A DNA stretch of 64,000 nt from Eublepharis macularius (taxonomy: Eukaryota > Chordata > Lepidosauria > Squamata > Eublepharidae). The stretch lies in the NCBI RefSeq assembly GCF_028583425.1, contig NC_072801.1, positions 58,915,766-58,979,765 of the forward strand. The letters are read 5' to 3'. Under the pieces are notes generated by a model, which had not been told where the DNA came from, ran no database searches, and saw only the letters and a list, made by a program, of their open reading frames with translations. The translations under genes were made by a program, and so were the position numbers. Each line of letters begins with the position of its first letter. Within the stretch, counting starts at the first letter, position 1. Shown in pieces: positions 1-64,000 of the stretch.

Positions 1-431
1 TGCTGAGGCAACTTTTAAAACGTCTGCACAGGCAATCCCATCTCCATTGGCCAATCAGAAGCCTTGGTGGGCAAAAGCCCCACCTAGCCCTTCCGACTTT
101 CTAAAGCACTCGAAGAGCATCAGGAAAGGTATCAGCATGCACCATGGTGCCCTTAGGGACCCCTGATTTAGACAATGGCACTTCCTAGCAACAGCTTCGA
201 GAACTTTTGGCTGTACTTCCTTGAATTCTGCTGATAATTAAGCCAATATTTCTTCACTAACTGTCCCGTAACACAAACCATAGATAGCTCTGAGAACATC
301 TGTTATGGAAGACCCATTAATTTCAGCAGGCTAACACAGACGATGTTCTGAGCTTATTTTGATTCCTGCATTTTGTACATGTAACATTTCCCAGTTTCTG
401 TCTTATCTCCTTGCAGCTTTCTCATTTCCAG
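1..431. other. Intron of the DKK3-like gene with an unidentified old repeat
   Basis: Bases 1-170 read like a diverged interspersed repeat (CCAATCAG near 52, and a ccatggtgcccttaggg end near 145), but I cannot name it. The rest looks like plain intron. No exon is seen. Confidence 0.3.
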
Positions 432-2582
432 TCTGTGCTCCTTATCCAAAAGAAGGCGAAGCATGCCAGACACCAAGTACTACTTTCTTTAGACTGATGG
501 TTTGGGACAACCAGGCAGCATTTGCCAAATGTCCATGTGCCCAAGGGTTGGAGTGCAGAAGTAAAAGGTAATGAGGACTTGTTCTGTGCTCCACCCCCAT
601 CAAAAGAATTCTCTTCCTTACTGTGCAACCTAGTTAGAGTTTCCAGGTCCCCTTACCGTCCGGGCAGGAGACAAAAGACCTGGCACTCTGCTTTTTAATT
701 GTCTTTGGTGCTGCACGATGACATCACTTCCTGGAAGTGATGTTGTTGTGCAGGCCTCGTGCTGCCTCTGAAAGTGCTCCTGCATTACACAGTGGGACAA
801 TTTTGGCCCACTATGGAGCGTGGGAGCGCTGCCAGGGCAGCGTGATAGGCCCTGGAGTGTTCCTGCACTCAGCAACAGGACAATTTTGGCCTGTTTAGGG
901 GCAAATAGGGCCCATTTGGGGACCAAATGGGCCTACTGTAGCGTGCAGGAGTGCACCATGCTACCTGGGAGCATGCCCTGGGAGGCATCCTCCCCTGCCT
1001 TTTCCCCTGTTGGGCAGGTAAGTAGTGGTGAGGGGTAGAGGGTGGGAGCAGGGGATCTGGATCCCCCACCCCCAGCGGGGGACTGGCAACCCTAAACCTA
1101 GTTCTAAAACCAACAATAGAAGGATCCCCTGAAAAGATCATAGTGTTGAAAGAGTCAGCCTGGACAGACACTGTCAAGATACTGGTTGCTGGTCTATCTC
1201 ATGTACAGGATGGTTCACAGGAGGAGGTGGCCATTAAAATAGCCATTGTTCTTTTGTTGTACAGTAAATTGTAAACCACTGAGCGCACAGAGAAGTATGG
1301 TGAAAATATTCCAAATAAATAAATAAAATTGCTGGACTGGAAGGGTATGGTTATAGGAATGTATAAGCACTATGTGAACAACCATTTTAGTTCTGCTTAC
1401 AGCTGATTGCATAAAAGCAGTGCCCACCCCATGGGCAAAAGCTTACTATTTGTTTACCCAAAAATCTCATTCAAGAAAGGAGCAATTTCTCCCTGCAACT
1501 GCCCTTCATGAACATTTTCTTCCTTGCCCCTCTCTTTTAAAATGGCTTCTATCACTTTAATTAGCTGATCCTCATTTATTCTCCTGGCTGTTGTGTTCCT
1601 GAATTAATCAGGCAGGGTGGATTTAATTACTGGTTTTCTTCTTTGCTAGAGCAGTGCTCATTATTTTTTTTTAATTTTATTTTTTATTATTGCAATTGTG
1701 TCATTGTGGTTGAGATCAAAAAGAAAAAAATGAGCAATTGCTCTGGCTGCAAAGAGGAAATCAGAATGGCAAAGCCCTCGCCCCCTCCTCCAACAGGAAG
1801 CAACTGAAGATAGTCCTGGGACTGTGGAAGAACCTTGCCATTCTGATCAGGAGAAGCAGGTGCTATAACTAGGGTTGCCAACCTCTAGGTTGGGCCTGGA
1901 GTCCCCCCAGAATTACAATTGCTCTCCAGGCTAAAGAGATCAGTTCCCTCCAGAGAAAATGGCAACTTTGGAGGTTGGGACTCTGTGGCATTACACCCCT
2001 GCTGAGTTCTCTCCCCTCCTCAGACTTCACCTTCTCCAAGCTCCATCCCCAAACCGCCAGGAATTTTCCAACCTGGAGTTGAACACCAACTACAACTGTG
2101 TTTTAAGTAAAGACCAACCAACCAACCACAAATCAAGTATGAAAAAGAAGGGAAAACAACACAGAAAACACTGGAAATCAGTTGGGAGGAAATGATACTT
2201 TTTAAAGTGTTTGACACTCATTCCACCTTGACACTGTGTTCCCTTTCCTTCTAGATATACAATTTCCACATGCGAAAAGCCAGAGGACGGTGTGGACATC
2301 AACAGTCTTGGAGAGCTGCTGCCTATCTTCCAGCCTATCCTGACAAACCTGGACAAAGAGGAGGCTTACTATGATGACTCTAGGCAAGATGGCCAGCTGG
2401 CAATAGTCAGCCTGCCCAAAGGCCCTTATTCTAAAGAAGATGCTGGGCTGAGTGAAGATTATGATGAGAAGAGGCTGTTTCCATGGGAGGAGGAAAGGAA
2501 TGATCCCAACCAATCAGATTTCCAGGAACTTGAGCAACTGGCCAACCAAATGGGACAGTACTTTGGACCAGGCTTTTACTAA
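432..2582 (+). CDS. DKK3-like: DKK3/soggy-family (Dickkopf-3-like) secreted protein, C-terminal two exons
   Basis: Two coding exons, 432-567 and 2255-2582 (stop TAA at 2580-2582), are joined by a GT/AG intron with matching phase (AG|A, Arg). Exon 1 could also start at 417, where a second acceptor keeps the same frame. The first exon carries a Dickkopf C-terminal (colipase-fold) cysteine pattern: VCAPYPKEGEAC and then KCPCAQGLEC. This aligns with VCTPLPVEGELC and RCPCASGLLC as I recall them from human DKK3. The second exon supplies one more Cys (STCEKPED) and an acidic tail with EELEQLANQM-like spacing that resembles the DKK3 C-terminal helix. DKK3-family proteins are secreted Wnt-pathway modulators or glycoproteins. 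The gene lies directly upstream of KASH5, where mammals have DKKL1, so it may be the DKKL1 ortholog that still has the cysteine domain. The signal peptide and first cysteine domain lie left of the window. It could instead be DKK3 itself; the family call is firm, the orthology is inference. Confidence 0.85.
635..1094. mobile_element. hAT-type MITE, 460 bp, with 8-bp target duplication
   Basis: The right end reads ...GGCAACCCTA and the left end TAGAGTTTCC, a worn inverted match. AACCTAGT flanks both sides (627-634 and 1095-1102), the 8-bp duplication typical of hAT transposons. The element is GC-rich, has no transposase and lies in the DKK3-like intron. Confidence 0.8.
1870..2088. mobile_element. 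hAT-type MITE of the AGGGTTGCCA family
   Basis: It starts TAGGGTTGCCAACC and has internal blocks (aattacaattg, gagatcagttccc, aaatggc, ggaattttcc) shared with the copies near 43.7, 49.0 and 53.8 kb. The right end is decayed. Flanks gctataac and actacaac may be the 8-bp duplication with two changes. Confidence 0.75.
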
Positions 2583-2708
2583 TTTCAAGTGCTTTCACCT
2601 GAAACTTTCATAGCGTTTTGCTCCTCCTTACTATTGTCATTTTTCCCTCTTTTGCCTTTCCTTGTATTCCACTGACTATTACATAATGACAAACATCAGT
2701 TTTTGTTA

Positions 2709-2714
2709 ATTAAA
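2709..2714 (+). other. Polyadenylation signal (ATTAAA) of the DKK3-like gene
   Basis: ATTAAA lies about 127 bases after the stop codon and is the first variant signal in the 3' flank. A short 3' UTR is inferred. Confidence 0.5.
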
Positions 2715-2829
2715 GCATCCACATGACAATACTGTTCTAGTCACTCTTTGACCATAATTCTTAAGATTTACAGTGAAAAAAAGAATTGGATTCTGTTGCA
2801 TTAAAAAAAAACTTCTAGTTTTGCGCAAG

Positions 2830-3980
2830 TTTTGACAGGAAGTGTAGGCGTCCTGTCTGGCTTGCTTGGCTCTAAGAGTTGATCTGGGTATGGCTGATGG
2901 AAGTTGTTCACTGATTGCTTCTCTGCTCGCCGCTTCCCCCAATGGCCCTCTTGCCCTCGAGGGTTCTGCTGGAACGGGCTGCTGGGCTGGGCTGGGCTGC
3001 CCGCAGGCGAGACAGACACACACACGTGCGCCTGAGAGAGGACCCCGCCGCACAGCCCTCTCAGCTCCCCAGCTCAAGCACAGCCTCATTGCAGGGACCG
3101 TCCACCTCCCCCCATCACAGCCACAGCCTCATCCTGCCACCACTGGGAGCAGGGGCCTCGGCCTGCAGCTCCATCAAGCGGTGTGCATGTTGGCCCCGTG
3201 GCCCTTTGGTGGGGGACAAGCTGCCCTCTGGGCCGGGTGTGCTCACTCGGCAGTTGCTCCATGCAGGCTGGGCGTGATCAGTTGGGCTGCCTTGTCCGGC
3301 CACCGCACCTTGGAGGTGGCCACCAAAGGAGCATGGCTCTGGCCGTGCTCCTGGCTCCTCTTGGCCCAGCAGCACGAGATGGCCGCCGGTAGGGTTGCCA
3401 GGATGTCACTTCTGGGAGTGACGTCATCACGCAGCCCCCGTTTAGGCGCTGATTGGGCCCGTTGTGGGCCCCTGCGGAGCACAGGAATGCTCCCACGCCC
3501 CACAGGGGCCCACAACAGGCCCAATCCGCGCCCGTTTTGGCACAGATTGGGTCCGTTTTGACGCGGATTGGGCCCATTTTGGACCCGTGGAGCGTGGGAG
3601 CGTTCCTGCGCTCCACAGGGGCCCACAACGGGCCCAATCCGTGCCAAAACGGACCCGATCCGTGCCAAAATGGGCGCGGATTGGGCCCATTTTGGCACGG
3701 ATTGGGCCCGTTGTGGGCCCCTGAGGAGCGCAAGAACGCTCCTGCGCTCCACAGGGGCCCCGATCCAGGCCAAAACAGGCCTGATCTTGGGGCTGCTGTG
3801 CGCGGGGGCGCACAGCACCACAGGGGGGCGTGCACGGAAGAGGCGCCCCCCCGCTGGCCAGGTAAGTGGGGGCGGGGGTGGGTGCCACCGGGGGTCTGGC
3901 AGCCCTAGCCACCGGGCAAGCCCACACCGCCCACCCCAGGCTGTGGCCCGACCCCACACAGCTGGGTTTGATAAACAGCA
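2830..3980. repeat. GC-rich block of unknown type, split by a MITE
   Basis: Strongly GC-rich DNA (about 2830-3389 and 3908-3980) lies in AT-rich surroundings and is interrupted by the hAT MITE at 3390-3907. Long open frames here follow from composition; they lack splice logic or a recognisable domain. It is probably a repeat, as its base composition is unlike its neighbours. Confidence 0.4.
3390..3907. mobile_element. hAT-type MITE, 518 bp, same family as 635-1094
   Basis: It begins TAGGGTTGCCAGGATGTCAC and ends CTGGCAGCCCTA, so the ends are inverted matches. Flanks gccgccgg (3382-3389) and gccaccgg (3908-3915) are an 8-bp duplication with one change. The interior holds several inverted and direct copies of a GGGCCC(A/G)TTTTGG-type motif and of a GGAGCG(C/T)-rich motif. 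Confidence 0.8.
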
Positions 3981-4559
3981 TCCTTACATGCCAGTAGTCT
4001 GATTCATTGTGCTGACAAATTATTCCCAAGTGAAGGCTATTTACTAGTTTGGTCCAAAGAGAACATTTGTTGAATCTGAAAATTCTCTCCTACTTTTTTA
4101 GACTTGAATCTATGCATTAGACAGGATCTACTAAATATCTAGAAATCTGGTGGAGACTTTTGCAGACTTTCCAACATATGTTAGAAGACTTATCCTATAA
4201 CATAATGCTTTTAGCGTGTTTCGGATGACGCACATTTATCCTAGAGCCCGTTGTATTATTTGCACAATGGGCTTTGTTTCTAGTATTAATTATAAAAATC
4301 TAATTAAAGTGTGTCTTCCTTCCCTGCATCCAGGATACATTTCTTAAAGAAATTATCAAAAGAGCTAGGACCATGAAAAAAAGCTTGCCAGAAGTTATTA
4401 AAGGTGTGATTAAAGAGGGGTGTCCTTAGATAAGTTTCTTACAAGGAAGTTGGTTAATGAGTTGCAAAGGAACAAGTGCAGGAAAATTTTCCAATTAAAA
4501 TATGATTAATGTAAACATTTAAACATTGTTAGCAAAATTAATGTTAGCAAAAGAAGGCA

Positions 4560-4765
4560 AATTCACCATATACAAGCCTGGACCATGTACAAGCACTGGG
4601 GTTTGTCCGTGCTTCATAAATCTCTCACATGTGGCCCATCTAACACGATTGATCTGTCAGCCCTGACTAGAATTGATAAACAAAATTGTATTTACATATG
4701 TGGGGTGGAATCTTTTTGATTTTGCTACCACAGACTAACACGGCTAACTCCTCTGCATCTATAGC
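4560..4765. repeat. Tail of a common reptile interspersed repeat
   Basis: The end reads ctaccacagactaacacggc and then taactcctctgcatc, a phrase I recall from a widespread turtle and lizard repeat. The family name is uncertain. The flanking 3980-4560 shows nothing I recognise. Confidence 0.4.
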
Positions 4766-4959
4766 ATCAGAAACATTTTCTTGATTTGGAAAACAAATTT
4801 TTCTGCCAGAAAATTTCCATACCTCATCACTGGGTTAAGGAGGGAAAGGGGGAGGGGCAGTTGAGAGATGTGTGCAAAAGGTGGGTAACGGAAATGCAGA
4901 GTTCTATGGGGAAAGAAGGTAATTGTTAGATGGGGCTCAACAGGTAAAAAGGAAATAGC

Positions 4960-5440
4960 TGACACAAGAGAGCGCGTAAAGGAAACAGCGATGAGCGTGC
5001 AGAGGGGTGCAAAGAGCGGTTAGCTAGCTGAGGAGGGGCAAAGAGCCACAGAAAACCGGAGCGAAGCAATTTAAGATGTTGGGACACGTGGGTCGGAAGC
5101 TTAACCAGAGGACAGGAGACGCAGAGAGGTGAGAGAAAACGAGAGAGGCTATTCGCCCCTTAAGAACAGCAAGCAGCCCTCAGCGATTGGCCGAGCTCGC
5201 CTCTTTCAGGTTTCCCGCCCTTTCCCGAGAGACTCCCTCAGCAATCTCCAGAGCAGCGCGTATCGCCTCGCGGAGGGATATCTGTGCCTGTCCCTTAGCG
5301 AGGGGAGTTCGTTTTCTCTTTTTTTGCCGCCTTTCCTGGGTTTCCAGGTTTTACCCTGCTCGTACGGGGTTGTTTTTTTCTGCAGCTTCGCTCATATGCG
5401 TAATAATGGCTTCTTATGGTGCCAAAGAAAATAACACAAT
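4960..5440 (+). promoter_or_regulatory. Possible KASH5 promoter or first-exon region
   Basis: This stretch is richer in CpG than its AT-rich surroundings. It has an inverted CCAAT box (gattggcc) near 5186, an E-box (CACGTG) near 5085, and a good donor (GCAGAGAG|GTGAGAG) near 5127. It lies between the DKK3-like 3' end and the first recognised KASH5 exon. The open frame before that donor does not match the phase of exon 7834, so any exon here would be non-coding. Confidence 0.3.
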
Positions 5441-5622
5441 TTAGAAAATAAAACTTTCCCCTGCTATACAAATCTACTGTCACCAGTTAAGTCTTTATAC
5501 CGTCATTTGAAATACTGGCCGTCGTTTCACAGTTACTATTCCTCATCCGCCTCGCACTCTTTTCAGTCTCTAATAAAAATGGGTGTTCAGATTGTAAATA
5601 AGTGATAATTGAACCAAATGTG

Positions 5623-6495
5623 TTTATTAGTTTCACAAAACCCGGCAAACAGTTAATTACCCGAAGAAGCCTCTTGCTGTGTAGATATTAGAATTTGCTG
5701 CTTGCTAATCGAGAATGGCTACCCCCTCTACAAGGCCTTTCCCTCAGTAGTGCCAATCATTGCCATTCAGTATTTTTCTTCTAAGCTTCCTGCTTTTAAA
5801 ACTCATTTGAGTATGTTTCTCCCCCAATACAACCCATTATATTTAAAATATTAGTATGGTAACCAGCCCCTTTTCCAATGTTGTGAGTTTAGCTGTCCCT
5901 GATTGAAAAAAGAAAAAGTCCTTCAAGTGAGCCTTTCTCAACTACCATCTGGAAAACCCAAGGCCATTCTCAATATTTGCCATAAAAATTGTTCTCCAGA
6001 ATCTCTAGTAAATTGTTCTCCTTCCAAAGTGACATCCTAACCTTCCTCAAATAATTAATATGCTACCATCTATCAAAATTACTTTGAGGTGAATGCTGGC
6101 CCTTCTAATGGTGAAACCATCTGTGAACAGAATGTACAGAATGAACTATTAAAATAGACTGGAACAATTCAAATAATTTGGAAAATCCCTAACATAACAG
6201 TAACATCAAATGGATATACATTCCTTATGCTTAAACACATTTGAGAAAAGCTGAGACATTTTGCATTTGCTGTGTGGCAAATGTTTGTTTTCTAGATTTC
6301 TTAATGTAGTGATTAAACCAGTCATAACTTTCAATGATTTATCAGATTCATATACTTGTAATATATGGGATTTTCATGCCTTTGGTTTGTTCAGCTTTTA
6401 AATGAATGGTAATTCAACCATTTTTATTCGTTTCACAAAATCTGGCAAATAATTACCTGAAGAAGCCTCTTGCTTTGTAGATATTGAAATTTGTT
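5623..6495. repeat. Pair of direct repeats about 75 bp long, 800 bp apart
   Basis: 5623-5700 and 6423-6495 share tttcacaaaa, gaagaagcctcttgct and gtagatatt with scattered changes, in the same orientation. The interval between is AT-rich and carries nothing recognisable. Confidence 0.6.
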
Positions 6496-6499
6496 GTGT

Positions 6500-7833
6500 T
6501 CCTATTTTGTTACAGGTAGAACAAGAAGTTATTTTTAAAAATCACCTCCTTTTCCTTTTAAAACTGCTTCCAGTGGAGTGAAATTCCTTGTCAAAGGAAC
6601 AATCTATGTGCGGTGATGGAGAATGTTTGTCACAAGTCTCTTGAGAATACAGCACATGCAGAATTAGCCATGGAATCAACAGAAAGTAGGTGTTGGCCTT
6701 TTCTGAAATGACCAGATTGTAATATATTTTGTGAGAAACTTCTGCTCCTAGAAGACATTTTTTCATCCCCAGTGAATTTCATGAAAAGTGGCAATTTCTC
6801 ATGGGGTTTGTTAACAGGCCAACCCAAGAATTTCTTTCAGATGGGTAGTTGTGTTAGTTCATAATAAAACATAATTTGAATCCAGGAGCAACTTAATGAC
6901 CAACACAATTTTCCAGAGTATAAACTTTCATGAAAGTTTACAGCCTGAAAAAAGTTGCTGGTCTTCAGTTTTATTCCAAGTGTTTGACAACTATTGAGAA
7001 TGAGAACTGTTACTTTGGTGTCCCCCCCCCCCCCTCCATTCAATGTAAAGTATTAAAATGTTTAAAAAGATAAAAGAAATTCACTTCCATCTAATTTGTT
7101 GTCCCTTAAAGCCAGGCATTCAAGGTGACTGACTAGTTCACCTAGATGATCAGCCAGCCCTGCTTGATAAGGGAACCTCTCTAAAATTCTGGCTGCAATC
7201 TTAAGCATTCTTACTTGGAAGCATACTTACTTGTCTCCACAGTAGTTGTTTTGTCTGAAATTGACACGATTCAGTTTTTAATGGATAGTCCAATCAACGT
7301 GTTGCAGTTCAGTGTTCTGTTTCCCCTTTTTTCAGATCTGAATTTTAGTGCTTTTTTTTAACGCAGAAGGCAGTTGCAGCAAGAGCTTGTCCAGTGTGAA
7401 CGAGTGAAAGGCAGTTGGGGCTTTCCTTAAAATGCTGTTCCTTCCATTCTGCCTCCCAATGGATTAAGGATTTATTAAAGAGTAATTAAATGGGAATAAG
7501 AAGCAATTAAACTGTGAAACAGAAGTGGCTATGAGAAGAAAAATAATTAAATAGACAGTTCATTTTCTGCGATGGCAACTCAGATTTCCCTTCAATCTTT
7601 GACACAGTCTTACCTCACAGCAAGCCTCCTCCCCTTCCTAGATAATGATATACTAAAATAATATAATTCCCCACTGAGGCTTTTTCAAGCAGACTTATTC
7701 TAGACATCCTCACCTTAGTAATGGGATCGTAAATACATTTCATAACAGCCCCGGGATGACTTGGTCTGTAGATAATCCAGGCTTAGAAAAAAAATCTAAT
7801 TTATATTGTCTGTTACTTCCTCTTGTTCCTTAG
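6500..7833. other. AT-rich non-coding stretch before KASH5 exon 7834
   Basis: No gene-like signal is seen. A run of C at 7022-7034 is the only low-complexity feature. Confidence 0.5.
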
Positions 7834-10800
7834 CAAAGCCATGGGACACCATTGGCGTCAGCAGCAAGAATATCACCATGAGTGCCAGCCAGTACTCTGA
7901 GGAACATGTTCTGAAATGCACATTCAACGCCTGTGATCCAGAACAAACAGGTAGAAAGCTTTTTAGTGTCACACAGAAATGTTAAATATTCAAATCTATT
8001 GGAGATCAGATTTGTTTTGTGTTGCTAAGAAGTGCATGCACCTTTCAGAATTGGTTAGCAAGGACATCAGAATTTTTTAGTGACACATGCTAGCTCTATA
8101 CCCCATGCCCATCTCAATGCTCTCAAATGCTACCAGGAAAAAATAGCAATAACTCTGAAATAACCGTTTAATGGCAATAAGTCCTAGGAGAAAGCTAGAC
8201 CTACTTTTTTTTTCTTTTTTAAGGTTACGTTTTGATTGAGTAGAATATACAAGGGGGGGAGCAACATTACTGTTGCTCAGTAATGGAGCATTTTCTTTGT
8301 TTGCAGAAGGTCTCAGGTTCAGTCTTTGGCATCTTCAGTTTAAAAGATTAAGCAGAGTAGGTGATATGAAAGCCCTCTACTTGAAGAGCTGCTGCTAGTC
8401 AGAGTGACAATACTGACCTTGATAGACCAAAGGCCTGGCTCAGTATTAGGCCGCTTCATGTGCCCATGTGTTCAGTTATTCAATTCTTGATAAACACTTC
8501 AAAGTTATTGTGACAGAATAGCCCAAGGCCCTGCTCCCTTTTTCTCTCCAAGACATCTAGGCACCAGTGGTCATCCTGAGTCTCCACCAAGAGTCAAGGC
8601 ACTTGCCCAACTTTCTTGTGCTTCTGTATAGGTACACTGCCACCAGTTGGTCATTTTTGCAATTACCCAGCTTCCCTTCTCTGTTGCCAGTTAAAGGCTC
8701 CACCTGGTGCCTACATCTCCTGCTACTCAGTCACTGGGTATCATGAGGATAGCATGCTTCATGGGAATTAACTGTCTAGCGACTAACCACCTCCCTTCTC
8801 CTGGTGCCTAGTTTGAAGAGCGTGTTTATATGGTGAAGGTCTATGTAGAACCAAGAACAACTACCAACATTTAAAATAGTAAAGGATTTATTAAAAGGGA
8901 AAAGTACACACATACAACTGCTCTATAATGGACTGAGCAAGGGACACAAAGAAAGAGTATAAACACGCAGTCCTCCATCCGTTGTCTAAATACATGCCCC
9001 AGCTGTCTTTTTTTTTTAAAAAAATTTTTATTGGGTTAGAACATTAATATTTTTACATTACATTACATTCAATTTTCCCCTAATTTTTCGTTTCTAACCC
9101 CCTCCCTTTCCCCCCCTTTTGTTGACTTCCAACAGCTTTCCCACCCTCTGTCCCTTTTCCCTTACTTCTATTAACTTCATCTGTCTAAAACAAATATATA
9201 TTCTCCATTATATTAAGCAGTACATCTTTAACTCTTTTACTTATTATACATCCAAACTATACTTCTTTAGATAAACAATTTATCCCATTTTCCAGTTTTG
9301 AATATTTCTATATATCATAAACCATAAAAATTTCCCACCTTTAAATCAAACAATTTGATTTGTTCTCTATATATTAATCATTTCTTCTTTTTATAGTATT
9401 TCTATATAACTCATCACATAGTCAGTCGTTTTAACTCTTCTATACATTCGGTTTGGTGCATATAAGTCTTGTCAAATAAAAAAAAATATTGTTAATTACT
9501 CAATCCTCATATTTAAACCGTTAATTATTCTCTATCAATATTCTATCAATTAACCTTTACATATCTATATATATCTCAATCAATTAATTAATCTAACTGC
9601 TTATAAATTCACATTTCTCTTCCTCCCCCGGTAAAGTCACCCCTCTCTTTTATACTTTTATTGTACTTCAGTAGTTCTCAAACTGCCACAGTTTTCCACA
9701 TGCCCCAGCTGTCTTAATCTAAGGCAGGCTCTTGAAGTTTCTATGTTATAGAGATCTAAAAGCTTCCCATTACCTTGGAGTCTTTGTCTGGACAACCAGC
9801 CTTTTGTCTGCTCCATGTGGCAATGGTGGCCATCAAGATGGCGCCCAGGTTTGAGAGCCCCTTCCTCTAGATGAAATTAGCCAAAATGCACTCCTCTTAC
9901 TCTGAGCCAAGGCATTTTATCTCTTCTTTCTGCCCACTCTTTCTATGGTTCAAAACTCTTCTTTTTGACATTGCCCGGAAGGTCGTATCTAGCCCCCCGC
10001 CTTCCAAGTTTCTGTTACCTTCTGGGTGTCAGTTCCTAGGCAAGGTATGAGTTGGCCTTTTCATTATCTTCAGCAAGGAGAGTCAAATGCATTTACATAG
10101 CTTTGTGAGAGCCATGGACAGGATGGGTAATACTTGAGAGCAATTGACTTCCCCCTTTCTGCCTGACCTTTGCTAACCAAGTAAAACATCTAAAACCAAG
10201 TGTAGGGTTTTGCAAAACTCAAACTTCAAAATAGAATGAATTTCTCCAAGATGGATTGTTCTTAAAGTACAATATAAAGGGAAGAAAAGACTGAAAATTG
10301 AGTATAAGGCAGGAATAGGAAGCAATTGTCCAAACCTAAAAAAATGTCTTTAAAATCCTGGCATTTAAGATTAATAAGAAAGGTAATGACTAATTATTTC
10401 TCCCATTCACCACAACTTTATGAAAGGGGATTTAATTTGTGTTTTATTCATATTCCCCTTTCAGCTAATAATTTCACACAGAATCAAGACACCAAAGCAG
10501 TGATCTGTTAAGAAATATAGGTTTATTCCACCGTTCAGGGCAGAAATGTGTAAGGACCAGTAACATTGGAGGGCTTTCTATATCCTCAATACAGTTTACA
10601 GAATAATTGCTAATTGTTTACAGAATATAAAATCAGAAGGTTAGTGTAAACACCCTGTCAAAATGACGCAAACATTTGTCAGAATGACGCTTCTCCTAGA
10701 GAACATGACATCCAACAAGCTTGAGTGACAAATGAATCATACAAACATTTGAGAAGCTGAAGCCACATATCTGATATATTCTTGGGAAAGAATGCATTCA

Positions 10801-11605
10801 AGGTTAAAAGCTTACTCATCTTTCATTATAATTACCAAAACAAGAAAATGTTTATACTCAATGATTCTTCACACCTACCAGAATCCTATCTGACAAGCAG
10901 GATATCTCAGAGGAAGAATTTTGACACTGGATCAAGGCTTTCCTACTTGTTTACATGTTTTGTGTGCTATCAACTTTGAATGTATGCTCAGAACAAGATT
11001 TAATTAAATGGGGCCTAAAAATCCTTTAATACTTTCCTGCTCTTGGTGCAGCAACCATTTTCACACTCTTTTTGTCCTTTAATCACAAGGACTAAAAATT
11101 CATTTTTTAAAAAAGTAAATGTAAATTTTAAAATTTCATTGTTTCATCAAGAGGGTTCAGACCAATCATATCTCTTTTGAGCTACTGCCATGAGGTTGTT
11201 GTCCAGATGCCCAGAAAAAGCACACATTAATTGTCTTTAACAGTTAAAGCCAGAGACTGTTTAATTCCTTGGTTTTTTCTAGATGGGAGAAATGAAAGCA
11301 CAAACACTGTATAATGATAAATGAGTGGTGAGAGAAAGCAAACATGAGATCCAGCTCTAAATAATCTTTTATGCTTGGAGTCTTCTAGCTACCTATATGG
11401 TTCTGCTCATCTGGTTACAGGGGAGGTGTCCGTTTTCCGAATAATTGAATACTTACAGGAAATGACAGGGCAGAGTTGTGAAGACTGGAGGCTTCACTCT
11501 CTCTATATAAAACTGGATCCAGAAGAGAGAGGTGTTACTGTTGACTTTCCTACCTTCCATCGAATCATGAAGGACTGGATTGCAGATTGCCGACAAGATG
11601 GGTTC
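7834..11605 (+). CDS. KASH5: KASH5 EF-hand-like exons
   Basis: Exon 7834-7950 follows ...cttag and ends at AACAG|GTAGAA. Its frame contains VLKCTFNACDPEQTG, matching human ILNSTFEACDPQRTG. It joins through a split Gly codon to the exon at 11421, which reads GEVSVFRIIEYLQEMTGQ and DFPTFHRIMKDWIADC (human VLAYLEAVTGQ and MRDWIAAC). This paired EF-hand-like region is the part that binds dynein light intermediate chain in mammals. The canonical calcium-binding loop residues are not well kept, as in the mammalian protein. The donor is either 11601 (GG|GTTCGT) or 11605 (TTC|GTAATT). The first would splice in frame straight to 16443; the second would need an intervening exon. Translation may start at the ATG of MSASQYSEE (ACC before the ATG) or in an unseen upstream exon, because the frame is open to the exon edge. 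Confidence 0.93.
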
Positions 11606-14600
11606 GTAATTATAGCAGTTGTATACTTTGCCTTATGAATTATTTTGGTATACATGTTAAATTCCCTGGGAAAGGTAAGAATTGGTATTGTGTGATATGG
11701 GGAGTTAGGCATGGTGAATTTCTTCTTAGGATGATATTCCGAATTAGAGGTGTACAAATAGGGATCACAGATAACCTGCATGCATATAATTAGATCCTGC
11801 TTTTCTTGAGTCCTAGGGCAGGCTATTAATTTATATAAATAATTTAATTTGGGAAATGTAAAGTTGGCTATGAAGGAATGGACTTGGAAACCCTGTTTCC
11901 TTCAGGTTCCTGGCAGGTTGAAAAACTGAGAGCCAAGCTACAAGTGATGAATTACACTTGCCTGGCAAGTGAACAGACTCACGTGTATTCCACCCTGTTC
12001 TCTTGCCATTCACTTGCGCTCCACTTGATCAAGTGGAGCGCAAGTGAATGGCAAGTGAACAGGGTGGAATACACGTGAGTCTGTTCACTTGCCAGGCAAG
12101 TGTAATTCGCCACTTGTAGCTTGGCTCTCAGATACTGTTCCAAGTCTCCTTTCAGTTATGACACCCTTTCATCTCACCCCTAGGTAGATACCAAGATAGT
12201 AACTGCCACCACCAGCAAATCAAAGAATATCTCCCACTGAACAGATTTGCACATCCAGCACTCTCTACCTGTGTGGCTGTTTAGAGGCTCCATCTAGTAG
12301 CCGTGTCTCTCTCTTCAGTCTCATGGGGCTAGTGTGGAGACAATCAATTGCACTTTTGCAATTTTGAGCTATTACACTTCAGGAATGGTGAGCTCACCCA
12401 CTGCCCTTCCATGTTCCTGCCCTTCCAATAGCAGGAATAGACTTGGAGCATTCAAAACATAAGAAAGTTTAATAAATGAATAAAAAGAATGTCCATAGGC
12501 AAACATCAGGCTGAGGAAGACTACAAAGAAAAGATGAAAACATGGAATCCACTTTCCCTACACTTGGTACTTATCGTAAGTGATGGTTAATTAGGACCAG
12601 TTCAGCATTATGTTAGTTCTTGTAATTGGGACTTCTCCCCACTGTCCATTGTCTTGTGGACAAGATGGAGTCTGTAGGTAAAAATTTAGTACTTCACGTG
12701 GCTTGTGTTTATCCAAGGAGAAGAGCAAGATGGAATAGAGATTCTTCCTGGTGCCCTTTGGAGAGTCTCCCCCCGCCCCCGCCCCAGTTGTTCTGATCTT
12801 CCTGCTGCAAAGAGGAAGAGAGAACTTTCTAGCCATTTGGCTGTCTCTCTCTCTGTCCTTTTAGGTGTGACATTCTACAAAGGTGTGAGATGGTAAACCA
12901 TTGTCCTAGTTTGCCACCAGAGCTATTAGCAGAATGTGCTCTCTGCATTGGGACTTAATGGCTCATCCCTCAGCCCCCTCCTTTCTGCCAGCTATGAGTT
13001 TGCAGCTGGGTTCAACTCGTAAGCAGAATGTAGTCCCACTGGTTAAAATGTTGGAGTGAATTCTAATGTGGAGGGCATTTCTCCATAGTGGTCAAAGCAT
13101 AAACAATACAATTAATAATCTTTAGTATGCTTCGTTAGAAGATATTTGATATTAGGAGTTCAAGGAGATTTGAAGAGGCAACTATAATCTCCAATATACT
13201 GTAAAAATCTACAATTACTGTAAAAATAAAGTCACATAAAAACACAGTAACATGGCAACAGAAACTGGAAGAACCAGAAAAATTAACAGAAACAACAGCA
13301 GCAAATTTTAACAATATTAACACAATCAGTGTACCCAAGATGCTCTTTGAAAGATAACTGCCTTTGCTTAATGCCTAAAAGCCAGCAGAGATGGAACAAA
13401 ATGCACCCTTAGGAACAAAGTTCTCGAGTCTGTGTTACAGTTAAAAAGGCCCCATCCCATGAGGCTATCCACTGCATCCCAGATTATAAGGAAATATGGA
13501 AGGCTACATCAAGATGGCTTTTAAAAATGTTTGCAGTGTCTTATTCATGAATGTAAGTTTACTGGTAATGGAGAGTGAAAAGAATGATATAAATGAACAG
13601 AAAACTCTGGCAAACTATGCATGCTGCAATCCCAGAACTAAATTTCTCCTAGATAGAAACTGGAATTAAGGATGAGTGAAGCATCCACAAAGCAAAATTT
13701 TGGACTAATGGACAGAACAGAAAGGATCTGTTTATTCCTAATTTTGAGCCTCCATACCTGCTCTACTTCCAAGCTGCCCTTACAGCAGCTGCCACACTCT
13801 GTATGTGGAAATTTGATCGCCCAGCTTGGGAAAAACAAAATCTGTTTATTATATAATAATAATAAAAACATTTTGATGAAGTAATTAAAAATTTGTTATT
13901 CCTGAGTTTCTTTGTATTTTCCAATACCATACAGATTAGACAGATGTTTTCCGACATGTCAGTGGCAAGCAAATATTTCCCACCAGCACAAAGTAGAAGA
14001 AACTGTAAGAGGAAGTGGCAAATAAGGAAAGATCATCCAGTGTAGATTTATTTTCTCAGGCTGATAATAAGGGAGGAGAGATGGCTGTTAATCTGTGTTT
14101 TATCTAGGAGATTAGGCAGTACCATAAGAATTGGAAAAGTGTATAGGCCATATCTGCATGTTGCCATATGGTGGGTGCTTGTGCTGAAAAAAGAAAAGGA
14201 ACAAATGAAGAAAGAGAAAACATTGTCCTTAACTTTCTAAATATAGTGAGTTCAGTAATGTAACATCTTTTGGCGCAAAGTGTGATGCACTCGCTGCTCA
14301 GATGGCTTCATCTCTTGCGATTCTTAACATTTATTTAATGTTTTGTTATTTGTAATCTTCCTTTTCCCCTTCCTTTCACACTGAGACTACAGATGGTTTA
14401 CAGTATAAGTCAATACAATCAATGGCTAGGGCATTCACAATTGGAAACGGATTGCAGAAATTTGAAAACAAATATAAATCTGAATACAGAGCTGAAACAA
14501 TGCCAAAACAAAACAGCAATTTGACATCACATATTAATGCAGAAACAACCTAGTAGGAGCATACTTACAACAACACTCAATGCACATTACTGTAGTATAC

Positions 14601-17600
14601 AGTACCTGTTCCTTTACTAAAGTCTTGCTCTAAGCCATTTCTTACAGCACAGCTCTATTACTTGTGTAAAAAAGCCCTCCTGAATAATTCTGTTTAGCAT
14701 AGTTTTCAGTAAGCCAGGGGAGTAGGAGCTTTCCTTACCTTTTCAGGCAGGCCTTTTCACAACGTGGGAGCCACCACAGAGAATTTGCTTGTAAGGGCAG
14801 CTGTTGCTTTTGCCCATTTGCAGGGTGGTACCTGCAGAAGACCCTGTGCAGATGAGCGAAGCTGCTGTAGCAGACCATGGGGGGAGAGGTGGTCCTGCAG
14901 ATATGTGGGACCAAGGTCATGAAGGGCTTTGTCTATGATAGCCAAAACCTTTAACTGAGCCCAGTAACTGATGGGTAGCTAAAGGAGTATCTGAAGAATG
15001 GGAGTAATATGCATGCTCTATCCCTCACTCATGGTAAAAATCAGGCTATGGTGTTATGCACCAACTGGAGTCTCTGAAATGACTTTGAGGGGAGTAGTGA
15101 TTTTGAGGGGAGTGCATTATAGTAGTCTAGTCTCGATGTTACCATAGTGTGAATCCAGGTGGCCAGATTGGCTATGTTAAGGTCGGGGGCCATCTTCCAG
15201 GCTAGACTGAGTTGGAAGAAGGCCTTTTTTGCAGCTGAACTTGCTTCTTTAGCAGCAATGCTGGATCTAGTATAATCCCTAGTCTCTTAACCAAGTGCAC
15301 AATGGTCAACTGAACCCCATCAAAAGTGGGAAGTGTAGTGTTCTTCAAGATCCCTGCCTTCCCAACCAGCATCACTTCTGTTTTGTCCAGTTCATTTTCA
15401 GTTTGTTGACTTTCAGCTATTTGATCACAGCTGTCAGGTAGTGACTCAGGACCTCTATAGCATCATCAGGGGTTTTGGATACTGAGATACAGAGCTGGGT
15501 ATCTTTCACATATTGATGATATCCAATTCTGTAGCTACAAATGATTTCTCCTAAAGGCTTTACAAAGAGATTGAATAATGCTGAGGATAAGAATGCTCCT
15601 GATGGAACCTCGCAAGATAATTGCCACAATGAAAATAGTTTTCTGTTTTTGAAAAAGAGAGAACTGCCAAATTGATAGCATTCTCCCTCCCAAGATATGT
15701 ATGTGCCTGCTGATTAGTAAATAAAAAATAAACATGTTTTGGCATACTTGCAAAGCAGCTAGAAAGATTTTGGCTGAAATCGCATGTACACTAAAGAGCA
15801 CCAAGGTTGAGATATAATCTTAAATTAGCATTCCTATATGGCCATTAGTCCATACAATGAGGCACTATAAAATTGCCTTTCTGTTTTTCACATGTGTGCA
15901 CTGACAGTAGGAGAGGGACAGACAGTGGCACATGTGATTTCAATTTTTCACTTTTTTGGAGAGGACAGGAAGTCTTGCTGTGTTAGAAGAGGACAGGAAG
16001 TCTTGCTGTGTTAGAAGTATTTGCAGGGGACTCAACTAGTGGAAGTTTGTATGTACCAGCCCTTTAGGGCCAAAACAGAAATGATGCTAGAGGAATCTGT
16101 GTACAGATCTTCCTGATGTTTTAAAAAGAGAAATAGTAGTCCTACTGATGGGGCATTGATTCAGATATGGACTTCATTTTCCAAAAATCAATGTATTTAT
16201 TTGCTCCTTTCTAGAAAATCTTTCCCTTTTGTTGGCTTGAATCTGTCAGCAAGGCTTAACTATGTGTAGTGTCTGGAATGGTATTCAAGGTGGCATGTAC
16301 TAGTGCTGCACAAAGGGAACTAGCAAATAATAATGATGGTTGTGGTGTTCTAATTAATATTATTATCATAGAACATAAGTGGCAGTGGTGTGCATCTCTG
16401 AATTACCACCCTTTCCCTTATTTTTCCTTCTTCTAACAAAAGAGAAGAGGCAGTAGACCTGATGAACAACATCAAAGACTTGCAGCAGGGCAACAAACAG
16501 TTAGTCATGCAGAACATCAAATTGCAAAGGACTATCGAGGCTGCAGAAGAGCTCAATTCCCGACTTTCTGAGGAGATTGCTGAGCTGAAAGGAAAGCTGA
16601 GAAGGTGTATTAAGAGTGACTGACAAAAAGGGCCATTGATGAGGGCTAATCCAAGGAGGTAGAGGGCTCAGTAAAGAGGAAGAGGGCTGTTGGAAAGAGG
16701 AGGGTAAGATGCTTAGCTATATGAGGGTGTGCAGTTTTAAGAACTAGGTTGAAAGTAGTTTACAAATATAGGGTGTGCAGTTTTAAGAACTAGGTTGAAA
16801 GTAGTTTACAAATAGTTTACGAACAAGTACAGACCCTTGTAACCCCTGTTTACTCTATGTATTTCCCTCTCTCTGGCTCCATTCCCTTGTTTTTCCCCTA
16901 GGTACAATCCTTTCAATCAGTGGGTGGGATCCAACGTTTCTGGTCCATGGATGGAGCCTTCTTCCAGTTCAAGGAGCATTCTGTTGATGTAATATGCCTC
17001 TCCTACAAGAGGAAGCTCCTTGTGCTGGGTGAAGGAGGTCCTGCTATTAGCAGAACAGAACCTTTGGATCTACTAATTATGTTTTCAGGCTTGGACTGTG
17101 CTCCTTTCTTCCTAATTTTGACCTTCTGGGTTTGATCCCCAACTGCTTTTCTTGTCAGTTCCTTTGGTTGTTCCTGGAATAGCTCAAATATGATGAGATT
17201 TGAAATTCAGAGCATGGTCATTAAACATCCACTACCCTTTGTTACAGCACCCAGCAATCCCTGGAACAAGCTAGAACAGTGGCAAATGAATTAGAAGACA
17301 TGAAGTTTTTTTCCAAAAATTTGGAAGAGGAGAACAGCAAACTTCACACACAAAGCCGGCAGCTGGTGAGTGTTTCTGAATATTCACTTGTGGAGATGAT
17401 CCATAGACATGCCTCTTTTGTAAAGTGTAGGCACATTTGTCTAATTTTGCATCAAGTTATTGAAATTGCAACATTTTGTGGGAGTTGGAAGGTTTGGATT
17501 TTCTTCATAATTCTTGTGAAACTGTAGGTAGGCTCCTGTAGTGTTTCATGTAGCTGCACACATCTGAAAATGTGTTGTGTAAATATATTATCTATGCGAC

Positions 17601-20600
17601 TTCTTGCAATCCATGGCTGAATTCACATTAATTGTTGTTTCTGGGACTATTTGCAAGCAATCTAATTTAAGTGATCCATTTGAGCGGCAAGTTTTTCATA
17701 TGTATGCAGACATCAGAACCACTCCAGGAATCATCCTGCAGCTATAAAATGTGATGTCAGAATTTTACATCCTCTTAAAAACCAGTCAATATGACATTTC
17801 CCTTCCTCAAACTTTAGGAAAAAGAACAGCAGCTCCTCTTAGTTCAAGTGGATAACCTGCAGGAAGAGGTGAGCAGGGGCAAGAAGGACCCCTATTTCTT
17901 GCCAGTGTTTCAAGAGCATGACCCAGACAAATGTAATTAAAATAGTATATGGGAGAAGTATATGGGAGAAGACCCTGCTGCTTTTGCATTTGTGGCACTC
18001 AACCACCAAATGCAGAGCCTGTGTGTGCATGTGTAAAGTGCCATTGAGTTGCACTGATTTATGGTGATCCCTGCTGGGGTTTTCAAGGCAAGAAACAGAG
18101 GTTGTTTGCCATTGCTGGCCTCTGCATGGCAACCTTGATCTTCTTTAGTGGTCTTCCATCCAAATACTAACCAGGGCTGACAAGAGATCTGACAAGATCA
18201 GGCTCACCTGGGCCATCCAGATCAGGGCATGCAGAACATTACGGTGGGGAATAGTCTGCATGTGACCTGCAGCATGCAGTCACATGAGATGAATTTTGCA
18301 CGTGTCTAGTTCTACTTGGGGTGGAAACCCACCAAATTGGATATTTGATGTTTTCTGTTTTCACATCTAACTGGAAAAGACCAACTGAAACACAACTGAT
18401 ATAGTTTACTGCTTGGGCAAAAGGAAGATTCATTAAAATTCTGGCATCTTTGCTTTACAGAACAGGAAGCTGCTTCTGGAAAAAGAAAACTCTAAGTATA
18501 AAATCAAACAGCTGTGTACAGAGAAGGCCAAAATAAAGGTACTAATGAACTGAGGAGTATATACAACATTCTTAAAATGTTAGTGCTCTGCGAGGTTGTC
18601 TGATAATTTCTATTCTTGTAGTTTGGATTATAACTTATTTTTGTAAGCTTTTAGCAAGACACTTAATATTGTTTCCTTCTTGTAGTCTCAGCTGTTTGAG
18701 TGTGAAAATCTTATCTCCTGCAAAGATACTGCCCTTAACAAGGTGAGTGGCATCTAAGGAAAAAAACACCAAATTGAAAATCAGAAGTGCCATCCTAAAT
18801 ATAGTTAACCATTCTAAGGCCATTGATTTCAGAGGGTTAAGAAGAGTGTAATTTGGATGGCACTGCAGGACATCCTGATGGAATTGAGAGCTCTGTTCAA
18901 TGGGGTCTAGTAACATTGAGAATGGGAGTCATAGTGGTAGCTCTAACTATTATTTGTGGTGCAATGTTGCAATGAAAAGGCAAGCAACTTTATGGGTTTA
19001 ATAAAACTTACGCTTGGATTCCATGAACAAGTTCAATGTATGCTATAGAGCCCCTGTGCTGCTGCGTCTTCTGTTAGCACTTCTGTTCCGTTAGTACAAA
19101 ACTTCATTGCAAACCATTGATCGTGTGCAAATGGAAGTGCTAGTGGAAGAGGACGCAAGTCCTGTGGCTGAGGCTGTCTCATGCTCATGGAGTTTGTTCA
19201 TGGAATCCAAGTCTTAGCATTTTGCATGCTGTTGATTCCGTCAACCATTTAGTGAGTGGTAGTTTTAAGCAGCACATACAGGGTGTCAGTGTCATGTCCG
19301 TATCTGTGGTGAGGAATGTATTATCATGATTCCAGTTATTTGCATTTTTATTTAGAGACAAAGCTGCTTGCATGATTGCATGTACAAAGTGGCAATCTGA
19401 AATGGTTTGTTTGTGTTGATCTTCTCTGAAGTATGTTATGTAGTCTTTCACTGGTATTGCAAAGTGCATGGATAACAGAAGACAGAAGCTTGTTTTACAG
19501 GTGTTACAGTGTTCCTACCTTCTTGAATCACTAGATGTCACTGCAACATTATGGCCAGGCATAACTCCATGAAAAGAAATCATTTTTTAAATTGTAAGAT
19601 GGTAGTTTGGTTTAACACAAAGTTGTCATAATCCTCTGTTGATTGTTACAATTATTTTTTACTTTCACAGAAAGAGAAACGAACTGAAGAGTTGACTGTG
19701 ACCCTAGATGAATACCAAATGATGGTACAGGTAACAGGAGTTTTATTTGGTACCCAGTAGACGTCTTCCCAGAGTGCCATATATATTATACAACATGCAT
19801 TTGATTTAGTTGGGATGTTGAAATATACCAGAACCCTCAACAGTCCCCCATCTAATTCTTCGGCCATAATATCCTGTCAGAATTGGCAAAACAACCACCT
19901 GCCACCAACTCATATGTGTGCAGTGATGAAGAACAGGTTCCAGGGATGCAGACTCCAAATAAGCATTGTCAGTCAACAGCAGATATCTTAGCATCTTATC
20001 GAAGATAGAAAGTTTGTGGACTACCAGGTGGGGGATAATAGGTACAAAGAGGCAAAAACTGCTAACACAATCATGCTCTTTTCGAACATGAAATGTTGGA
20101 ATTCTCACAGAAATGAACGTCGCCATTAGAAAACTAGACTCCCTACAGACTTGTAGGCAAGCACATATAACTTATCTATTAAGTTCCCTTGGTTCTGGCT
20201 GTGTAGCTGTAGTAGCTGTCAAAACATGTGTACCTGGGTCGTTTTGTGATCTCTGTACAGGAATTGAAACTGGAAATTAACAGGCTTCAAGGTCAGCTGT
20301 GCCATTCACATGAAGATGCAGAAGTGTAAGTACTGTTAAAATTTTGATGGTTTTTTTGTTGGTGGTGAGGATGGATGAGGAGAAAATAACAACATTTGAT
20401 TTATATACCGCCCTTCAGGACAACTTAATGCCCACTCAGAGCGGTTTACAAAGTATGTCATTATTATCCCCACAACAAAACACCCTGTGAGGTGGGAGGG
20501 GCTGAGAGAGCTCCAGAGAGCCATGACTAGCCCAAGGTCACCCAGCTGGCTCCAATGCCCAGCTATCTCTCATACAAGGTATAGTATCTAGCCAGTTATT

Positions 20601-23600
20601 GTTCTGTGATTTTTGTCAAGATTGTCCTTAAAATCACCATAAAGTCCTTTTTGAATGTATAAAGTATACCCCAGAGCAAATACACAAGGATGTAACGTTT
20701 TATCTGCACTCTGTATTTCTAAAATTGTTAGTCATAAAATATTACTTGATCATAACAGCTTTGTCCCCTTTAATCTCTGTGAAGGCGCATATATAGAAAG
20801 TAACCCAGTCATTGTTACATTCTCAGCATTGCTCAAAAAACCTTTTTGTTTGGGTGGTATATGGTAGCCATGCGTAAGCTTTCAGGGCATGGGATTGCAT
20901 CTGAACATGTTAATATTAAGCTGTGGAGATCCAACCTAAGCTTTAGAGAGGGTTTAGGATACAGATTGTAAATAATTTACAGTGCAATCCTATGCAAAGT
21001 TGTCCTAGTCTTACTCCAATCCAAGCCCACTAGGATTAGATTGGGAGAATTTTGCATAGAATCACAATGTAATAATGAAGAAGAAGATGATGATGCATTA
21101 TTTGTTTCAATAATGCAATATTCAACTGTGAATTAAAAAAAATTAGTGGCCTCCAGGTGCATCACATTGATAATAGTTGAGCTGGAGAATTCATTTTTTT
21201 GTAGAAGAGGCAGTTCTCAGCTACTTACTCTGTCAAGAACAAATGAGGCTATCTATCCTATCTATCTTTAAATGTGATTTGCCAAGAACAATAAATCCAG
21301 AAAGCAGCTGAGCAGGGAGCTGGAATATGTGGGGACTCTTTCTTCTGTCACAGGTATTTCCACCTGAGAGGATTGAAGTTACAGGACAGATTAGGCTCGA
21401 TTTGCTGTCTCCAGAGATAGCAGTTTTGTCATCTATGAGATCTGTCCATCATTCTTGATATTTACTCTCTCATGCATGCATATCATGTCCCAGTTTTGTG
21501 TCAATGAGGTTCTGAAATGATCTTTTTGACTTGCTAGGAGGACACTGAGGTCAGGTCTGTGTGCTCTGTGAGGGCTTCAGCAAGAAGGGAACATATGTGT
21601 GGTTTACTGGGTCTTCATTTTTACTAGATGTGTAAACTCAGTATTGAAAAAATAACTTTGAGGGTGATCTGATTTAAACTTCCTTCTTATCTAAACTGTT
21701 ATTGATAGATTCACAAATAGTTGCTGCCCTATCCTGCCCCTTCATGATGCAATGAGAATTTTGCCATTCCCCCTTTCTCAGGAAAAACAATCAATTTGTT
21801 GTTTGGCTAAAATGTAACTCTGGGGAAGGGTCAGCAAGGTTTCTTCACGCTCTGTCCAATATTTTCTAATATGTTGCTTCATACCAAATCTGGTAGGTTC
21901 CTATGTGTATGTGCCTCACCAAAATAAATACTTAAACTCAATGTACTTATTTACTGTAAATGTTATAACAGCTATCTGTTTGATGCAGGCTGCCAAGAAA
22001 TTGTCTAGAAAATATGAAGACCTGCATACAGGCCTCAGTGCAGCCACTCTCTATAGAGATTGAAGAAACACGGAAAGTAAGAAGTTGACACATTAATGTT
22101 TCTTCTTGCACTGTTACGTCATTGCTCTGACCATGCAAAGGGAGGCCCACTTCAGGTACCCCTGTGTCTTGGGCTTCTGCTGGCTGCAAAAGGTAACACA
22201 TTCAGCCGGAGTTTAAGTGCTGTTCTCACATAAGTCCTGACCTAGCACTCAGAACAAAATATCCTGTTCTTCTGGAATGGGCTGGAATAACCTTGTAGAG
22301 AGTTGCTGTTTTCAGCTTTTCCCTAGAAATCAGCTTAGATGAGCTTTGGGTCCTCATTGTGGGAACAAGAGGAGTATTAATTTTAAAAAAGCCCTGATTA
22401 GCAAGGAAGCTTAAAAGAAATCAGTATGAATTTCAGAACTGGCAAAACAGTACATGGAGATTGGGGATAACTATAGTTACTTTGAATTTTTTAACGTGAA
22501 TACTGAATAATCATCCCAGGACAATGACACAGAACTGTTACTTTTAATTATAAAATATAAGTTCATAAATTGGCATATGGGAAGGGAGTTATCACTTATT
22601 GCTAGTGATGTCACACTGTCCAGTATATTCCACACTCAGCACTTGCAATACCATAGATTTGCCAGCTGGAAGAAGAGCAGCATTTACTCAGTGAAGAACC
22701 AATGCAGTTTTGGTGCTAGGAAATAATGACATCTCTGCAACAGAAGCACTACTTTGAGGGAAGACACTTAAATCACATGCAGTATTTATTGTGTTACAAA
22801 TTGGTAAGTCCTTGCTGTGTTCAGCAGGAGTTTGATGAAGAAGATGGTCTGCCTAGCCCTTTGTGTGGGACGTTGCCATTCTTTGTGGCACCTGCAGCTG
22901 CTCCAGAGGAATTCGGAGCTTTGACAGGAGATCTGGTGAGCATGGCAATTACAAGCAGAACAGAGAGACAAGTTTTTTCCCCCTTTTGTTCTGAGGAGGG
23001 CATGATTACTGAGGATCAAACAACACATGTGGAATATCCATAGTAGAAACTCCTGGCCTGTTTTTTAACTTTAAAAAAGTATCTGCTCCCAATTTAGTTT
23101 TGAATTCAAGATACCATTATGCTGACAAAAGTGTTCATTGTGCCAGGTCCAAGTAGAACTTTTAAGCCTCCACTCTTGATTTGTAACAATGAGAAGAAGT
23201 TGAAGAACCTGATCTGACTGTTCCCTCTCCCTAATACATAGAGTTTGTAGACTACCCGGCTTCCCTTTATGTTTCAAAGTACAACTGCTGATCTCCAGCT
23301 CTAGCTTAGCTTTGTGCTACTGGGATTGATGCTGTATTCATTCTTTTTACTAGAAAACAGAGTTCATCCTTCATTTTTTCCCTTATTTTGAACTTCAGTA
23401 TTCATTGTCTTTGTCAAGACTTACATGAATATCAAGAGCTCAGTACAGAACTCATTGTCCTAGTAGATCTACACTTACACTTTCTCTCTCCACCTTAGGT
23501 ATCGAGCAGTTCAAAGGCAAAGAGCACCAAAATGTCACTGCGAAGGACACATAGCTCATTTCATTTGTGCCTTGTGACAGATGTTCAGTCCACACTGAAG

Positions 23601-26600
23601 AATCAGGAACGCAGCCAGCAGCAGCATTGTACATGGGAGCTGGTGGAAAGGTATGGACAATTTTTTTTTACTGAGAAATTGTGGTACCTGTCAACTTCAC
23701 TTGATTTTGTGCACAGCCTCACTTCAGTTTTATTCTCAATGGAAATACTGTTAATAAAACATTGCCTCAAACCAATTTCCTATCAGCTAGGTTTTCCACA
23801 AACAAATTGACTCATGACAATAAACCCTATACATTTCTTTTAATTTAATTTAATTAATTTATTATATTTATATTCCGCCCTCCCTGCTTTCGCAGGCTCA
23901 GGGCGGATAACAAATACAAACATGTTTAAAAACATTTAAAAACATTAAATAATACATTTAAAAACATTTAAAAACATTAAATATAGCAATTCATGCTGCC
24001 CAGTGGTTCATACATGCCTCTGTGTTTGCATAGGGGTGATGGTTTAACCCCCCCTTCACAGGGGGGGGGCGGGCACTGCCCGGCGTTAGCCATATGCCTG
24101 GCGGAATAGCTCTGTCTTACAGGCCCGGCGAAATGCAAGCAAATCTTGCCGGGCCCTTGTCTCGCAAGACAGAGCATTCCACCAGGTCGGGGCCAGGACT
24201 GAAAAGGCCCTGGCCCTGGTCGACGCCAGGCGGGCCTCCCTAGGGCCAGGGACACTTAAAAGATGTTTTCCGCCAGAGCGGAGAGTCCTCCGGGGCTCAT
24301 ATGGTGAGAGCCTTAGTTACAAAAGTTTTTTTCCCCAAAGACCAAGTTTCTTTGCTCTTCTGGTTAAGTCAGTAGACAGGAACTAATGGCCACTAAAAGA
24401 ATTGCTGTTCCTTCTAATTGCACTGTCCTGTGCTGCCTTATATAAATAAATAACAATATTCTTCCTTCACTGCTTTGTATTTACATTTTTACAGTGTCTC
24501 GCTATATTGCAAACACTGGTTGGTAGGCCTCCTTCTGCATGCTATAAAAGTTCCTTTGATACAAGAGGGCCAATTTCAGCCAGTTCTTCCTCATCACTGT
24601 ACCTGCCCTTTTTAGGCCATGCAGCTCTCCCATCCCCCAGCATTGCTTTTTTGGTGGTTGCAGGTAGCAACTGTGGAATGGGAAGGCAGAAGGAGCCACC
24701 ATTGCCTTCTGCTAGTGCTGCAGAGGCTCTAACCCTAAATCATGTCAAAACAGATGAGATGGGTACATGCTATACAGATCATTCCCCCGCCCAGTCTCAC
24801 ACTTTTAATTTGCTGCTGCTCTCTATTATATATACCCGTAACTTTTCCCAACGTAATGTGTTGGTTACTTGTAATTTTTCCAGATCAAACATTTAAAAAA
24901 TGTTTCAAGATTTGTGGAAACAGTCTGAAGCAAAGGGACACCCCTCAACTAACAGATATATCCTTAAAATGAGGAAAACAACCATAAAAGAAGTACAGTC
25001 GCATATGATAGCAATATATGTGGATACCAAAGGGTGGGATGTTTGTCAGTAACTATTGGGCTTCCCTGAACACTCAACTTGATTTTCTTAGCAGTTGATC
25101 CCCAAGCACTGAAATTGGTTTGGGTATGGTTCTTCTGCACATCTGCCCTCCTTTTGCATTTTTACAGTTGTGGAGATGGTTTATTTTCTTCCTCACATAC
25201 CTTAAATAGTCAGAATTTTCAAGCAAGGAAGCTGTCGATCATTGGTGGCATCATCGCAGCACCACTACCCTTTTTTATTTTTTGTGTATGCTTATATTAC
25301 TATATCAATCTAAGGGCTGATTTTTAACAACAAGGTAGAAAATGAACATGCTACCAGTCTTTGTATGGGGAAGCCTTAAAGGGGAGCAGCTCCACCACCC
25401 ATAACTAAGCCCTCCCCCCATCCCAACCAGAGACCCCTACCTGGGCTGACCCAGAGCCAAGAGACAGAGGCTGGCACCGGCGGGGCTAACCAACCTCTGA
25501 TAGGACAGAGCTCAGAGCAGCAGCAGCAGCTATGTACTTTTCAAACTGCATTGTGTTTTCTGGCACCAGAAGTGCCCACCCCCACTACCAAGCCTTTTGT
25601 AATTTTTTAAAGAATCTCAATTTCATAGTAGTGTATCAACCTACCATTGTAACAATACATGCAGCAGATTCTCTGATTTAATTTTTTTAAAAGTAAGTCT
25701 CTGATGCCCCTTCCCTTATGGAGATACAAGGAAAAGGGCATATCTCTGCAATGGAAGGGGCTAGAGACATTTTTTAAAAAAATGTAACCTGGTAATTCAG
25801 AGTCTGCTGTATGTATGTATTGTTACAATGGTAGGTTGATTTAGTGCTATGAAAATGATTTTAAAATAAATTGAAAGCACCACAAAGGAGGGGGGGGGGA
25901 AGGAAAGCAGAGGCGAAGAGTGTTTTGAAAATGACAAATGTCCAATCATCAGAAAGTGGGTTGGTGGTGAGTGGACGGAACAAACAAAACTGAAACAAAC
26001 ATAAGACATGAGGAAAAAATTGACTCAAAATTTGGTTAAAGATCAGGTTAAAAGTGGCCTCAAAAATACCAGGGGAAAGAAACAAGGGGAAAGCCAAAAA
26101 ACCTAAAGTGAAAACTGAAGGCAAAAAATGCATGTTGAAATTGGGATTAATCACAGCAGTATGGGGCCAGAACCTATGGAAAAAACTGTGCAGAAAACCC
26201 CTATTATCAGTATTTTAAAAAATCACATGTTGAAGAAGCAGTTGTATGGGGCAATAGACAAGAATAAAATCAGATAATCCTTTGTGAAAAAACAATTAAA
26301 TGTCCGTAAAAGTAATCTTCAGTAATAACAAAAAAATACATTAAAAATAAATATTGGTTTGGATCCAACCAGCTCAACCTCACCCAATTCTTCTCCTTAT
26401 TACAGCCACTGTCGTACATGAGTTTTGCCTATGCTGGTCCCATGATCCCCAGTGTAGCTTTTTTGGATGGTCAAAGGGGGATAGAACCTTTCCTCTCTTT
26501 TTTATCAGCAGAAAAGATCACTGGATCCCACTTGTATAATTTAGATCCAGTTAGCTTTTGCAAAACATTTGACATCTGAAATGCATGTCTTTAGATTCTG

Positions 26601-29600
26601 GGAGATTTCATGATTTTTCATGTTGATTACTGGAAATGATTTTTTGTATGTGTTTCAGTTTTAATCATCATAATCATTTGTTTTCTTCCAACCCAGCACA
26701 AAAGAACAAGAACAGGTCAATTTAACAAGTGAACAGAGTAGTGAGAGCAGCAGGCTGGGAGTGACTCAAAAAAACAGCAAGTTATTGAACTGCTCAGACA
26801 AAATGGAGACTCCAACACTTTCTGAATATGGAGAAGAGGTAGACAGTAGCCAAGTAACTGTTTATAATATAGAGAACAAAAGTTAACTCAGTAGCCTCTC
26901 CAGATTTATGGAGTAACAGTAATAGTAACTATGCTTATATACCACTCTTCTAACCAGATTAGTGCCCCACTCAGAGCGATGAACAAAGTCAGTATTATCT
27001 TTATCCCCACATTACAGCTGGGGAGCTGAGGCTGAGAGGAGGAGCTACTACTCTCAGCCACCTACTGAACTCATGGCAGTAGTGGGTTTTGAACCAGCAG
27101 AGTGCTGATTTGTAGTCCAGCCACCTAACCAAACTATTCCAGCAGCTTTCTTACCCTCAGAGGAAGACTTTCCAGTGTCTTCTGTTGGTGAAAGACTCCT
27201 CACTTAGGGTGGAAATACTTGTTGCTAAGTACCTAGGGACACTCAAGTGAACCTCATTTCACGTGTCTTCCCTCCACCTTTCCATGCACTCACTCGCACA
27301 GTTCAGTTGCTCTGCGTGAATACATTCATGTGTTATCAGTTCCTCAACTGCTAAAAGTATCCCAGTTTCCCCCCCACCCCGCCTCCCACATCCATTCATT
27401 GAAATGCAGATATTGATGGTTTCTTACACCTTAAAGAAATGCAAATTTGCAAGTCAAAGGAGCCTACAGTACTTGTTTTCGCAGCAAAAACAGAGCTAAT
27501 TTGGTGCTCTGCCCTCCAGGCACACTTGCAAATGTAATCACACAAAGAGAGCTCCTGTGAAAGCAGCAATCACCGAGCAAGAACAGCCTGCACATGAACT
27601 GAGGACCGCACACAAAACTCTGCACTTGAGCATCCCCAGGTAAACCCGCAATGTGTATTTCCACAAAGCAGAAGGCAGGCGCTGCATCTAAATCTTCATT
27701 TCTGGTACTATAGCTGTAGTGTTTTCCACTTGTTTATTGCACAGACACCTTCTTTTCAAGGAAATACTTCTGGTATAGGGCTCTCTCGTTTTCCTTACAC
27801 TCAAACAGCACATTTTGTTGTTGGGGGAAAAATGGCAAAAAGTTGAAAATGCCAAATGCATTTGCAAATGTTACTGATTGGATAGCACCTATGAAATCAT
27901 CAGTGATGAACACGCTTTACAACTCCCATCCATCATTTTATGACTTATACATTTTTTACCAGTTTAGTGGTTCTGTACTTTCCTTCCCTGCTCCAACAAG
28001 CAATGGGCAACAGGATTCTCAGGATTTTTACTATATTGAGACTCACTGAGGTGTCTCTACCATTGTACCGACTTTTACTTCCTCGGGTTTCCTTTTTTAG
28101 GTAGGCTTTGTGGGGGGGAGGATTTATATCCCACTGTTGTGTTATTAAAACAAGACACAAGTAATATACATGATTCAAAGCTAATCTGGATTGCCAGCTT
28201 TCTTATTTGATAGGAGAAAATCTAGTTTAAAGAGAACACGTGGCTGAGTTTTTGTAACAGAAAATATAGGCATACACAAGAACATAATAGGTCCTACTTA
28301 GAATAATACCAGCATTATTATTCTAAGCCAGTTTGGTGTAGTGGTTAAGAGTGCAGGACTCTGGAGAGCTGGGTTTGATTCCCCACTCCTCAACTTGAAG
28401 CCAGCTGGGTGACCTTGGACTAGTCACAGCTCTCTGGAGCTCTCTCAGCCCCACCCACCTCATAGGGTGTTTTGTTGTGGGAATAATAATGACATACTTT
28501 GTAAACCACTCTGAGTGGGCATTAAGTTGTCCTGAAGGGCGGTATATAAATCGAATGTTGTTGGTAGTAGTAGTTGTTGTTGGTTGTTGTTACTGCCTTT
28601 AGCCTTGTTTGGGAAGGAGTTGCGTAATCAATCTTAATTGTCCTGCCCCTCATCTCTCAGTTTCATACTTGAGAAACTATCCTTAAATTATTCTCATTTT
28701 CCAGAATCTAAAAATTGTTTTGCTAAAAGAGGAGCAACCATAATGGCTCAGAATCCCTTCGCCCTTCTAATGCTTTTTGTTGTTTTTAAAAAGGTGCTGG
28801 ATTCATTCATATGGTTGCACTGTTTTGTGATTTCCACCAATTCCCTTCTCAGGACTTGGAAGATTCCCCCAAAAGGTGCTGATACTCAGTATCTCTAAAT
28901 ATCACTAGGAAAAAAAAAGCCCTGCCCTTCTAGAAGGTTTGATTAAACACATTTAATTTTTGAAGACAAACTAATGTGTTTTCAAATGTTTTGCCAAAAT
29001 CTTGAAAACCACAGGTTGAACTTTTGTTTTTACTTTAAAAGAAATAAGAGAATCTTGCAGCCAAATCACTTCATGTTTACCCAACAGCTCAGTGGAACTT
29101 GGTTCCAAAGCAATGGGCATTTATGAAGGCTTCGAAACTGCAGTGCAGGTGCACACAGCAGCACCAACCGCAATGGTGCTTGATCCATTACCCGTAAATA
29201 AATAATTTGAGTCACTCTCTGATGTTGCTTTGTACTTAGAAAAAGCAGATGAATCTGATTTTGGTGATGTGAATTATAACCTCCAGACCAATATCAGTAT
29301 TCAAATGTTTGCTGCTTTCTGAGGAGCTGAGTGACTAATGTCTTCTTGTTAGTATCCTTTTTATCAAGATTCCCTGGTGTTAATCATGCCTCTCTTCAAC
29401 TCTGATGGTGACTCTTTCGCAATAGACTGCGTAGTGGATGAACATTATTTGAAATTTAATGGGCCCTTCCCCTTTCTGCTTCCAACATCAGAGTTCCTTG
29501 ACATCATGAATATCACTTGCTCCTTTTCTCTTTCATACTAATAAGGTAATTTGCTTGCCTCTAGACCTCAGCACCATTGTACGTCAGCTCCGTTCCTTTG

Positions 29601-32600
29601 GCTGACACAGCACAGACATCCATTTACACTGATTATTTACACTGAGGAAAAAGGATCCTCTTCCCCTGCAACATGCAAAACAGTTTGACTTCAGTCAACT
29701 TATGTATACCTTATTAACTTATTAGGACATCTGTGGGATTTTAATTTTGGTATTGCTTACTGTGTGGGCTATTCTCATACCACCTGCTCTTTTCCATGCT
29801 TTGGCCACCTCCAATGTGACATTTCTTTTCCCTGTGTCCATGTGACCCTATGTCCATACACCACGCTAACAGAGCTGCTGCTGCACACTTGCACAATAAA
29901 GGAAGAACTCAACTGCACATGCACCCGTACACAAATTCTTTACAAATAAGGCTTGGTAGCACATGATTGACCCCCTAGTCATCATCCACAATATCCAATT
30001 CATCAGATGGCTGGTCACAGAACTGTTCTGAAGTTTTACTCCTTCATATTTTTCAGTTCCATCATTCTACACCTACACACATTCCTACATTTTCAGTATA
30101 GACAATAACATTTTGCTCCCTTTTGTACATTATAATGCGTATTTTCCACCCAGCTTATTCACAGCCAGGAGTCACAATCCTTCTACTCTTGCCCTACTTA
30201 CAGCCTAATCTATTCTATGAAGGTACTCACATTCATGCATTTTAGGCTGCTTCTTGACTCCCTCCCCCACCCCCGGCCCTGTCCACTCCTCACATGGATC
30301 TACTTTAAAGGTTAGGTGCAGTTCTTGTAAAATGCTATATGAAACACTAACGGAATAGTCACAGTGCTTTGTAATGCTTCTGATGCACTATAAGCCTGTC
30401 CACAGCAAGGATAATATCATGGGTTTTTTTTTTTTAACATAAGGGTGTTTCCATGTGATTTCCCAAAAAAACCCAAAGAGAACCCACCTAGCAGAAATCT
30501 AACACCAATCACTTTTTAAATTTTCTCTCATAGAATATAGGCAACTTTGCTGTGGGGCTGGGGGCGGGGGAGCAGAAGGAGAGGAAAAACATAGCTGCTA
30601 AACTGATTAAAAAATAAAGTCACAAAACGACAAGGGGAGCAGTAAAAAGTAGTGTTCTTGCTGTATGAAAAAGCACCAATTGTGGGGATGAAGGGTAAGG
30701 CCACTAAAGGTCTAAAGAAGAAGAAAAATCAAAATACTTACTGCACGCTTCCAAGTAGAGTTATTGTGCTTTGATGTAAGCTGCAACAAACCAGACAACT
30801 TTCAGCTGGTTAAATCCCTACAGTTCCTTTTGGTTATTATTCTGCAATTTCACATGACTTGGACTCTACTCTGGTTATTGTCCTGCAAGAAAGGATGATT
30901 TCAAGGAATTGATAATAGATTTCATGTCAGAAAAATGTTTATTCCTTTGAGATTTATAGCTGTGTTTTAAAAATTAAACAGCTCCCCCCCCAAATAAAAT
31001 TACTTGTTTTTCAAATAACACTTGTTTGCAATGTAAACTTCAAAACTGGCTCCTCTTGTTTTTCAACACAAAAAGGGTTAGTGTTGAAGACATTTTCTAG
31101 TGTATTTTTTCCTGTTTTTACCTTGCAGAAGAGACCAACTAAGAACATTATATTAGAAAAGCAACCATTTGAAAGTAAACTTATTTTGCTCCCCTTGTCT
31201 TTTGCAGCAGGAACACAAAAATACAATTCCCATTCCTTCAAAACAAACACTTTTGTGCGCATGAAAACCGTAACATACTTTTAAAAATGTTGTTGGCACA
31301 TGAAGGATCATAATTTGTTATCAAGTACCTATTTCAAAACATTATTGATTGTAATCCTATGTTCTTCCAAAGTAGTCCAGCGCAGTATAAATTGGTTTCT
31401 TCCTTCTCACAACCACTTGTCAAGCTGAGATAGGCGGCTTACCCCAACTAGTAGACATGGCCCCTTTTCTTGTGGTGCTCTTAAAAACATGTCCAAATGC
31501 CAGATCATACATTCTATAGTGTTGTTTGCTGAACTGCAACACAAAGGTTGAACAAATGTGAAATAAGCTTACTTTCAAATGGTTGCTTTTCTAATGTAAT
31601 GTTCTTAGGACATAATCCTTTATAAGGTAAACTAGAAAGGTATATGAAAATAAAACCAAAGAATGTCCTGATCTTATATGTCTGTTCTGTACAACCTACC
31701 ATTCCCCCTCCTCATTGTGAAGGAGTTTTCCATTAGGCTAAATGGAATGGTGAAATCTGTACTATTGTGTTTGTTAATTACCCCTTTCCTGGGTAAAAGC
31801 TGTTTTTCCATCTGCACAAACGTAGGTAAGGTGGTTTGTGCCTTGCATAGAAGTAATTGGTTTTCAGAGGGGGGAGGGGAGAAGAGGCCACACTGATAGG
31901 GGAAAAAATCCTTTTGGGTGCCTAGTACCATTTATGTAGCTATCACAATTATGAGCCATGCAGTATTTACCGCAAATGGAGCTTGCTTACCGTAATAATG
32001 ACCTGACCCCTTCTTATAATTTTGATTGTACTGGAGTTTAGTGAAAAGAAAACTCCCAACCCTGATTTTCTGAATGGTACACCAATAGAAAAGGGCAACA
32101 ATTCAGGCGTGGTCTCTGCCTTGAGTCCTTGCAGTCAGCTCCCCAATTTCTAACAGAAGGGACCTGCTCATACCCTTTAGTAGGGTAGTGCACAGCTGAT
32201 GCTTATCCTGGGTGGGCACTCTTATTGATGAGCCTCTCTGGGATGAGACAATTGGAACCCCTTTCAAAGGGGTGGCAGGTGGTGGGGTTATACATCCAGA
32301 AAAATAAAAATAATAGAACTTCACCTGAACTAGTCCACTTTAGGCAGGGAAGTGTCCCGTCTGAATGTTGAAAAAAATTCCCTGGCCATACAAAAGTAGC
32401 ATGCAAAGGAGAAGGGTTCAGCATAGCATTTTCTACTACATGCTTTTTTTCCTACATGCAGTGTGTGTTTCTTTCCTTTGGGAGGAACACTGAAATGTGA
32501 TGTTTCCCTTACTTGAAGTGCAACAGTCCAAAAAGAAGTATTACCATTAATGAAAAGTTTGCAAAGATTAAGGTGAAAAAATCTCTCTCTACAAGAAACA

Positions 32601-35112
32601 GGAAACACTGCAGTCACCATTTCAATTTTGGGGCCCAAGCAGAGTTGTTTGGAGCAGGAAAGCTGATGAAAGACCCAAAGATGAAACTGAGAAGTAAAAT
32701 TTATGATGAGTAGCTGGAACAAGTGGAATATGAAGTGAAGCTCTTTCTAAATGTATTTTAAGTTGTTCCATTTGCGGATCAGGGTAGAAAATTCATGTCA
32801 GGAGAAGTAATAGATTTGTGTAACTTGTATTAAAATCATTGTCATCATGTCAATCAATTTCCTCCCAAAGGCTGTATGCACTACTCTTCCAGAAACCACA
32901 ACAGGCAGCCCAGGAGAACAGTAAGTGTCCATGTTGGCCAGATCCATCCATACGTAGGGCTGGCAGAGTGAGGCTCCTCAGGTGGTAGACTTTGAGAGGT
33001 CTAGTCTTTATGATAGAGGACATGCTTTGCAAATAAAAATTCAATCTCTGAAGAGCCAATGACACTCAGAATAGACACTACTGACCCACAGCATTAAAGT
33101 TTACTTCATGCAAAAAAGCAGAAATGGCCCCTTTTAGAAGAATCCTATACCACTTGGTTTCCTGTAATAGCTCTTTCCACAGCAGTACAGAAGCACAATC
33201 TGTTGCACCTAGAAAAACTTATTTATCCATTTCAAGTAACTCAGTTTAGTAATTAATATGAAACTGAAAATTTCCACAGTGCCTGATTCTCTCTGCTTCC
33301 TATGGCTTCAGCACCTGCCTTTTTTTCTGTGTCTGGCTGTGTTTTCTTTACACTTTACTCTTTCTGATTTTACCTCAGGAGCATCAAATCTTTTTGGCAG
33401 ACCCCTTCTGTTTCTTTTAAATGCTCTGGGGGCTGGGACTAGAATGGTTTTTAATTTGCATTAGGCTGATGTTTTATTGTGATTTTATTGAATATATTAT
33501 ATTTTAGTATTGATTTTTAACAGTTGTGATTGTTGTGAACTGCTTTGAGATCTTAATGGAAGAGAAGCAGTAAAAAATTGAATATGAATAAATATTTACT
33601 GCAACTCCCCCTTACTTTTTACTGTAAACTTTTACCTCAGGAGATCAATCCCTTTTAATTAAATCACTCCTTTCTCTTAATTCTCTCTGTGACTCTCTCC
33701 ACAGCCTTTTCTACAATTACCTTTAACTTTTACCTTAAAAAGGCTTTTTAGTCACACTGCATTTCATCTCACACACACACAGCATATTTCCTTGGAATAA
33801 TTTCTTGCAGTTTTGAGGGCTACCAAGTTAAAATATACTGAGGCCCTAACTGTATGTTACATCATTCCCACCCCACTCGAGATTCACCATGAGGACATCA
33901 GAGCAGGACTCTGTGGGGAGAGTGTTTAAGCCATTCCCTCCTGCCATTCCTCTAACTCCAAATGAGAGCTGCTGTTTGCCCCCTTGGGGAAACTTACACG
34001 TACTGATGGCTACATATAGGCTTCCCCAGTGGGGCAAACAGCAGCTGTCCAGAGCCATTTTGGGTCAGAAAAGCACCCTGGGGGGAAGATTAAACCTCTC
34101 CTCATGCACTGTGGTCCTTATCTGAATCCGGCTCCTCTGTACCTGGCAACTGAGTTCAGAGTGCAAAAGTTGCAGTGTACATTTGATCAAAAGTTCTTGT
34201 GGCCAGCCAGAGGAAGGCATGAGGAAAACGGTTTGGTCCTAATTAACTTCATGGGAAAAATAAATATGCTTTGCAACCTGTAGCCTATCATTCTAGTGCC
34301 CTCTGGTATCCTGCTACTCCATGGTGGCAAAGGGACACTGTGGCTGCTTCCACATGCAAATTTTTCCACACGTGGAATACAAGCCCCCAGTTTAAATGGG
34401 AATGTCATGCTTATTCTGAGCAGCTTGTGGGCCTTTCTTCTTTAAACCAGAGGAAAGAAGAACCTCTTTTGATCCAGTTCAAAGGAAAAACTGCAGCGGG
34501 GCTGCTGGCAGAGCACCCATGCGGAAGCTCTACCCCCAGGCACTATGCATAAGGGGATAGTGCCAAACTCTATATTTCCTTGCCCCTTCTGGACCACTAA
34601 GCTGTGCCATAGTTTTACAGTACAGGTCAGTGAGGAAGAGGAAAGGGGGACTTTGGGTTTGCAGGAGGCCTGGTGCAAACAGTTGTATGCATACTTTTGC
34701 ATGTATGTGATGTGGGGGAAAGAGGATGATGGAGCATTAACAGCAGCCAGCAGCATGGGGAAAGTGTGCGTGGATGTCATTCCCATACGGCTTGCTGCTT
34801 CTACCACTGAGGCAGAGGTGCATTTTCACACATCTGTGTAGAATCAACCTGGGACTTTTTCATGTGTATCTCCCCACTTGGTACAGACAATGCCAGCTGG
34901 AGAAGTAAATATGAGCTGCCTTGCTAGCATTGTGAAGTGGTTTAATGTCTGAAATGGAGCAATATGTCTGGCTGTCTGTTCCAGCAGGCCTGAACTAGCA
35001 CCTGAGGAACAAGCTTTAGGCCCCGTGCATCATGAGCTAATGCCAACTGGTGGGAAGAAATCACTCGACAAGTGGTTTGGTCTAATAGAATGGTGAGCAT
35101 CTTCTGCAATTG

Positions 35113-35176
<64 letters not shown>

Positions 35177-37151
35177 CAAAATTTTGGCAAGAACATTGAT
35201 TGTACCTAACTGCTATTCAGTACAGCTTCTCTGTATAGCCTAGAGCCACTGGGGGTCAACTAGTGGCCACATAAGTGGATTATACCAGTACCACAACTAT
35301 TTAGAGTTCTAATCTACACACAAAACCAAAAGAAAGAAAAAAATTAACACAATTAACGCATGAAAGAACTCCTTTACTTGTAAGAGTTGTACAGAGGAAG
35401 GAATTTCAGCAGGTGTTTTTCTTACCCCAAAGGATAAGCCTGTTCTGGAGCTTTCCCCCCTTTCTACCTAGTGACCTGCAGAAAGATAAAAATATAAAAT
35501 ATTTAAAATGTAGTTTGATGTAAGAAGAGCCCTGCTGGATCAAGACCAGTGGTACATCTAGTCCAGCATTCTGTCTCACACAGTGGCCAGCCAGTTATGC
35601 TGGAGGGCCAACTACAGGGCATAGAGGCAGAGACCTTCCCCTGATGTTGCCTCATAGCACTAGTGTTCAGATGTTTTACTGCCTCTGAATGTGGAGGTTC
35701 TCTTTAGTCACCATTGCTAGTAGCCACTAATAGACTTGTCCTCCATTAATGTTTCCTTGTGTTGAAAGTAAAGTTGAAATGGATTAAAACTAGCCTGAAG
35801 ACAATTCAAGATATTTTCCAACATATCTGGCTTTGAGTTTGCCTGCCACAATTTAGACTAGGAACTACGGCCAGTGGGGAAACTTTGAGCACAGCCTGTG
35901 GGTTAGATCTAACAGAACATCCCTGTGGACAGGATATCTGGCTCACGCCCAACTTTCCCACCTTCCCCTTACTCCTGCAGCCTCAAACACCCCATTAAAT
36001 GCTATTCCTGGGGGTCTGCCATTCTCCAGAAGCTGTATTTTAGGAGCTGTAATAAGAAGGTCAAAAAGTCACATGGTGGCCAGAAATCCTTGTCTGTGGA
36101 AATGCTCAGCCCAAAGCCAGAACATCTTAGTTACAATAACTAGCTTCACATATTTGAAATTAGGGCACGTGCAGGTACAGGCAAGCACTGGCTAGATTTA
36201 GGGGGTTAGAAACCACATTTGCTTTGTGGCACAGACACTAAGGGTATTATTTGCTGTAAAACCCCAAGGGATTCTCAAATTTCTAGACATAAGGTTTCCT
36301 AGGTGTAGGTAAATACTTTCAGTTTATTTTCAAGCCTACTACATAAAGCAGGTCAATTTTATCTGCTTGTATGGATTCTGAGAATGTTGAAATGGTTGCA
36401 GGGGTATGAATGATACTGAGATAGGCACTGTGTGGGGATGCCCAACAGGGTTTTTTATTCATTTGAAATTTGCTGATTTTAACAAATCTTTGCTCAGTGT
36501 TTGGAAGGTGGAAAAGTTCTTTCTTTGCACTATGTTAGGAAAGCAGGACTGAGGTCTAGCTACCCAACTGTAAATACAGGGATAGTGTAGCCGTTTTGAA
36601 CAGTGTAAATGTACTGAAATGTCACCTTTTCCCTTTAAAAAGGTCAAGTATCCTCTACTCTCAAGCTATAGTTTAAGTAAGATCTCCCAGCTAACACCAT
36701 GTTGCTACCAATGCAGACTAAGAAAACCCACTTGCATCCTATAGATACTCCATTACTTATCTAAAATCTGTAGCTCCTTTCATTGGCCACTCCAGAGTTT
36801 CTCCAATTATTGCTTACCTGCTTGGTTTTTGTCTCATTTCCCTTTCACCCAAGAGTTGTCCACAACCAAGACTGTAACTGCCATGGCCTTGTTGGATAAG
36901 GAATCCTCCAGAAATCCTGAAAATAACACTATGTTCTCTCTCTACACAGGTTCCTTGATGTCCCTTTAGGGTACGTGTTACTGCACATCTTGCAGAAACT
37001 GGTGCTTCCTGGCCTCCTCCTTGCATGTGTTTTGCTACTGGCAATAGTCTATTTAGTGCCACCCTATGGCCACCATCTTGTTTGGGTTGAACCCAGGGGA
37101 AATCCTTGGCCTCAGCTACAACTTCAGTACCTGCGACCACCACCAGTCTAA
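7834..37151 (+). CDS. KASH5: KASH5 (CCDC155), meiotic LINC-complex dynein adaptor, whole recognisable gene
   Basis: Exons recognised: 7834-7950, 11421-about 11601/11605, 16443-16604, 17248-17365, 17818-17868, 18461-18538, 18686-18742, 19671-19730, 20261-20325, 21989-22076, 22825-22935, 23499-23650, 26697-26838, possibly 27520-27639, 34985/34988-35092 and 36950-37151. The product aligns along most of its length with mammalian KASH5 as I remember it: EF-hand-like N-terminus, coiled coil, less conserved middle, and a transmembrane KASH end finishing LQLQYLRPPPV. KASH5 sits in the outer nuclear membrane of meiotic cells, binds SUN1 in the perinuclear space and recruits dynein-dynactin, so that telomere-led chromosome movements can pair homologs. 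Two parts are unresolved: any coding exon before 7834, and a segment between 11605 and 16443 where the mammalian protein has extra residues. The upstream neighbour is DKK3-like, as in mammals (DKKL1). The downstream neighbour is a RAS gene on the opposite strand. Confidence 0.95.
8262..8468 (+). mobile_element. tRNA-derived SINE (GTGGCTCAGTGG type)
   Basis: An A-box-like gttgctcagtaatggagca, a B-box-like ggttcagtc, and a body ending 'gatagaccaaaggcctggc ... cttcatgtgc' match the better-preserved copy at 55612-55830. Confidence 0.75.
9010..9697 (-). mobile_element. Retro-inserted element, 688 bp, with 18-bp target duplication
   Basis: A run of T at the left end (a poly-A tail on the minus strand) and identical flanks acatgccccagctgtctt at 8992-9009 and 9698-9715 show one target-primed insertion. 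The body is pyrimidine- and AT-rich without a coding frame, probably a 5'-truncated LINE 3' UTR. The family is not recognised. Confidence 0.8.
9716..11420. other. KASH5 intron, remainder
   Basis: Non-coding, with no certain feature. 8500-8991 and 9716-10200 may be the two halves of an older repeat cut by the insertion at 9010-9697, but I cannot name it. Confidence 0.3.
11926..12131. mobile_element. Fold-back element: 206-bp near-perfect palindrome
   Basis: Arms run from CTGAGAGCCAAGC (11926) to GCTTGGCTCTCAG (12131) around ccacttga|tcaagtgg at 12028/12029. I count three mismatches over 103-base arms and no spacer. Each arm holds a CACGTG-containing motif (tcacgtgtattcc). No target duplication is clear. 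Confidence 0.9.
12132..14379. other. KASH5 intron, remainder
   Basis: About 12180-12900 looks like a worn repeat (pyrimidine-rich with a tttaataaatgaa stretch), not identified. 12900-14379 shows no clear feature. The exon expected between 11605 and 16443 by comparison with mammals could not be found here. Confidence 0.3.
14380..15650 (-). mobile_element. CR1/L2-type LINE fragment, decayed
   Basis: On the minus strand, 15629-15417 encodes a reverse-transcriptase piece with SGAFLSSALFNLFVKPLGE and HQYVKDTQL, where active copies have HQYADDTQL; the second catalytic-box residue positions are altered. 14945-14735 encodes KALHDLGPTYLQDHLSPHG and FSVVAP in two frames, the known C-terminal part of these LINEs. 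It is frameshifted and 5'-truncated. Confidence 0.85.
15961..16016. repeat. Tandem duplication, 2 x 28 bp
   Basis: gaggacaggaagtcttgctg... occurs at 15961 and again at 15989 with no visible difference. Confidence 0.9.
16443..20325 (+). CDS. KASH5: KASH5 coiled-coil exons (seven)
   Basis: Seven short exons (16443-16604, 17248-17365, 17818-17868, 18461-18538, 18686-18742, 19671-19730, 20261-20325) encode a continuous Leu/Glu/Lys-rich heptad region. Landmarks and the human counterparts I recall: IKLQRTIEAAEE (AKLQRSMETAEE), EKEQQLLLVQVDNLQEE (EKEQQHLVAEMETLQEE), SQLFECENL (RQLFECEHL), LTVTLDEYQ (LAQTLEEYR) and ELKLEINRLQGQL (ELRLEISRLEEQL). All donors are GT, the phases agree, and several exons are exact multiples of three. 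This region gives dimerisation and dynein-adaptor function. I am very sure of it because similarity, splice sites and phase agree at every exon. Confidence 0.95.
16724..16815. repeat. Tandem duplication, 2 x 46 bp
   Basis: The unit beginning agggtgtgcagttttaagaa at 16724 repeats at 16770, nearly identical. It lies 120 bases after the donor of the coiled-coil exon at 16604. Confidence 0.9.
18018..18228 (-). mobile_element. 5S-rRNA-derived SINE
   Basis: Reversed, the part near 18150-18228 reads 5S-rRNA-like: gatcttgtcagatctcttgt..., ccctggttagtatttggatg. The tail toward 18018 is the non-5S body (gttgcactgatttatggtga reversed). It shares its layout with copies at 51943-52122 and 61128-61352. 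Confidence 0.8.
18777..18863. mobile_element. Short fold-back MITE
   Basis: agtgccatcctaaata near 18786 and the reversed atttggatggcact near 18850 are inverted arms. A similar small fold-back (caatcctatgcaaa / tttgcatagaat) lies at 20980-21068. Confidence 0.55.
19007..19217. mobile_element. Fold-back MITE, about 210 bp
   Basis: Inverted arms cttggattccatgaacaa (19013) and ttgttcatggaatccaag (19194-19211) face each other. Inner parts also pair (gcgtcttctgttagcacttc against gaagtgctagtggaagagga). Confidence 0.7.
20390..20566 (-). mobile_element. tRNA-derived SINE, partial
   Basis: Reversed body: atttatataccgcccttcag, ccactcagagcggtttacaa, ccccacaa, gtgaggtggg, aaggtcacccagctggct. It matches the fuller copies at 28322 and 58172. 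It lies 65 bases after the KASH5 donor at 20325. Confidence 0.85.
20980..21068. mobile_element. Short fold-back MITE
   Basis: Arms cagtgcaatcctatgcaaa and tttgcatagaatcacaatg are inverted around cccactagg. The type is common in reptile introns and carries no gene. Confidence 0.6.
21989..26838 (+). CDS. KASH5: KASH5 central exons, less conserved
   Basis: Four exons: 21989-22076, 22825-22935, 23499-23650 and 26697-26838. The first ends SIEIEETRK (human GLEIEAIRQK). The second starts QEFDEEDGLPSPLCG (human QEVATADLSNPLCG). The third (VSSSSKAKSTKMSLRR...) and fourth (STKEQEQVNLTSEQ...) are Ser/Gln/Glu-rich and I cannot align them. They are accepted because they have acceptor/donor pairs, stay open, and continue phase (AG|C gives Ser at the third/fourth junction). 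The fourth ends GEYGEE-like at GAG|GTAGAC. An alternative donor 21 bases on (CAA|GTAACT) keeps the frame. Confidence 0.8.
23840..24310 (-). mobile_element. LINE 3'-end fragment (CR1/L2-like)
   Basis: A simple AT-rich tail (tttaatttaatttaattaat) leads into tattccgccctccctgc and a GC-rich part with 'ggcggaatagctctgtctta' and 'tctcgcaagacagagcattcc', phrases usual in squamate LINE 3' ends. No intact frame is present. Confidence 0.7.
25619..25857. mobile_element. Fold-back MITE, about 240 bp
   Basis: Left arm atcaacctaccattgtaaca and right arm tgttacaatggtaggttgat are exact inverses. Further pairing includes catgcagcagattctctga against tcagagtctgctgtatg, and a middle with ccccttcc / ggaagggg. 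Confidence 0.85.
26918..27150 (-). mobile_element. tRNA-derived SINE
   Basis: The reversed copy runs from tgcttatataccactcttct to the A-box region (ccacctaaccaaactattc). The B-box region is gggttttgaacc reversed. Diverged. Confidence 0.8.
27520..27639 (+). CDS. KASH5: Possible additional KASH5 exon
   Basis: A pyrimidine-rich acceptor (ctctgccctccag) precedes 120 bases with one fully open frame, which reads TKRAPVKAAITEQEQPAHEL and ends SIP-AG at CCCCAG|GTAAAC. The end phase fits the exon at 34985/34988 exactly (AG|C gives Ser or AG|G gives Arg, then PELAPEEQ). The start phase does not follow from the preceding exon's simplest donor. Either a further exon is missing or the acceptor lies inside, for example after ...cacaaag. 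The exon is supported by splice signals and end phase only, not by similarity. Confidence 0.4.
28322..28575 (+). mobile_element. tRNA-derived SINE, well preserved
   Basis: The A box is in tggtgtagtggttaagagtg and the B box in gggtttgattccc. The body has gccagctgggtgaccttgg, and the tail gggcggtatataaatcgaat is followed by a (GTT)n-like microsatellite. It lies in a KASH5 intron, sense orientation. Confidence 0.9.
31139..31608. repeat. Inverted repeat pair, 48-bp cores
   Basis: 31139-31188 and 31561-31608 are inverted copies (core ttagaaaagcaaccatttga) with two differences. Weaker similarity spreads outward and inward, so these are two opposed copies of one longer unknown repeat. Confidence 0.75.
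33968..34045. mobile_element. Small fold-back element
   Basis: gctgctgtttgcccccttgg and ccagtggggcaaacagcagc are inverted arms with a 30-base loop. Confidence 0.7.
34988..37151 (+). CDS. KASH5: KASH5 C-terminal exons with transmembrane and KASH peptide
   Basis: Exon 34988-35092 (or from 34985) reads RPELAPEEQALGP ... KSLDKWFGLIE and ends TG|GTGAGC. The split Trp codon is completed by exon 36950-37151, whose acceptor is tctctacacag. The last exon encodes a hydrophobic helix, LVLPGLLLACVLLLAIVYLV, then about 30 lumenal residues ending LQLQYLRPPPV and TAA. Human KASH5 ends LQLCYLQPPPV, so the terminal tripeptide-plus-residue that enters the SUN-domain pocket is kept. A long TC/AC microsatellite begins 23 bases after the 35092 donor. 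Confidence 0.95.
35115..35174. repeat. Compound microsatellite (TC)n(AC)n
   Basis: About 16 TC units are followed by about 14 AC units, starting 23 bases past a KASH5 splice donor. Confidence 0.98.
35515..35685 (-). mobile_element. LINE C-terminal/3' tail fragment
   Basis: Reversed, it reads 'ctggccactgtgtgagacag ... gctggactagatg', the same 3' phrase seen in the copy at 48500-49245. Only the tail remains. Confidence 0.7.
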
Positions 37152-37206
37152 TTTTGCCCCTCAATTTGTGTAAAGGAAAAGAAGCTGACTAGGAAGACCA
37201 ATGTCA

Positions 37207-37216
37207 AATAAATAAA
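37207..37216 (+). other. Polyadenylation signals (overlapping AATAAA) of KASH5
   Basis: AATAAATAAA lies about 56 bases after the KASH5 stop and gives two overlapping canonical signals. A very short 3' UTR is inferred. Confidence 0.7.
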
Positions 37217-40200
37217 AGTAATCCATGAAAATAAACTGACTAGATCTCTGAAGCCAAGGGCTTAGCTAGAGCCAATGCCACCGAACAGTCTTTGATAAGG
37301 GCATGGTACTTCCAAACGTGCATCAAGTATGGTAAGCAATTTCAGTTGTTTCAGGAGTTTGTGTACCTTTTGGAAGGTCAACATATCTAAGAGAATTCTC
37401 TGTAGTCTACTACAAAAAGGTCTCATGTTACTGGAAAGCAGAGTAGACTTTAAAAGAAAATTTTTCATTGAGTTTCTCCTCTGCAGGCACACATACGTAA
37501 CCCTACATACCAACTTTTTCTGAACAAGTTAATACCTTCCAGGAGCACCTGACAACTGAGTTTTGCATTACCAGCTATTTGTCAGCAACCAAATGGGCAG
37601 ATCTATAAAGTATGCTTCCAACAACGGTCCCAAAATTTGTGTTTGACATGTAATAGTGATGAATGGAGCCCTCCTGCTTCTCCTTAAGTCTCTCCTCCTG
37701 CTCTTCTGCTGAAGAAAAATACTATTTGGGTGGATTAAGTCATCTGCTTTCCTTCCCCTTGATTCTCAACAAATTCCACCAAACTATTACCATTTCTACC
37801 TACCACCCATGATTGCAAAACATGCAGTTCTGTCCCAAGACATCCAATTCAGGCATGCTTTTGAAGAGATATTTATTGTTACCTACCATTTTATTTTATT
37901 CTAACTCTTCAAAAATTCTGAGAGATAGAAGAGGGTAACCCAAATGAGTATGAATACATCTATACTTGTCCCCTCCCTTAACCATCTCTCTTGTGTCCAC
38001 TTTTTTCCTCCCCTTGAGGAAGGCCAATGGTACCAATGTTTAGATTTGCATCATCAGAAAGGGACAGACACTAATCTCATCTTCTGTACAGCACATGATC
38101 ATATCATATACTTGCTGACTTTGGGCTGCAGAAATTCTTATATTTCACATCTGGATTTTCAGAGTTTTATCAGACCCCAGAGCAAGGGGCTGCCTGTACA
38201 TACCAGTTGAGTCCCTTTGACAACAGGAAACCCCATTTCTTCCAACAAATTTGACAAAGAATGAACCACTAAAGCAAATAGACTCCAGAAGGCATAACCC
38301 CTTCCCTCAATCAACCAAGAACCTGGGTATCTTAAAGAGACCCGTTATAATACAGAACAGCTTGGTTTCCTCTTGTCAGCTACGTCAGATTAAAAGTATC
38401 AGACCATTAAGAATACAGCAAAGAATAAGCAGAAGGTAATTTCTAAGCCCCCAATGTGACGTTTGAACACACAGGCTAAGATGCCCATTGGAAATATTAA
38501 AAGGGAGCACAGCTTATGTTAACAAAATATACATATATATTTTAAAGCGTTAAAAAGGAGCTGGAGTTATTTACATAAAAGATGTTACTAGCATCCAGAA
38601 GCATTTTTAAGAAAGAATTTGGGGGCATTCTGGGGATCTTTAATCAAGTAGAGATGCATGTGTGTGGAGAATGCACAACAAACGAATTATGTTGCACAAA
38701 ATTCAGTCTGATAAGAAACGACTATCCAGACTGAAAGAGGTCATGCATTCAGGTAAGGATCTACTTATCTGTGAACCGTTCAGGACTATTTCCCATCATT
38801 TCCTTAAAAACCTTCAGAGATTTCATAAACTTTCCCAAGACAACCCATTCCAGGAAAAAATGCTAACTACATAAGAGGCTGTAAACCAAGAGAGAGATTG
38901 CTTCACTGTTTATTGTTTGGAAATAGACATCCCACAGACATCAGACCTCACAGATCAGTTAGCTTATTCACAGGTTTATTCCCAGTGATGGGTTTAATTG
39001 TACAGTTCCTTAGGACTGTGGGAAAAGACCAAATCAGATAACATAGGATTCTGAGTGTTTTTAGGGGGAAGGTTGAATATACGTTAGGATGGAAACTGAT
39101 GCCTTATTTAATCACTTGCGGGATAATTTTCAAGGTTAATTATGACTTTTCTTGGTTTCTCCCTGCTAGTCTTTAAGGAATTGTTATGTCCCACCTAAGG
39201 AGTAGGCAAAACATTTGGGGACAAGAGGAGACTAAGACCTTTGGATCAAATTTCTCACTTGTTTCTAAAGAGTGTCAACCATTTTACTCCAAGCATGGAC
39301 AACCATTTAGTAAAGGAGGGAGCAGCAGCTAGTTATATTAGGATGTTTCTCTTGATGTCAATGTTCAGCCATTTCCAGAGATGAACTGTTGGTTTTACAA
39401 AGTTATTAAATGCTATTGCCTCTGGATGGAAATAGCTGTTTTTACTAGTAACCAAAATACCACACTCTTTTTCACTTTGAACTCCCCACACCACACACTC
39501 TTTATAAAACGTGGTGAGCCTATCATTCGAAGGCAAACAGGAGCCTTTGCTCAGAAGTTATGCGGAACGGCCCAAACAAACAAAACTAGAAAGAGAAACA
39601 ACAAAATACACAACTCAGCCACCCAGAAGAAAAAGAACTGAGCACCATCTATTTCAAAACAATGGGATGCAGTATTCAGCTACACAGAGGGTTTGGCTTT
39701 CCACATTTTCTATCTTGGCATTTCTGACTGCCACCTCCATGAGATCACCTCCACCCAAAGTGACCCCCTTATTCTGCCAGCAAGAAACGTGGCACCAAGT
39801 CTATTTGGCTCGCTCTTCAGTCTTGCCGAGAACCAAAGAAGGGGAAAACGCTACAAAATAAGAAAGGCCCCTAAGTTTCTGACTGGGACGTTGCCTTCAT
39901 GCTATAACTTCCATCTAATTGGCAGGATTGAGCTACATCAGGCCACTTTTTAGGGAGTGACCTCTATAATCCTAAGGACTGGAAACACAATGATCTTTAA
40001 AGGGGGGGGGGCGGGAGAAGTGACAGGAACATAAAATGTGGTTACAAATCCTCCACATATCTGATGAGGTGTCCCAGTTTTAAAAATAAGAAAATAATAG
40101 ACGTTTTGGAGAGCTCCGCTGCTTTCTCCTTCCAGCCAAAAAGGGTGAGGGGGCATGGCCTTCAGAATTTATCTTGCCACTTGGGAGGGAAAAAACCCAA

Positions 40201-40252
40201 ACTCCAAAGGGTTTTTCTGCACTCCCAATAGTGCCATAAAGTCTCTCCTCCT
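37217..40252. other. Intergenic KASH5 - RAS (convergent 3' ends)
   Basis: No coding signal is recognised. The right part should hold the RAS 3' UTR (minus strand), but I could not place its polyadenylation site with confidence. A run of G lies at 40002-40012. Confidence 0.5.
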
Positions 40253-42435
<2,183 letters not shown>

Positions 42436-43666
42436 CTAATAAAGCAGGCACTGCAATGGAGTCCTGTGTTCCCCATCAACAATTCATGTGAGCTTACATC
42501 ACTTTATTGTTGCATCTTCTTAAACACCCATTGCTAGTTTGATATCTCCCACTTCCCTCCCCACCATGCAGGAGGTCCTTAGATCTTTGCTCAAATCCAG
42601 GACTTCACATTAAAATAGGCAAAGATGTTAAATCAAAACTACTGGGTTCAGAGATCTCAGGCAGTGTTAGGACATAATGACAAACCACAACTCCAGCTTA
42701 ATCCATGTTTAAATCCTGGCTTGTAAAACAGAGAGCAAACAACAACAGGTCTGGATTCAGAATTAACCACAAATGATGAATTTCATGAAAGCACAAGTTT
42801 TTCATGAGAGAGCTGTACATGAAGGGAAAGAAGATAGGAAGGAATTTACAAGCCTAAAGATCCCCTAGCCTTGGTTCCTGGAATAAACATGGTTTGCCAC
42901 TATGTATGAACAATATCATAGATTTTTTTTCACAAAGAAAGGACTGGTACTCCCTGGTTTGTTCTTCTATATCACCCAAAACACTCCCAGACAGCAGGAT
43001 TTCAAGTGTGAGGCATTTTAGAGATGCCAGTTTCTGATATCGGATGCAGTGGCCCCCTTGGATGGACTAAAACCAAGCCTGAAACTGACAGGTCAAAGGT
43101 ACCACTTAGAGTCAACTGACGGGCTAGAGCCAATGTGAAACTTAGACTTGACCAGCTTTTAGACCCCAATCTTGGTAATCTTTGGCAAGTGAAGGCCTGT
43201 TGAATCAGTACACCTGACAAAGACACACATGCCACATGGGGATCTATGTCAATCTCTTTCACGACTGTGGTGCATCCTCCACAGCAGGACTAGCAAGATC
43301 GTTGGAAGCAGTACAGACCTGCATTACAATGCAGCTGAAACCTTCCGATGGGCCAATTACTACAAAGATACCCTCTCCTTCATTCCGGTTAAGGGCTACA
43401 GTCCTCAATCAGCCTTAACGAAAGGTACCATCTGGCCACTGCTGTCCTTGTCTGCAACCCTTCATGCCCCTCCTCCTCCCACCAGTACATCCAGGCAGAC
43501 TTTTCCCAACAGTGCTATCTGGATGCATTTACTAGTCACATTATAAACCAAACCCAGCACCAACAACATGCTTATACATCATACACCTTTCCTCTTGTTT
43601 ATTAAATATTTTTTTGGGGGGGACACATGTGAAAGGCCAAGGAAGTTTAAAAAGGGGTAGGATTTA

Positions 43667-44082
43667 GGCTTGTCAATCTCCAGGCAGGGCCTAGAGACAG
43701 CTGTTGTGGCATAGTGGTTAAATGGTTGGGTTGCCAGTCAGCACTATGCTGATTCAAACCCCATTACTACCATGAACTTTGCAGGTAGCCTTGGGTAAGA
43801 TACTCCTCTCACCCCCAGCTCCCCAGCTGTATTGTGGGGATAACAAAACTGACTGTTCATGGCACTAATCTGTCCAGAACGTCAGTACATAAGCACAGTT
43901 ATTATTGTCATCTCCCAAAATTACAATAGACTAAAGAAATCCCTTCCTCTGGAGAAAATGGCTGCTCTGAAGGGTAGTCTCTAGGGCATTATAGCCCGCT
44001 GGGGTCCCTCCCCAGACCCTGCCCTCCCTAGGTTGCACCCCCAAATCTCCAGGAATTTCCCTATCTGGAGTTGGCAACCCTA
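43667..44082. mobile_element. hAT-type MITE interrupted by a SINE
   Basis: The left end is taggcttgtcaatctccagg; the right end is ctggagttggcaacccta (44082). Internal blocks (ctggagaaaatggctgctct, caaatctccaggaatttcc) match the copy at 53775. The tRNA-derived SINE at 43695-43905 sits inside, so the MITE is older. Confidence 0.8.
43695..43905 (+). mobile_element. tRNA-derived SINE nested in a MITE
   Basis: It has ttgtggcatagtggttaaat (A box), gattcaaacccc (B box), tagccttgggtaagatactc and a tail gcactaatctgtccagaac. Confidence 0.8.
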
Positions 44083-44239
44083 TAAAATAAAAAGAAGATA
44101 CTTAGGAACTACCGAGCGGGGAGGCAGTGCTGGGGGTGATGAGTGGCATCCTGGGATACATTTGCCTATAAGCTGCAACCCCTTTCCCTTAAACCCCAAC
44201 CCGCTCTATATTCTCATCCCCCCATACACTGGGTCCTTC

Positions 44240-44350
44240 AGAACTCCACCCCACAGTGTTTATGGGATAACAACAACACTGGCTTTGTTCAACCCCTGGG
44301 TGGGCACTAATCTGCCTAGAAGAGCAGTATACAAATTCACGTTGTTGTTA
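44240..44350 (+). mobile_element. SINE tail fragment
   Basis: ggataacaacaacactggct to gggcactaatctgcctagaa and tatacaaattcacgttgttg match the 3' part of the SINE at 43695. The head is missing. Confidence 0.6.
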
Positions 44351-44439
44351 CTGTTATGCACTTCTTTCCCCAAACAAATGACCCACCCCGATACAATCCC
44401 CCAACTCCGGTGCACACCCATCCGTCGGAACTGAATGCA

Positions 44440-44980
44440 AATCCGTTCTCCCCCCCCCCTTCAAACTCTCCCCAGCGCCGCTTCCCAACGCACTGACCCT
44501 CCAGGCAGCCCCTGCCCAGCAGCCCCCTCCTCATTCCAATCACCCCCTCGGCACTTACCCGCCCAATCCCCGCGGGAGGGGCAGGAGAGGCTGGGGGTCT
44601 CACGCGCCCCCCATGGGAGGAGGCAAGGGGGTCTTGGGGCGGCGGCGAGCGCACGCACTCTCCTGGCAAGGCCCGGGCCCAGGGCCGGCAACGGAAAACC
44701 CCTCCCTCGGACAGCCTGACAGCTCCCTTCGGTGCCCCGCCTCTCAATTCCGCACGGCCAATCGGAACACGGCACCGCCCCACATCATCCAATCAGAGTG
44801 GCCTGGCGCCATAGAGATGAGGGCCGTGGGTGAGGCTAGAGAAGTTGCTAGAGGGTAGAGGGACTAGGGCGGGGCTCGGGAGGGGAGGAAAAATGGCGGT
44901 GGGGTGGATGCAAAGGGGAGGGGGAGGACTTAAAGGGCCAGCGCCGCTGATTCTTCCCGTGAGTTTTTTGCGGGTGGGGT
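44440..44980. promoter_or_regulatory. CpG island with YY1-type site
   Basis: CpG-dense, GC-rich DNA stands out from the AT-rich flanks. Besides the RAS promoter motifs on the minus strand, a YY1-like AAAATGGCGG lies on the plus strand at 44890-44899. Open frames through this island are chance products of its composition. Confidence 0.75.
44559..44800 (-). promoter_or_regulatory. Promoter and probable non-coding exon 1 of the RAS gene
   Basis: On the minus strand a strong donor (GGGCGG|GTAAGT, exon end at 44559) follows a GC-rich stretch. Upstream are a GC box (GGGGCGG, 44775-44781) and two inverted CCAAT boxes (44758-44762 and 44789-44793); there is no TATA box. Mammalian RAS genes also have a non-coding, CpG-rich first exon. 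Splicing would go to 42412 (ccttttcag), 22 bases before the ATG. The exact transcription start is not visible. Confidence 0.75.
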
Positions 44981-45379
44981 TTTTGCGAGATAAACACACA
45001 CAGGGCACACAGATTTGATGGAGGATGGATCTGTTAATGGCGGTTGACCGCAACAGCTAAATGGAGCCTCCAGATTCAGGCGCAATATATCAGATGCTCA
45101 TTAGGAACTTTCCAAGAGGTAGTTAGCTGGCTGGGGAAACGATGGGCTTTAGTGTGAGTTGCCGGCACTCCCCCTCCCCATCCCTGACGTCGCCTGCTGC
45201 TGATATCTCTCCAGTCTGTAGAAATCTGCAAGTGACGCTTTTAATGGCGTGGACACAAACATGATGGCCATCAGATCATTGTTGAATATGAACATTCTTT
45301 TAAGGGGGCAGCTGCACAGGCTGGAGAACTTTACTGCTATGTCTGCCTGATTGTGCTTGGCTAGGGTGTGAATGCGGCA

Positions 45380-45462
45380 AAGCGCCTCTGAATGTCTCTT
45401 GCCTTGAAAACCCCATGAGGGGACGCTAGAAGTCGGCTGCGACTTGATGGTGTGCATATGCA
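45380..45462 (+). mobile_element. 5S-type SINE tail fragment
   Basis: tctcttgccttgaaaacccc, then gtcggctgcgacttgatgg, is the body/tail of the 5S-derived SINE seen complete at 61128 (reversed). The 5S part is missing. Confidence 0.6.
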
Positions 45463-46401
45463 CACATGCTCCTTATCTGCATGGTGGCTACTGCTTAGGA
45501 AAACAAAGCAGAAGATGATTAAACTAGGTAAGAAGGCTAAGGGCACAAGGTGGCAAATAAATAAGGTCCAGTGTAAGCAAGTGCAGAATTATGCAACATA
45601 AGACATTAAGAATTCTAATTCTGCATATATTCTGATGGGGCCTGAACTGGTGGTAAGTTCCAGGAAAGCGATATGGAGGTTAATGGCTATGGCAGATAGC
45701 TTGATAAAAATGTTAACCTACTGCGGCAGTGAAAAAGACGAGTTCTATGCTATGGAATACATTACCAGTGGACATAGAGATGGCCACTATAACAGGTGGC
45801 TTTAAAAGGGGATTACAGCTACAACAAAGGGAATGCCCCTGTGGTATACAATAAATAACACTAACAAGTATATAAATGAAATTTATAAAGTGCAAAAGTG
45901 CAGGGTGCTATAATAAAATAAATAACAATTTTATAAAAGTTGTTAAATATATCAATAAATAACATTATCATAAATGACAACCAAGATAATACAATTCACA
46001 ATCAATTATCATATACAATACATGTAAGAGAAAATTCTCATCCTGCAGTTAGTAGATGCTGTGCCCTGGATTTGAGGTAATTCATAAAGATAGTCTTTGT
46101 AATAATTTCTTTTCCAGGTCACCCCAGGTCCAGAGAAGAAGCTGGAGAATACAAGGTGGCCCCAACAGGCTGCTAGCAAGTAGCCAGTCTCGCAGAGCTT
46201 CCTCAGGGGTTCCTATGGCTGTAGTCTACCTGATAATTCAATATACAATATATAGAAAAAATGTACCATCTTATAATAAAAATTAAATATGATTATAAAG
46301 GTCCCATACAAAAAGTTACTCACATACAATCAGAGCAATCAAAAGATAACTGACATGGACATCATCTCTCACAGGTGTCAACAGATAATTCCCATAGTAA
46401 A

Positions 46402-46477
46402 CCCATCAGTTCACATCCATTAAATGAGTATCCAGATAACCCATCAGTTCACATCCATTAAATGAGTATCCAGATAA
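46402..46477. repeat. Tandem duplication, 2 x 38 bp
   Basis: The unit starting cccatcagttcacatccatt at 46402 is repeated exactly from 46440, inside the Penelope-like fossil. Confidence 0.95.
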
Positions 46478-47513
46478 TTACCAACATACATCCTTAAAGG
46501 GACCAGTCACCAAACTAACTTAAACAGGCTGCAATAAATACATACATAGGATTACAAGAAACACGATAGGTCCCATGCCTGGTTAAGACCTCGGGGTTCT
46601 CTGGTTCCCAATTCAAAAATCCAGAACATTTCATGCTGCAACAGGAAAACTGAGACTCAGTACAATCCTCCCTCTTGCAAACTTCCAAAATTGAACATCT
46701 CAACTCCTTTCAGACCTATGGTGCTGTTGAAAGTGTCCCACTAGGGGTGCCTCTAGTTGTTTAGTTCTAATTTTAGAAAGATGTTCTTGCACCCTTACAT
46801 TCACTGATCTAGTGGTGATACCTATATAAATTAGGATAAGTGCATTCTATCACATAAGTAACATTGGTGGTACTACAGGTGGAAAAGCTATGAAGAGGGA
46901 TAGAACAATTAAGAGTAGAAGATTTGAACGCTCTACCAGTGGCCACACTGATAGTGTCCAACAGGTTGATCTCTTTTTTCTCTGTACTTGAAAGAATGAA
47001 CCAACAAGTTACGTAAACTGTGTGTACGTTCATAACCTATAAATGAAAGTAATGTACAGCCTGGCACTTGATCTAAAAGCTGCCAGTGCCTTTTTATTAT
47101 ATTACTCACAGTACTCGCTAATGGAGTATAGTTCAGTGCCCAATGAATCCTATCAGATGGTTAATACTGACCTTAAAGAGATCAGACCTTGTCTGAGCAT
47201 TAGCCCTGACTCTAACTCTCTCCACTACACCTGCTGGATATCTTCTCTTCCGAAATTGGTTAACTAATGTTGAACTTTCTATCATACAGTCCTGTGGGGA
47301 AGAAGAGTTCCTTTTGGCACATAAAAATTGGCCATATGGAATGTTGTCCTTTAAGTAAGGTGTGTGTGTAAAAGGAAGAATATAGGAGGTACAAATTCTT
47401 ATCAGTAGGTTTCCTAAATAACCTGACCCCTAGCCTATTACCTAGTTTTCTATAGACTACCACATCTAGAAAATTAATGTGGTGGGGATGAGTCTGCCAA
47501 GTATATTTAATGT

Positions 47514-48182
47514 CAATGGCCGTTCCCGTAACTGACCAGCAGAGAGGCAAGAAGGGAAAAACCCACGGGAAACTGAAAAGACTCACGGTCCACCGCGTAT
47601 TTTGTATAACAAAGTGAAAATTTTTAAAGTGCAAGTGCTACTATAACCATTCAATTATTATACAAATACATTCTTATACAACTGCATAAATATCAGAGAA
47701 TCCAACAGAATAAACTCTACAGATATAATTGGTGCAACATTTGTAATATCTGCCGGGTACAATAAAAGACTCTGAAGGTAAAAAGGTCCTTTAAGTGTAT
47801 TCTCTGCGTTCTTTCAATTCATCGGACTCCTTCAATGTATAAATTCCTCCAACGGGATAGGCAAGGATGTGCAGGCAGCTTGGAAAAGCCCTCCGTCACG
47901 CTCAACCTGGGGCCGGCTGCGAACGTCAGATTTCGTGCCCACTTCGTCAGAGTCTTTTATTGTACCCGGCAGATATTACAAATGTTGCACCAATTATATC
48001 TGTAGAGTTTATTCTGTTGGATTCTCTGATATTTATGCAGTTGTATAAGAATGTATTTGTATAATAATTGAATGGTTATAGTAGCACTTGCACTTTAAAA
48101 ATTTTCACTTTGTTATACAAAATACGCGGTGGACCGTGAGTTTTTTCAGTTTCCCGTGGGTTTTTCCCTTCTTGCCTCTCCG
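47514..48182. mobile_element. Insertion with two 234-bp inverted arms
   Basis: Arms 47542-47775 and 47947-48180 are inverted copies of equal length; I see one difference in the outer parts I compared. A 171-base spacer separates them. The whole is flanked by aagtatatttaatgt at 47499-47513 and 48183-48197, a 15-bp target duplication within the older Penelope-like element. Inverted terminal pieces of this kind are known from Penelope-like elements, the likely source. Confidence 0.85.
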
Positions 48183-48242
48183 CAAGTATATTTAATGTGG
48201 CTATTAATAGAGTTCATCCACATGCCAAAGCAAACCCCCACA

Positions 48243-48370
48243 TCCAAAGGCAGTAAACCTCTGAATGTCAGTGCTGGGAGGCAATACTGGGGGAAGCCTT
48301 GTCTTCCGGACTCCTATTTGTGGGGTTTCGAGGGCACCTCGTAATCCACTGTGTGAAACAGGATTAGATC
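48243..48370 (+). mobile_element. LINE 3' tail fragment
   Basis: ggcagtaaacctctgaatgt, cagtgctgggaggcaatact, then acaggattagatc: the same tail as the LINE at 48500-49245. Confidence 0.65.
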
Positions 48371-48499
48371 CTTATTATTAGGAAAGGGATCAGAAAGAAA
48401 ATGTTCAGTAATTTGTAATACCCTTGGATAGATCTATAATGCAGCCTCATTAGAAATGCCTTGTACAGTTTTGCTTTTCTCATCTAAAAAAAAAATGTC

Positions 48500-49245
48500 G
48501 AGCTGGAAAATGTTCAGGAAAGGCAAGCAAAACGATCAAGGAGTCCGAGCACCTTCCTTATGAGGAAAGGCTGACGACTTTGGGATGCTTCCGTTTAGGA
48601 GGGGAAAGACAATTACGCATATGTGGAAAAAATTTATAGATGCTTTTCGCCCTCTCCCATAATACTGGAATTCAGGGGCACTCACTGAAACGGACCGAGA
48701 GTAGATTCTTCAGGGCATACACAAATAAGTGCTTCTTCATACAATGTGTCATTAATTTGTAGAGCTCCCTGCCACATGATGCCCACCACCTTATATGGCT
48801 TTAAAAGGAGATGAGACGAGATACAGGAGAAGTCCCGCAATGACTATTAGTCATGGCTAACTGGAACTTCCATAGTTCAAGGCAGTATATCTCCGAATGG
48901 CAGTTACTGGAGGGAAGTAACGAATATGGAAGCCAGCTCTGCTTTGGGAAATTCCTAGAGATTTGGCCCTGGTGTCCGGGGAAGTGGAGGTGAGGTTGGA
49001 GAGCAGAAGCAGCTCACTGCCATTTCCTCTGGGGAACTGATTCTGTCGTCTGGAGATCAGTTGTAATTCCAGGAGAGTTCCAGGCACCCCCTGGAGGCTG
49101 GGGAATCCCAGAAACAATGGAAGGGGGAGGATCTGGCTGCTGGCAGCACTTGTGGGTCTTCCGGGGCATCTGGTTGGCTAAAGTGGGAAACAGGATGCTG
49201 GACTACATGGACCTTTACTCAGACCCAAGCGGGTTCCTCATGTAG
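48500..49245 (+). mobile_element. LINE C-terminal fragment with 3' tail, cut by a MITE
   Basis: The plus strand shows the phrase 'gagcaccttccttatgagg', then 'cgccctctcccataatactg', 'gcttcttcatacaatgtg' and 'gctttaaaaggagatgagac'. In squamates these encode the LINE motifs LPYEERL, FSLSHNT, YFFTQ and DGFKRGL. The tail (ggcagtatatctccgaatgg ... aggatgctggactacatgg) is split by the reversed hAT MITE near 48925-49110. Multiple frame breaks. Confidence 0.75.
48925..49110 (-). mobile_element. hAT-type MITE of the AGGGTTGCCA family, reversed
   Basis: Reversed blocks gggaactgattctgtcgtct, ggagatcagttgtaattcc and gccatttcctctgggg match the copies at 53775 and 1870. The ends are decayed. Confidence 0.7.
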
Positions 49246-49349
49246 TAATGCCCAACACGACCTGCCAGATGTACTAAATAACATGTCCGAACAATGCAAT
49301 GCCTGTGTTTGCATTCACAGCCCATTTGACTGGGTGGTGAGCTTATTTT

Positions 49350-49925
49350 GGGGTGTGTTATGTCGTGCTGTCAAGTCGCTTCTGACTAATGGTGACCCTA
49401 TGAATGAATGACCTCTAGAACTTCCTATCATTGATAGCCTTGCTCAGGTCTTGCAAACTGAAGCCTGTGGCTTCCTTTATTGCGTCAAGCCATCTCGTGT
49501 GGCGTCTTCTTCTTTTCCGACAGCCTTCAAATTTTCCTAGCATGATTGTCTTTTCCAGAGAGTCTTGTCTTCTCATGATGTGACCAAAGTACGATAGTCT
49601 CAGTTTAGTCATTTTAGTTTCTAGGGAGAATTCAGGCTTGATTCGATCTAGAACCCATTTATTTGTCTTTTTGACGATCCATGATATCTGTAAAACTCTC
49701 ATCCAACACCACATTTTGAATGAATTTTCTTCCTGTCCACTTTCTTCATTGTCCAAATTTCACATCTATACATACTAATGGGGAATACCATAGTATCAGT
49801 TATATTGGACCCTAGCAACACTTTCTTGCACATAAGGATCTTTTCTCGTTCCTTCATGGCTGCCCTTCCAAGTCTCAGTCTCCTTCTGATTTCTTGATTG
49901 GAATCTTCCACTTGGTTGATGGTTG
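49350..49925 (-). mobile_element. RTE/BovB-type LINE C-terminal fragment
   Basis: On the minus strand, 49925-49699 and 49756-49415 (two frames) encode LGSTINQVEDSNQEIRRRL, MVFPISMYRCEIWTMKK, KLRLSYFGHIMRRQDSLEK and TIMLGKFEG with RHTRWLDAIKEATG. This is the end of an RTE/BovB-type polyprotein (compare SLEKTLMLGKIEG). Frameshifted, with the 5' part gone; a SINE abuts it. Confidence 0.88.
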
Positions 49926-50165
49926 AGCCCAAGGTGGTGTAGTGGTTAGAGTGTTGGACTAGGGTCTGGGAGAACCAGGTTCCAAGCCACACCCTGCATG
50001 GAAGGTTGATGGGTGACCTTGGGCCAGTGTCACACTCTCAGCCTAACCTACCTTATAGGGTTGTTGTAGCGATAAAATGGAGGAGAAGAGAATTATGTAA
50101 GCCTCCCTGTGTTCCCATTGGGGAGAAAGACAGGTTATAAATAAAGTAAATAAATAAAAAGTAAA
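49926..50165 (+). mobile_element. tRNA-derived SINE with BovB-like tail
   Basis: gtggtgtagtggttagagtg (A box), ccaggttccaagcc (B box region), gggttgttgtagcgataaaa, gagaattatgtaagcc, then (AAATA)n. It sits directly beside the RTE/BovB fragment. Confidence 0.85.
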
Positions 50166-50262
50166 TAAATTTCTTTATTGTCAGCCTTAAAGTTGTGCAA
50201 TTACTCAGTAGTCATTACTTTTTGTCTTCTTGATGTTCAGCTGTAATCCTGCTTTGGCACTT

Positions 50263-50518
50263 TCTCCTTTAGCAACAACAACCTTGTGCTTATATATCGC
50301 TCTTCAGGACAATTTAATACCACTCAGGGCGGTTTACAAAGTCAATGTCATTATTCCCACAAACAGACACTCTGTGAGGTAGGTGGGGCTGAGGGAGCTC
50401 TGAGAGAGCTGTGACTGACCCAAGGTCACCCAGCTGGCTTCAAATGGATGAGTGGGGAATCAAATCTGGTTCTCCAGATGAGAGTCCTACTGCTCCTAAC
50501 CATTACACCAACCTGCCT
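50263..50518 (-). mobile_element. tRNA-derived SINE
   Basis: The reversed copy runs from ttatatatcgctcttcagga through gtgactgacccaaggtcacc to the A-box end ctaaccattacaccaacct. Confidence 0.88.
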
Positions 50519-51039
50519 TAACCTGGTTTAACACCGGGCTTAATACCAAACTAGATTAACCTTCATCCACAGTCATTTTCAAATCTTTACTGTTAGCCTC
50601 TTCCCAAACCCCTGGCTATAATGTACATATTTCCCCGAGGACCCTGGAATCCTGACTCCAAGCCAAGCCTATGTCCACTGGACGCTCTTCTGACTGTTCC
50701 TAAGAACCCTGGAGTTCTGACTCACAGCCCTATCCAAAACCACTTGAAGGGCTGTTAGAACAAGCAGTGAAAAGTGGATGGATGGATATGCTTTTGGCAT
50801 GTTAGAAGAGGAGACTGTGAGTGGCACTTCCAGCCTATTGGGTCCCCCTCCCCTTTCCCAGGGGCCTGGACTCCGTTTAGGAGGGGAAAGTCTCCTCCTT
50901 TTCCCTGAAAGCTCTTCATGGGGCTGTCAAAGACGTCACTCCAGTTTGGGGGCGGGATTCACAGAGGGGCTCTAATTGCGCTGTTAGGATGAAGGGTCCC
51001 CAGGTACTTCAGCAGCTAGGCAAGGATGAGGTCCTTGTG

Positions 51040-51041
<2 letters not shown>

Positions 51042-51073
<32 letters not shown>
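51042..51073. repeat. (GA)n microsatellite
   Basis: About 16 GA units. Confidence 0.97.
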
Positions 51074-51074
<1 letters not shown>

Positions 51075-51244
51075 AGCAATTATGGTGAACTCTCAGAGAG
51101 GTATAACAGGGCAGTGAGGAAAAAAACACGGTGGGCAAAGAAGTGGCTGGATTTGTTCTGAAGAAGTTGGACGTGTGGGACTGCACCTGCATCAGTCTTA
51201 CAGTCACTCTACACGTTACTTCTTTTACGAGTGCTGCATGGAGA

Positions 51245-51616
51245 CAACCCGTGCTCTGCATAGACACACATCATCTTGGGAACTGGCTTCTATAAAAAAG
51301 CCAGCATGCAAATGGGCGCAAAAAGCAGCCACCGGCGAGGGAAAGCTTGTGCCTTTCTCCCAAGTTTTTATCTCCATGCGAAAACAGTGCGGTGGGGAGA
51401 TATTTCCCCATTTCTGCTGCTCCACATGTAAGTATTTCATGCACATGCGGCAGCAGAAAGGGGAAAACTCTCTTGCACTATTTTTGCACAGGGGAAGGTT
51501 GTGTGAAAGGCAGGAACGTTCCCTCCACCGGTGGCAGCTTTTTGAGCCCATTTTCATGCTGGCTTTTTAATAGAAGCCAGTTCCCAAGATGATGTGTGTC
51601 TGCGTAGAACATGGGT
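51245..51616. mobile_element. Fold-back element, about 370 bp
   Basis: Inverted arms of roughly 180 bases: catcatcttgggaactggct and its inverse agccagttcccaagatgatg; also aaaaagccagcatg / catgctggcttttt. The centre is near 51430, with ctgctgctccacatg / catgcggcagcag. Confidence 0.85.
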
Positions 51617-51942
51617 TGGCTCCACGGAGAACTCGTAAAAGAAGAAAGATGTAAAGTGGCTGTCTATTAAAGGCATTATTACATGGACTTAGCTTGTGGA
51701 CTTCTGACCAATGTGGCTACTTGGATCTTATCTCTGCATTGGTTATATCCGTACCTTGTTACTCTCCCTACCCCTTCTGTTATCTCTTCTGCAAATTATT
51801 TCTCTTGGGGCAGGTATTATTTTGCAAGAAAACCATGCACATGTTCACACACATGCACACACAGAGACAGAGTTGGGACAAACTAGGAACTCTCTGGAAG
51901 ATCCCAGACAAAACTTCATCTGTTCAAAGATAACAAACTGTG

Positions 51943-52122
51943 GATCTCTTTTCAGCCTCTGTCTAAGCTAGGCAGGGTCTACCTTGATTAGTAAACAGAT
52001 GGGAGACATCTAGCAAAGACCAGGGTTGCAGAGGCAGGCAATGGCAAACAACCTCTGTTAATCTCTTGCCATGAAAACCCCACCAGCGGTCACCAGAAGT
52101 CCGCTATGATTTGAGGGCAGGA
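51943..52122 (+). mobile_element. 5S-rRNA-derived SINE
   Basis: 5S-like part: ctaagctaggcagggtctac, ttgattagtaaacagatggg, agac. Body: gcagaggcaggcaatggcaa, then cttgccatgaaaaccccacc. Diverged. Confidence 0.8.
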
Positions 52123-52942
52123 TTTCATTTTTTTCTTTGGGTTTAGGTCACTCCAGAGTCATTGAGATGAACGAAGCAACTTGCTGCTGTGCTGACGGAG
52201 AAGCAGAGAGTCTCTTGCTGTAAAAGTGTTTTGGAAATGAGGTTGCCAGGACTGGACAGTCTCTTCCACAGAGGTTCAGTGTTTGGCAGTGGGCAGTTGA
52301 AGCTCTTCACGGCGTGAAGTTGTACATCGCCTGAGAATTGCTTGCAGATCAAACCGATGTTAAAAGGACCACTAGAGGGACCAGTTTAAACATTTGCAAC
52401 CCCTGAAACTGCAGTTGGAAACATACTGTTGGAAAATATATAGTTGGATACAAAGCGCTCGTCAGAATTCAGGCTGAAAAAGCAGAGGAACAGTTGGGAA
52501 AAGCAAAAATGAAGTTGAAAACATGAGCAGTTCAGTTCTTAATTCCATTGGGTTCTAAATGTTTAAAATGAATTAATTACATTGTACAGACTGTATTGTA
52601 TTAGGAAGCTGTACCTTTAGCTGTACGTACCTACAACGAAACTCTGGATTCCTAGGAGGGCAGCGTGGAAAGGGACATGGGAACCTGGACTCTTTGAGGT
52701 CCCTGCTTCAGAAAAGGGGAAAGAACCTGGAATGTGTCTTGCGCTTGCAACAGCCCTCCTCTAATTCACTCTGAGGAGTCAATTAGGACTAATTACCCCC
52801 ACTTTTCCAGCCATTTTCGGACAAAGGATGCGAATAAATTGCTCGTTAAAAGCGATTGGAGCATCTCTCTTCCCCATCCAACTGGGTCTCAGGGGGCCAT
52901 TATGGACAATTATACAGACCACCACTCCCCGCCTTTTGTCTA

Positions 52943-53036
52943 TGACGCAGCCAATCCCCTATTTCCTTCCCCTATAAATCCTGGCTCCTTATTCTTTCTG
53001 GGATCAGACGCCCAGCATCTCAGGACAGATTTGAAG
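52943..53036 (+). promoter_or_regulatory. Promoter and probable non-coding exon 1 of the galanin-like gene
   Basis: A CRE/AP-1-like TGACGCA (52943-52949), a CCAAT box (52951-52955) and a TATA box TATAAAT (52973-52979) lie in order. About 30 bases on, a short stretch ends in a donor (TTTGAAG|GTACGG, 53036). Mammalian galanin genes also have a TATA promoter and a non-coding first exon, with the start codon opening exon 2, as at 54396. Motifs are seen; the exon is inferred. Confidence 0.55.
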
Positions 53037-53234
53037 GTACGGGTCCCTCGGATCTTTGGAAGTTTATAATTTAAAGGCAACTGTGGATGAGGAGCTGGCT
53101 TTGAGATCTGATAGCAGGGTTGATAAAACATTAGAATGGGGTTCAGCGGGATTTTCACTTTCAGGGGGTGGGATTTCTTTGTGTAACAGGCTGAAATTCA
53201 ACAGATGTGGCATTTAGCAGTACAGTGGTGAAGC

Positions 53235-53453
53235 CAGGGCTTTTTTTGAGGGTAAAGAGGTGGTGGAACAAAATGGGTTGCTCTCGGAGAAAATGGTCAC
53301 ATGGCTGGTGGCTCCGCCCCCTGATCTCCAGAAAGAGGGGAGTTTAGATTGCCCTCTGTCTGGAGATCAGGGGGTGGGGCCACCAGCCATGTGACCATTT
53401 TCAAGAGGTTCCGGAACTCTGTTCCACCCCATTCCTGCTGAAAAAAAGCCCTG
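53235..53453. mobile_element. hAT-type fold-back MITE, 219 bp, with exact 8-bp duplication
   Basis: Ends CAGGGCTTTTTTT and AAAAAAAGCCCTG. The arms pair on inward (aaaatggtcacatggctggt against accagccatgtgaccatttt). GGTGAAGC lies on both sides (53227-53234 and 53454-53461). Confidence 0.92.
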
Positions 53454-53774
53454 GGTGAAGCTATACCTCACCTGCTGAATGCCTGCCTATTGCATAGCAA
53501 TCAAAAGCACAAGCACTGTGCCAGGCAAAAAAATGGTATGCGCATAAGAAGATTTGGGGTTGTGCACATAATGTTGGTGAACAGCCCAAGAAGTGAGTTA
53601 TGGGGTAGAGGAGAGAGGGGCTAGGATTACAGTTGCCAACAGGCCTGGAGAAAAGTGTCCTGTGGGGTGGAAATGGGCAGCATAGCATGGAGGAAAATAC
53701 CACCACCTAGTCAATAACATCGTCTTAAGCTTTTATTAAAGTGATGACATTTTTTCCCTCCAAGCAGTTGGTAA

Positions 53775-53993
53775 TAGGGTTGCCAGCTTCCAGGTGGTGG
53801 GTGGCTGGAGATCTCCTGGAATTACAACTGATCCCCAGGCCACAGAGATCAGTTCACCTGGAAAAAATGGCTGCTTTGGAGGGTAGACTATGGAATTATA
53901 CCATGCTGAGGGTTTTCCTCCCCAAATCCTGCCTTCTCCAGGTTTCATGCCTAAAATCTCCAGGAATTTCCCAACTTAGAGCTGGCAACTCTA
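53775..53993. mobile_element. hAT-type MITE, 219 bp, with exact 8-bp duplication
   Basis: It begins TAGGGTTGCCAGC and ends GCTGGCAACTCTA. GTTGGTAA flanks both sides (53767-53774 and 53994-54001). It lies in the intron between non-coding exon 1 and coding exon 1 of the galanin-like gene. Confidence 0.92.
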
Positions 53994-54395
53994 GTTGGTA
54001 ACTATAGTCAATCCAAGACACCTGCATTTGCCGGGGGTGCAGTAGGGCCCTTGAAGGTGAGGCGGGACAGCAGTCTCTTTCAGAGAGTTGAAGATGCATC
54101 CCGGAGGCATTGCTGGCCTTGGTGCACATGTTCACTCTGCTATTGTCTGTGGTCATACAGGTCGTGCAGGATTCTCTTGTGCTTTTAAAAAAAACCTTGC
54201 AAAACTGGCTTGTCTGGAGATGACGGTGGGATAAAACGATAGTTCTTTATCGTAGGCCCTGGGATGGAGGAATGCTGTCAATCCTCCTGACTGAGTTTAG
54301 TGGGACTTGCTACCTAGAAAGTGTGTATAGGATTGACTGGTGAGCCCCCAAAATGGTTTGTTTCCCTCAGTTTCTCCTCTCCCTCTCTCTCTCAG

Positions 54396-57300
54396 ATGTG
54401 GCATTCTCGGTCCATGTTGTGTCTTTCTTTGCTCCTCTGTGGCCTCCTTGGGGAATGCTTTGGAATCGCTCTTGTGGTGAGTTAGACCAGCTCCTCTGAC
54501 CTTGATTTTATATTGTCCCTCTTCCTTCGTCAGGGGAAGGATGAAGGGAATTCTCCTGCTTCCCATCGCCCTCCAGGCCTAGTTCTCACTGCCACCCAGA
54601 GGCACCGGGGGGGGGGGGGGAGGGGGCTGGTTACTCCTTCTCCCCGCTCTTGTCAGAGAGGGCAGGCAGCCTCTGCGGGGAGAAGCAGTGGACGGACTAG
54701 GAGTTTCCAGGAGTGGGCAGTGGGCCTTGGCAGGTGCCATGTAATACCAGGCCCTAAAACCTTTCTGGGATCCTTCAAGATTTTTTGCACACCCCTTGAT
54801 CTTTTATGTCATGCATCTTTACGAGGTTACATAGGCCTCAAAGTCAGGAAGGTGGGGAATCCCTGCCACCATTTTGTATGTGCGTGGAAAATGATAAAGA
54901 GAGCAAGGGGAGGAGAGGGAGTTAAGTTCACTGGGACAGAAGTCGGAGGAGTCTTTAGTAACAAATTCAAAGGAGGTAACCATTGAAAGCAAATGGATTC
55001 ACGGGCAGGGCAAAAAATGTGCACATCAACTCCTGTAAATGCCTCTTGCCTCAAGCTGCTAACTTTCCCCCTGGCTGCTGTGTGTTTATCAGCAACTCAA
55101 TATGCAGACATTTGGAGGTGACCCTGTGCACCTTTGCACAATGCAAAGTCCTCCCTGCTGATTTCCACAAGCTAAGCTGTGGTTAAAGACACAAGGGTAG
55201 GGCCGTTTCCACATCCCCCCCCCCCGAAAAATGGTGCAAAACTTACAGAACGGCGCACCTTCATAGCGCGATTTTCCATCATGAATTTGCTTCGTGGCGC
55301 GTTTTCTGATGTTATCGCATCATGAAGCAAAGTCATGTTGGGAAATCGCGCCATGAAGTCACGTCATTCCGTAAGTTTTGCACCATTTTTCGGGAGGGGG
55401 AGAAGACGTGTAGAAGCGGCCTAGGCCAGATCTTAGTTTTTCCCCAGTCTGCTGACAAGTCTATTTTCCATGCTTAAGAAAAAGTCTGGACTACATGTTC
55501 CTTTAAGTGCCTAAGAGAATCTGAAAGGAGTGGGAAGGAGTGACACTCCACTCTCTCTAGTTGCTTTTCCCATCCATGAGACAAGCGATTGCCCCAGACT
55601 GCAATTTGAGGTGGGGCTGTGGCTCAGTGGTAGAGCATTTGCCTTGCATGGTGAAGGCCCCAGGTTCAATATCCAACACCTCCAGGTAAAGGATCTCAAA
55701 TAGTAGATGATGTGAAAGATCTCCACCCGAGACTCTGGAGAGCCACTGTCTGTCAGAGTAGACAACACCGATGTTCATAGACCAATAGTTTGTCTTGGTA
55801 TAAGGCAACTTCATGAGTTCACCATGGATATGAGCCATCTCCCATCTACTGGAACGAATGGACCAGGAGTCTGTTGGGTTGTGGAACTGGGCAACACTCC
55901 TATTCTGCTGATCTTGGATGCCAGACATTGGATTCCCTTCTGAATTTCAATACCTGGGTCTCTCTACACAAGACCTCTTACACGAGGATGCTCAAGTGTA
56001 AGGAGATGCAATGCTAGCCGGGAAGCATAGTTTAAAAAGACAGAGCAGGTAAAGATGCTCCTCAGAGGGTCTGTTAATTTCATCTCCCCTTCACTGGTGG
56101 GGGGCGGTCCAGAAGCTGAGCTCAGATGGCTCCATCACTCAGTTCCTCTCCCCTTCCTCTTGCAGGATCAGAGGTCATTTTTTAAATTCTCATTTGATGT
56201 GATACTGTGCAAATCCTGATTCTCCCTCCACCCTTTGCTCTGGATTAAAAAACTAGCATAATATTAGAGCATGAATTATGAACCTAATATCCCGCTCTTG
56301 TTCAAATTTCATCTGAGAATTGACATTAAATGCTTTCACTTAGGGGATAGTATTCTAGCAATACTAAGAAGTATTGTTCAATCTGTGTTGTGAACTTTCC
56401 GTTTCCTTTAATCCATGAGGACCTGCCTTAGTTTTACACAGTTGTGTGAAAATATGAAGCCGCTTTACGCATAGTGAGACTATTGTTCAGTCTAATCCAG
56501 TCTGACCAGCAGTAGATCTCAGGCATAAGGAGGTCTTTCCCATCATCAGTTACCTGATCCTTTGAATCTACCTTATACTGAATCACACCACCGATCTGTC
56601 AAGGCCAGTATTGTCTACTCAGACTAGCAGTGGCTCTCCAGGATCAAGGTAGAGGTCTTCCACGTCACCTACTGCCTGGTCCTTTTAACTGCAGATGCCA
56701 AGGAGCCAGCACCCATCCCCTTTCACTGACTGGACCTGCATGCAAAGTTTGCACTCTTCCACTTTCTTGGTTAGTTTAGGTTGCCAAATAGTTATGCCGA
56801 AAATAGGCTTTGAGTGTTCTTGGCTGCTTTTGGAGAGCTTGCTGTTCAGAAAACAGCTACAGGGGCTGGTTCAGAAGCTGGTGACCTTAGTTTGTTTCCC
56901 CAAACTAGTCAGTCTGCTACAATTGACCTTGCCTGTATTTGGGGGTAGGTGGGCTGGGGTGGCATAGACTGATGTTGTTATGGACAGACATCCACATGAC
57001 CAGGGATGTTGCCTGCGATTCCCCTCCATCCTTTTCATGAGACTAGGACAGGATGGGACTAATCTCATGGGACTTTCCTTGCCTCTTGCTCCTGTAGCCC
57101 AAGGATAAACGTGGCTGGACTCTGAACAGCGCTGGATACTTGCTGGGCCCTCGTAAGTCAATTCCGTCCAAAAGTATTTGGTTGGGGTGGGAAAGATGGA
57201 CAGATGTGGCCGAGGTGTATAGGAGGGGATCTTGGTAAGCAGTCGGCTACCAGAACATGGAAGGGGGAATGGAAGGCCAGGTCTCATCATTAGAGATTGA

Positions 57301-60300
57301 TGATACATTTTGGCTCAAGAAAGCTTATGCTGCAATAAAGACCACAGGACTCTTTGTTAGTGTGTTCAGTAGGCTTCGCAGGGTTCAGAAACTTGCAAAG
57401 TCTGTTTGGGCAGAGATAGGTAAAAAGAAACAAACGTGTATGCCAAAATTAGCCAGGCCTCTATCATACCATCTTGAATTCTCTCAATAACTGTTCTTCC
57501 ATAAATCACCAGGAAAGAGTCTCCCCCTTTTAAAAACCAAGCTTATTACAGACAGTCCAGACAGTCACCACTTCAGTAAGGATACCAAAGAGAGATTAAG
57601 ATCACAGTATAGTTATGCCCCATTATTGTTTGTTTAAGGCAGAGTCAGGGCAATTCCTGGTTCAATGTCCATGAACTAACTAGGCGGTCTTAAACAAGCT
57701 ACAAAAACTTTGGCCTCAGCCTCCCACCCTGTAATATGGGGATAATAACATTAGACGGACATGCGGCTATTCCTGAGATATTAGCCTATCTCCAACTGTT
57801 CCTATTTACCAAGGACAGTGTCTTTTTTTCTGGAATCCCCAAGTGTTCCCCAAGAAAAAGGACAGCATTTGACTGGGACACACTTTGTTAGTGTGAGTTC
57901 CTAAGGACGTCGTTCTTCAGGGTTCATCTCCCTCTCCAGGGATCCTAGAAGTTAAATCTCTGAATGGGGGAGTAGCTGCATCTTATCTCCAATGAGCATG
58001 CATGAACATTACATTAAGGCACCATGCAATGCAGAGCCTCACTTACTGGCAAGGCTCATCTTGAATTGCTGGTTGTAGGAATGCTGTACTGGTGTGTTTT
58101 GGACCTAAAAACCAAATAGGCTTTTGGTCTATTAAAGCAGAGCTGAAATAAAGGAACATAGTCAATAGAAAAGAGGCTTTAATAACATTCGATTTATATA
58201 CCGCCCTTCAGGATGACTTAACACCCACTCAGAGTGGTTTACAAAGTATGTTACTATTATCCCCACAACAAAACACCCTGTGAGGTGGGTGGGGCTGAGA
58301 GAGCTCCGAGATGCTGTGACTGGCCCAAGGTCACCCAGCTGGCTTCAAGTGGAAGAGTGAGGAATCAAACCTGGTTCTCCAGATTAGAGTCCTGCGCTCT
58401 TAGCCACTACACCAAACTGGCTCTCAGTGTTCATGGGGGAGGGGAAGGGCATGGGGGAGATGTTGCAAGCATCTCAGTGTCTTCATCTGTAAAATTCTGG
58501 AGGATACGTAGGGTTCACAAAGCATACTGTAGTATAGTGTTGTATAGATGCTAAATAGGGGTGTGCGCTTCAGGTTCCCAATTTGGGGGAAAAACCCGAA
58601 TCAGGCCTGATTAGTAAAGATTCGGTATTTCCAAATCAGGGCCAGTATAATGGCCCCGATTCGGAAATACCAAATCAAAGCTTCTTGAAGTGATCCAGAT
58701 TGCTTTGGGTCACTTCGGGGCTTATTTAAAGGCTCCCTCCTACACCACACCACTTACCTTGGACATCCTGGTGGTGGTGGTGCAGGTGGCAGAGGCTGTG
58801 GCTGCGGCCTTCCCCGTGATGGAGGCGCTGGCTGTGGCCTTCCCTGCTGCCCAGCTGTCCACTGTGGAGGCGGAAGCGGCGGCATGAGTGGTGGAGGTGC
58901 CGGTTCCGGCCTTCGCCGCTGCCCTGCTGGCTGCCATGGAGGCACCTGCTCCGGCCTTCCCTGCTGCAGAGGAGCCGACTCCTGCCTTTGGGACAGGTAA
59001 GTGGGGTTGGAGTTGGGGGAAGGGGGCTCAGTGGGGGGCTGGGGGGCTTGGTGATAGTTTCCCTCCTCACTTCGGTATGCTCCGAATAATTACGAAGCAT
59101 ACTGAAGCAATTCCAATAACCCGAATCTGAAGCGGCTTGCCACTTCGGGTTTCAGGTTATTCCAAATATTTCACTAGTGCACACCCCTAATGCTAAATAA
59201 TATTCACAGCAATTTTGGAATAGGTTGAGTGATAAAATGAAACCTTTGTGTTTCTATGAAATATACCTTGAACCAGTTTTTGAAAGCCTCTGTGTTGCTT
59301 TTTGCTGTTTCTAAAAGCTTGGCCTTTACAAAACAGCTCTTTTGATTTCAGAGGTGGGCTCCAGCCCTCCTCTTTAATGTTTGGCAGGGGTCTGTTGGTC
59401 ATCACCCCAATTCTCTTGCCAAAAATAATCTTGAGCTCTGATATTGCACATTTTCAAAGGTCATTGCTTGGAGGATCAATTTACTCACTAGCCTTTGACC
59501 AGGATTGTTCTGAAATATGTTATCAACTGATCAAAAAGTTGACAATGAGATTCAGTGCAGCATAGTGGCTAGAGTGTTGGATTAGGATCTGGGAGACCCA
59601 GGTTCGAATCCTCTCTCTGCCATGGAAGCTTGCTGGGTAACCTTGGGCCACTCACACTCTCTCAGCTTAATCTACTTCATAGGGTTGTTGTGCGGATAAA
59701 ATGAAGGAAAGGAGAATTATGTAAGCCACCTTGGTTCCCCATTGGGACGAAAAGTGGGGAATAAATAATTTTTTAAAAAGGTTGTTGTGAGGATAAAAGA
59801 GAGGAGAGGAGAATGATGTAAGTCACTCTGGGTCCCCTTTGGGGAGAAAGGCAAGGTATAAATGAAGTAGATAAATAAATAAATAGCAGGCTGTATACGG
59901 TTTGGCGCTCTGGGGGTGGGGCGTGTTCAGCAAAGTGCTGGGAGATCCATGAATGCGTCTCTTGAGTGGGTCTCCTAATTAATAAATAGCAGCTGGGGGG
60001 TGGAATTTGGATCGGGGCCATGGCATGAGGGAGGGGAGTTTAACCTCAATCAACCCCCTGGAGCTGTTAGTCCCACTGGGGAAACTAAACTGGTTGGCTA
60101 TCTGTTTTTCCTTCTAGATGGCCAAGTGGCAGCTCCACGGGCCTTTGTGAGGTTGTGGGAAAGGTATAGGGGTGGGGAAAGGGAGTCTCTTGCTGCAGGA
60201 CAATAAGGTTTAAAAAGGCATCATAAGATCTGTTCAGAGTTTCCCAACCAGCATCACATCAGGGCCTGCTCTGACCCTCTTTTGTGTGCATGTGCCTACA

Positions 60301-61796
60301 TGTGGACCAAAAACAAGATACACTCTCCCCCTACATACACTTTGAAGTTTTTAACTTCTAGAGACATAAAAAGGGACTGAACCCTGGAGGATGTCAGCAC
60401 TTGTAGTGCTTATAAAATATTTCAAAGATACCCCCAGCAGGCAAATCGGGACAAACGGAGGACAATGACCTCCCCTTTTGTACAGTGTACAAACGTTTTC
60501 CTTACTGGGGGGAAGGGTTATTCTTAATGTGCCCAGGATTCCAGACGAGCAGCTCTTTCTAAGCCTGGTTTAATCCAGCTTTTTCTTCCCTTCCAATTCC
60601 CAAAGCAGATGCCCACCAGACGCTGACAGATAAAGGAGGCCTAGCTGGTAAGCGAGAAGCTATGGAGGACTTGTATTCATTAGGGCAGGATTCCTTTGGT
60701 GAGCACTCCCTCTTGACCCCCTCTCCTCAAAACTTGCCTGCTCCGTTACGTCCTCTCTGCCCTTCAATTTCATTTCTCTCCTCTTGCAGCCGCAGCTGCT
60801 GCTCGCCCTGCCGAAGACAGCACCCTCCAAACCCTGATGGATTTTCTCTCTTTCCTGCACCTTCGAGGTGAGGACTTTTGCCAGGTTCTGTGGGAAGAGA
60901 ATAGGGAGAGGGGCTCATGGCCTGAGAAACCGACTTCTGAACTGGGAGGGGTGTAGATTATTAGGGCGTGTTTGCACCAGGACATTTTCACGGCAAGCTG
61001 CCCCAATAGTTTGTACGGCCCCATGCATCCTCCCTGTTAGGAATCTGCTTCTTCTTTTGCTGCAAAGTTAGTGCCTCTCAAAATGAGAACTAACTTCCCA
61101 GTGATACCCATCACTGGTATAAATGGCAATTTGTGTGTGTAAAGTGCTGTGAAGTTGCAACTGGCGTATGGCAACCCCGTAGGATTTTCAAGACAACAGA
61201 TGAGCAGAGGTGGTTTGCCAACGCCCGCCTCTGCATGGTGGCCCTGGACTTCCTTGGTGGTCTCCCATCTGAGTATTACTCAGGACCCGCCCTGCTTGGC
61301 TTCAAAGATCTCGTGAGATCATCAGGCTAGCCTGGGCCATCTAGGTCGGGGCATCAATGGCAGTTTGGATAAATGTATTGTAGTCGCCTCTGTCTGGGCT
61401 GCTGGCCCTCCATTCTTTCGCAATCTTTTATCAGGGCTTTCTTAATTAAAACCTGCCTTTCTGCATGTCCACAAACAATGTGTATTTGGGCTTTCAAATC
61501 TCCCCCCAATTCTGGAGTGGGTCACTGCTTGCAAAAAGTGCGTATGCAGACCGCGATTGCATAAGAAAGGAAAGTTTCAGTGGAGCTGCTGTGAGCACGG
61601 TATGCGCTTCAGATATGTTAGAGCAAAAGATTCTGGGAGCCAGGGATTCCTATGTGAGGAAATGGGGGTCCTGCTGAGATCCTGACAACTCATTCCTTCC
61701 TTCCTCCCCCCCCCCCCAACCCAATTTTCTTTCACAGGCCAAGGAACTGTTTCCCACCTGCCTCTCCCACTGGTGGAAGAATCCATTCAACAGTAG
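54396..61796 (+). CDS. GAL-like: Galanin-family neuropeptide precursor (galanin paralog), complete
   Basis: Five coding exons: 54396-54476, 57098-57152, 60609-60698, 60790-60867 and 61738-61796 (TAG), giving 120 residues (human galanin has 123). The ATG is the first codon of its exon, right after ctctctctcag. Residues 1-23 form a signal peptide (LCLSLLLCGLLG core). PKDKR (28-32) is followed by GWTLNSAGYLLGPH and AHQTLTDKGGLA-GKR: a 26-residue peptide with a Gly amidation donor and dibasic cleavage sites on both sides. The galanin-specific exon break inside His14 (C|AT) is kept. The C-terminal half resembles GMAP: LMDFLSFLHLR against human IIEFLSFLHLK. Galanin-family peptides act on G-protein-coupled GALR receptors in brain and gut. 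The N-terminal 15 residues match galanin exactly, while the middle is shortened by three residues. GALP lacks this GMAP signature, so a galanin paralog is the best reading. Ordinary GAL remains possible, but linkage to KASH5 speaks against it. Confidence 0.93.
55199..55423. mobile_element. Fold-back MITE, about 225 bp
   Basis: Inverted ends tagggccg / cggccta and longer pairing of gaaaaatggtgcaaaactta with taagttttgcaccatttttc. The inner part is rich in gcgcgattttcc-type blocks on both arms. Confidence 0.85.
55612..55830 (+). mobile_element. tRNA-derived SINE (GTGGCTCAGTGG type), well preserved
   Basis: ggggctgtggctcagtggta gagca is the A-box part; ccccaggttcaatatcc the B-box part. The body ends tggtataaggcaacttcatg. 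In the galanin-like gene intron. Confidence 0.88.
56480..56700 (-). mobile_element. Two overlapping reversed SINE body fragments
   Basis: Two reversed pieces of the GTGGCTCAGTGG-type SINE body lie in a row (gatctcaggcataaggaggt... and ttgtctactcagactagcag, agaggtcttccacgtcacc). Confidence 0.6.
58172..58424 (-). mobile_element. tRNA-derived SINE, well preserved
   Basis: Reversed full copy: atttatataccgcccttcag to cttagccactacaccaaact, with the B box as ggaatcaaacctgg. Confidence 0.9.
58556..59189. mobile_element. hAT-type MITE, 634 bp, with exact 8-bp duplication
   Basis: Ends TAGGGGTGTGC and GCACACCCCTA. ATGCTAAA flanks it at 58548-58555 and 59190-59197 and fits the hAT pattern nTnnnnAn. 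Subterminal parts carry repeated cttcgg/ccgaat motifs. The middle (58756-58985) is a GC-rich minisatellite with ggtggtggt, gctgtggc and gccttcc units. No transposase. Confidence 0.93.
59553..59880 (+). mobile_element. tRNA-derived SINE with duplicated tail
   Basis: gcatagtggctagagtgttg (A box), caggttcgaatcc (B box), ttgttgtgcggataaaatga, gagaattatgtaagccacct. The tail unit (gttgttgtgaggataaaag ... gtaagtcactctgggtcc) is then repeated before (AAATA)n. Confidence 0.88.
61128..61352 (-). mobile_element. 5S-rRNA-derived SINE, best copy
   Basis: Reversed, 61250-61352 reads gatctcacgagatctttgaa, gccaagcagggcgggtcctg and agtaatactcagatgggaga, close to 5S rRNA (gatctcg..., agcagggtcgg, gtacttggatgggagacc). 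The body toward 61128 is a non-5S tail ending in cttcacagcactttacacac. In the last intron of the galanin-like gene. Confidence 0.85.
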
Positions 61797-61947
61797 TCTC
61801 TCCTATGCGATGACCTCCAGAGCTGCCTGCTAGTGCCACAGCCCCTGCCCCATTTCTCTTTCTCTGTCCTCCCATCTCCCAATCAACCATGGAATTGTTA
61901 TTCTGACACAAACCCTTGTCAATATGCTCTGTCGTCTGTGCCACAAA

Positions 61948-62157
61948 CTGGGGCCTCCGTCTTGTCGGACTAGGATCGGGGAGACCCAGGTTCGAATCCC
62001 CACCCTGCCACGTAAGCATGCCGAGTGACTTTGGGCCAGTCACAAATCCGGCTAACCCACCTCACTGGATTGTTGTGAGGACAGAATGGAGGAGAAGAGA
62101 ACAACGTAAGCTGCTTTGGGGAGAAAAGTGGGGTATAACAGAAGTAAATAAATTAAG
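61948..62157 (+). mobile_element. tRNA-derived SINE
   Basis: caggttcgaatcccc (B box), gactttgggccagtcaca, ggattgttgtgaggacagaa, then a (TAAA)n-like tail. The head is shortened. About 150 bases after the galanin-like stop. Confidence 0.85.
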
Positions 62158-62209
62158 CAAAGTAAAAAATTCCACAGCAGAGTCTGACCCAAAGTAGGTT
62201 GCACCATGC

Positions 62210-62400
62210 CAATGTGGTGTAGCCGTTAGCGTCAGAACAGGATTTGGGAGAGCCGGGTTCGATTTCGCCCTTTGCCATGGAAGCTCGCTGGATGATCTGG
62301 GGACAGCTCTTTCAAAGAGAGGTTGTTGTTAGGGTAAAATGGAGGAATGGAGAATGATGGTGTAAGTCGCTTTAAGTCCCAAATATCTAAATAGATACCC
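62210..62400 (+). mobile_element. tRNA-derived SINE, diverged
   Basis: aatgtggtgtagccgttagc, ccgggttcgatttcgcc, gttgttgttagggtaaaatg, gtgtaagtcgctttaag. Confidence 0.8.
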
Positions 62401-62586
62401 AGCTACAGTGAACAATTAAGCAGTGGGTCCTATATTACATGCTTGAGCTGAAGGTGGATCCCTGGTTGCAGACAAGAGTCGCAGGGTGCCTAGCTTAGCT
62501 AAAGAGCAGCTCACTCCCAGGAGCAGCCTTCCCTTGCCTCTGGCGCTCTCTCGTCTTGGTCCCTTGTAATTCTTCCTCCTGCACCT

Positions 62587-62747
62587 GGGCCCATTCCACA
62601 CTACATACCTGCTTCCAGAACATCGCGAAATGCAGCGCAAAAACCATGACATCGGGCAAAACTCTCACGAGAAGACGCTATCTTCCGCATTTTTTGCGCT
62701 GCGTTTCAAGATGCCCTGGAAGCAGGTATGTAGTGTGAAAGGGGCCC
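62587..62747. mobile_element. Fold-back MITE, 161 bp
   Basis: GGGCCCATTCCACACTACAT and its near-inverse atgtagtgtgaaaggggccc. Pairing continues through acctgcttcc / ggaagcaggt and gcagcgcaaaaa / ttttttgcgctgc. Confidence 0.9.
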
Positions 62748-62989
62748 TGTACATTCCTGCACCCTATTCAAAAGATACGTTTATTCCTGCCATTTCTGTT
62801 CCTTTCTAGGCATGTATCTACCCTACCACCATTGTCCCTGGCTTTTTCTTGGGAGCGCATAAACTTGAACATGAGCCCTTTTGCCAACTCATACACTCCT
62901 TTCTCCTATTAGATACCCTTCTGTACGCATCCATTTGTCTGCTTGTAGCCCACCCTTCCTCCAAGGTGCTCAAAGGCAGTGTACCCTAA

Positions 62990-63866
62990 CCCTAACCTCC
63001 ATTTTATCTTGACAACAAGCTTGTGGGGTAGGTTAGGCTCTCAAATGACGGGCAAATGACCGAGGCCGCCAATCGCTGTGCACGGCGCGGCCGCTGGAAG
63101 CTGGTTGGTCCGGAGACATCTCATCTCACAGGTCAACGTGCGCCGCTTAGAGCTGATATGGCCTCCAGAAACCTCCCGGACCCCAGAACTTCAAAGCGGC
63201 CGCAACGCTGCAACAGTCTCCGCAACAGTCGCGGTAGCCCAGGCGGAAAGACCGGGCAGTGTATTTCCCCCAGTCTGGGGGAACTGAATATCTTTTCCGA
63301 CCCTGTGTTTCAGCTACCCCGTGTATAAATTACAAACTACAAACAAATTCCCCTTATTATAATTATAAACCACAAACAAATTCCCAAATTATAAATGGGA
63401 TGAACGTGAGCAGAAGCCAGAACATCAGCAAGCCGACGAAGGACAGTCGGGAACCCCCCCCCTACTTTGCAGGCCTAAATAGCAGAACACCCTGGGGGGG
63501 GGGCTCAACCACGGTGGCACCTCTGACACGACCCACAAAATTCAGCCAGTAGAAGGCCCACGGAAGAGGGCATCGCATCAAGGGAGGCCACGGCCTGCGT
63601 CACCCATTCACTGTCGCAAGGCACGGGCAATAGCGCCATCTGGCAGTCAGTGAAATGTATACAACCGCTGGATTGGAAAAAGAGCCGCTCAGTGCGGGCA
63701 ACTCGCTGGTCGTGAAGAGGGACATGTGCAGACGCGGACACACACACACAGGTTCGGCAGGGGCAGGACACATGCAAAAACCCGGGAACGGGCACAGGCG
63801 GGCCGAAACAGACAGCAACGCTGGCACTCACACAACCACGTGTAATTCTTAACGTCTGTTTCAGCT
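62990..63866. other. Unidentified moderately GC-rich stretch
   Basis: Bases 63050-63250 are CpG-rich. 63326-63398 holds two copies of a short unit (aaac(t/c)acaaacaaattccc). No exon, tRNA or known repeat is recognised. It could be an uncommon repeat or a regulatory region of the next gene to the right. Confidence 0.3.
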
Positions 63867-63867
63867 C

Positions 63868-63985
63868 TGAGAGACAGAAACTGGGTCAGGGTCATCCAAT
63901 GCCTTCAGTGGGAATTTGAACTTGGGTCTCCCTTGTTGTCCTCTGACTATGGCGCCATACCATCATACTTGCCATGGAAGTCTCC
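63868..63985 (-). mobile_element. tRNA-derived SINE fragment
   Basis: gggaatttgaacttgggtct is the B-box part reversed; cctctgactatggcgccata the A-box side. Confidence 0.65.
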
Positions 63986-64000
63986 TCCTGTGCACAATCA

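Follow-up and report, generated by a model that had tools for sequence, protein, structure and literature searches.

A second galanin gene, GAL2, recognised from sequence in Eublepharis macularius, and its predicted 26-residue peptide

The window, by which we mean the whole 64,000-nucleotide stretch of Eublepharis macularius DNA analysed here, contains a gene that its sequence identifies as an intact second galanin gene, GAL2. We put at roughly 0.85 the probability that this gene has five coding exons and that its precursor is cut at KR and GKR to give a 26-residue amidated galanin likely to activate galanin receptors, together with likely minor splice forms. It is a new sequence of a known gene, at most 88% identical to any record among the matches listed.

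Gene structure and neighbourhood

The gene model has the limits given in the preliminary description, from the ATG start at 54396 to the last base of the TAG at 61796 on the forward strand. The five coding exons join into 363 nt encoding 120 residues and a stop; all exon borders are of the AG...GT type, giving GT-AG junctions, and there is no internal stop or frame break. The features are as follows.

54396..54476, + strand: coding exon 1, with the ATG and the hydrophobic leader MWHSRSMLCLSLLLCGLLGECFGIALV
57098..57152, + strand: coding exon 2, with PKDKR and peptide residues 1-13 (GWTLNSAGYLLGP) plus the first base of codon 14
57107..57112, + strand: Lys-Arg site before the mature peptide, read from the sequence; putative cleavage site
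57113..57152, + strand: mature peptide, first part, 40 nt; the Pfam Galanin match covers residues 33-58
60609..60698, + strand: coding exon 3 of the 26-residue form, with the remaining peptide, GKR and the start of the GMAP region
60609..60646, + strand: mature peptide, second part in the gene model (AT, then AHQTLTDKGGLA)
60647..60655, + strand: GKR in the sequence, putative amidation donor plus dibasic site
60790..60867, + strand: coding exon 4, matching Pfam GMAP
60843..60863, + strand: GMAP core FLSFLHL in the sequence of exon 4
61738..61796, + strand: coding exon 5 of the gene model, with the stop TAG

A non-coding exon probably lies upstream, since coding exon 1 begins directly after a pyrimidine tract and an AG. 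The exon 2/3 junction splits the His codon 14 as C|AT, just as the preliminary description had it; in human GAL, too, the junction falls in codon 14.

The gene had been placed near a RAS gene and KASH5, and both neighbours are present.

40256..42390, - strand: KRASBL-type RAS gene ending in KCVIL (coding pieces 42280-42390, 41722-41901, 40776-40934 and 40256-40363)
11441..17365, + strand: KASH5, partial extent (EF-hand piece 11441-11602; coiled-coil pieces 16441-16602 and 17258-17365)

The KASH5 pieces match Pfam EF-hand_9 and KASH_CCD above cut-off. The RAS gene has a KRAS-like G domain, a polybasic tail and a CaaX ending in L; these features, with L or F as the last CaaX residue, define KRASBL in PMC9882654. 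A crude motif scan through all six reading frames gave no kisspeptin or spexin neighbour in the window. A Cys-rich gene lies at 434-2579, and its matches to Pfam Prokineticin, Dickkopf and colipase are all sub-threshold.

Precursor and predicted peptide

The precursor reads KR|GWTLNSAGYLLGPHAHQTLTDKGGLA|GKR and continues into a GMAP tail. The dibasic KR before the peptide and the amidation and dibasic GKR after it reproduce the layout of the galanin precursor family. Pfam Galanin (PF01296) is matched with 47.5 bits against a cut-off of 20.5 (E 1.8e-12), and Pfam GMAP (PF06540) with 29.7 bits against a cut-off of 25 (E 7.1e-07). Because both matches exceed the curated cut-offs and gecko relatives are 81–88% identical, the gene model is not a chance assembly.

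Between KR and GKR there are 26 residues. Aligned to the human galanin of PDB 8dj4 and 7wq3, the first 15 residues are identical and a three-residue gap follows, which agrees with the shortened peptide and the galanin-like beginning reported in the preliminary description; the GMAP core FLSFLHL is likewise kept. That description had also named AHQTLTDKGGLA as the differing C-terminal part. The end is indeed shorter, but A15, within AHQTLTDKGGLA, is still that of galanin.

Secretion, cleavage, amidation and receptor action of the GAL2 product are predicted by analogy with the galanin family. Cutting of the precursor at KR and GKR would release a 26-residue amidated galanin.

Phylogeny and distribution of GAL2

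The closest records among the matches listed are those of geckos, at 81–88% identity (Heteronotia 88%, Sphaerodactylus 85–87%, Paroedura 87%, Euleptes 87%, Gekko 81%). The phylogeny of galanin precursors that had been called for was built for GAL1, GAL2 and GALP. GAL2 and GAL1 form the two sides of one branch with support of 100/100, and the window gene falls in the GAL2 clade, outside GAL1. The GAL2 side of this branch spans sharks to lizards. When GALP rows are included, GAL2 again forms one side of a 100/100 branch, while GAL1 is not one side of any branch and the GALP rows stand among its fish rows. The trees contain no shark GAL1. A constraint placing GAL1 and the sharks on the same side could not be rejected (p-AU 0.376 in the tree with GALP rows, 0.496 in another run); since both splits fit one tree, this test means only that the sharks may have branched off first within GAL2. 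The membership of the sharks in GAL2 rests on the 100/100 branch and not on these p-AU values.

The window gene shares the clade, the KDKR-type site before GWTL, the GKR and the GMAP tail with the GAL2 or “galanin peptides-like” genes of Xenopus laevis, Heteronotia, Sphaerodactylus and Gekko, and the 26-residue peptide with other bony-vertebrate GAL2. It has HQTL where most amphibian GAL2 members have HRTL. The canonical galanin (GAL, GAL1) has GWTLNSAGYLLGPHA, the GKR and the GMAP core in common with it. The window gene, however, stands in a separate clade, and its 26 residues compare with mostly 29 or 53 in GAL: among 110 listed canonical records, 54 have 29 residues and 33, the insert forms, have 53.

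The gene was thus rightly described as a paralogue of galanin rather than the orthologue of GAL, given the 100/100 split and the listing of both genes in six squamate species. The paralogue and its short peptide had also been presented as unusual, and this did not hold. The same gene is already annotated across many lizards, turtles, frogs and fishes, in many vertebrates as “galanin peptides-like” and in Xenopus laevis as “galanin prepropeptide, gene 2”. Among the best 120 of 674 relatives, the 26-residue form occurs in 40 records that carry no squamate name, which indicates that this length is old. Mammals and birds contribute no GAL2-type record to the same best 120 of 674.

These data also bear on other explanations of the gene. 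The 15 N-terminal residues identical to galanin would fit a recent duplication of GAL specific to squamates or to geckos, but since the GAL2 rows, from shark to lizard, all fall on the same side of a 100/100 branch, we consider it the most improbable reading of all. A squamate-only GAL duplication is rejected under the tree model, in which joining squamate GAL1 and GAL2 as one clade costs 63.3 log units (p-AU 0.000125). Scarcely more probable is that the window gene is the canonical GAL at a moved position in a genome with no other GAL: the tree places it in GAL2, and canonical GAL is listed for seven squamate species, including the geckos Eublepharis and Sphaerodactylus, six of which also have a listed GAL2. 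In four of the six species with both genes (Sphaerodactylus, Sceloporus, Hemicordylus and Phrynocephalus), the two galanin records are on contigs of unequal size. Decay into a functionless copy is very unlikely for a gene with an open frame, canonical splice sites and 81–88% identity to gecko relatives. What speaks for decay comes from other lizards: the GKR is replaced by HKR in lacertid records, and Pro13 by His in those of both lacertids and agamids; constraint may on this account be relaxed in some lizards.

Relation to GALP

The reading in which mammalian GALP has its reptile orthologue in the window gene deserves more weight, although we hold it at clearly less than even odds. “GAL2” and “GALP” would then be one gene, and the loss of the amidated end and of the GMAP core would have come later, in GALP. 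Placental GALP has the core GWTLNSAGYLLGP in common with the window gene, and in the alignment human GALP keeps DGKRE after this core, followed by a spacer of GAL2-like length. Human 19q holds KASH5 as well as GALP. Kim et al. 2014, as relayed in PMC9174643 and PMC4131245, assigned GALP to the same 2R linkage group, out of four, as KISS3, with the two genes sharing a chromosome in both coelacanth and Xenopus. On the other hand, a section of PMC4992253 argues that GAL2 is not GALP on the grounds of no GMAP and no synteny. GALP is described in PMC9174643 as a non-amidated 60-residue peptide. The GALP rows of the alignment have neither KR directly before GWTL nor a recognisable GMAP core. GALP has extra residues between the leader and the core, such as APAHRGRG; the window gene has none, with KR directly before GWTL, and has GMAP. 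The GALP tail scores 12.1 against the GAL2 profile, a value that 13 of 100 column shuffles also attain, and the GALP branch, 3.28 long, cannot be placed in the tree.

In the free tree GALP falls among ray-finned GAL1; when GAL1 is held together, the likelihood is 4.04 higher (p-AU 0.854). Against the GAL1 profile the GALP tail scores 16.3 (0 of 100 shuffles). This score is not taken as homology, because the 10-column match joins different tail parts (KAIDGLP on GALDNLP); it points away from a GAL2 origin of GALP. GALP LPQKADQ resembles squamate LPKADAHQ, a resemblance only, which gave the idea of read-through of an old acceptor.

Tandem acceptors of exon 3

Exon 3 has in-frame tandem acceptors at 60579, 60606 and 60609, all open, which correspond to peptides of 36, 27 and 26 residues. 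A fourth upstream acceptor, at 60564, is likewise open.

60606..60608, + strand: CAG of the AAGCAG tandem (NAGNAG) acceptor; the upstream AG gives the 27-residue form ...GPPDAHQ...
60579..60608, + strand: coding stretch added with the farther upstream acceptor, giving the 36-residue form ...GPPFSSLPIPKADAHQ...

The three forms have residues 1-13 in common and differ at residues 14-16. The same insert as in the 36-residue form is carried by a Gekko japonicus record. The 38 squamate GAL2 records among those listed, which are database isoforms taken as annotated, comprise 10 of the 26-type, 7 of the 27-type, 19 long and 2 other. At the 36-residue acceptor the pyrimidine tract is weak (9 of 16). 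The open frame of this form was rejected as a sign of function: it is expected anyway, because the pyrimidine tract read as codons contains no stops.

In-frame insertion at this place is also known from canonical galanin, where a 72-bp insertion through alternative splicing in fishes and birds is described in part of PMC4992253. In the 53-residue GAL forms of birds, turtles, amphibians and fishes, the extra residues likewise enter after GP, but they number about 24 and are unlike in sequence, compared with 1 or 10 in the window gene.

Receptor action and meaning

The receptor-binding end is intact, as had been stated, with 15 N-terminal residues identical to galanin, and activity on GALR receptors is likely by analogy. 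According to PMC8924211, shortening galanin to its first 16 residues preserves its potency at GAL1R and GAL2R, so binding should not depend on the residues missing towards the C-terminus. In the same paper, residues 14-16 matter for GALR1 and not for GALR2, galanin(1-13) favours GALR2 over GALR1, and Val16 packs on GAL1R. The 26-residue amidated galanin would probably activate galanin receptors, although it may be weaker at GALR1, because its residue 16 is His and not Val. Minor products of 27 and 36 residues are likely to arise from the tandem acceptors; they keep residues 1-13 and replace His14-Ala15-His16, and would be expected to prefer GALR2 to GALR1, like galanin(1-13).

Leu4 is lost in all nine listed squamate canonical-GAL records, which read GWT(M/V)NSAGYLLGPH(A/V)IDRVFNDK... 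and have 27 residues, and is kept in all 38 listed squamate GAL2 records. We tentatively suggest, as an unlikely reading, that the squamate galanin genes swapped roles: GAL would have lost the near-invariant Leu4 and shrunk to 27 residues, and GAL2 would have retained the classical core and acquired a splice dial, with the 26-residue form as a GALR1/GALR2 agonist and the 27- and ~36-residue forms as GALR2-leaning agonists. If so, acceptor choice at exon 3 would exchange residues 14-16, the GALR1-specific contact stretch, within one gene.

What appeared as an odd short galanin is explained by an ancient second galanin gene that lizards have retained. The gene is also relevant to the debate in the literature on the identity of GAL2 with mammalian GALP. 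It poses the questions of whether a tiny NAGNAG splice choice may alter the receptor preference of a neuropeptide, and whether squamates may rely on GAL2 for classical galanin signalling since GAL lost Leu4.

Structure of the GAL2 gene and its precursor

The second galanin gene, GAL2, is a real, intact and conserved gene, and it belongs to a vertebrate family that is already known; it is not a novel kind of gene. Its five coding exons (54396-54476, 57098-57152, 60609-60698, 60790-60867 and 61738-61796, + strand) are joined with GT-AG at their borders into an open frame of 363 nt encoding 120 residues, and the coordinates in the preliminary description are exact. The precursor is formed by a hydrophobic leader, PKDKR, the 26-residue peptide GWTLNSAGYLLGPHAHQTLTDKGGLA, GKR and a tail bearing FLSFLHL, and it scores 47.5 bits against Pfam Galanin (cut-off 20.5) and 29.7 bits against Pfam GMAP (cut-off 25). 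Alignment to solved structures confirms the earlier reading of the peptide: residues 1-15 are identical to human galanin and are followed by a three-residue gap.

Relatives of GAL2

A protein search with GAL2 returned 674 relatives at E <=1, of which 120 were listed. Among the matches listed, the best are from geckos (Heteronotia binoei, 88% over the full length, Sphaerodactylus, Paroedura, Gekko and Euleptes). After these come other squamates, then amphibians, lungfish, turtles, Alligator, sturgeon, Polypterus and sharks. The window is thus probably gecko DNA, although an identical record is absent from these 120 of 674. Many listed records are named "galanin peptides-like", and one from Xenopus laevis "galanin prepropeptide, gene 2 L homeolog". 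A search with a profile of GAL1, the canonical galanin gene, gave 731 relatives (120 listed, 110 of these new) and added, among the matches listed, canonical GAL of birds, turtles, crocodilians, amphibians, marsupials, fishes and seven squamate species.

In an unrooted tree of 46 chosen rows, from which shark GAL1 is absent, a single branch at 100/100 divides GAL1 from GAL2, and the GAL2 side spans sharks to lizards. This phylogeny supports the claim that the gene is a galanin paralog. A single clade of squamate GAL1 and GAL2 was rejected (63.3 log units, p-AU 0.000125). Among the matches listed, both GAL1 and GAL2 are recorded from at least six squamate species (Sphaerodactylus, Sceloporus, Hemicordylus, Phrynocephalus, Zootoca and Pogona), and in the first four the two genes lie on contigs of unequal size, for example 40.2 Mb vs 183.2 Mb in Sphaerodactylus.

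According to the available text of three papers (PMC9174643, PMC4131245, PMC4992253), Kim et al. 2014 had already described the gene, from Xenopus and coelacanth, under the name GALP; the last of the three papers names it GAL2. The placental GALP tail does not match GAL2 clearly above shuffled columns; it matches GAL1 better, yet over ten non-corresponding columns, and the GALP branch could not be placed in a separate tree that included it.

The short peptide had been considered odd. Squamate GAL2 accounts for 38 of the 120 listed records. Of the other 82, 40 share the 26-residue length, including amphibians, lungfish, turtles, Alligator, Polypterus, sturgeon and Amia; 37 have 29 residues (8 sharks, the others canonical GAL), and five have insert forms or an unreadable site. 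Judged by these sequences, a 26-residue peptide is ordinary for GAL2. Since the shark peptide carries HAANGHRSL or a similar stretch, the three-residue loss in GAL2 likely occurred early in bony vertebrates.

Neighboring genes

434-2579 (+), segments of a Cys-rich protein, CAPYPKEGEACQ...CPCAQGLECRSKR followed by an acidic tail
3246-3983, GC-rich stretch open in several frames on both strands, with short 21-bp tandem arrays at 3530-3582, 3623-3670 and 3673-3716
11441-17365 (+), KASH5 exons (Pfam EF-hand_9, KASH_CCD)
40256-42390 (-), KRASBL-type RAS gene, open in four pieces, ~12 kb from GAL2

The Cys-rich protein is likely secreted; its Pfam matches to Prokineticin, Dickkopf and colipase are all sub-threshold. 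It resembles DKK3-type Cys domains, and in human DKKL1 is located near KASH5. KASH5 likely continues rightward beyond 17365. The GC-rich stretch looks like a minisatellite-like repeat rather than a gene.

The RAS neighbor has a KRAS-like G domain and a C-terminal polybasic tail with CVIL, and its product is predicted to be geranylgeranylated. All 20 solved sequences matching at 1e-110 or better are named KRas. In the available text of PMC9882654, KRASBL is defined by a polybasic tail plus a CaaX whose last residue is L or F, and is reported missing from mammals and birds. Because no bird or mammal GAL2-type record is found among the 120 of 674 matches listed, GAL2 and KRASBL may have disappeared jointly from these groups.

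Tandem acceptors in exon 3

Between 60486 and 60609 there are seven in-frame AGs; the precursor stays open from four of them and runs to a stop from the other three. Three of the open acceptors match annotated squamate forms:

60609 (+), 26 residues
60606 (+), 27 residues, ...GPPDAHQ..., in an AAGCAG NAGNAG pair
60579 (+), 36 residues, ...GPPFSSLPIPKADAHQ...

No counterpart of the fourth, 60564, was found among annotated squamate forms in the listed records. The 38 listed squamate GAL2 records, annotated database entries in which RNA support is not visible, divide into 10 with the 26 type, 7 with the 27 type, 19 with a long form and 2 with another form. The 26 and 27 types occur together in records of Pantherophis and Sphaerodactylus, and the 26 type and a long form in those of Sceloporus, Rhineura, Hemicordylus, Anolis carolinensis and Pogona. 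The 36-residue insert is shared with a Gekko japonicus record. Pyrimidines make up 14/16 of the acceptor tract at 60606, 11/16 at 60609 and a weak 9/16 at 60579. That the long form has an open frame was dismissed as proof, because pyrimidine tracts carry no stops.

Canonical GAL in squamates

The exact string GWTLNSAGYLLGP is missing in 19 of the 230 listed galanin-family records, including all nine listed squamate GAL1 records (seven species, no snakes). Position 4 is Met in eight of these and Val in one, and all nine show a two-residue loss, H(A/V)IDRVFNDK. Leu4 is retained in the Sphenodon, turtle, crocodilian and bird records listed, and the Sphenodon record also lacks the shortened peptide. 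The other ten are six lacertid/agamid GAL2 (His for Pro13), three Engystomops and one Emys; GWTLNSAGYLLG is retained in all 38 listed squamate GAL2 records. In the openly accessible literature, which leaves out most subscription papers, we found one paper on a galanin paralog, none on squamate or lizard galanin or with the string GWTMNSAGYLLGP, and none on galanin together with NAGNAG.

In lacertid GAL2 (Zootoca, Podarcis, Lacerta), His replaces Pro13 and HKR replaces GKR; amidation may therefore be lost there.

Predicted receptor action

The available text of PMC8924211 reports that galanin truncated at residue 16 loses neither binding nor potency at GAL1R or GAL2R, that truncation at residue 13 spares GAL2R and notably lowers GAL1R, and that GAL1R has an aromatic patch contacted by residues 4, 13 and 16. 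The 26-residue GAL2 peptide retains galanin residues 1-15 and has His16. Residues 14-16 are Pro-Asp-Ala in the 27-residue form and Pro-Phe-Ser in the 36-residue form. By analogy, the main 26-residue form would act on both receptors, perhaps more weakly at GALR1, and the minor 27- and 36-residue forms would lean to GALR2. Two features merit testing at the bench: the choice of splice acceptor that sets residues 14-16, and the altered canonical GAL of squamates.
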